From the NCBI GenBank assembly GCA_024281695.1, contig JAMXAE010000010.1, forward strand, positions 1 to 37,049: a DNA stretch of 37,049 nucleotides. Direction: 5' to 3'. The notes under the pieces were generated by a model, which was not told the origin of the DNA, made no database searches, and saw only the letters and a list, made by a program, of their open reading frames with translations. A program made the position numbers and the translations under genes. Shown here in pieces: positions 1 through 37,049 of the stretch (position 1 is the first letter of the stretch; each line of letters starts with the position of its first letter). This stretch comes from Nitrosomonas sp. (GTDB taxonomy: Bacteria; Pseudomonadota; Gammaproteobacteria; Burkholderiales; Nitrosomonadaceae).

Positions 1-618
1 GGGCGCGCGAAAGACGTCGAAGAACAGGCACTGGGGCCCATCATGAATCCTATTGAAATGGGTATGCCTAATGAAGCGGCTGTCGTCAATAAACTAAGAA
101 AAGTAGAAGAATATAAAGGACTCTTTGCGGAAGCTTTTAAGGATGAAAAAGATCCATTCCAATACAAAAACATTGGTAAAGCAATCGGTGCTTTTGAACG
201 CACATTGTTAACTCCTTCCCGATTCGATGATTATCTCAAAGGTGATGGGAATGCTCTGAATGAAAGTGAGAAAAGAGGTCTGGCAAAATTTGTTCATATG
301 GGATGTGCGACTTGTCACAATGGAGTAGCCGTTGGGGGAAATTCATACAAAAAGCTAGGGATGGTTGAGCCTTACAATACAAAAGATATGGGAAGGTTTG
401 AGATAACCGGGCTTGAAATCGACAAAAAGGTGTTTAAAGTACCTAGCCTCAGAAATATTACTAAAACAGGCCCCTATTTTCATGACGGTTCAGTGGCAAC
501 ATTGGACGAAGCGATTGAGGAAATGGCTGAACATCAATTGGGTCGGGAAGTCGGTCCTGAGTTTATCAATGATGTGAAAGCATTTCTGGGTTCCTTAACC
601 AGTAAGGGTAAGGAATAA
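1..618 (+). CDS. Di-heme cytochrome c peroxidase (CcpA/MauG family), 3' part only
   Basis: The reading frame is open from base 1, so the gene begins upstream and about 205 residues are visible. The visible part carries the C-terminal heme site CATCH (nt 304-318) and family-typical segments GRAKDVEEQALGP at the left edge, VFKVPSLRNI and PYFHDGS near the end. Bacterial di-heme peroxidases reduce H2O2 in the periplasm with electrons from small cytochromes; the N-terminal peroxidatic heme and the signal peptide lie outside the window. The 14 residues before the first in-frame ATG (nt 43) match the family, so that ATG is not the true start. Family call is firm; the precise substrate (H2O2 or a MauG-like role) cannot be decided from this part. 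Confidence 0.9.
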   Translation, partial: GRAKDVEEQALGPIMNPIEMGMPNEAAVVNKLRKVEEYKGLFAEAFKDEKDPFQYKNIGKAIGAFERTLLTPSRFDDYLKGDGNALNESEKRGLAKFVHMGCATCHNGVAVGGNSYKKLGMVEPYNTKDMGRFEITGLEIDKKVFKVPSLRNITKTGPYFHDGSVATLDEAIEEMAEHQLGREVGPEFINDVKAFLGSLTSKGKE

Positions 619-662
619 GCCTAGAAAGATCAGTTGCTATTATTGGACTTGAAGAATGTTAT

Positions 663-694
663 GACTCAATAGGATGAATAATCCTTATTGAGTC
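663..694. terminator. Stem-loop between convergent genes
   Basis: A nine-base perfect outer stem (GACTCAATA / TATTGAGTC) with an inner GGAT/ATCC pairing around a short loop. It sits between the peroxidase (plus) and the small membrane protein (minus), where a shared terminator is expected. No clear T-run follows on either strand, so it may act with Rho or as an mRNA end stabiliser. Confidence 0.45.
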
Positions 695-774
695 GTACAT
701 TGTTGCTAGATTTGGGATTCCTTGGTGGCTGTCTCGATATTCCTGCATAAAATGTTGGTCGAATGCTGTAACTG

Positions 775-1140
775 TTATTTCTTGTTATCCTTTGCTGCAC
801 CTTGATAATCAGTAAGCATACCAATGACGATAATAACCAGACCCATTGCGATATAAAAATTCCTTGCGATTTCTTCGTCTGCAAAATTCAGAATGAAAGG
901 TGCCGCAATCAGCGAGGGACCAACCAAACGCTCAATCCAGCCATGCACAGTAAATGGAATGATCTTGACGACACCCAAGGGAAAATCAGATGCCAGTGTC
1001 ACCAGCAGATGAACTACTGCCAGACCATAAGCAAGTAGGGCGGGTACTTGGCTTAATCCCAATAGGGCTGGAGCCAGTAAGAATAAAATGACTGTTAGAA
1101 AATCTAAATAACCGTGGGTGCGAGGTGAGATTATTTTCAT
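775..1140 (-). CDS. Small four-helix membrane protein (SPW-repeat-like), function unknown
   Basis: 121 residues, almost entirely hydrophobic, with about four predicted membrane segments (roughly residues 12-30, 33-52, 62-85 and 92-112). The N-terminus ISPRTHGYLDFLTV and the internal FTVHGWIERLVGP look like two halves of an internal repeat, resembling small SPW-repeat-type inner-membrane proteins. An AGGAG Shine-Dalgarno lies just upstream of the ATG, which supports this start. It lies 113 bp downstream of the CRP-type regulator on the same strand and may share its transcript. No catalytic motif is visible and no function is proposed. Confidence 0.7.
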   Translation of the reverse strand: MKIISPRTHGYLDFLTVILFLLAPALLGLSQVPALLAYGLAVVHLLVTLASDFPLGVVKIIPFTVHGWIERLVGPSLIAAPFILNFADEEIARNFYIAMGLVIIVIGMLTDYQGAAKDNKK

Positions 1141-1253
1141 ATGAATGCTCCTGTATATTAATGATGAATGGTTACTCCAACGGTCACCACGTCTAATACA
1201 TTAGTACAAGGCTAACATGATGTCTGTTAGCTACAGAACATAAATCCCAATTG

Positions 1254-1949
1254 CTACTTTAATTTACAATAGTTAATTAGCGCAGTACTATTAATGCAAA
1301 TCTGATCGCGTGTATAGTCAAGCAATCCACGACTCCTGAAATCATTCAGAATGGTGCTAACGACTGATCGGCTGGCACCAACTAAATCCGCCACTTCTTG
1401 TTGAGTCAAATGGATCTCCAATGTATAACCATGCGTACACTTTATTCCGAACATTTCTGCTAGTTCTAATAATATCGCAATCACGCGCATTTCAACTGAT
1501 TGAGTCAGTATGGCTCGGAGCTTGCGTTCCATCTTTTGCTTGCGGGTATATATTCCTTCAAAAACATACCATGCCAACCCGACTTGATGCGATATTAATG
1601 CCTTGAAATCGTTATATGCCATACGATAGAGGTTAACTTCCCCCAGCGCCTGAGCAGTTTCCTCCATTTCCTGATGGGTAGAGCGATCTTGCAAGTCACC
1701 GATGACATCCCCTTTCCTGAGAAGAGCCGTAGTCATTTCAATTCCTTGTTCTGTGAGGTGAGAGAGTTTTACGATACCGCTTTTTATCCAAAAGAAGCTG
1801 GAGCAGTGATCGCCCTGGCGGTAAAGAAAATCTTTGTTCAAGATATTAATTTCCTGGATGGTGGGATAATCTTTCTGTAATTGCTCTAGGCTACATTCAA
1901 AAAACTCATTTATTAATTTAGATCGAGTATTTAGTTTCATCGAAGGCAT
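1254..1949 (-). CDS. CRP/FNR-family transcriptional regulator
   Basis: 231 residues, the usual length for this family. Residues about 30-145 form the cyclic-nucleotide-binding-type beta-roll (FLYRQGDHCSSFFWIKSG, LLRKGDVIGDL), followed by a long dimerisation helix and a C-terminal helix-turn-helix at about 181-212 (LTQQEVADLVGASRSVVSTI). The conserved FNR cysteine cluster is absent, so an oxygen-sensing 4Fe-4S centre is unlikely; the effector is unknown. A GGGGA sequence about seven bases upstream supports the first ATG; a second ATG three codons in is possible. It probably governs nearby genes such as the small membrane protein downstream, but no operator could be assigned. Confidence 0.88.
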   Translation of the reverse strand: MPSMKLNTRSKLINEFFECSLEQLQKDYPTIQEINILNKDFLYRQGDHCSSFFWIKSGIVKLSHLTEQGIEMTTALLRKGDVIGDLQDRSTHQEMEETAQALGEVNLYRMAYNDFKALISHQVGLAWYVFEGIYTRKQKMERKLRAILTQSVEMRVIAILLELAEMFGIKCTHGYTLEIHLTQQEVADLVGASRSVVSTILNDFRSRGLLDYTRDQICINSTALINYCKLK

Positions 1950-2114
1950 TGACTATCCCCATTAATTTTTCATTCTTTATCTTATAGGAAGATAGATTCT
2001 AATGGATTGAGTCGTCAACTTAAACGTAATCTATAATTCTCCAGAATACTCTGGAAACATATCCAGATATACTCATGTAGTCAGGAATTTCTATCGAATG
2101 AAGGAGGAGGGTAA

Positions 2115-2546
2115 ATGAAAGTAATGATGCTATTGATTATGGGACTAATCGTGTTATGGCTATCCGCTTGTGCCAGCACAAGGCCCGTTTTATATCCCAA
2201 CTCGCATTTGCAATCGGTAGGAAAAGAAGTTGCGGAGCAAGACATCGAAACTTGTAAGCAACTAGCTGAATCAGCCGGTGCCAAACAAGGGAGTGGAACG
2301 GCAGGTAATGTCGCGACCAATACGGCCATGGGAGCTGGCGTAGGTGCAGCGAGTGGTGCTGTCGGAGGCGCCATTTATGGTTCGGCTGCCCATGGTTCTA
2401 TTATCGGAGCCGTTAGCGGCGCTGTCGCAGGGCTACTTAGAGGCATTCTTTTCGCAGCCAGGCCAGCACAACCCAGTCAGGCTTATGCGAATTTCGTGCA
2501 TCGATGTTTGCAAGAGAAAGGCTATGAAGTTACCGGCTGGCAATAG
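2115..2546 (+). CDS. Glycine-zipper lipoprotein
   Basis: 143 residues with a lipoprotein signal: hydrophobic residues 3-16 then LSAC, so Cys19 would be lipidated. Residues about 58-108 are Gly/Ala-rich in a small-x-x-x-small spacing (GAGVGAASGAVGGAIYG, GAVSGAVAG), the glycine-zipper pattern of outer-membrane or cell-envelope proteins. The extended Shine-Dalgarno AAGGAGGAGG (2101-2110) four bases before the ATG fixes the start and predicts strong translation. The end carries two further cysteines (YANFVHRCLQEKGYEVTGW) similar to other proteobacterial zipper lipoproteins. Precise role unknown; envelope stress or integrity is a family-based guess. Confidence 0.82.
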   Translation: MKVMMLLIMGLIVLWLSACASTRPVLYPNSHLQSVGKEVAEQDIETCKQLAESAGAKQGSGTAGNVATNTAMGAGVGAASGAVGGAIYGSAAHGSIIGAVSGAVAGLLRGILFAARPAQPSQAYANFVHRCLQEKGYEVTGWQ

Positions 2547-2623
2547 CGTATTAGCGCTTTTGCTTCTTTTGCCTGTTGTACCGATCGATAGTTTCGCTCT
2601 AATCTGAGCGTTCCTGGTTTACT

Positions 2624-3238
2624 ATGACAGATACTGATGTGGAAATTCTCGAAAAAACGATCGGATATGAAGGATTCTTTCGTATCGAGCGTTACCGCTT
2701 GCGTCATCGACTATTCAGCGGTGACTGGAGTCGCCCGCTAGTGCGCGAAGTATTTGAGCGCGGTCACGCCGCCGCAGTCCTGCCATATGATCCGATCCGC
2801 GATGAAGTGGTCCTGATCGAACAATTCCGCATTGGCGCGCTGAATGCTCCCAGTGGGCCATGGTTGATGGAAATTGTAGCAGGCATCGTCGAAGCGAATG
2901 AAACAACAGAAGACGTAGTAAAACGCGAAAGCATCGAAGAAGCCGATTGCATCATTACCGACCTGATTCCATTGTATAACTTTCTGGTCAGCCCCGGCGG
3001 CACCACAGAAAGCGTTGCGTTATTCTGCGGCCGGGCTGATACGACGCATGCCGGTGGTGTGCATGGCGCCAGTGAAGAAGGCGAAGATATCAAAGTGCAT
3101 GTCGTTTCAGTGGATGCAGCGCTCAAGTTATTACAAACTGGAAAAATTAATTCAGTCAGCGCAATCATTGCCTTGCAGTGGTTGACCTTAAATCGTGATC
3201 ATGTGCGAGCGATGTGGGCAGTTGAAAGAAAATCTTAG
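2624..3238 (+). CDS. nudF: NUDIX hydrolase, ADP-ribose pyrophosphatase (NudF) type
   Basis: 204 residues, matching NudF length. The NUDIX box starts at Gly87 with E93, R101-E102 and E105-E106 in the expected spacing; the metal-binding REx2EE core is intact, while the usual Gly two positions after EE is Asp and the following hydrophobic is Cys. The N-terminal domain (residues 1-50) and PGGTTE near residue 125 match ADP-ribose/ADP-sugar pyrophosphatases, which split ADP-ribose to AMP and ribose 5-phosphate. Substrate could be another ADP-sugar. The Shine-Dalgarno upstream of the ATG is weak. Monocistronic as far as visible. Confidence 0.85.
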   Translation: MTDTDVEILEKTIGYEGFFRIERYRLRHRLFSGDWSRPLVREVFERGHAAAVLPYDPIRDEVVLIEQFRIGALNAPSGPWLMEIVAGIVEANETTEDVVKRESIEEADCIITDLIPLYNFLVSPGGTTESVALFCGRADTTHAGGVHGASEEGEDIKVHVVSVDAALKLLQTGKINSVSAIIALQWLTLNRDHVRAMWAVERKS

Positions 3239-3401
3239 TGATTTTAATGTCAGTATAAAGTGATGAGCTGAGATGTTTCGCACAATGCCTTTCGGTTTAT
3301 TGCATCCCCGGCATCTTTAAGCCGCATCAGTTCGCTCAGGACAATCCATTTTCTCATATAATCCGAATCACTCCATGTCATGAAATCAAAGTCTACAGAA
3401 T

Positions 3402-4628
3402 ATGAGTGATATTTTTATTTGTTATTCGAGAACGGATGCTGCTATTGCGAAACAACTGATGCAGTGGTTTCAGGTAAAGGGTTGGTCAGTTTTTCTCGAC
3501 ACGAAAACTCGTGTCGGTCATCGCTGGGACAAAAGAATAGAGCAGGAATTGCACGCAGCCAAAGCGGTGGTGGTGCTCTGGTCGGCTGTTTCTCGGGACA
3601 GTGAGTATGTGCTGGAAGAAGCAGAATATGGTAAGCGCAAGTCCATTCTATTTCCTGCCTTTATAGAATCCGTCGAATATCCGTATGGATTTGGGCGTAT
3701 TCATACGGCTGATTTGATTGATTGGGAAAATAATCAGGAACACCCTGGCTTGATGCTTCTTATGGATTCTTTGCAGCAGCATTTTAATGACAACCTATCG
3801 AAGTCTCATAATGAGATTTCTACAAATACTAAACAAGCAATTTCTATATCTTTTCCTGCCTCAGGCCAGACTTTCCGTGACTCATTAAAAATAGGTGGTG
3901 AAGGGCCCCTGATGGTTGTCATTCCTGCTGGTCGATTCCTGATGGGATCACCACCGGATGAACCGGGGCGAAGGGATTCCGAAGGCCCGCAACATGAAGT
4001 GTGTATCGCCAAACCATTTGCCATGAGTGTACACACAGTGACTTTCGATGACTACGATCTTTTCTGCAATGCGCTATGGCAGCAGAAACCCGAGGATAAA
4101 GGCTGGGGAAGACAGAAAAGACCTGTGATTTTTGTGTCTTGGCACGATGCTCAAGCCTACTGTACTTGGCTGAGCGAACAAACCAGTCGCAATTACCGCT
4201 TACCCAGCGAAGCCGCATGGGAATATGCCTGCCGCGCCGGTGCCAGTACGCCATTTCATACAGGTACACGTATCAACACGGAACAAGCGAATTTTGATGG
4301 CAATCACACCTACAATAGCTCTGCCGAGGGCAAGTATCAAGGGAAAACGCTAGCCGTAGGCACTTTCCTGCCAAATGCCTTTGGTCTATATGATATGCAC
4401 GGCAATGTGTGGGAATGGTGTCAGGACAAATGGCGTGATAACTACCAAGGTGCACCAACCGATGGTTCTTCCAGGGAGAATGGAGGAAGTGAGGCTCGGG
4501 TGTTGCGCGGCGGTTCCTGGGACGATAATCCAGACCTCGTGCGCGTATCGGTGCGCCAAGGTGGCTATCCCGGCGGTCGCGGTAACGAAGTCGGTTTCCG
4601 GGTATTGTGTTTGTCCTCCATCGAATAG
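3402..4628 (+). CDS. TIR domain fused to FGE-sulfatase (C-type-lectin-like) domain
   Basis: 408 residues. Residues 1-128 are a TIR domain: FICYSR strand, VFLDTKTRVG loop, and SEYVLEEAEYG, which places Glu73 at the catalytic NADase position. A linker to about 158 leads to an FGE-sulfatase fold (GPLMVVIPAGRFLMGS, RLPSEAAWEYACRAG, FGLYDMHGNVWEWCQD, VLRGGSW, VGFRVL). The cysteine pair of active formylglycine-generating enzymes, expected after RGGSW, is missing (DDNPDLV there), so this domain is probably a binding module. The 27 residues from SWD to VGF differ almost throughout from a decayed copy about 600 bp away, while the framework is identical (see findings). Plausibly a ligand-triggered NAD-depleting defence or signalling protein; that role is inferred. 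Confidence 0.85.
   Translation: MSDIFICYSRTDAAIAKQLMQWFQVKGWSVFLDTKTRVGHRWDKRIEQELHAAKAVVVLWSAVSRDSEYVLEEAEYGKRKSILFPAFIESVEYPYGFGRIHTADLIDWENNQEHPGLMLLMDSLQQHFNDNLSKSHNEISTNTKQAISISFPASGQTFRDSLKIGGEGPLMVVIPAGRFLMGSPPDEPGRRDSEGPQHEVCIAKPFAMSVHTVTFDDYDLFCNALWQQKPEDKGWGRQKRPVIFVSWHDAQAYCTWLSEQTSRNYRLPSEAAWEYACRAGASTPFHTGTRINTEQANFDGNHTYNSSAEGKYQGKTLAVGTFLPNAFGLYDMHGNVWEWCQDKWRDNYQGAPTDGSSRENGGSEARVLRGGSWDDNPDLVRVSVRQGGYPGGRGNEVGFRVLCLSSIE
4550..4628 (+). other. 3' end of variable-region-like segment of the TIR-FGE gene
   Basis: The last codons of the TIR-FGE gene, with the stop codon and the first bases beyond it, recur in opposite orientation at about 5175-5330. By eye roughly 50 of 61 bases match from GTCGGTTTCCGGGTA through the TAG into GGATCnCTGGTnGTGGAT. 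Immediately upstream the two copies keep W, P, VR, R and VGFR at the same spacing, but most positions between differ. The hypervariable stretch proper covers about nt 4515-4590. Confidence 0.55.
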
Positions 4629-4640
4629 CGGATCGCTGGT

Positions 4641-4666
4641 GGTGGATGACGTTTCACTTATCCGCC
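4641..4666. repeat. REP-like palindrome 1
   Basis: GGTGGAT and ATCCGCC arms (one G-U pair) around a 12-base loop, starting 12 bases after the TIR-FGE stop codon. The sequence resembles the palindromes at 4686-4709 and 5177-5200 and lies beside a RAYT remnant, the enzyme class that mobilises REP sequences. Confidence 0.5.
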
Positions 4667-4685
4667 ACAAATTTCACATCCGTTA

Positions 4686-4709
4686 GGATGGATAAACGTA
4701 GCGCCATCC
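4686..4709. repeat. REP-like palindrome 2
   Basis: GGATGG and CCATCC perfect six-base arms separated by 12 bases that include ATAAACG, a core shared in form with palindrome 1. Member of the same local set. Confidence 0.45.
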
Positions 4710-4849
4710 ACCGATCTACCCACATGGATAAGTTATTTGTGTCTTCTCCAACATCCAATATTTTCGTATCACATCTCGTCCAATCAACCGGATACATTCC
4801 TTCTCAATCCACCGATGAGATGTCTGAATATGGTCAATCTTTGGCCGCT

Positions 4850-5140
4850 GCTACCCACCCATGCTTCATCGGGCTATTAGTGAATATAATCCATGTGCGC
4901 GGCATAATCGTGACATCGGTAAGCGTGTGTTCCCAGAACGACTTTGCCAGATGCTGCAGTCATGGCATTTCCTGTTTGTTTTGAGCGATATTCGGTTTCC
5001 AGAATTAATTCTGAAAATGTCCTTTTGATCGCTTGCCAGCGGCTGGGATAAGTGTCGTCGTGCTCGGGCAATGTCCAAGTGCAATGGAGTGATCCGGCAA
5101 AATTATCCAGGCGTTTATATGAAAAGGGTGCAATTGCTTC
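4850..5140 (-). pseudogene. Remnant of REP-associated tyrosine transposase (RAYT, Y1_Tnp family)
   Basis: The minus strand encodes, across at least two frame changes, pieces in the order of a RAYT: HPFHINAWIILPDH, then CTWTLPEHDDTYPSRWQAIK, then IWQSR and FWEHT in different frames, then HMDYIH and a frame-shifted NSPMKHGW. Intact RAYTs read HPFxIDAWVVLPDHLH...W...RFWEH...HVDYIHxNPVKHG. The N-terminal HUH region is not recognisable and stop codons interrupt the C-terminus, so it is dead. It lies between REP-like palindromes, its natural substrates. Confidence 0.75.
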
Positions 5141-5176
5141 ATTCTCCGGTTACTCCAATTTTGATGGATGATTATG

Positions 5177-5200
5177 GTGGATGGTACTTTGCTTATCCAC
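5177..5200. repeat. REP-like palindrome 3
   Basis: Perfect six-base arms GTGGAT / ATCCAC with a loop containing ACTTTGC. It follows the decayed FGE copy on the minus strand just as palindrome 1 follows the intact TIR-FGE gene on the plus strand, so a unit of FGE 3' end plus REP is present twice, inverted. Confidence 0.5.
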
Positions 5201-5213
5201 TACCAGTGATCCC

Positions 5214-5620
5214 CTATTCGATGGGGAACGAACATAGTACCCGGAAACCAACATCATTATAGGGTTTTCCTGAATTAAAATAGTAACGAAATGACGAGCG
5301 CACATACTTAGGATGATCATTCCAAGAACCACTGCGTACCACGCGGTTTTCTATAGTTTCTTGGTTAGTACATTCCTGTTCATCACCATCAAATTGATCG
5401 CGCCAGGTTGAACAGGTCTATGTCCCAGGCATTCCCAGCCGTATCATATAGATCAAATCGGTTTTATCGAAACTGCCAACCGGTGCAGATTGTTTATTAT
5501 CCCAGTGACTACCACACCCATTGCAGTTAGCATGGTTGCTGCCGAAATTATTACCCCAAGGATAAGCCATTTGCATGCCAGTTTCCAAAACTTCAAATTG
5601 ATGGGGAAAGTTGTTTGTAA
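5214..5620 (-). pseudogene. Decayed FGE-sulfatase-domain gene fragment
   Basis: The minus strand reads AYPWGNNFGSNHANCNGCGS and WDNKQSAPVGSFDK in one frame, then after a frameshift FDLYDTAGNAWDIDL, then after another shift DQFDGDEQECTNQETIENRV, VVRSGSWNDHPKYVRSSFRY and VGFRVLCSFPIE before a TAG at 5214-5216. These are the ordered C-terminal motifs of FGE-sulfatase domains. The N-terminal half, including any TIR domain, is missing or unrecognisable. At the variable patch most codons end in T or C (AAT GAT CAT, then TAC TAT TTT AAT), as expected if they derive from AAY codons. Confidence 0.8.
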
Positions 5621-5692
5621 TCGTTGATTTATGTTGCACAGGGATATGGTTTACTATTGGCGTATTCAACCAATGTAGCAAGGAGGTTTACC

Positions 5693-5890
5693 ATGAGGAT
5701 CAAAGAACTTTCCTTGGATGATGAAGATGTAAGTTATCCGATGGATATTGATGAAGAGGATGCCCTTGCGGATGGAATGATCCCAGACAGCCGAATTGTT
5801 AAACTTATTGATGAATTGGAAATCGCCAGCGACGATTTTGATGATAACGGAGATGCCGAAAGTACCCTGGAATCGCTAGGATTGCGTTAG
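5693..5890 (+). CDS. Small acidic hypothetical protein
   Basis: 65 residues, very rich in Asp and Glu (LSLDDEDVSYPMDIDEEDAL, ASDDFDDNGDAEST), with no membrane segment. The AAGGAGG Shine-Dalgarno at 5680-5686, six bases before the ATG, makes this start far more likely than in-frame starts further upstream. It resembles short acidic proteins found singly in proteobacteria (PA3496-like), but I do not recognise it with confidence. No operon partner: the next gene downstream is on the other strand. Confidence 0.65.
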   Translation: MRIKELSLDDEDVSYPMDIDEEDALADGMIPDSRIVKLIDELEIASDDFDDNGDAESTLESLGLR

Positions 5891-5954
5891 AATCAGGTAA
5901 ACTTTTGCAGCACTCGTCGTTTGCAGGCGTGAGAAGGCACGTTGTCTTTCTTAC

Positions 5955-7663
5955 TTAGCAGGCTTGACTGGCACACACACAGTTGCGTCCCTGTTTTTTT
6001 GCACAATAAAGTTGCTGATCTGCCAGACAAATTAATTCATCAAGCGATACATGAATCTCGTTGGTATGCGCAACACCTAGGCTCGCGGTGAATGATAGTC
6101 TATCTCTATTTCCGGTCGTAAGCTGGATCGCCGTGATTTTTTTACGCAACCTGTCCGCGATGGCTATAGCATCTGCTAATTTGGTTTCTGGTAAGAAAAT
6201 AAGAAATTCCTCACCCCCCCAACGCGCCAGAATATCTCCGGTACGAGCTTCTTTTTGTAGCGTTCCTGCCAATTGAACCAGAACCCGATCTCCAAGGGCA
6301 TGGCCATAATTGTCATTAAATAATTTAAAATTGTCGATATCGACCATGATGATGGATGTATGGCTTTTGTTCCGTAAGCCTATCGACCAAATCGGCTTAA
6401 CAAATTTATAAAATGATCGTCGATTGTTCAAATTAGTTAGAGAATCAATACCCGCCATTTTCTCGGCAGCTAACTTTTCTGCCTGATTGATGTTGAACCG
6501 CTCAGCGAGTGCAAGTGCCAAGAAAATGGCATCGACCGTCATGCCGATATCAACCGCACGGTAAGTCAGTACGTTAAATGGAATGAACCCCCATACGGCA
6601 TTCGCAGTAACTATTCCGCCGCATACGGCAGAGACCGATGCTAGTAGGAAATATTTTGCGAATTTGTTACCGACCCGCAGCGATATGAAACCTAATGTGA
6701 TCATCACGCTCCAGAAAAACAGTATAAAAATAAATGATATGAGGAGTGCTATCGCAAAACTGCCGGATAATATTGTTATCTATAATAATGCGCTAAAACC
6801 GAAACAACTTCCGATAACCATGCGATGAATGCGAGGAAAGGTGTTTTGGATATTCAGAAAGCGTAGCGCGAAAATAAGTCCGCTAACAGAACAAGTGACG
6901 ATCAGAACGGGATTGGACCATTGTTGCCATCTAGGAGATTCAGGCCACAACCATTGATATCCGTGACCGGTATAAGAAATATTCAGTAACAAAAAGAATA
7001 TGAGATAAATGGAATAACAGAGATGGTGACTGCTCTTGAGTCCTATATAGAGCATCAGATTGTAAGCAATCAATGCAAGGATGACACCGTACAGCAGGCC
7101 ATAGCTATATCCCTGCAACATGTTTCTATCCATTACTTTCTCGGCACTCATAAAATAAATGGGCAGAATCATCGCATCGGCAGATTCTATTCGGATTAAA
7201 ACGGTGGTTTCACCATATACAAAACTATGACCTGTTACAAAGAACCGATGATTGAGAGGGCGCTCGGAGAATAACAGGCTGTCACCAACGTGGTAACTGT
7301 TGACTAACTGATTTGCTTGGAAAAATAGATATCCATTTTGTCCAGCCAAGCAGTTTCAATCAGAAGATTTCGGTAAGTAGTGTCACTCTCAGGATTCTTG
7401 ATCTGAAGCGCAAACCATACTGGTTTCGAGCCGTCGATACCAAGATTAATGACAGAATTATCTGATGAAGAAAAATACCCGTTCTTGAATGCTTCTAAAG
7501 CGCCGCTCATGCTTAATTGGGCATTATCGCTCTGGTAGATCTGAATATATTGGCCGATCGTTTCTTTATATTCTACAGAGGTATTCAGCGTTTCGGCACT
7601 TGCCAGTAAGCTCCAGAAAATCATCACGAGGATCGTAAGGGGTAATACAAGGAGATTCTTCAT
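5955..7663 (-). pseudogene. 7TM-DISM diguanylate cyclase gene, broken by a frameshift and an amber stop
   Basis: The three open pieces join into one receptor-type GGDEF protein. Piece 1 (7663-7304) has a signal peptide (residues 1-23, LASA) and the start of a 7TMR-DISMED2 sensory domain. Piece 2 (to 6780) completes the sensor and most of the seven-helix 7TMR-DISM block. Piece 3 (to 5955) holds the last helices and a GGDEF domain with active GGEEF and a correctly spaced inhibitory RxxD (RTGD). Pieces 1 and 2 are separated by a -1 shift at the A5 run 7321-7325 (T5 on the coding strand; T6 would restore YFFQANQ). Pieces 2 and 3 share a frame and are split only by TAG at 6780-6782, with sensible membrane sequence on both sides. 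An intact gene would make c-di-GMP at the inner membrane. Confidence 0.85.
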
Positions 7664-7731
7664 GCAGTACCTATTATTATGTTTAGAATATTAGGGAAAG
7701 ATATGCAGCGGCCTGGAGCAGAATAACTTGA

Positions 7732-7749
7732 GCACCCTGAGTAGGGTGC
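7732..7749. promoter_or_regulatory. Perfect inverted repeat in intergenic region
   Basis: GCACCCT-GAGT-AGGGTGC, a perfect seven-base palindrome in the spacer between the diverging diguanylate cyclase pseudogene and the DUF1499 gene. It could be an operator or a terminator stem; no T-run follows on the plus strand. Confidence 0.3.
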
Positions 7750-7915
7750 GTGGGAATTATCTTACATGATAATTCAGTCTTGTTCAGCTTCTTTTAGGTC
7801 AAGGTTAAAAATATGCTTAAATGAATCATACTAGATTGTAAGGGTTGAACCATCCCACACAGAAAAGAATCGGAGAGAAATGATCATTCCTGCTTATCTA
7901 TATACGTGATTTAGA

Positions 7916-8656
7916 ATGATATCAACTATGAAAATACCATTTGACTTTACCCGTTGGAGCTTCAAACTTTCACTGTGTGCTGGACTGATGGCTGCTTTCG
8001 CTGTGCTAGGTTATCGGTTAAGCATCATTGATTTCCAGCCAGCTTTATTGGCGCTTGTGGGGAGTGTGCTGGTCGGATTACTTGCTATCTTGCTTGGGTT
8101 GATTGGGACGACTAAAGCAATCAAAACTAAACAGTCAGAAATTGCTTCTACCCTGGTGGGATCAACGCTAGCATTTTTGGTTGTGATGCCGGTTGTCATG
8201 ACCGTGCTGGCCGGTTTGGGGGTGCCGCGTATCCACGATATTACAACGGATTTGGAGCAGCCACCCGAGTTTGTGGCGATAAAGGATTTGCGTACGACGG
8301 CACATAATTCTTTACATCGCCTTGAACCGGAGAATTTGGCTGCATTGCAGAAAGAAGGTTATCCTGATTTGGCTTCGGTATTAATTTATCGTCCATTCGA
8401 CCAAGCGTTTGAACAAGTGGTTACTTTGGTAAAGAAACGCGGATGGGAGGTGGTGGCTGTTTCGGCTGAAGAAGGCAGGATCGAAGCTACTGATGCTACC
8501 CCTATCATGGGTTTTAAGGATGACATCGTGATTCGAGTACGAGCAATGGGGAGTTGGACGCGAATTGATATGCGTTCCGCTTCGCGAGTCGGAGAAAGTG
8601 ATCTGGGCGTGAATGCCACGCGTATCCGTTTATTCCTGAATGATTTAGGAAAGTAA
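7916..8656 (+). CDS. DUF1499 membrane protein
   Basis: 246 residues. Three hydrophobic segments at about 17-35, 41-65 and 80-102 precede a soluble domain of about 135 residues with DUF1499 features (DFxAxxYxPFDQAFEQV-type region: LIYRPFDQAFEQVVTLVKKR, then IEATDATPIMGFKDDIVIRV and RSASRVGESDLGVNATRI). DUF1499 proteins are envelope proteins of unknown biochemical function. The start is uncertain: neither the ATG at 7916 nor the in-frame ATG at 7928 (MKIPFDF) has a good Shine-Dalgarno. Confidence 0.82.
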   Translation: MISTMKIPFDFTRWSFKLSLCAGLMAAFAVLGYRLSIIDFQPALLALVGSVLVGLLAILLGLIGTTKAIKTKQSEIASTLVGSTLAFLVVMPVVMTVLAGLGVPRIHDITTDLEQPPEFVAIKDLRTTAHNSLHRLEPENLAALQKEGYPDLASVLIYRPFDQAFEQVVTLVKKRGWEVVAVSAEEGRIEATDATPIMGFKDDIVIRVRAMGSWTRIDMRSASRVGESDLGVNATRIRLFLNDLGK

Positions 8657-8812
8657 TGGTTAGTATTCAACGGACAGTTATCATTTACTTAGAACAGAAA
8701 ATTCATTGATCCCTTCACTTAAGGATGGCTCAGTCGAGCGACACTGGTAAATTTCTACCAGAGCAATAACGAGCTCTAGAGCGAGGTGCCAGCATTACGA
8801 GGATTTTTGTTA

Positions 8813-9091
8813 TGCGCAGAGAAGAACTAGCCGACCCGGATTCTCAGAAGGTAATCACAACACAGCTGAAGGATGGGGTAGATGTGCGAGTGGCATTTCT
8901 GATGAATTCCAGGCTACAATGCTATTAGTAGTCGAGATACCAATGTGCCGTGGGATTTTGCAGTATACGATGAGTAGATCGCTACCGAGGTTTTTCCTCA
9001 AACTGGCAAATTCTATGGCTGCAAGACCAATCAGCCGGCTGAGGTGGAAAAATACCTGCGCTACTATCAATTGATTGAACACAATGCTTAA
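8813..9091 (+). pseudogene. Remnant of an unidentified gene
   Basis: Two protein-like stretches survive in different frames: MRREELADPDSQKVITTQLK and KDGVDVRVAFL (8813-8905), then VPWDFAVYDE, and after an in-frame stop EVFPQTGKFYGCKTNQPAEV and EKYLRYYQLIEHNA ending in TAA at 9091. The composition and amphipathic ending look like a real protein of about 90-100 residues broken by a frameshift and stop codons. I do not recognise the family. The surrounding 8657-9385 contains no other supported gene. Confidence 0.4.
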
Positions 9092-9385
9092 ACAGTGATG
9101 TGGGATGGAGAGTGATTGATTCTTGCCACAGATGGATTGGTCGCATCATGAATTCAATTGCTATCAGAGACAATGCGACTGACGGAGCGATTGTTAACCG
9201 GCAGGCGCTTTGTGTTGATCAAAGATTCTGAGCATTAAGCTTTCCATTAGTACATCACGCCAAACAAGATTTTGTAAAAATAGAATTGCGTAGCTAATTG
9301 TCAAAAAGCCGAATACAGTATTAAGTGGTAGTCATGCTATCATCACAAGCCCCTTCAATATTTTCTGCATATAATTGATAACATT

Positions 9386-10642
9386 ATGATGAATCCAACA
9401 TCTGTTCAACTGATCGCCGCCGTGCTATTTGCGCTGGCCGTGATCCACACATTTTCAACTAAATATTTTGAACACTTGGCGCACATTCAGCCGCAGCATG
9501 CGGGTATCTGGCATTTACTGGGTGAAGTGGAAGTGGTATTCGGCTTTTGGGCGATGGTTCTGATACTTTTCATATTTGTCGCGAGTGGTCAACATGCGGC
9601 AATTACCTATCTCGAATCACGCGATTTTACCGAACCTATGTTTGTGTTTGTGATTATGGTGATTGCGGGGACACGCCCTATTCTGGATTTCGCAGCTTCC
9701 ACTGTTCAGCGCGTTGCGGTTGTCTTGCCAATCAATACCGGCATGGCTATGTACTTTTTATTACTGGCTTTCGTTCCTCTACTGGGTTCATTTATCACAG
9801 AACCTGCCGCGATGACACTGGCAGCACTGATGTTGCGCGATACGCTATTCAGTAAGGAAATATCTACTAAATTAAAATATGCCACAGTCGGTGTGCTATT
9901 CGTTAATATTTCCATTGGGGGTACGCTGACACCCTTTGCCGCACCGCCGGTGCTAATGGTTGCTGCGAAATGGGATTGGGATATTTGGTTCATGATGACA
10001 ACCTTTGGTTGGAAAGCTGCTTTGGCCGTTGCTGTCAACTCATGTGCAGTGACCTGGCTATTTCGACATGAATTGGGGCATGTCGGACAGAAAGATGCCG
10101 TTGTATCAAAGACCCCGTTACTGGTTGTATTGGTTCATTTGGTTTTTCTGACATTGGTTGTTTTGTTCGCGCATCATCCTGTAGCCTTTATGGGTTTATT
10201 TCTTTTCTTTCTCGGATTTACAACCGCTTATCAACAATATCAAAATCCATTGATTCTACGTGAAGCTTTACTGGTGGCATTTTTCCTGGCGGGATTAGTG
10301 GTACTTGGGGGGCAACAACAATGGTGGCTCCAACCAATATTGATGGATATGGATGATACTGCTGTGTACTTTGGTGCTACTTTATTAACAGCAATCACGG
10401 ACAATGCAGCGCTAACCTATTTGGGCTCACTGGTTGAAGGACTGAGTGAGGAATTCAAAGTAGCGTTGGTTGCAGGTGCAGTAACCGGCGGTGGTTTAAC
10501 GGTGATAGCCAATGCACCCAATCCTGCCGGTTTTGCCATTTTACGAGGCAAGTTCGATGAGCAATCGATTCATCCATTAGGTTTATTGATTGCGGCGATA
10601 CCGCCAACAGTGGTTACCATCATCGCGTTTCGTGTACTGTGA
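9386..10642 (+). CDS. Putative Na+/H+ antiporter family membrane protein
   Basis: 418 residues with about 10-12 membrane segments. Conserved segments such as STKYFEHLAHIQPQHAGIWH, VIAGTRPILDF, SFITEPAAMTLAALMLRD, GGTLTPFAAPPVLMVA, TAITDNAALTYLGSLV and GGGLTVIANAPNPAGFAIL correspond to the putative Na+/H+ antiporter family within the ion-transporter superfamily, with acidic residues inside helices and the usual inverted halves. It would exchange cations across the inner membrane; the ion is not shown by the sequence. Start chosen as the first ATG of an ATGATG pair after an AT-rich leader; the second would remove one residue. It stands alone. Confidence 0.85.
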   Translation: MMNPTSVQLIAAVLFALAVIHTFSTKYFEHLAHIQPQHAGIWHLLGEVEVVFGFWAMVLILFIFVASGQHAAITYLESRDFTEPMFVFVIMVIAGTRPILDFAASTVQRVAVVLPINTGMAMYFLLLAFVPLLGSFITEPAAMTLAALMLRDTLFSKEISTKLKYATVGVLFVNISIGGTLTPFAAPPVLMVAAKWDWDIWFMMTTFGWKAALAVAVNSCAVTWLFRHELGHVGQKDAVVSKTPLLVVLVHLVFLTLVVLFAHHPVAFMGLFLFFLGFTTAYQQYQNPLILREALLVAFFLAGLVVLGGQQQWWLQPILMDMDDTAVYFGATLLTAITDNAALTYLGSLVEGLSEEFKVALVAGAVTGGGLTVIANAPNPAGFAILRGKFDEQSIHPLGLLIAAIPPTVVTIIAFRVL

Positions 10643-10788
10643 CGAGATCTTTGCAAAAAACTCACCGAAATTTACCTAATTTTTAATATTGAATTTGGGT
10701 TTTAGAACCTGTAGCGGAATCGGATAGCTTCGCCAAGGTCTTATGATGAGTATTAGTGGGATTGAGATTGAATTGGAAAGGTTATTTT

Positions 10789-10824
10789 AAAAAGATTGGA
10801 ATTTTACGAAATTCCAATCTTTTT
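10789..10824. terminator. Strong bidirectional intrinsic terminator
   Basis: A perfect 16-base inverted repeat, AAAAAGATTGGAATTT and AAATTCCAATCTTTTT, around the loop TACG. The stem ends in T5 on both strands. It serves both the antiporter gene from the left and the minus-strand efflux operon that ends at 10839. Confidence 0.9.
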
Positions 10825-10838
10825 CTTTGAGAATAAAA

Positions 10839-13800
10839 TTAAGCATCCTTGGCAGGATTTTCAGCAATAATCAATGAAGGTAGTGATTCAGGTTGAATCG
10901 GTGTCATTTTTTCAGGCGCATCATCAAACCAACGGTATAGCATGGGCATCACAACCATGGTCATCATCGTTGCTGTCGTTAACCCACAAATGACCACAAT
11001 TGCGAGCGGTTTTTGCACTTCTGAACCAAGTCCTGTTGCAGCCAAGAACGGCGCCAGACCCAACACGGTTGTGGCCGCGGTCATCATGACAGGACGGAAA
11101 CGTTGTGAACAGGCTTTCCTGACAGACTCCTCTATACTCAACCCCTTTTCACGCAATTCCCGTACAAAAGAAATAAGCACGACACCATTCAATATCGAAG
11201 TACCCCATACCGCAATGAAGCCCACCGATGCCGGTACGGATAAGTACTCGCCCGTCACAAAAAGCCCAACCACACCGCCTACGGACGCAAATGGCAACAC
11301 TAAGTAAATAAGCCCGGCCATCTTGACTGAATTAAATAACATGAATAACAGAAAGAAAATGGCGGCAAGGGTAATGGGTACTATCACAGCAAGTGTCGCC
11401 ATGGCACGTTCCATGTTCTCAAACTGCCCGCCCCAGGAAAAGTAATAGCCAGGCGGCAATTTGATTTCTTTCGCAGTACGTTGCTGAAGTTCTTCTACAA
11501 AACCGCCTAGGTCACGTCCATGCACGTTGGCACCAACGACTACGCGCCGTCTGGCAAATTCACGCGAAATGATCGCGGGACCATCGACAACTTGAATATC
11601 TGCTATGGCACTAAGGGGGATGAGCATACCGCCGTTCGCTACGCCACCCGGTGCGACATTGCTGGTAGGTCTTAGCAAAAGTTCTTTAATCGCTTCAACA
11701 TCATGGCGGAAATCTTCTGGGAATCTCAGCAACAATGTAAAGCGCCTCTCTCCTTCAAAAACCTGTGTAACTGCTTTACCGCCAATTGCCGTAGCAATCA
11801 ATTCATTGACATCAGAAACATTGAGGCCATGACGTGCGATTGCACGACGATCAATATTGATGGTCAACTCCTGTTGACCGGATAGTCGTTCAATACGGAT
11901 ATCTCTCGCACCAGCTGTCGATTTGACGATACGCGCCACTTGCTCAGACAATTTACGCAATACTTCTAGATCGTCTCCAAAGATCTTGATCGCCACTTGC
12001 GAACGCACCCCAGTTACCATCTCATCCACGCGTTGCGCAATCGGCTGAGACATGACGATATTAACGCCAGGCAATACATTCAGCGCCTTACGAATATCCT
12101 CTTCGATTTCGTGCTGAGTACGGCCCGCCCCTTTCAAATCCAAAACTGCGATCGGATCCGATTCATTTTGTGATGCCGGGTCTGCCGGTGTGTCTCCTCG
12201 ACCCAGCTTGGACACCACAAATTTTACACCAGGTACGGCAGCAATTATCTTCATTGCTTCGGTTTCCAGTTTGATGGCTTCCTCCAGCGAGATGGAAGGT
12301 GCACGAATAATAACGGGGGTTGTCGCACCTTCTTTCATGATGGGAATAAATGATTTACCGAGGAGTGGAAATATCGCAAAGGCAACCATCAGCGAACTTA
12401 TTGCAATGATCATCGTATTCTTTTGGTTTCTCATTGCCAAATCGAAGACGCGCAGGTAACCAGCCTTGAGAACAGCCACTATTTTAGTATCTTGTTCACT
12501 ACCGCCCTTTAAAAGATAATCGCTTAATACGGGCGATAACAACAATGATACAAAAAGTGCAACTAACAAGGCGATTGCAATCGTGACAGCAAGCGGACTA
12601 AACGTTTTTCCTTCCATACCCTCTAGTGTCATGAGCGGCAAGAACACGAGGATAGTAACGAATACGCCAAAAATTACCGGTGTGCCAACCTCAGCAACAG
12701 CGTCAACAATAATATTGAATTTGGATTTTCCCGTGCCCTGCGCTTCGCCTAGCCGCTGATAGATATTTTCGACGACTACTACCGTGGGGTCTACCATCAT
12801 GCCCAGCGCAATCGTCAATCCGCCCAGCGACATTAAATTAGCGGGCATGCCATAGTGATTCATCACCATAAACGTAATTAAGGGCGTGATGATGAGAGTG
12901 AAACACACGACGATACTGGTTCGAACATTACCCAGAAAGATGGACAGGACTACGATAACCAGAATTAGAGACTCCATCAGCGTGGTCTGCACTGTCGTTA
13001 ATGCACCATTGACCAGATCCGTCCGGTCATAAAAAGGCACGATCTGAAGTCCATCCGGTAGCAATCCACGTTCATTGATTTCGGCAACTTTTATCTTTAT
13101 ACGATCAACAATCTCTTTGGCATTGCCTCCACGCAGCATCATTACAATACCTGCGACTGATTCAGTGTCACCATTCTTGATACTGGCGCCTTGGCGAACT
13201 TCACCACCAAAGGTTACTTCAGCAACATCGCGCACATAAACGGGAACACCATCCATTTCTCGCAGCACGATATTGCGGATATCCTCCAGTGTAGCAATCA
13301 AGCCCACACCCCGGATTAAATACTGCTCATAATGCAATGCCAGTATATTACCGCTGGCGTTGGCATTATTACTGGCCAGTGCACGGTCAACCTGCGTCAG
13401 TGTTAAATCGTAGTGCCGTAACTTATTGGGACTGACATAGACCTGATATTCTTTGACGTGCCCGCCCATGGAATTGATCTCTGCAACACCACGTATCGAG
13501 CGTAATATTGGACGCACCACCCAATCCTGCACGGTACGCCGCTCCATGAGTTCTTCTACTGTCAAGGCACGCTTGCCGTCATCCGGATGCTCGATGGTAT
13601 ATTGATAAACTTCACCCAAGCCTGTCGAGACTGGTCCAAGCACTGGTGTAATGCCAGGTATCAACCGGGGGGTCACATCAATGATGCGCTCCATCACCAA
13701 CTGGCGTGCAAAAAACACATCGGTTTTATCAGTAAAAACCAGCGTGATGAGCGATAAACCACTCTTATTCAGCGAACGCATCTCTACCAATCCCGGCAGG

Positions 13801-14024
13801 CCAGTCATGGCAATTTCAACCGGTACAGTGACCAGTCGCTCCATTTCTTCTGGGCTGCGACCAATAGCTACTGTAGCTACTTGCACCTGAATATTGGTTA
13901 CATCAGGAAATGCATCCACCGAAAGACTTTTTACAGCAAATCCTCCCGCCACACATAGGGCCAGACCTATCACTATAACTAGGAGACGTTGATTAATCAT
14001 TGCACGAACTATCGCAGCCATCAT
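10839..14024 (-). CDS. RND efflux pump, heavy-metal (CzcA/CusA) type
   Basis: 1061 residues, full length for an HME-type RND permease. The N-terminal helix precedes the family start SVDAFPDVTNIQVQVAT; two large periplasmic loops follow; helix 4 carries GMMVDPTVVVVEN (residues 408-420) with the proton-relay Asp412. That signature differs from the DGAV/DFG forms of the best-known Zn/Co/Cd and Cu/Ag pumps, so the ion cannot be named. The pump would work as a trimer using proton motive force, joined to the fusion protein and outer-membrane channel encoded just upstream. It starts six bases after the fusion-protein stop and ends at a strong terminator, so it is the last gene of the operon. Confidence 0.92.
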   Translation of the reverse strand: MMAAIVRAMINQRLLVIVIGLALCVAGGFAVKSLSVDAFPDVTNIQVQVATVAIGRSPEEMERLVTVPVEIAMTGLPGLVEMRSLNKSGLSLITLVFTDKTDVFFARQLVMERIIDVTPRLIPGITPVLGPVSTGLGEVYQYTIEHPDDGKRALTVEELMERRTVQDWVVRPILRSIRGVAEINSMGGHVKEYQVYVSPNKLRHYDLTLTQVDRALASNNANASGNILALHYEQYLIRGVGLIATLEDIRNIVLREMDGVPVYVRDVAEVTFGGEVRQGASIKNGDTESVAGIVMMLRGGNAKEIVDRIKIKVAEINERGLLPDGLQIVPFYDRTDLVNGALTTVQTTLMESLILVIVVLSIFLGNVRTSIVVCFTLIITPLITFMVMNHYGMPANLMSLGGLTIALGMMVDPTVVVVENIYQRLGEAQGTGKSKFNIIVDAVAEVGTPVIFGVFVTILVFLPLMTLEGMEGKTFSPLAVTIAIALLVALFVSLLLSPVLSDYLLKGGSEQDTKIVAVLKAGYLRVFDLAMRNQKNTMIIAISSLMVAFAIFPLLGKSFIPIMKEGATTPVIIRAPSISLEEAIKLETEAMKIIAAVPGVKFVVSKLGRGDTPADPASQNESDPIAVLDLKGAGRTQHEIEEDIRKALNVLPGVNIVMSQPIAQRVDEMVTGVRSQVAIKIFGDDLEVLRKLSEQVARIVKSTAGARDIRIERLSGQQELTINIDRRAIARHGLNVSDVNELIATAIGGKAVTQVFEGERRFTLLLRFPEDFRHDVEAIKELLLRPTSNVAPGGVANGGMLIPLSAIADIQVVDGPAIISREFARRRVVVGANVHGRDLGGFVEELQQRTAKEIKLPPGYYFSWGGQFENMERAMATLAVIVPITLAAIFFLLFMLFNSVKMAGLIYLVLPFASVGGVVGLFVTGEYLSVPASVGFIAVWGTSILNGVVLISFVRELREKGLSIEESVRKACSQRFRPVMMTAATTVLGLAPFLAATGLGSEVQKPLAIVVICGLTTATMMTMVVMPMLYRWFDDAPEKMTPIQPESLPSLIIAENPAKDA

Positions 14025-14030
14025 GAATGG

Positions 14031-15182
14031 TTACTCCAGTTCAGCAAGCTTACGCTCACTGTCTAAATGAAAGGCACCTTCCATCACAATGCGCTGATCG
14101 ATTGTTATTCCCTTTAGTATAGGACGGAAATCGGCTACTTCAGGACCCAGTTCAACGGGCACTCGCTGGAAACGATCATGGCTAATTGCTATAAAAACGT
14201 AATCCTGATTTAGTTCACGAACCACAGCACCTTCCGGAACTACCATTAACTTATGCTGCGGATCCGAAATATGCATATTCGCTAGCATGTCTGGCTTAAG
14301 CTTACGCTCAGGATTTTCTACCAAAACACGGGTCATTACTGTACGAGTTAAGCGATTGACCGTATCCGAGACAAAAATAATCACGCCATCAAGATTGACA
14401 TCTCCCATCGCAGGAATATTAATCTCTACATGCTGCCCAAGCCGGACATCGCGAGCAATTTGCTCGGGAACATCTCCGACCACCCAGACGAGAGAGAGAT
14501 CAGCAACTTGAAAGAGAGGATCAGAAGGTTGGACGACCTGACCTACTATGACGTTACGTGCAATAACGTATCCCTCTCGGGTCGCCTTGATATCAAGCCA
14601 AGGTAGGATTTTCCCATTTCTGGCGAGTTCTTTCAGTTCAACATCACTCATTCCAAGCAATCTTAACTGATCTGTTGCTGCTCCAAGTTCAGCCTGAGCA
14701 ATTTCCAGATCGGATTGCCGTCGTTCTACCTCTGCAAGTGGTATGACATCTGCAGCCAGAAGATGCTTTGCACGATCAAACGATTTTTGAGTGACTACAA
14801 CGCGTGATGAAGCACGTAAATAGGCCAGTTGCGCTTGTGTTAAGTCCGGGCTGGTAATGCGTGCCAACGGCGCACCTGCTTTAACGTAATCACCCAATAT
14901 GACAAACATATTCTTGATACGCCCTGTCACGTAAGAACCAATTTGTGCTGTCCTCTCTTCATCCACTTGAATCCGGCTGGGTACTTGTATTTTGTCGGCA
15001 AGATCAATTAGAGAAGGCTGTCCAATTATCAGCCGATCTGCCAATTCCGATCGAACTGTAATACTATTGATGTCTCTTTCGTCTTTTGATTCTTTTTGAG
15101 GGCTATCGATTGGTTCGCTCTTATTACATCCTAACAATAATGCAATAAAAATGAAGCCTACGATAGGTAATTTAATGTTCAT
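14031..15182 (-). CDS. RND efflux membrane fusion lipoprotein (CzcB/CusB type)
   Basis: 383 residues. The start MNIKLPIVGFIFIALLLGC has a lipobox with Cys19 as the lipid-anchored residue. Then come the lipoyl-type barrel half (VTGRIKNMFVILGDYVKAG), a helical hairpin (about 110-185), the second lipoyl half (WLDIKATREGYVIARN), a beta-barrel and a membrane-proximal domain (MVVPEGAVVRELNQDYVFIA). Such proteins bridge the inner-membrane pump to the outer-membrane channel in the periplasm. No His/Met-rich metal-binding extension is visible. Its ATG overlaps the stop of the outer-membrane factor by four bases (ATGA), a mark of translational coupling. Confidence 0.9.
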   Translation of the reverse strand: MNIKLPIVGFIFIALLLGCNKSEPIDSPQKESKDERDINSITVRSELADRLIIGQPSLIDLADKIQVPSRIQVDEERTAQIGSYVTGRIKNMFVILGDYVKAGAPLARITSPDLTQAQLAYLRASSRVVVTQKSFDRAKHLLAADVIPLAEVERRQSDLEIAQAELGAATDQLRLLGMSDVELKELARNGKILPWLDIKATREGYVIARNVIVGQVVQPSDPLFQVADLSLVWVVGDVPEQIARDVRLGQHVEINIPAMGDVNLDGVIIFVSDTVNRLTRTVMTRVLVENPERKLKPDMLANMHISDPQHKLMVVPEGAVVRELNQDYVFIAISHDRFQRVPVELGPEVADFRPILKGITIDQRIVMEGAFHLDSERKLAELE

Positions 15183-16447
15183 TCTGCAAGTAACTCCTTG
15201 GGATAATGTGCACGTAAGCGATCGATTTCGGCAGCGGCCGATTGCAGATCAAAACGCGCCTGCAAAGAATCGCCGAGGATGCCGCGGTATATACGCTGAG
15301 TGTCTAGCACTTCAATTAAGCCGCGTTCACCAAAACGGTAGGCAGATTGAGCTACCTGCACGGCATTTTCTGCTTCTTTGATTAATCCACTTTCAAACAT
15401 GTCTACTCTGCGCTGGGCAATCTGTAAAGATTGCCATGCTGATTCGAATAGTTGACCAATTTCATAACGACGATACTCAAGCGTATCCCGTATCCGTGCG
15501 GAATCGTAAATAGCGGTATCAATCTCACCGCGACGACGATAGAAAATTGGGATTCTGATGCTCATACCGGCGATATTGGAAGTGAATTGAGCGTCTTGAT
15601 AATTGGTATATAGTACATTGAGCGAGGGGAGTACTGAGGCTTTTTCCTGACTAATTCGCTGGTTAGCTCGTTCCTGTTCAGCTTGTAAGCGAATTACATC
15701 TGGATTAACGGTAGGTACTTCCTGACGTAATGTTTCCAACGATGGTAATTGAACCGGGTCGCTCAACGAGGCATTGATTACAAAATCAACAGGTATTGCT
15801 CCAGCTGTAAATTGCATGAGTGCTATACGTGCGCGTTGTACGCCTAATCGGGCTGCTTCCTTGCGATTAGCTGCATTTTGTACTTCAGTATCCGCGCGAA
15901 TTAGCTCAAAGCGTGCGGATTCACCTCTCTCGACATTGATTGCAATGCGTCGACGCACATCTTCCACTAAATCGTAGATACTCTGCTCCATTGCGAATTG
16001 TTCCTGGCGAAGCAATAATTCATAAGAACGTACCCGTAATTGCGCGGCTAAATCAGCTCGCACTTGATCAAAGCTGGCGCGACTGGCATCAACAATTGCT
16101 TCAGAAGCATTGATACGGGCACTACGCATGAAAGGGTTCTCAATGGGTTGATTGACCGTTATTGAGCGCTGCATCGAAGAAGGGCCAGTGATAATTCCTG
16201 AAAGACGATTGTTGTCGGGGCCTGCTTGCACAGTCACTTCTGGATTGAGAAAAGCTGATGCAGCCACTACCCCTGCTTTAGCCATATCTATTTGCGAACG
16301 AGCGGCAAGCACAAGACCATTGGCTTGTAAGCCCAGTCGTTGTATTTCATCAATTTTGAGTTTGACTGTTTGTTGGGCTACTGTGGATGGAGACGAGAAC
16401 GTAAAGCTTAAACTAAGTAATAAGTACCAAAATGGAGAAATCTGCAT
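15179..16447 (-). CDS. Outer-membrane efflux protein (TolC/CzcC family)
   Basis: 422 residues with an N-terminal signal sequence (hydrophobic residues 6-20, cleavage likely after SPSTVAQ). Two outer-membrane efflux repeats of long amphipathic helices follow (FDQVRADLAAQLRVRSYELL in the first, the AQSAYRFGERGLIEVLDTQ hallmark in the second). It forms the trimeric channel of the tripartite pump. First gene of the minus-strand operon; AAAGGG seven to nine bases before the ATG is its Shine-Dalgarno. No regulator gene or obvious metal-responsive operator sits upstream. Confidence 0.9.
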   Translation of the reverse strand: MQISPFWYLLLSLSFTFSSPSTVAQQTVKLKIDEIQRLGLQANGLVLAARSQIDMAKAGVVAASAFLNPEVTVQAGPDNNRLSGIITGPSSMQRSITVNQPIENPFMRSARINASEAIVDASRASFDQVRADLAAQLRVRSYELLLRQEQFAMEQSIYDLVEDVRRRIAINVERGESARFELIRADTEVQNAANRKEAARLGVQRARIALMQFTAGAIPVDFVINASLSDPVQLPSLETLRQEVPTVNPDVIRLQAEQERANQRISQEKASVLPSLNVLYTNYQDAQFTSNIAGMSIRIPIFYRRRGEIDTAIYDSARIRDTLEYRRYEIGQLFESAWQSLQIAQRRVDMFESGLIKEAENAVQVAQSAYRFGERGLIEVLDTQRIYRGILGDSLQARFDLQSAAAEIDRLRAHYPKELLAE

Positions 16448-16993
16448 AGTGCCCTTTCAATTTATTACAGAGATGTGACGTTATTCACATATTCTTCACA
16501 TAAGATTTAGCGCTAATAATATATGAATTTTAAGATTCAGCAATGTTAATAACAGGGATAATAATGTTTTTGTTGTTGCTTTTGACAACTTTAGTAATCA
16601 AGTTAACAATTGATTGTCTGTTATAAAGTTTAACTGAAGAATTCTGAATGATTGCTGAATGATGATACTAGTATCAGGATCATATAACCGTTCATTATTG
16701 TCTCATAGCAATATTGGAATTAGTCGCAATAGTTATCAGGATAGAGATCGGCAGAAAATCATCTTAATTCCTGGAGATATCCTTAACCCTATGATTAATC
16801 AATATAGTACTATGGGACAGGATTTTCGTGAGGTCACTGAAGGGCATCGTAAATTGGCTTGGGTTCTTTGCCACTATAATAGAATTTATGATTTTTTTCT
16901 TGATAAGGCAGGGCTCAATTTCTGTCGCTCGTATGCTTATCTGGTAAATTTTTCAGTAGGTAAGGTCAATGTTACTTGGTGGCAGCAATCCAT
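16448..16993. other. AT-rich divergent spacer
   Basis: About 550 bp between the divergently transcribed efflux operon and the RoxA-like cytochrome. It must hold both promoters. A TTGACA at 16582-16587 is followed 16-17 bases later by TAACAAT, a possible but weak plus-strand sigma-70 site. An open frame at 16659-16997 has no Shine-Dalgarno and no protein-like pattern, and I do not annotate it. Confidence 0.4.
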
Positions 16994-19069
16994 ATGAATT
17001 TCAGAATTGCAACCCGTTATCTGCACTGGCTAAAGGTACTGACGTTGGGTTTCATGGTATTAATAGCTATCTGGGGAGTTTTAGGTGTGTCTTCGCGGAT
17101 GTATGAATTTCGTGACGAGGATGCGCATCGTGGGGCGGTTGCAGTGGAGTTGGACAAATTTGGCGATAGAATCTCCCAAATAGCCTATCTTGCGCAAGGT
17201 TGGTCAGCATCTGATAGTCTATGGTTTTATAATACATCGCAAGGCTCTAATTTATTGCCTTATAGCTTTTTCTTGATGCTAGAACGACCCGATTCGCTCA
17301 ATTTGTTTCGCAGTGATGAAAATATCGATCGTTATGGTTATCTACCACAACGCCCAACCATCAGTAATCCCAATGGCTTACCCGTTGGGATGGTACGTGA
17401 CACATATCAAGGCAAAGAGTTTATGGGATTTACTTGCGCTGCCTGCCATACGACTCAGATCAATTATGCAGGTACGGGAATTCGTATTGACGGTGGTCCA
17501 GCGAATTCTGATATGGAGAACTTTATGATTGATTTGGCGGAGGCTCTTATTGCTACTTTAGAAACTCCAGATAAGCTGAATCGATTTATTGCCGGTGTAT
17601 TGAAACAGAGTAGCTATCAGAGCGCAAACGATGTGGTGGCGGATTTAAATAAATATGCACAACGCATCAAGACCTATAGCATCATTAATACGCCTAGGAG
17701 TACAAAACGTCGACTTACGCGTTATGGCTATGCGCGCCTAGATGCTTTTGGGCGTATTTACAATCGCGTACTTGAACATATTATGAATGCGCAGCAATTG
17801 CGCGAGTTGCTGGCTGAAACACTTTCACCGACTGAATTGGCAAATGTGATGGAAGGAATAGAATCTATCCTAAGTAGTCATGATCGTGATCACTTGATCG
17901 AACGAACCCAGAAATACCTAACTGATAAGCAAATCATTAGATTACGCAATAAGATCTACAATCCAGCTGATGCACCAGTGAGTTATCCTTTTCTATGGGA
18001 TATCCCTCAACATGATTATGTTCAGTGGAATGGACGGGTCGATAATAGCGGATTAGGTCCAATGGCGCGTAATGCTGGGCAGGTGATCGGTGTTTTTGGC
18101 ACACTGGATTGGCAGGAAAGAGATGGTTTTACGCTCTCATCAATGCTAGGTGGGCAAGGTTTTGGTGCCAAACATATTGACTTTCAGTCCTCAATTGATA
18201 TTCGAAATTTGCGTCGGGTGGAAAAACACCTGCGCAAATTAACATCGCCGCTATGGCCTGAACATGTTTTGCCCAAGATCGATAATGCACGGCTTGCCAA
18301 TGGTGAAGAACTATTTATTCAATATTGTTCAGCATGCCATGGCCAAATTAGGCGATTAGATCCTGACCGCCGTATCGTGGCTAAGATGATTTCGGTTTCC
18401 TCGGTAGGGACCGATTCTAAAATGGCGACAAACAGTATTGAGTTTCTCGGTTATAGCGGTATTTTGAGGAATCAATATGTCGGTGTCAGTACTGGGAACA
18501 TTTTATTGCAAAGTCAAGCACCAGCCGTTGCTTTATTGACATCTGCTACGCGCAATGTGGTCACAACGCCCGATAGAGATAAATGGTTTTTTCAACGCTG
18601 GATTGAGCGTTCGCTTGATTTTGCCTATACATTTTTTGATAATGAAGTTCAATCTTCGTTGAAAAATGGAAATTACACACCCGATACGACAGCTCGGCCT
18701 TTTGCCTCAATAATGGCTTACAAAGCCCGTCCACTGAATGGTATTTGGGCAACTGCACCTTATTTGCATAATGGTTCAGTCCCGACACTATACGATTTGC
18801 TTTTACCTAAAAGGCGGACGAGTGATCCGATTGAAGGCGAGTATCGACCAGACGAATTCATGGTGGGGTCACGTGAATTCGATCCAGAAAAAGTTGGTTT
18901 CAAATCGACTGGCTATGATGGTTTCTTGTTTCGTACCAGTATTTGGGGGAATGGCAATGGTGGCCATGAGTATGCTGCTGGTCGTACTCCGCAATTGGAC
19001 GGAACATTTTTGCCAGCTTTAACTAAGGAACAGCGCTTAGATCTGCTGGAATACCTTAAGTCCCTATAA
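16994..19069 (+). CDS. RoxA-like di-heme cytochrome c (peroxidase superfamily)
   Basis: 691 residues from the ATG at 16994. One N-terminal membrane segment (about 15-32) would anchor or export it to the periplasm. Two heme c sites are present: CAACH (residues 148-152) and CSACH (445-449). The MauG/RoxA hallmark GIWATAPYLHNGSVPTLYDL (583-602) lies near the C-terminus, and the length is close to rubber oxygenase RoxA (about 680) rather than to ordinary peroxidases (about 330). Family members are periplasmic; RoxA cleaves polyisoprene double bonds, most homologues are uncharacterised. A TTG start at 16976 in the same frame is possible; neither start has a convincing Shine-Dalgarno. Confidence 0.85.
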   Translation: MNFRIATRYLHWLKVLTLGFMVLIAIWGVLGVSSRMYEFRDEDAHRGAVAVELDKFGDRISQIAYLAQGWSASDSLWFYNTSQGSNLLPYSFFLMLERPDSLNLFRSDENIDRYGYLPQRPTISNPNGLPVGMVRDTYQGKEFMGFTCAACHTTQINYAGTGIRIDGGPANSDMENFMIDLAEALIATLETPDKLNRFIAGVLKQSSYQSANDVVADLNKYAQRIKTYSIINTPRSTKRRLTRYGYARLDAFGRIYNRVLEHIMNAQQLRELLAETLSPTELANVMEGIESILSSHDRDHLIERTQKYLTDKQIIRLRNKIYNPADAPVSYPFLWDIPQHDYVQWNGRVDNSGLGPMARNAGQVIGVFGTLDWQERDGFTLSSMLGGQGFGAKHIDFQSSIDIRNLRRVEKHLRKLTSPLWPEHVLPKIDNARLANGEELFIQYCSACHGQIRRLDPDRRIVAKMISVSSVGTDSKMATNSIEFLGYSGILRNQYVGVSTGNILLQSQAPAVALLTSATRNVVTTPDRDKWFFQRWIERSLDFAYTFFDNEVQSSLKNGNYTPDTTARPFASIMAYKARPLNGIWATAPYLHNGSVPTLYDLLLPKRRTSDPIEGEYRPDEFMVGSREFDPEKVGFKSTGYDGFLFRTSIWGNGNGGHEYAAGRTPQLDGTFLPALTKEQRLDLLEYLKSL

Positions 19070-19280
19070 GCGGTGTTATGGGGGAAGCGATATGGCTAAT
19101 GATTGAATCACTGTTAATTGGTGATCAGAATAGATTATATAACTTACTCAATATGTATCATTTCATCGGGTTTGTAGAGTGCTATTTTGCGCGGCTAAGG
19201 TTTGAAACAGATGGTGAGTTGTGAGATACTCGCCGCGTATGCTCAATTTGTTTATTAAATAGAGAGAGGAAATACCTAAA

Positions 19281-20267
19281 ATGACATACTCCGGATCTGA
19301 TCAAGCGGAGAAGGTTGCTCAGAGTGGTTTTCGTGTTTTGTATATCTGCTCTAGTGGTCGGAGCGGCTCCACTTTTACCGATATGTTTATGGGTGGACAT
19401 TCCCAAGTAGCTTCTTTGGGACAAATTAATGTCGTGGGCAAAGCCATCAGTGTTGATTCCAAATGTAGTTGCGGTAGCGAGTTGCGTGCTTGCGTGCAGT
19501 GGCGCAAAGTCTTCGATGCTATTCAATCATCCCATGGCATTGATATGACTAAAGATCCTTATGCGTTTAAGTTATGGGATGCTCTGGCTTTTCAATTGAT
19601 TGATCACCGGCGACAAACCTATACATATCGATTAGCTGTTGCCTTGCGTAAAGCTTGGATGGAAGGACGGGATCACTTGCCGCAGAGTCTACGAAAACAC
19701 TTTCCTATACCCCCTACATTGCTCGAAGCGTTGCATAATAAGATGGATTTATTTCGGATTATTTCGCGTTGTTGGGATAAAGTTGTCATCGTAGATTCAT
19801 CTAAGAATGTTCGTGAAGCAGTTGAATTACATCAACGCTGGCCCGATCTGGTTAAGGTAGTTCAGCTAACTCGCGATGGAAGAGGTGTTTATCTTTCACG
19901 CCGCTCTAGCGGCTTCAGTCAATCCGAGAGCGCGGAAGCGTGGGTAAGCTATTACCGCCGTGCGTTGCCCTTGCTGGAAAACTATATTGCTCCAGGCAGT
20001 TTACACAAAATAAGATATGAAGATCTTGCATCTGATCCCGAGAAAACCGGTCGTGTTCTGTGCGATTTTATCGGTATTTCTTTCGAACCGGAAATGCTTG
20101 ATTTATCCCGATCAACGAGGCATCTTGTTGGCGGAAATACCACAAGATTTGCTCCTGGGAAAGGAATAAAACTTGACGAGCGTTGGCGGACCGAATTGCA
20201 GGGAGAAGAATTGAATTTCTTCAATCGTGTCGGTGGTGAATTGAACCATCGCTTAGGCTATCGTTAG
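19281..20267 (+). CDS. Sulfotransferase 1 (PAPS-dependent, carbohydrate type)
   Basis: 328 residues without signal peptide, so cytoplasmic. The 5'-phosphosulfate-binding loop SSGRSGSTF is at 24-32, and the 3'-phosphate site VVQLTRDGRGVYLSRRSSG is at about 193-211. A Cys-rich strip SKCSCGSELRAC (60-71) is a subgroup feature that may bind metal or form disulfides. It would move sulfate from PAPS to a sugar acceptor before export. Shine-Dalgarno GAGAGAGGAAA precedes the ATG. It opens the plus-strand polysaccharide locus, 211 bp after the cytochrome gene. Confidence 0.88.
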   Translation: MTYSGSDQAEKVAQSGFRVLYICSSGRSGSTFTDMFMGGHSQVASLGQINVVGKAISVDSKCSCGSELRACVQWRKVFDAIQSSHGIDMTKDPYAFKLWDALAFQLIDHRRQTYTYRLAVALRKAWMEGRDHLPQSLRKHFPIPPTLLEALHNKMDLFRIISRCWDKVVIVDSSKNVREAVELHQRWPDLVKVVQLTRDGRGVYLSRRSSGFSQSESAEAWVSYYRRALPLLENYIAPGSLHKIRYEDLASDPEKTGRVLCDFIGISFEPEMLDLSRSTRHLVGGNTTRFAPGKGIKLDERWRTELQGEELNFFNRVGGELNHRLGYR

Positions 20268-20455
20268 ACAGATATGCCTGAAGTGATTGAGCGTAACTGA
20301 AAATTGCTCTTATTCCGAAAGTATGTTTGTTTTTCCATATGTACTGATCACAATCGGATGTAGTGCCAATCTATTTTAAGTACTAACAATATTAATTACG
20401 CTCAAGTTGTCCTTCGTCTTTTTATAAAAATTAGGCAGTTTGTTGAGAGAATATT

Positions 20456-21520
20456 ATGTCGACTAAACAAGTACTGGTGCTTGGTACAGCTGCTCGGGGC
20501 GGTATTTTGTCGGTTATTGAAGCATATGAGTCTGCTGGATTTTATTCGTCGGGGCGTGCATGTTTTATCCCTACGCATATTGAAGGTAGTCTGTTTGCCA
20601 GACTGATTACTGCACTCAAAGCTTATTGGAGGGTTGCAGCTTATTTGCTGTTGCATCGGGTTGCCTTGTTGCATTTACATATGTCCATGCGTGGTAGTTT
20701 CTGGCGAAAATTCATATTTCTGAATATGGCACGTCTGGTGCGTGTGCCAGTTATCATTCATTTGCATGGTTCTGAGTTTGCTACATTCTATAATGGTAGC
20801 TCGACCTGGGTGCAACGGGCTGTGCGATACCTTTTCAAGAAAGCAAATGGTGTTGTGGTGTTATCGGCATCGTGGAAAGATTTTATCGGTACACTTACTC
20901 AGAATAAGGTCACCATCATCGGTAATTTTGTGCCGGATCGTTTTGACGTTGCACGTGCATTGAAGACGCGCAATCATCGACATATCCTTTTTTTGGGTCA
21001 GTTTGGTCCACGTAAGGGTATTTACGATTTATTACCTGCGTTTGCGGATGTTTACGAACAGATCCCTGATGTCATGTTGTTTTGTGGAGGTAATGGAGAA
21101 GTTGATAAGGTACGAGCAATTGTCCAGACATTGGGGTTAGAAGAATCGATCAAGGTATATGACTGGGTAAGTGGTGATGAAAAAGCTGCTTTGATGCATG
21201 AATGCAGTATTTTCGTACTGCCGTCTTATAACGAGGGTCTGCCAATGGCTATCATAGAAGCGATGTCGTTTTCAATGACAGTGGTTTCTACAACGGTGGG
21301 AGGTATTCCGGAATTGGTGGATGCTTCGAATGGTGTGCTTGTTACACCCGGTGATCGTGCGGCGCTTGTTGCGGCTTTGATTGAATTGCTATCAAATGAT
21401 AACGCAGTACAGATAAAGATGGGAACGGCGTCACGTATGCGTTATGAGCAGACTTTTTCTCCACGTGCGTGTATGGCGGATATGCGCGCATTATATCAAT
21501 CACTAGGGGTAGCGCCGTGA
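20456..21520 (+). CDS. Glycosyltransferase family 4 (first)
   Basis: 354 residues, GT-B fold. The N-terminal half has acceptor-side features (LLHLHMSMRGSFWRK, IIHLHGSEF), the C-terminal half the nucleotide-sugar domain (ILFLGQFGPRKGIYDLL) and the family EX7E motif (E260 to E268, in NEGLPMAIIEAMSF). It should add a sugar from an activated donor with retention of configuration during repeat-unit assembly on the cytoplasmic face. Its stop overlaps the GTG start of the next gene (GTGA), so translation of the two is coupled. Confidence 0.9.
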   Translation: MSTKQVLVLGTAARGGILSVIEAYESAGFYSSGRACFIPTHIEGSLFARLITALKAYWRVAAYLLLHRVALLHLHMSMRGSFWRKFIFLNMARLVRVPVIIHLHGSEFATFYNGSSTWVQRAVRYLFKKANGVVVLSASWKDFIGTLTQNKVTIIGNFVPDRFDVARALKTRNHRHILFLGQFGPRKGIYDLLPAFADVYEQIPDVMLFCGGNGEVDKVRAIVQTLGLEESIKVYDWVSGDEKAALMHECSIFVLPSYNEGLPMAIIEAMSFSMTVVSTTVGGIPELVDASNGVLVTPGDRAALVAALIELLSNDNAVQIKMGTASRMRYEQTFSPRACMADMRALYQSLGVAP

Positions 21521-21969
21521 AACAAAAGAAACTATTGGCTGTGGCTTCTGCGGGTGGTCATTGGGTTCAGTTGAATAGAATGTTCCCTGCATTCGAGGGG
21601 CATCGTCTGCACTGGATCAGCACAGTACCTGGATTAGCAGCTAAAATACAACATGGTACCTTTACTGCTGTGCGTGATGCTAGCATGTGGGATAAACCAG
21701 GATTACTGATCATGGCGTTTCAGGTTGCTTGGTGTGTACTAATTTTTCGGCCGGACGTGATAGTTACTACTGGTGCTGCGCCAGGATTCTTTGCTATTTT
21801 ATTCGGACGGTTACTGGGTGCTAAAACGATTTGGATTGACAGTGTGGCTAATGCAGAAGAGCTTTCTCTGGCAGGGCACAAAGCTAAAAGATGGGCATCG
21901 CATTGGCTGACACAATGGCCCGAGTTAGCTCGCGAAGAAGGACCGCATTACATAGGATCAGTATTGTGA
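21517..21969 (+). CDS. pssD: PssD/Cps14F-family (Alg14-like) glycosyltransferase subunit
   Basis: 150 residues. The start LLAVASAGGHWVQLNRM and DVIVTTGAAPGFFAILFGRL are typical of PssD/Cps14F/Alg14, the membrane-associated partner that brings the catalytic PssE/Alg13-like subunit to the lipid-linked acceptor. The GTG at 21517 (preceded by AGGGG) is chosen because it overlaps the upstream stop and aligns with the family start; the frame remains open upstream but that part belongs to the previous gene. In the known Rhizobium pair, PssD and PssE together act as a beta-1,4-glucuronosyltransferase, which would suit the UDP-glucuronate supply here, but the donor cannot be read from sequence. Confidence 0.85.
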   Translation: MKQKKLLAVASAGGHWVQLNRMFPAFEGHRLHWISTVPGLAAKIQHGTFTAVRDASMWDKPGLLIMAFQVAWCVLIFRPDVIVTTGAAPGFFAILFGRLLGAKTIWIDSVANAEELSLAGHKAKRWASHWLTQWPELAREEGPHYIGSVL

Positions 21970-22463
21970 TTTTCGTGACGGTAGGAACTCAGTTGGCGTT
22001 TGACCGTATGGTTGGTGCAGTGGATGGATGGGCCGCTATCACTGGTAACGAAGTTTTCGCTCAGGTAGGCCCAACAGACAAAAAATTTGATCACATTCAG
22101 CAAAGTGCATTTCTCGAGCCAATGGATTTTGATCACTACTTCAGCGCGGCAAGTCTCGTCATCGCGCATGCCGGAATGGGTTCTATATTGACGGCGCTGT
22201 CCTACGGCAAGCCCATCATTATCATGCCGCGCAAAGCTAGCCTAAATGAGCATCGCAATGAACATCAATTAGCTACAGCGAGACGTTTTGCTATATACAA
22301 TGGTGTTAGTGTGGCTTGGGACGAGAACGAATTGACGACATTGCTTCATCGGATAGATAAAACTACTTTGGAGCAAAGCCTGGTTCAAATATCCGACACA
22401 GCACCTGAACCATTTATTCAAAAATTGCGAGAATTAATTAATGACTCTGAGAATGCAACATAA
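21966..22463 (+). CDS. pssE: PssE/Cps14G-family (Alg13-like) glycosyltransferase catalytic subunit
   Basis: 165 residues starting at a GTG that overlaps the pssD stop by four bases. It is the C-terminal half of a GT28-type enzyme: IFVTVGTQLAFDRMV at the start, then VIAHAGMGSILTALSYGKPI and IIMPRKASLNEHRNEHQ, which form the UDP-sugar-binding site. It works only with PssD; coupled translation of the adjacent pair fits a 1:1 complex. Upstream in-frame codons within pssD are not part of the family and are excluded. Confidence 0.87.
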   Translation: MIFVTVGTQLAFDRMVGAVDGWAAITGNEVFAQVGPTDKKFDHIQQSAFLEPMDFDHYFSAASLVIAHAGMGSILTALSYGKPIIIMPRKASLNEHRNEHQLATARRFAIYNGVSVAWDENELTTLLHRIDKTTLEQSLVQISDTAPEPFIQKLRELINDSENAT

Positions 22464-22891
22464 AACCCATCTATTAATAATCGTGAACATACTCAGGTAT
22501 TTCATGTGGATAATAAACCGTAAATAATCTTTAGCTGAGCTTATCACGACTTTGAACTGCCTAAACCGGAACTATTACTATTTGTATCTATCGTGCTGCA
22601 CCCTCTCAAAGGTGCACAAACAACGCTAATAAAGTCACAGGTAAGCGCAATCCTCGCAGAAATCACAAATTGAATGTATTCTAATGACGGAGTTTGGGAA
22701 AATTGCTTGCTTGACATATAACTTTCACTAATGCGTATATGTGCTAAACATTTTCTCTGTTCATATATAATCGGTGTATTGCAGCTGATTCCTCCAGTTG
22801 AGGATATTGGTGAATGGGTTATGAATATTTATTCGTTTGTATGGGATAAGTAGCAAGGCATGTTTGATATTTAATTAATGTGAGGGGAAAT
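22464..22891. other. Spacer with candidate promoter for the lipoprotein gene
   Basis: A weak hairpin TGCACC / GGTGCA (22597-22616) could end the pssDE transcript. Downstream are two overlapping promoter-like signals. One is TTGACA at 22711-22716 with TATATG 19 bases on. The other is GGG-N10-GCT at 22694-22709 with a perfect TTGCT -12 element but a weak -24 element, a possible sigma-54 site. Neither is proven. Confidence 0.35.
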
Positions 22892-23971
22892 ATGCTGCAA
22901 CTTTCTAGTCTTTTAATGATAATTCTGCTTATCGTCTCATGCTCCCCAATAATGCATCATACTGTTGCATCAGCTAAAAATCTTTCATCATCGGCATGGT
23001 TTTCTCCTTGCTCTGATGGATCAACAGCAAAATTTCAGACCGGATTCGAAGGGCAGTCCCAGGTTATATCTAAACCAACTAGTCAACGGGCAAGGTTTGC
23101 AGGGTCGGCTGGCATTGATACTTGTGAAAAAAAGAACCAAAATCTATCGACTCAAGGGCCTGTCTTTGGGAGAGCGGATATTCAGTTCGAGGGAGGAACT
23201 TCAGAAGATCGCAAAGCGCAGGTCATCTCAGATCCCAACAAATCAGGCAATAATGTTCTCCATTTTTGGTTGCAAAAACCCAATGTAATGGGCAATGATC
23301 GACAGCCACTCAAAGGCCGTGTGCAAATGAATCTGTATGACAATAAAAATGTCAAACAGGTAAAAATGACCGTGCGTATGTATCTCCACCCTGATTTTAA
23401 TTATCTTCGTTCTTACTCTGATAAGATGGATTGGTTGACTATTTCAGAATGGTGGAATAACGCTGGATGGACCCACGAGTCATTTCCTTTTCGTATTAGT
23501 GTTAATATCGTCAAAGAAAATCCAGGAAAATCTTCTCCGCTTGTGTTTGCGGTTCATGCGCAAACATCCAGTTCAAATAAAAGCGCAAACACGAAGAAAA
23601 AGCGTTGGGATCGCGAAAAAGTCTGGGAGAAAATTAACAGGGATTTTGCTATTCCAATCGGCCAATGGGTGACTCTGGAATATGGCTTTGTTGAAGGCGA
23701 TAGTCAAAATGGACGCTTTTTTCTGGCAGCAACTGCTGAAGGTGGAAAGAGAACCGTCATATTCGATATCAAAGGTTATACATACCATCCAGATGATCCG
23801 AATCCGGATGGGCTTTCGCACCTTAATCCATTAAAACTCTACACATCGAGTCAAGTAATTGAATATGTTCGTTCACAGGGTGGAGCGCTGCAGATTCTGT
23901 GGGATGACTTGCAACTGACAGCTTGCTCAGCGAGTGAGAGCGTTAAAGACGGTGCCTGTGCAATCAGGTGA
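22892..23971 (+). CDS. Secreted lipoprotein with lectin/polysaccharide-lyase-like (jelly-roll) domain
   Basis: 359 residues. The first 17 form a lipoprotein signal (SLLMIILLIVSC, Cys17). The rest is beta-rich, with aromatic patches resembling jelly-roll polysaccharide lyases or carbohydrate-binding proteins: MTVRMYLHPDF, MDWLTISEWWNNAGWTHESF, PIGQWVTLEYGFVEGD, GALQILWDDLQLTAC. I cannot identify catalytic residues with confidence, so lyase, binding protein and assembly factor all remain possible. The GAGGGGAAAT Shine-Dalgarno directly before the ATG at 22892 favours it over the GTG at 22880. Its place between pssE and ugd suggests it handles the exported polymer at the cell surface. Confidence 0.7.
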   Translation: MLQLSSLLMIILLIVSCSPIMHHTVASAKNLSSSAWFSPCSDGSTAKFQTGFEGQSQVISKPTSQRARFAGSAGIDTCEKKNQNLSTQGPVFGRADIQFEGGTSEDRKAQVISDPNKSGNNVLHFWLQKPNVMGNDRQPLKGRVQMNLYDNKNVKQVKMTVRMYLHPDFNYLRSYSDKMDWLTISEWWNNAGWTHESFPFRISVNIVKENPGKSSPLVFAVHAQTSSSNKSANTKKKRWDREKVWEKINRDFAIPIGQWVTLEYGFVEGDSQNGRFFLAATAEGGKRTVIFDIKGYTYHPDDPNPDGLSHLNPLKLYTSSQVIEYVRSQGGALQILWDDLQLTACSASESVKDGACAIR

Positions 23972-24509
23972 TTAGCATAGGGATTCGAGTTATTTGAAAC
24001 TGGGTTGCGTTTGATAATCTTAAGAATCTTTTTTACAGATACGGGTTAATAGTATTCGATTGGAAAATAGGTATGTGATGCTGGTGGATAAGTGTATAAA
24101 AAGTAACAAGTTTGATTGTGATATTGAGTGATTTCTCCTAAAACCAGTTAACTGCTCGAATGAGTATTGAACAAAGTGATGTCTATAGATTTCTTAATAA
24201 GTGACGTTTTATCCACTGGGTGAATCAACTGTAAGATGGGGTATACGACTCGGAATGTACCATATCAATTTCCTTTATTGAAAACATTATTGCGATCTCT
24301 CATATTGTGCTTTGTCCCGTCTTTCCTGAATTATTACACGTTACCTTACCTGGTTGTAATTTATAAGCTTATGTATAGGGGGAATCTTGATATTTAAGAA
24401 TCTCCCTAATTGATAATGAGCGACTTAGTTAACTGGTTGATATCTAAATGTATGGAAGAAATCTACTTTATAAGTAATTCAATTAGCAACGATCTGAGGA
24501 GAATATGAG
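23972..24509. other. AT-rich spacer without gene
   Basis: About 540 bp between the lipoprotein gene and ugd. No protein-like frame, repeat or riboswitch is seen. Shine-Dalgarno GAGGAG lies at its right end before ugd. No convincing promoter hexamers were found. Confidence 0.4.
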
Positions 24510-25682
24510 ATGAAAATCGCTGTTGCTGGCACAGGCTATGTTGGCCTCTCCAATGCCATCTTGCTTGCGCAACAAAATGAGGTAATTGCGCTTGATATCA
24601 TTCCCGAAAGAATCGAAATGCTCAATCGCAAGGTTTCTCCTATTGTTGACGCCGAGATAGAAGAATACTTAGCCCAGCGGTCACTTAATTTTTGTGCCAC
24701 ATTGGACAAACATGAAGCCTATACTGGGGCTGATTTTGTTGTCATTGCTACACCGACCGATTACGATGCTGACACTAATTATTTCAATACTCGTTCGGTC
24801 GAAGCAGTCGTCCGCGATGTCATAGCAATCAACCCGGCAGCTGTTATGATTCTGAAATCGACAGTGCCAGTGGGTTATACCGTTAGGTTAAAATCTCAGT
24901 TTAATTGCGAGAATCTGATTTTCTCACCAGAGTTTTTGCGTGAGGGCAAAGCTCTCTACGATAACTTATATCCCTCGCGTATTATCATAGGTGAGCGCTC
25001 AGCTCGCGCAGAAATCTTCGTTAACCTGATCAAGCAAGGTGCGATTAAGCAGGATATTCCAGTATTGTTTACTGATCCTACTGAAGCCGAAGCTATTAAG
25101 CTTTTCTCAAATACTTACCTAGCTATGCGAGTGGCTTACTTTAATGAACTGGATACCTATGCCGCCACGCATGGCTTGGATACTAAGCAGATTATCCGGG
25201 GAGTCGGTCTTGATCCACGTATTGGCGATCATTATAACAATCCTTCGTTTGGTTATGGCGGCTATTGTCTGCCCAAGGATACTAAACAATTACTTGCTAA
25301 TTATTCGGATGTACCGCAGAACCTGATACGTGCTATCGTCGATTCGAATTCTACGCGTAAGGATTTCGTCGCCGACAGTATTATCAAGCGCAAACCTAGG
25401 CCGAATGTAGTTGGTATCCATCGCTTAATGATGAAGAGTGGCTCGGATAATTTTCGTGCTTCCAGCGTACAAGGTATCATGAAGCGCATCAAAGCCAAAG
25501 GCATTGAGGTCATTGTTTATGAACCTGTACTGACTGAATCAGAGTTTTTCCATTCCAAAGTTGTAAACGACTTGGCGGAGTTTAAGCGGCGATCCGATGT
25601 GATTGTTGCCAATCGCATTACTGACGATCTTCGTGATGTAGTCGATAAAGTTTATAGCCGTGACTTATTTGGTAAGGATTGA
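24510..25682 (+). CDS. ugd: UDP-glucose 6-dehydrogenase
   Basis: 390 residues, like the short bacterial Ugd type (about 388). The Rossmann NAD site is [16 protein letters not shown] (5-20). Further hallmarks are KSTVPVG (116-122), [20 protein letters not shown] (139-158), [20 protein letters not shown] with Lys197, and the catalytic Cys253 in [14 protein letters not shown]. The enzyme oxidises UDP-glucose twice to UDP-glucuronate in the cytoplasm, supplying acidic sugar for capsule or EPS. The second ATG after the Shine-Dalgarno (24510) is the start, because the one just upstream meets TGA after two codons. Its presence is the main evidence that the polymer contains uronic acid or a derivative. 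Confidence 0.95.
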
Positions 25683-26046
25683 GATCATCGGAAGTTCATT
25701 TATGATATTGTTTATATTAATCTAAGTGTATAATTTATATGCCAATAAAGATTAACTTAAGTTATGATTGCTACCAGTGTTTTGAATGATTAAGTGTTTA
25801 TTGGGTATCAAATTTATTAGAAAGTAGTTTAGATCTGGAAATAGAGATTATTTGGGTTAGTTTTGTCGAATACATACTGTAGTGAAAATTGAGCTATTAC
25901 AACTGTTAGCGACACTCTAATCGTACCGGAGAGTTTTATTGATGAAAGAAGAAGTGTGATTTTTATTTGCCGGATATATAAATAGAGATGCAAACCTTAG
26001 AGCTAAATAGATTGACGACTTGTTACGAATTGGGAGAGGAGTTACG
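25683..26046. other. AT-rich spacer without gene
   Basis: About 360 bp between ugd and the second GT4 gene. I see no coding frame, stable hairpin or riboswitch. GGGAGAGGAG just before 26047 is the Shine-Dalgarno of the next gene. Confidence 0.4.
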
Positions 26047-27261
26047 ATGAAGATGCTTTACATTGCAGCGGATCGATTCCCGCCGTTTCGAGCAGATGTA
26101 GTTGAACTTTTTGCTAAACAGATGCCGGCGCGAGGTCATCAAATTGATTGGTTGATGCAGCGAGGACCTGATGCACTTAACCTATCATCGCCCACAAATT
26201 GGTTAAGTAATACCGTGTATCTTACTCCGCGTAACGAAAACGCAGGACTGCTGGGCAGAATACTGAACAACCTGCTAGGTATGTGGGGGGATTTTATGAT
26301 TCTGCCTTTGGCATTCAAAGGTAGATACGACATCATTCAGGTACGCGACAAATTTTTTGCTTGTCTGATTGCCTGGTTGGCAGCTAGATTGACTGGTGCA
26401 CGGTTTATTTACTGGATGTCCTATCCATACGCAGAATCTAAGTTGCATCAAGCACGCAATCAACTGGTACCTCATCATCGCCTAACATGGCTTAAAGGGC
26501 AGATTATATGGAAATTGCTTTATAAGATTATCTTGCCGTTGGCAGACCATATTTTTGTGCAGAGCGCGCGAATGAAGGAAGAAGTGGCGCAGAAAGGTAT
26601 TTCTCCTGCTAAGATGACCCCTGTACCTATGGGTATCCGTGCCGATCAGGTGGGTAAAGCTGAAGATGCTATTGCACCGAACGTGCATGCGCCGTTACTG
26701 CTTCATCTAGGAGTCATTATGCAGCTCCGTCAGTCAGAAATACTGGTGCGCGTACTTCAGAGGGTGCGGTTGCGCTACCCTGATGCTCGCTTGTTGTATG
26801 TAGGAGAGGGGCAATTATCTAGTGATCGCAAAGCGGTCGAGGAAGAAGCGGTTCGGTTAGGATTGTCGAATGCCGTGACCGTTACGGGTTTTCTACCTAT
26901 GGAACAAGCTTGGGAACATGTGAAGCATGCAGATATTTGTTTGTCTGCAATAGCGCCAATTCCTGTTTTTTTGGTCTCGTCTCCAACTAAGTTAATTGAG
27001 TATATGGCCATGGCCAAGTGTGTTGTTGCAAATGAGCTTCCCGAACAATGTTATGTGATGGAAGCGAGTGGTGCTGGACGCTGTATACCATGGAGTGAGA
27101 AAGCTTTTGCCGACGAAGTCTGTTATTTGTTGGATAATCCTGAGCGTGCGCGAATGATGGCAGCAAATGGACCCGATTGGGTAAGAGCTCACCGCACATA
27201 TGACGTGATTGCTGACTTGGTCGAATCACAATACCAACAATTACTTGGATCAAAGGATTGA
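26047..27261 (+). CDS. Glycosyltransferase family 4 (second)
   Basis: 404 residues, GT-B fold. The N-terminus MLYIAADRFPPFRADVVELF is the donor/acceptor entry loop of many GT4 enzymes. The C-terminal domain has LLHLGVIMQLRQSEILVRVL, LLYVGEGQLSSDRKAVEEE, VTGFLPMEQAWEHVKHADIC and SSPTKLIEYMAMAKCVVA, where Glu of LIEYM sits at the usual second EX7E position. The ATG at 26047 follows a GAGGAG Shine-Dalgarno at good distance; the TTG nine codons earlier does not. Its TGA overlaps the TTG start of the flippase by four bases, linking the two in one operon. Confidence 0.88.
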   Translation: MKMLYIAADRFPPFRADVVELFAKQMPARGHQIDWLMQRGPDALNLSSPTNWLSNTVYLTPRNENAGLLGRILNNLLGMWGDFMILPLAFKGRYDIIQVRDKFFACLIAWLAARLTGARFIYWMSYPYAESKLHQARNQLVPHHRLTWLKGQIIWKLLYKIILPLADHIFVQSARMKEEVAQKGISPAKMTPVPMGIRADQVGKAEDAIAPNVHAPLLLHLGVIMQLRQSEILVRVLQRVRLRYPDARLLYVGEGQLSSDRKAVEEEAVRLGLSNAVTVTGFLPMEQAWEHVKHADICLSAIAPIPVFLVSSPTKLIEYMAMAKCVVANELPEQCYVMEASGAGRCIPWSEKAFADEVCYLLDNPERARMMAANGPDWVRAHRTYDVIADLVESQYQQLLGSKD

Positions 27262-28781
27262 ATAATCCCAATCTCTATTCGGGTAAACGTTTCCGCAAGT
27301 CTATCCAGCATTTTTTACAGGGACGGACTGTACAAGCGATAGCATTCTTTGTACTGACATTGTGGCTTGTGCGTTTGTTGACGCCGACAGACTATGGCGC
27401 CTATATGGTTTTATGGGGCATGGTGGAAATGATGGTGCCGTTGAGTTCGTTAGGGATGCTGGAAGCAGTGCGGCGCTTTTTACCCGAGTTGGCGGAGCGG
27501 GGAGCGCCGGGTGTTTTGGTAAAGTTTATTCGCTGGATGACACTGATTCGCCTTATCATCATGGTGACTTGGGCCATGCTAATCGCCACATTCTGGTCAA
27601 ATATCGCTGTATGGATAGGTTTCAGTGTGCAGCAGCAGGATACTACCTTGCTAGCAGTAGGTCTTATTATCACTGTTATCGGTTTTCGTTATGCTTCAGA
27701 GATGCTAGAGTGTCTTTTGGAACAACGCTGGTCCCAGCTGACTCATGCTCTTATGCCGATAGGGCGGCTAACGGGTATAGCGTTGCTAGTGCTTGTTGGT
27801 GGCTTGACTTTGGAGTGGCTACTGTGGGTGGATATTGCTGTTTCTCTGAGTTGTTTTTTATTGGCTGAGTTTTTCCTGATGCGAAAGTTGCGTAATTTGC
27901 CAGGCACCGGTGATTTTCGAGTGAGTGCGCGCGAGATAGCGAGCTTTGCTTGGCATATGGCAGGAGTTAACCTGTTGCGAGCTATTGCCAACGTGGGCGC
28001 GATGCGCATCTTAGTGGCCCGTACTCTGGGACTTGAAGCCGCAGGTATGTTCGCTTTTTTGCAGCAACTGCTGATGATTACTGCGCGCTACTTACCGGCT
28101 AAACTATTGGCGAATGTTATTCGCCCTATGCTGATTTCTCGCTATGCAACCGGAGAGGTTAGTATCGTTAAGCAAGGCATGGCACTGCTATGGAAGAGCA
28201 ATCTGCTGATTATTGCCGCTGGCATGATGGCGGTGAGCGTTGCAGGTGATCCGCTTATCGCGTTCATCAGTAGTGGGCGTTTTACCGATGCAGGCATGGT
28301 TATGCTAATCATGTTACTGGGGTTGGGAGCTACGAGTCAGGGGCAACTGGTTAGTATGACAATGCAGATATTTCCATACACTCGTCAACTAAGGTACTTT
28401 AGCTTATTATCTGTGGTGACGCCGCTGGCGGTTATGATTGGATCAAATTGGGGATTGCTTGGAGTAGCTAGCGGAATTGTGCTTAGTGTATGGTTGATGA
28501 ACAGTATGACTTTACTTTGGTTGAACCGTCAAGCTGGACGCATCGAATTAGACTGGCCCGGTGCTTTACGTGGCATTGGTTGGGCAGCGTTACTGGCAGT
28601 TGTTGGTTGGTGGATGATTGAGCGTGAACTTGGATTATGGTGGACGCTGGCTTTCGTTTTGCTGGCCTATGGATTGGGATTGATGTTGGTGAAACCATTA
28701 AACCAGGTCGATATGGCTTTATTGAATCGAGGGCTGCGAAACCGCGCTCGTTTTTTTGCAGTTTTTGCGCAAAAGGATTAA
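27258..28781 (+). CDS. Polysaccharide flippase (Wzx/MATE-type, MOP superfamily)
   Basis: 507 residues with about 12-14 hydrophobic helices. The start FRKSIQHFLQGRTVQAIAFF and LVRLLTPTDYGAYMVLWGMV is typical of oligosaccharide flippases, which turn lipid-linked repeat units across the inner membrane. The TTG start is chosen because it overlaps the preceding stop, has AAAGGA at close distance and keeps the conserved N-terminal helix. A Wzy-dependent mode is implied, yet no Wzy polymerase is encoded in the window. Confidence 0.88.
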   Translation: MNNPNLYSGKRFRKSIQHFLQGRTVQAIAFFVLTLWLVRLLTPTDYGAYMVLWGMVEMMVPLSSLGMLEAVRRFLPELAERGAPGVLVKFIRWMTLIRLIIMVTWAMLIATFWSNIAVWIGFSVQQQDTTLLAVGLIITVIGFRYASEMLECLLEQRWSQLTHALMPIGRLTGIALLVLVGGLTLEWLLWVDIAVSLSCFLLAEFFLMRKLRNLPGTGDFRVSAREIASFAWHMAGVNLLRAIANVGAMRILVARTLGLEAAGMFAFLQQLLMITARYLPAKLLANVIRPMLISRYATGEVSIVKQGMALLWKSNLLIIAAGMMAVSVAGDPLIAFISSGRFTDAGMVMLIMLLGLGATSQGQLVSMTMQIFPYTRQLRYFSLLSVVTPLAVMIGSNWGLLGVASGIVLSVWLMNSMTLLWLNRQAGRIELDWPGALRGIGWAALLAVVGWWMIERELGLWWTLAFVLLAYGLGLMLVKPLNQVDMALLNRGLRNRARFFAVFAQKD

Positions 28782-28801
28782 TAATAGGGCAAGTACAGAA
28801 C

Positions 28802-29776
28802 ATGAGCGAAGGTAAAATATTTTTGGTGGGGGTGAATGGCTCAGGTACTACTATGCTTGCGGATGCACTGAGTAGACATCCGGAATTATATGTGCTGCCA
28901 CGAGAGACACGTGTTTTACCTTACTTGGCGCAACATTATCCAGATTCAATATTGGGTGATTTGTCAGCACGCCGCGCTTTGGCTCATGCGCTTGGACGCT
29001 CCAAGGCATTCTGGCAGTGCAATGGCAACCGTTCTCTGTTGCTATCGGATGAAGTACTTGCCCCATTGAGTGATTTCGCGAGTGTTGTCGATGCTATGTA
29101 TGACCATTTTGCCCAGTTGGAGGGAAAGCAACGTTGGGGTGATAAGACGCCGATGTATTTACAGCATATTGGCTTGCTTGCTCGCATATTTCCAGATGCG
29201 CGTTTTATACATATTTATCGGGATGGACGTGACTCAGCTCAATCTTTCCATCGGCGTTGGCACCAAGCGCCAAGCCGTACGATTTTTCGCTGGAAAAAGG
29301 CCATAGCATTAGGGCGTGAGCAAGGGCAACGGTTAGGTAGTGAACGTTATTTCGAACTGAGTTATGAAGAATTGACTGCGGATCCCGAAAGCTGGATGCG
29401 CCATATATGTACTTTTATGGGATTAGACTTTCATCCGGAAGTACTTAATTCCTCAATGCGGTATATGGATGAAACTGCGCGTCAGGCAGCCCAAGGGCGA
29501 ATGGTTCAAAATAGCAGTAAATGGCGCACCTACTTCAATTCTAATCAAGTTGATGAATTAGAACAAATTGCTGGTAAAATGCTGGCCGACTTGGGATACA
29601 CGGTGAGATTGCAGGGCGATAGAGATTTATCTTCTATACGATTGTTTTGGTTGAGGTGGAAGGATTGGATGAATTTTTCTATTAACCATATTACTCATTT
29701 TGGTGCTAAGGGATTAATTCCTTTTTTCTTCCGTGTTCGCGATGCACTGATGCAGAACAAAACCAATAAATACTGA
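28802..29776 (+). CDS. Sulfotransferase 2 (PAPS-dependent)
   Basis: 324 residues. The phosphosulfate loop GVNGSGTTMLADAL is at 10-23, and the 3'-phosphate site FIHIYRDGRDSAQSFHRRW is at about 135-153. RWGDKTPMYLQH (111-122) is typical of the general carbohydrate sulfotransferase family. No membrane segment, so cytoplasmic. The frame stays open upstream into the flippase gene, but the ATG at 28802 begins right before the P-loop strand and 20 bases after the flippase stop, so it is preferred. Different in sequence from the other two sulfotransferases here, suggesting a different acceptor position. Confidence 0.86.
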   Translation: MSEGKIFLVGVNGSGTTMLADALSRHPELYVLPRETRVLPYLAQHYPDSILGDLSARRALAHALGRSKAFWQCNGNRSLLLSDEVLAPLSDFASVVDAMYDHFAQLEGKQRWGDKTPMYLQHIGLLARIFPDARFIHIYRDGRDSAQSFHRRWHQAPSRTIFRWKKAIALGREQGQRLGSERYFELSYEELTADPESWMRHICTFMGLDFHPEVLNSSMRYMDETARQAAQGRMVQNSSKWRTYFNSNQVDELEQIAGKMLADLGYTVRLQGDRDLSSIRLFWLRWKDWMNFSINHITHFGAKGLIPFFFRVRDALMQNKTNKY

Positions 29777-30029
29777 TTCTCTGCCGTAAATAAAAATATT
29801 GAATGTTAGTAACGGTAAGTTTTTTCGATACTGGCAAGAGGGGAGCCTACTCGTGCTAAGGCCGATAGATCATGGTTAAAAAATATGTTTTGCTTGTGTA
29901 TTTTCAGTCAATTGATTTCTCCACATCAGGCTTGATGGGAAAGTAGTCACATCGTAGGTTCTAATTGAGTATTTTATTTATTTTTGCGTATTAGATTTAG
30001 TCTCTCTATTTTCAAGATGGTGTTCATAT

Positions 30030-30950
30030 ATGAAAGAGCTATCCGAAGTCAGTTTGGCCAATTTTATTATCGCTGGTACGGAAAAGGCTGGCACAACATC
30101 GGTATTTACGTATTTGAGTACGCATCCCTCGGTTTGTGGCTCGGTTGTCAAAGAAACTGATTTTTTTCGTAATTTATATACTGGTGATCGTGCAAAGGAT
30201 GTTGCCAGTTATGCGAGCTATTTTGAGAGCTGTGCTCATGAAGTGCCAATCATTATGGAAGCATCGCCAGGGTACCTTGGTAACGGAGAAGAAGTGGCGA
30301 CACGTATTCATACATTGATACCAAGAACTAAGCTATTGTTCATTCTGAGGAATCCTATTGACCGGATGTACTCTTCGTTCAACTTTCATATTAGTAAACT
30401 GAATCTTAATGCGAACCTAAGTTTCGAAGAGTACATTGACAAGTGCATTGCTTATGACTCTGGACAGAAAACTCCTACTGAATTGGGCATCGGTGAATGG
30501 TATTTAAAAGTGATCAGCTTTGGTCGCTATGCTGATTATCTTAAATATTATTATCAGCAGTTTCCAGAGAGTCAGATAAAGATAATGTTTTTCGAAGATA
30601 TGCAACGCGATGTGGCCAGTTTTATGCGTGAACTATGCCAATTCCTTGAAATATCTACAGATTATTTTGATAATTATAATTTTAAGAAAATTAATGTTAC
30701 CTACGAGAGCAAGGTGAAGTGGTTACATAAAGTGGCAGTCAATTTTAATGCGAGAACAGAGCGATTCCTGCGGCAAAGGCCTAAGCTGAAGCAATTTATG
30801 GTCAACCTATACAAAAAGATTAATCAGGCCAGGGAAGGTTATGATGAAATCTCAGATGAGAGTCGTTGTAGGCTCAAGCGATATTATGAACCAAGTATTA
30901 ATGCATTGCAGGTGTTGGTTGGCATAGAAAATACCCCTTGGGATATTTGA
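30030..30950 (+). CDS. Sulfotransferase 3 (heparan-sulfate-sulfotransferase-like)
   Basis: 306 residues. The phosphosulfate loop GTEKAGTTSVFTYLSTHP (16-33) followed by KETDFF (41-46), and the 3'-phosphate site LLFILRNPIDRMYSSFNFH (102-120) with Arg107 and Ser115, match the NDST/heparan sulfate sulfotransferase branch rather than the branch of the other two. It should sulfate a sugar hydroxyl or amine using PAPS. A 253-bp AT-rich leader separates it from sulfotransferase 2. Within that leader TGGCAAGAGGGGAGCC at about 29832 has the GG-N10-GC spacing of sigma-54 promoters but a poor -12 element. Confidence 0.88.
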   Translation: MKELSEVSLANFIIAGTEKAGTTSVFTYLSTHPSVCGSVVKETDFFRNLYTGDRAKDVASYASYFESCAHEVPIIMEASPGYLGNGEEVATRIHTLIPRTKLLFILRNPIDRMYSSFNFHISKLNLNANLSFEEYIDKCIAYDSGQKTPTELGIGEWYLKVISFGRYADYLKYYYQQFPESQIKIMFFEDMQRDVASFMRELCQFLEISTDYFDNYNFKKINVTYESKVKWLHKVAVNFNARTERFLRQRPKLKQFMVNLYKKINQAREGYDEISDESRCRLKRYYEPSINALQVLVGIENTPWDI

Positions 30951-31073
30951 TTAATTCATTTGTTTTTGTTTTGTGTATAGAGCTGATGACTTGACTAGCA
31001 TGATACTTGCTTAGGGTGGTGAGGATTTGATCAGACGGGACGCAAACACCGGATCTAGTAGCAATTAATTTGG

Positions 31074-31112
31074 ATACAGACTTATACTTTTTTGAGAAGT
31101 ATAAGTCTGTAT
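31074..31112. terminator. Long perfect stem-loop between convergent genes
   Basis: ATACAGACTTATACTT and AAGTATAAGTCTGTAT form a perfect 16-base stem with a seven-base loop. It lies between sulfotransferase 3 (plus) and GH-like protein 1 (minus), as expected of a shared terminator, although no clear T-tract follows the stem on either strand. Confidence 0.6.
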
Positions 31113-31136
31113 TCGGTAGGTTTATTCGGAGAGCTT

Positions 31137-32336
31137 CTAATTGATACAGGAAGTATAGGCAGTTGGGCAGGTTGGATTCAGTCCACCCGATGGGGTACTC
31201 TTCTGCCCACTCCAGTTTAGCATCTCGAGGACTTTTTGATAATAATCTTGGTGCCTTGTCCAAAAGATATAATTGGCGTTTAGATTATCCCGTGCAAAAG
31301 TAAGTAGCTCTGAAACAGTTGGCTCGTAACCTGTCCCATCTTCCCGAGTATTTTCATAATTTTTCTGCATCACCGAAGGTGCGAGTGGCATAGTTCCAGA
31401 AAGCTTACGATAGTAACTGTAGATGCCATCTGGTGAGTAAGGATTACCTTCCGAGCTAAGACCAGGATCATCGAGACGAGTATCCGGACTACTCAGCGTT
31501 GTTCCCATTGCTTGAAGAGTGCCAACGAATGATTCAAGAATCGGACGTGGGTAATTTACTTCCTGGATTGTCATTGTATTAGGGAAGAAATCGCGCATAT
31601 TTTGGTGTACATTGAGCAAGTTGTCATAGAAACTAGTGACTTGGTCATTGGTTATTGGATTTATAGGTTGTCCTAAGGCGGTTTCTATCATGCCGATACC
31701 TTCAAAGTAAGGGTGAGAATTGTAGCGCTCTCCTAGTTTACGGAATAGTTTGACTAAACGGTTCCGGACGTTATCATTCCATAATTTGATGTTATACCCT
31801 TTAATGGTGTTGTCAGCGCCATAGCTACTAAAAGCAAATACACCGCCTTCATATATTCCCGCTTTCAGGTAGTCTGGTACGAGAGCCCAATCCGGGTCAA
31901 ATGATTTTGTTTGTACTTGGATAACAAGGCGTCTTTTTCGTGTAGCAAGCTCATTAAGATGTTTATCAATGGCTGAGAAATCATATATGTTTTCTGCTGT
32001 TTCCAATTCGGCCCACAAAAAACGAATTTGTAATCCTCTTAATGCTGGTGTTGACTTGAGCTCGCTATAAACTTTGTCCATATATGCAGATTTATTTTTA
32101 CCCGCACTCATGAGGGTATAGTAATGGCCAGGATGCCATTTAACTGCACCCGCATATGCTTCTTTCACGGGAGCTAACATCATGCTGATGACGAATACTA
32201 ACGCCATTAACAGGGTACTGGTATAGATATAAAACTTTGCAATATTGCTTGCATTAGTTCTGTTTTTTTGTAAGGCCTTGGCATTGCTCAATGTTAATGA
32301 ATTGTGAATTAATAATACTTGATTACTGGTGTTCAT
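31137..32336 (-). CDS. Secreted TIM-barrel (glycoside-hydrolase-like) protein, copy 1
   Basis: 399 residues. A hydrophobic stretch (about 38-54) ending EAYA|GAVKW is a long signal peptide. The mature part begins KWHPGHYYTLMS and has GH-like TIM-barrel features: GLQIRFLWAELETAENIYDF (the strand-2 pattern of GH5/GH42-type enzymes), RLVIQVQTKSF, FEGIGMIETAL with Glu218, TMTIQEVNYPRP with Glu259, and NYIFWTRH with an aromatic at strand 8. Glu218 and Glu259 are candidate acid/base and nucleophile. Two Cys at the C-terminus (390, 397) may form a disulfide. The ATG at 32336 follows AAGGAGGA; a longer frame upstream is leader. Controlled by the riboswitch described separately. The substrate is unknown; own EPS is a reasonable guess. 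Confidence 0.75.
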   Translation of the reverse strand: MNTSNQVLLIHNSLTLSNAKALQKNRTNASNIAKFYIYTSTLLMALVFVISMMLAPVKEAYAGAVKWHPGHYYTLMSAGKNKSAYMDKVYSELKSTPALRGLQIRFLWAELETAENIYDFSAIDKHLNELATRKRRLVIQVQTKSFDPDWALVPDYLKAGIYEGGVFAFSSYGADNTIKGYNIKLWNDNVRNRLVKLFRKLGERYNSHPYFEGIGMIETALGQPINPITNDQVTSFYDNLLNVHQNMRDFFPNTMTIQEVNYPRPILESFVGTLQAMGTTLSSPDTRLDDPGLSSEGNPYSPDGIYSYYRKLSGTMPLAPSVMQKNYENTREDGTGYEPTVSELLTFARDNLNANYIFWTRHQDYYQKVLEMLNWSGQKSTPSGGLNPTCPTAYTSCIN

Positions 32337-32346
32337 TTTCGATTCC

Positions 32347-32364
32347 TCCTTATAATTAAAAGGA
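32347..32364 (-). promoter_or_regulatory. Shine-Dalgarno-sequestering hairpin in the leader of copy 1
   Basis: On the minus strand TCCTT pairs with AAGGA across an eight-base loop, burying the AAGGAGG Shine-Dalgarno of the GH-like gene. The same pairing with a different loop occurs before copy 2 (35404-35420). It is a candidate expression platform for the upstream riboswitch, acting on translation. Confidence 0.5.
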
Positions 32365-32449
32365 CGGAACTGCATGGATACGCGCCGAAGCTGCTTTACT
32401 CGATTCTTACCAAGTCATCATCATGCATGTGACAGAGAGACGAGTGGCG

Positions 32450-32545
32450 TTATCTGGCAGTCCTGCCATCTTGGGGCACACTTGCCCTTTAGATCAGTGA
32501 CTTTGCGTCCCCTGCTTTCACAGGGTTTGCCTTTTTCATACTGCA
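32450..32545 (-). ncRNA. Cyclic di-GMP-I (GEMM-I) riboswitch
   Basis: Read on the minus strand, the core is GGCAAACC-CTGT-GAAA-GCAG-GGGACGCAAAG-TCACTGATCTAA, which matches the c-di-GMP-I aptamer (as in Vc2 of Vibrio cholerae) through the GNRA-capped hairpin and the invariant GGGACGCAAAG strand. It continues with a GGGC/GCCC hairpin and ATGGCAG-GA-CTGCCA, corresponding to the remaining helices and the typical 3' end. The aptamer starts about where the sigma-54-type promoter should initiate and lies about 115 bp ahead of GH-like protein 1, so that gene should respond to c-di-GMP. No intrinsic terminator follows; translational control is more likely. Confidence 0.88.
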
Positions 32546-32555
32546 ATACTTATTA

Positions 32556-32571
32556 AGCATAAATTATGCCA
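32556..32571 (-). promoter_or_regulatory. Sigma-54-type -24/-12 promoter
   Basis: On the minus strand TGGCATAATTTATGCT matches the RpoN consensus TGGCACG-N4-TTGCW with the strict GG-N10-GC spacing (GG at 32570-32569, GC at 32558-32557). Initiation about 12 bases downstream would be near 32545, at the 5' edge of the riboswitch, which supports both calls. Confidence 0.7.
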
Positions 32572-32837
32572 ACTTCATTGAGAGCCCTTTGCAGCTCTTT
32601 GTTCTTAAGATTCTGGCTGCAAAACACTATCGTTTTCTGAGTGGTGGATATGTTTTAGCTGTTTCTAATGAAGAAAAATATGAGAATGGTGATTTATCAT
32701 TGCCATTTCCTGTTTATATGAATCGCAAGTGAGTAGCGAATGGTGTATCGATAGCAGTGAAGATCGTTTGCATGCTGGAGACCCTGTCTGGGGCGTCTGG
32801 CTGAGCAGTCCAGGATATTTTCTAGGAAATGTGTGAT

Positions 32838-33140
32838 TCCGGGTCGGGAAAGATTCAAGGAGAATTGGAACGTGAGAATCGGGAATTGAAGTGTGCCAAT
32901 GAGATATTACGAAAGGTATCAACTTTATGCTCGGTGTATTGCTGGTTGGCACCTCAGCCGGTCATTGCATATCGATATGGTACCCGATGCATTGGAAGCA
33001 GGCGCTGTGGGAGCGGTGGAAAACCAAGGAACTGATCTATCAGAGCGATGATAATCCATATCTCTCAATTCGCTATACGGAGTATCTGGAAGAAGCCAAT
33101 ATTGGAGTTGTTTCGTTTGAACGGATTCATTATGTTCTGT
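32838..33140 (+). pseudogene. IS3-family transposase remnant A (OrfA end joined to OrfB end)
   Basis: GELERENRELKCANEILRKV (about 32860-32920) is the leucine-zipper end of an IS3-type OrfA. A short stretch later, HWKQALWERWKTKELIYQSD and DNPYLSIRYTEYLEEANIG (32990-33110) is the C-terminal DDE-domain end of OrfB, where intact proteins read LIHHSDRGxQYxSIRYTERLxEAGI. The middle of OrfB is deleted and frames change, so it is inactive. Confidence 0.7.
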
Positions 33141-33149
33141 TTAGAGGAG

Positions 33150-33475
33150 AAGAAATATGACGCAAAACCAGAATTTACCTATCCGACAGAGTTTCGCCAA
33201 CAGATGTTGGAATTGGTGGCATTAGACAGATGTCCCAAGCAGTTATCCAAGGAATTTGGCTGCCACTATACATTGATACAAGTATGATGCTGTGCAGAAG
33301 TGTTCAATATCGGCAAAATCAGGTAACCGCCAAGGTTCTTGTATCGAGTGGCGCTTCCTTGAATTCTAATGAACGGAGGAGCTAATGGGATGGCGCAAAA
33401 AGCTGAAGTGCGTGGAGATGGAGTGTGACATATTGGCAACGGCTATAGCCTGGTTTGTAAACAACAAAGGCTGAT
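33150..33475 (+). pseudogene. IS3-family OrfA remnant B
   Basis: PEFTYPTEFRQQMLELVALD and RCPKQLSKEFGCH (33165-33275) is an OrfA helix-turn-helix N-terminus. After a gap and frameshifts, ELMGWRKKLKCVEMECDILA and TAIAWFVNN (about 33380-33465) is the OrfA C-terminal coiled coil. The element differs from remnant A, so two IS3-type insertions decayed side by side. Confidence 0.65.
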
Positions 33476-33479
33476 TGGG

Positions 33480-34231
33480 AAGGCATACCAATCTCCTAGA
33501 TATAATAGGGATCTCGCCAAGATCGCTATTAAACATTAATTGTTGCTGTTGGTTCTTGAATCCGCCCAATATTGAAAATAATGCGATACATAGAAAATCA
33601 TTTGAATACAACGAAAACAACTTAGAGAAAATGTATCTCGGTATTAGAAAACTATGGCTGTAGGTAGGCAGCTCATTCTATTTAAAGAGTTGTTATCTTC
33701 CCATGATTTTTCTCGTGTTTCTGCTTTGAGTAATCAGAGTGAGCAAGTATAGGTAGAAATAAGACATTTTTTGTCATTTATCGACGAAATAGGAATATTT
33801 ATGGATATGATTATTTTGCCTAACAGTTTTTAAAGTTAAACTCAAGATATCGTCGTACGAAGAGTTTTTGTCCATGCACCTAGGTGTGCTGCTATCTGTT
33901 TTCTCAAACAAACAATTATCGTTCTATGCAACTATCTGACTGTGAATGTAAAACTGGTTAGCGAGTTCAGTTTTAGAGAGCCAAAGACTGTTCATCGTTG
34001 CTTGGCATTCTGTCAATAATTATCGCTGGTCTGACAAAAATGCGAGAAAAATCGAATATCTGAGCTATTTGTTCTTTCTGTGGCGTGATGCCGATCATTC
34101 GGATAAAGTGATGCTCCTGTAAAGAGGATGAAGATTTATCGAATACACAGAGATTTCCAGAGGTAAATTGGTATGCAGGTGTATACTTTGGAAAGTATTC
34201 GCCTGCACTCAGTAAATCTATTCGGGAATAT
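33480..34231. other. AT-rich stretch without recognisable gene
   Basis: About 750 bp after the IS debris and before the end of GH-like copy 2. No terminal inverted repeat, transposase piece or Shine-Dalgarno-preceded frame was found. A minus-strand frame at 33973-34239 overlaps the end of copy 2 and lacks supporting features. Confidence 0.35.
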
Positions 34232-35392
34232 CTAGTCATTACAAGAAGTATAGGTCTTAGGGCAAGCTGAATTCAAACCGCCTGACGAGGTGCCTTTTTG
34301 CGTATTCCCATTTAGCATTTCCAGAATTTTGCTACGGTAATAATATTCTGGGTGTCGTGTCCAGAAGATGTAATTGGCTTTCAGTTTATCCCGTGCAAAA
34401 GCTAAGAGCTCGAGGATGGTAGGTTCATAGCCTGTTCCATCTTCTCGGGTATTCTCATAATTTGTTTCCATCACGGTAGGTGCCATCGGGATATAACCAG
34501 AAAGTTTAGAGTAATAACTATAGACGCCATCTGGTGAATAAGGATTGCCTTCCATACTGAGACCAGGATCGTCGAGACGAAGATCGGGGCTACTCAGTGT
34601 TGTTCCCATATTTGGGAAAGAATTTATGACTGATTCAAGTACGGGACGTGGATAATTCATTTCCTGGATGGTCATGGTGTTGGGGAAGAAAGCACGCATA
34701 TTCTTGTGTACATAAATTAAGTTGTCAAAAAATTTAGTTACTTGATCACTAGTCATCGGTGCATCCGTAGGGTCCCCTAAGGCTGATTCAATCATACCGA
34801 TACCTTCAAAATAGGGATGAGAGTTATAGCGCTCTCCCAGCTTGCGGAATAGTTTAACTAAACGATTTCGGACATTATCGTTCCATAACTTGATGTTGTA
34901 TCCTCTAGGGATGGTATTCCCTAATTTACTGAAGGGGAAAACACCTCCCTCATATTTTGACGCTTTTAGGTAGACGGGTACTAGAGTCCAATCAAGATCA
35001 AACGATTTGGTTTGTACCTGAATAATAAGACGCTTCTGCTGTGCAGCCAGCTCCTCAAGGCGTTGATCAATGGCCGTGAAGTCATATACATCTTCATCCG
35101 TTTCCAGTTCTGCCCACAAATAACGAATCTGTAGTCCACGAAGTGCTGGCGTTGCCTTGAGCTCTCTATGCACCTTATCCATATATTCAGATTTATTTTT
35201 GCCCGAGCTCATGATGGTATAGTAATGCCCGGGATGCCATTTAACCGCACCTGCATGAGCTACTTTCGTGGGAGCTAGTACTGAGTTGATACCGAAGAAT
35301 ATTAATGCCATTAACAAAGTATTGGTATAGACAAATTTTATACTGCAATCTGCGTAAGTTTTATTTATTTGTAACGATTTCGTAGTATTCAT
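34232..35392 (-). CDS. Secreted TIM-barrel (glycoside-hydrolase-like) protein, copy 2
   Basis: 386 residues, a close paralog of copy 1 over its whole length: signal peptide ending VAHA|GAVKW (about residue 47), KWHPGHYYTIMSSGKNKSEY, RYLWAELETDEDVYDF, FEGIGMIESAL with Glu202, TIQEMNYPRPV with Glu244, NYIFWTRH and a C-terminal Cys pair. Both candidate catalytic glutamates are kept, so it should be active if copy 1 is. The ATG at 35392 follows AAGGAAG; the longer frame is leader. Its leader near the start is homologous to that of copy 1, including the Shine-Dalgarno hairpin, but no c-di-GMP aptamer is seen. Confidence 0.75.
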   Translation of the reverse strand: MNTTKSLQINKTYADCSIKFVYTNTLLMALIFFGINSVLAPTKVAHAGAVKWHPGHYYTIMSSGKNKSEYMDKVHRELKATPALRGLQIRYLWAELETDEDVYDFTAIDQRLEELAAQQKRLIIQVQTKSFDLDWTLVPVYLKASKYEGGVFPFSKLGNTIPRGYNIKLWNDNVRNRLVKLFRKLGERYNSHPYFEGIGMIESALGDPTDAPMTSDQVTKFFDNLIYVHKNMRAFFPNTMTIQEMNYPRPVLESVINSFPNMGTTLSSPDLRLDDPGLSMEGNPYSPDGVYSYYSKLSGYIPMAPTVMETNYENTREDGTGYEPTILELLAFARDKLKANYIFWTRHPEYYYRSKILEMLNGNTQKGTSSGGLNSACPKTYTSCND

Positions 35393-35403
35393 TTTCAATT
35401 TCT

Positions 35404-35420
35404 TCCTTGTCGTTAAAGGA
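35404..35420 (-). promoter_or_regulatory. Shine-Dalgarno-sequestering hairpin in the leader of copy 2
   Basis: TCCTT-TAACGAC-AAGGA on the minus strand: the same five-base stem as before copy 1 but with a different loop, enclosing the AAGGA Shine-Dalgarno. Keeping the stem while the loop changes suggests it has a function. Confidence 0.45.
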
Positions 35421-35498
35421 CAGAAACGCATTGACACGTATCGAAGTTATTCCTTAAAAGAATAATCTTGTGTCATCCTGGTTCTAAATATTAGCGGG

Positions 35499-35524
35499 AG
35501 GACATGCTTTGAGCAGCATGTCCT
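35499..35524. terminator. Stem-loop after GH-like copy 3
   Basis: AGGACATGCT and AGCATGTCCT, a perfect ten-base stem with a six-base loop, 28 bp beyond the stop of copy 3. T-tract (CCTTTTTCCC) follows on the plus strand only, so on the minus strand it would be a Rho-type or processing stem. Confidence 0.55.
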
Positions 35525-35551
35525 TTTTCCCTTTAGCTGTTTGTGAAGTCT

Positions 35552-36700
35552 CTAGTTACAAGAGGTATAAACTGATGGGCAGGTCGGATCGAGTCCGCCA
35601 GAAGGGTCGCTTGTTTGTGCGCGTTGATTCAGCAGTTCCAGCACTTTCGGATAATAGCCCGGCGTCCGTGTCCAGAAAATATAATTGGCTTTCAACGTAT
35701 CTCGTCCAAATTTTAGAAGCTCTGAAACAGTCGGTTGGGGGCCTGTTAGGTCTTTCCGAGTACTTACATAATTCTTGTGCTCTATTGTAGGGGTCAGAGC
35801 TATAATTCCGGAAAGCTTAGGAAAGTAAGTATACAGACCGGCCGGATCACGTGTTTCGTTTAGGCCAGGCTCGTCTATCCAAATATCCGGACAACCCAAT
35901 GTCGTGCCGGTCTCTTTGAATGTATTTGTGAATTCTTTAAGAAATGTGCGTGGGTAATTCATTTCTTGAATGGTCATCGTATTAGGAAAAGCGGTACGCA
36001 TTTTCGTTTGTACAATGAGCAGATTTGCATAATATTTATCTACTTGTGTGCTTGTCAATGCTGTTATAGGTTGTCCAAAGGCCGATTCAATCATACCGAC
36101 ACCCTCAAAATAGGGATGTGAATTATATCGCTCGCCTAATTTGTTCATCAGTTTAGTTAGACGATTCCGGACGTTATCATTCCATAATTTAATGTTATAT
36201 CCCTTAATGGTTTTTTTACTGTCATAGCTACCAAAAGGAAATACGCCTCCTTCATACATGGATGTTCTTAAGTAGCCTGGTACAACAGTCCAGTCAGGAT
36301 CAAATGACTTTGTTTGCACCTGAATGATGAGGCGTCTTTTTAGTGCAGCAAGTTCTTCAAGACGCTGATCAATGGCTGTGAAATCATACACATCCTCATC
36401 TGTTTCCAATTCTTTCCAGAAATAACGGATTTGTACTCCACGGAGTGCCGGTGTCGCCTTAAGCTCACTGTACACATCATCCAGATATCTAGGATTGTCT
36501 TTACCTGAACTCATAAGGGTGTAGTAATGGCCTGGATGCCATTTTACTGAGTCGTTTACAACAGAGGTTGCAGCATATATCGCTCCCCATGGAGTCAGAA
36601 CGGTGCCTATGATAAGTAGTACTGTAGTTAATACACCATGTCTAGTCAAAGTCGAGAAACAACTGTTGATTCTGGATTTTATGGTATTGGTAATTTTCAT
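35552..36700 (-). CDS. Secreted TIM-barrel (glycoside-hydrolase-like) protein, copy 3
   Basis: 382 residues, more diverged than copies 1 and 2 are from each other. Signal peptide with hydrophobic core at about 22-37 and cleavage near AIYA|ATS. Conserved core: SVKWHPGHYYTLMSSGKDN, IRYFWKELETDEDVYDF, FEGVGMIESAF with Glu205, TIQEMNYPRTF with Glu246, NYIFWTRT and terminal Cys pair. The loop DIWIDEPGLNETRDPAG replaces the RLDDPGLS-EGNPYSPDG of the other two, hinting at altered substrate contact. The ATG at 36700 follows AAAGGA within a short AAAAG/CTTTT hairpin; the upstream in-frame start is disfavoured. About 160 bp from copy 2, possibly one transcript. Confidence 0.75.
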   Translation of the reverse strand: MKITNTIKSRINSCFSTLTRHGVLTTVLLIIGTVLTPWGAIYAATSVVNDSVKWHPGHYYTLMSSGKDNPRYLDDVYSELKATPALRGVQIRYFWKELETDEDVYDFTAIDQRLEELAALKRRLIIQVQTKSFDPDWTVVPGYLRTSMYEGGVFPFGSYDSKKTIKGYNIKLWNDNVRNRLTKLMNKLGERYNSHPYFEGVGMIESAFGQPITALTSTQVDKYYANLLIVQTKMRTAFPNTMTIQEMNYPRTFLKEFTNTFKETGTTLGCPDIWIDEPGLNETRDPAGLYTYFPKLSGIIALTPTIEHKNYVSTRKDLTGPQPTVSELLKFGRDTLKANYIFWTRTPGYYPKVLELLNQRAQTSDPSGGLDPTCPSVYTSCN

Positions 36701-37049
36701 ATAAAAGATTCCTTTTAAGATAAGTTTCATGCTATCAATTTTCTGTTAGAAGCAATCAATGAGCTGTCTTCTAAGAATACGTATCTTTTTATTTGCAAAA
36801 AAGACTCCGCTTATTGATTCGGCATGAAGTATGAATTCCACTCGCGCTTATTTTTTGATAAGTTAAATAGGAATAAACTCCAAACGATATCTCGCCGAAT
36901 TAGTAGTAGTATTACTTACTTCGAGGATTTTAAAACGGCAAAAACAATGGTAAAAATAGACTCTTTAAATAAGAGCCTTAGGAAGTTAAGCAGACTATTA
37001 AAGTAGTGTAACTTCCTAATATGACAATATCGCTAAAGATGAGTTGTAG
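36701..37049. other. Leader region of GH-like copy 3, right edge of window
   Basis: AT-rich. On the minus strand CGGAGTCTTTTTTGCA (36809-36794) has the GG-N10-GC spacing and a perfect TTGCA -12 element but a poor -24 surround, so it is only a weak sigma-54 candidate. No c-di-GMP aptamer is seen. A 60-codon plus-strand frame (36824-37006) has no Shine-Dalgarno and is not annotated. Confidence 0.3.

Follow-up and report, generated by a model that had tools for sequence, protein, structure and literature searches.

The leader described here lies at 32571-32334 on the minus strand of the window, by which we mean the whole 37,049-nt stretch of Nitrosomonas sp. DNA that was analysed. In the direction of transcription it consists of TGGCATAATTTATGC, a c-di-GMP-I aptamer, a linker of ~80 nt, a hairpin over the Shine–Dalgarno sequence (SD) and the ATG of a glycoside hydrolase (GH)-like gene (Table 1). 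If the final C of the motif is taken as −12, transcription is predicted to start at ~32545, 4 nt ahead of the aptamer model. The composite leader is real and conserved; its parts are known, and the series that they form is unusual. Three paralogous genes stand in a row, two of them upstream of the leader gene (34232-36730, minus strand), and paralogue matches were found in 24 genus genomes, with up to 14 in each. The aptamer and the sigma-54 motif are absent from the 349 nt available upstream of the 35552..36700 paralogue, and a scan of eight loci ahead of aptamer-less paralogues revealed no decayed aptamers. The leader gene lies near sulfotransferase and UDP-sugar dehydrogenase genes, in agreement with the exopolysaccharide (EPS) locus of the original prediction. 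Elsewhere in this genome, another EPS-type locus (L199:1933-10734, G000:C49) carries an exosortase (PF09721) and, by eye, a sulfotransferase-like gene. At 5955-6707 (minus strand), the window also encodes a diguanylate cyclase whose GGDEF match scores 158.7 bits and whose membrane portion is of the 7TMR-DISM type.

Table 1. Features of the leader, its gene and the paralogues, in window coordinates.
Feature	Position	Strand	Remark
Sigma-54-type promoter element TGGCATAATTTATGC (GG-N10-GC)	32557..32571	-	Conserved place in genus aptamer leaders
c-di-GMP-I (GEMM-I) aptamer	32453..32541	-	RF01051 match, cmscan
Aptamer 3' strand GGACUGC	32457..32463	-	Can pair with 32373-32367
Linker helix P4, 5' strand GAUAACGC	32447..32454	-	
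Linker helix P4, 3' strand GCGUAUC	32377..32383	-	
Switching segment GCAGUUC	32367..32373	-	Partner is the aptamer strand, or the SD side via GUUC
SD-sequestering hairpin GUUCCGUCCUU / AAGGAGGAAU	32342..32370	-	
Shine–Dalgarno AAGGAGG	32345..32351	-	Read from sequence
ATG start codon	32336-32334	-	
Probably secreted TIM-barrel glycoside-hydrolase-like protein, 399 aa	31137..32336	-	Secretion from the N-terminus, by eye
Paralogue, 73% identical	34232..35392	-	Without aptamer
Paralogue, 63% identical (genome search), 60% (alignment A2)	35552..36700	-	

The 399-aa product was modelled as a TIM barrel (pLDDT 89.5, pTM 0.82). Foldseek returned GH14, GH35 and GH42 enzymes at E-values of 1e-9 to 1e-7 and TM-scores to the query of 0.4-0.5; the best matches were beta-amylases and GH35/GH42 beta-galactosidases, and identities in the best 50 rows were 8-14%. 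A profile of 51 family members reached GH35 entries (E 8e-5 over 87 residues), and the scores stayed below the curated GH42 and GH35 cut-offs (PF02449, 17 vs. 21 bits; NF051902, 17.7 vs. 500). Clan-A-like TIM-barrel glycosidases have two catalytic glutamates, located after strands 4 and 7. Counting the strands, we place E218, which all 51 sequences share, after strand 4, and the sole nearly invariant acid after strand 7 is D333. Since all family scores fall short of their cut-offs and there is no clear candidate for the second catalytic acid, glycosidase activity is something we infer. Nevertheless, the model, the glycosidase fold matches and the GH35 profile match bear out the GH-like product originally claimed, as a probable TIM-barrel protein of this kind.

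The cmscan search placed an RF01051 match at 32541-32453 (minus strand) with 82 bits against a gathering cut-off of 35 (E 7.5e-15, model positions 1-87 of 87). This full-length match upholds the GEMM-I aptamer of the original prediction, which had named an RF01051 search as its check. At the gathering cut-off it was the single cmscan match in the whole window, and the genome search (3.0-Mb draft, 89.7% complete, 6.7% contaminated) yielded no second RF01051 match. Across 61 Nitrosomonas genomes we counted 104 RF01051 matches, with at least one in 53 genomes. The aptamers examined were 74 of these 104; the remaining 30 scored at most 56.8 bits, save one (69.1 bits) at a contig end. Alignment A1 comprised 36 of the 44 leaders with at least 74 bits, leaving out four first-of-tandem leaders, two preceding other genes and two without an ORF. 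A P1 helix formed from the transcript 5′ end was rejected (mean −2.42 kcal/mol vs. −2.44 in shuffled letters); this leader, having no P1 above shuffled letters, resembles Cd1, whose lack of P1 is discussed in PMC9262584.

The sigma-54-type motif lies 15 nt upstream of the aptamer. For the genus comparison, the 70 nt ahead of each of the 74 aptamers were scored against a sigma-54 consensus, with a GG-N10-GC site of at least 8 of 10 required. The motif was present in 30 of the 74 leaders and in 25 of the 61 genomes (hereafter the cassette genomes). Its distance to the aptamer was 15 nt in 15 leaders and 16 nt in seven, fell between 13 and 18 nt in 28 of the 30 and was 24 nt in the other two. By downstream gene, it preceded 17 of 29 GH-family genes (four of the 29 leaders stand first in a tandem pair and lack the motif), 11 of 11 genes of the family labelled LLFKSN and 2 of 34 of the rest, whereas shuffled upstream regions gave means of 0.07, 0.04 and 0.02, respectively. 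Of the two motif leaders among the rest, one is followed by masked sequence and the other has no called ORF. The motif precedes two unrelated secreted families, one TIM-barrel glycosidase-like and one polysaccharide-lyase-like; one of two LLFKSN proteins scanned matches the polysaccharide lyase family PF14099, below cut-off (22.7 vs. 29.9).

Among 80 distinct GH-family gene starts (picked by script, some wrongly, as in L028; two with <420 nt upstream; aptamers counted only where GG[AG]CGCAAAG occurs), 17 had both aptamer and motif, eight the aptamer only, 55 neither and none the motif only, so that the motif preceded 0 of 55 aptamer-less genes. This split indicates that promoter and riboswitch travel together. 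The eight aptamer-bearing GH genes without a clean motif count against the gating mechanism proposed below; they comprise four second leaders of tandem clusters, three that are alike (G059, G039, G024:C7) and the G006 leader, whose otherwise similar motif is one base longer. In the window alone, TGGCAY-N6-TGC has two matches where 0.76 would be expected, and as many turn up in 16 of 100 shuffles, so by count the motif is not significant. The sigma-54 promoter of the original prediction is instead supported by its conserved position in relatives, at a matching place in 30 of the 74 genus aptamer leaders.

The gene for the sigma factor, rpoN, is located on C191 in this genome and is present in 59 of the 61 genus genomes, this one included. 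A PF00158 search of the genome found two complete sigma-54 activators (C19 and C51) and a partial third (C112, 45.6 bits); all remaining matches were at or below 28 bits. The neighbours of the C19 activator read as FliJ, FliI, FliH, FliG, FliF, a histidine kinase and FliE, and we take the activator itself to be FlrC-like; the C51 activator adjoins a PilS-like kinase and is presumably PilR-like. Both stay below the NCBIfam equivalog cut-offs. All 25 cassette genomes encode the FlrC-like protein, as do 27 of the 36 other genus genomes; PrsR above the TIGR02915 cut-off is found in none of the 25 and in 21 of the 36 (Fisher's test, p = 0.008 and p = 7e-7, respectively; leaders and genomes are related, so these tests, like the swaps and shuffles used here, overstate independence). 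PrsR, the activator suggested originally, is therefore unlikely to serve the cassette, and we rejected it despite the exosortase and EPS genes on C49: the best match in this genome reaches 363.3 bits against a cut-off of 502.6, and the other 24 cassette genomes likewise have no match above it. The partial C112 activator was also rejected, as its relatives, found in 14 of 37 genus genomes searched, do not track the cassette. The FlrC-like and PilR-like proteins remain candidate activators. A search for an upstream activator site common to the 30 leaders gave only short A/T-rich words, common to at most 11 of 30, which counts against the proposed gate.

The SD hairpin, GUUCCgUCCUU/AAGGAGGAAU, has 10 pairs (32370-32342) and a predicted energy of −10.6 kcal/mol (z −2.62; equalled or bettered in 2 of 200 shuffles). 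The SD-hiding hairpin claimed originally is thus present, longer than the TCCTT/AAGGA stem then described and supported by compensatory changes. Without hints, RNAalifold folds the aptamer and the SD hairpin from the 36 leaders. In these leaders 97.2% of hairpin cells are paired, compared with 44-69% when the partner is slid, and two pairs show both-sided changes (C-G, U-G, U-A); 44 of 500 shuffles reach two such pairs, and 1 of 500 reaches the covariation score. In L018, L074 and L072 the SD itself has changed along with its partner. Ahead of the 34232-35392 paralogue, where the aptamer is absent, a similar 3′ hairpin, UUUCUGUCCUU/AAGGAAGAAA, was seen by eye.

The segment GCAGUUC overlaps GUUC of the SD hairpin, and therefore its pairing with the aptamer strand GGACUGC and the closing of the hairpin partly exclude each other. 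Across the 36 leaders, the alternative helix GGACUGC/GCAGUUC is 99.6% paired with one both-sided change; it hardly varies, and its covariation comes from one leader, G006, which we count against the gate. P4 (GAUAACGC/GCGUAUC) is 89.5% paired and has two pairs with both-sided changes. Jointly, the two helices are 94.6% paired, compared with 25-45% in slid versions. They have three both-sided pairs against one or two when slid (two in five of six versions), four both-sided cells against up to six, and a score of 0.072 against 0.072 at slide −2; the joint covariation is barely above the slid controls, which also counts against the gate. P4 averages −7.09 kcal/mol within leaders and −6.01 (sd 0.21) when partners are swapped between leaders, with 0 of 200 swaps as low. 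In the four first-of-tandem leaders, GGACCGCC or GGGCCGCC stands opposite GCAGTTC and breaks one pair of the alternative helix, a further point against the gate. The evidence for the GGACUGC/GCAGUUC pairing is modest.

Computed folds of the 36 leaders gave a mean SD unpaired probability of 0.03 when the aptamer was forced, 0.21 when the alternative helix was, and 0.05 when no constraint was set; the mean energies were −55.8, −54.6 and −57.1 kcal/mol, respectively. These predicted values favour an OFF switch, short of proof. The SD opens only partially with the alternative forced, and five of the 36 leaders stay at or below 0.04, which is counted against the gate. An intrinsic terminator in the leader was rejected, the scan giving two sites, both on the plus strand.

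We propose a two-step gate, to which we give a somewhat better than even chance: an activator-dependent promoter followed by a translational OFF switch operated by c-di-GMP. Sigma-54 RNA polymerase would start at ~32545 only once an enhancer-binding protein fires, here a candidate flagellar FlrC-like or PilR-like protein, and the transcript would run straight into the class-I c-di-GMP aptamer. With c-di-GMP abundant, the aptamer would hold GGACUGC, leaving GCAGUUCCGUCCUU free to close over AAGGAGGAA and keeping translation OFF. With c-di-GMP scarce, GGACUGC would instead pair with GCAGUUC and lengthen helix P4; the SD hairpin would open at its outer pairs, and the glycosidase-like protein could be made. 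The elements, their order, their conservation and the hairpin covariation can be read from the DNA itself; the identity of the activator and the direction of the switch, as well as the activity, secretion and matrix-loosening role of the enzyme, are what we infer. Double gating of the gene by an activator and c-di-GMP appears likely because the aptamer class, the conserved promoter position, the SD hairpin and the GH-like product are all supported. With regard to the original proposal of such gating, the elements of both gates stood, and PrsR as the activator did not.

The same cassette might work with the opposite sign, c-di-GMP turning translation ON and the enzyme remodelling the matrix during biofilm building. 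The gene adjoins the sulfotransferase and UDP-sugar dehydrogenase genes, another genus aptamer stands ahead of a PEP-CTERM protein, the two forced folds are close in predicted mean energy, and ON-acting class I switches exist, with pilM as an example in PMC9262584. However, the computed SD is shut with the aptamer forced and somewhat open with the alternative forced, and the aptamer can be invaded by the very segment that closes over the SD; we judge the ON sign unlikely. It is improbable, in our estimate, that the SD hairpin is a stand-alone brake, answering to an RNA-binding protein, a small RNA or temperature and uncoupled from the aptamer. Such a brake would fit the similar 3′ hairpins seen by eye in aptamer-less paralogues (window 34232-35392; L062, L127, L128, L132), the lack of decayed aptamers in the eight relative loci and the slight covariation of the coupling helix. 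Against it, the triplet GCA that flanks the hairpin shows a conservation of at least 90% and supplies the rest of the complement to GGACUGC, and P4 pairs better within leaders than between them.

There seems to be little chance that the sigma-54-like motif is idle, with another promoter driving the gene and the riboswitch acting alone. By count, the window holds no more copies of the motif than chance allows, and protease leaders, like some others, carry aptamers with no such motif; nevertheless, 28 leaders of the GH and LLFKSN families, and two unclassified ones, have it 13-24 nt ahead of the aptamer, against an expectation of fewer than 0.1 per class, and a consensus scan of 32250-32800 finds no sigma-70-like site. 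Ligand type was judged from the residue just before P2, which is G (32531; model position 11) in this leader and in 36 of 36 aligned leaders; we take this residue (G20 in Vc2) to set ligand choice. By our mapping of the J1/2 description in PMC6274999 onto the Rfam/cmscan structure line, the junction G reads as the c-di-GMP-type base and not the A of the cAMP-GMP type; in that paper, the last J1/2 residue of a cGAMP riboswitch, A14, sits directly 5′ of P2, and a G20A mutant is mentioned. Geobacter GEMM-I riboswitches reportedly sense cAMP-GMP, but with G at this position in all 36 leaders a cAMP-GMP ligand is hardly credible here and was rejected.

The proposed two-step gate can be set beside systems already described. 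The aptamer resembles Vc2 and Cd1 (RF01051) in its full-length match well above the cut-off and in the retained junction G, and Vc2 is described as a translational OFF switch (PMC9262584). Unlike the RF01051 examples, the leader described here has a predicted start ~4 nt ahead of the aptamer and a sigma-54-type promoter directly upstream, a comparison that does not extend to the Vc2 and Cd1 promoters. According to PMC6200980, C. difficile class I riboswitches are OFF switches in reporter tests and one of them lies ahead of the metalloprotease gene zmpI; one class I gene is up with c-di-GMP in RNA-seq, which we count against an OFF gate. The present leader is similar to that of zmpI, whose expression falls with c-di-GMP according to that paper, in having a class I aptamer ahead of a degradative enzyme. 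It differs in that zmpI is from another phylum and encodes a protease. PslG of Pseudomonas aeruginosa is a hydrolase that disrupts the exopolysaccharide matrix, as stated in PMC7237758; its structure (PDB 5bx9) was Foldseek rank 24 for our product (E 3.6e-8, TM 0.45 to query), and beta-amylases and GH35/GH42 enzymes match better.

Among open-licence PubMed Central papers, no title reported a c-di-GMP riboswitch in Nitrosomonas, and the c-di-GMP text in the available part of PMC10781756 concerns Comamonas. Likewise, no title in that collection paired sigma-54/RpoN with a riboswitch; the Geobacter papers PMC13194489 and PMC10599522 mention the two separately in the portions available. Class I switches and OFF switches are already known, and their placement in series with a conserved sigma-54-type promoter is unusual. 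One transcript would thereby multiply an activator input by a c-di-GMP input, and the 36 leaders offer a natural series for studying a riboswitch with a predicted transcription start at its edge.

Nitrosomonas lives in flocs and biofilms. The cassette is kept in many related genomes and may control when cells loosen their slime; the leader names candidate enzymes and a signal for how Nitrosomonas cells might leave flocs or biofilms. We tentatively put forward, as a possibility short of an even chance, a dispersal module in which a motility-linked sigma-54 activator and low c-di-GMP, acting in series, would release secreted glycan-cutting enzymes. Elsewhere in the genus, aptamers of this class also stand ahead of subtilases and of an RTX/M10-type protein. 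If true, this would be a dispersal module in ammonia oxidisers whose RNA part is duplicated around a six-codon frame in four Nitrosomonas genomes.

In those four genomes (G007, G060, G033 and G030; L066:4150-4594, L069:4112-4553, L067:2670-3115 on the minus strand and L065:1922-2367, respectively), two complete c-di-GMP-I aptamers ~240 nt apart precede one GH gene, and the six-codon open frame between them has its own SD hairpin. Genes that follow promoter-less aptamers in the genus encode, among others, subtilases, the RTX/M10-type protein and a PEP-CTERM protein. A second leader family belongs to subtilase-like genes of eight genomes (L093, L084, L090, L094, L096, L097, L099, L101); subtilase identity was checked in one protein, L093 (PF00082). 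In these leaders UCGGC could pair with either the aptamer end GCCGA or the SD flank AGCCG; of the six scored for this pairing, four surpassed shuffled letters and two did not. Several pairing partners seem to change together in the G045 leader. The subtilase-like leaders may therefore embody the same switching logic in another sequence, which we offer only as a lead. At L102:2786-3619 (G050), the PEP-CTERM protein behind a c-di-GMP-I aptamer has a sub-threshold CorA-like copper-binding match. At L088:2891-5032 (G056), an aptamer-led protein scores 44.6 bits for the hydrazine synthase alpha middle domain (PF18582, cut-off 26.6).
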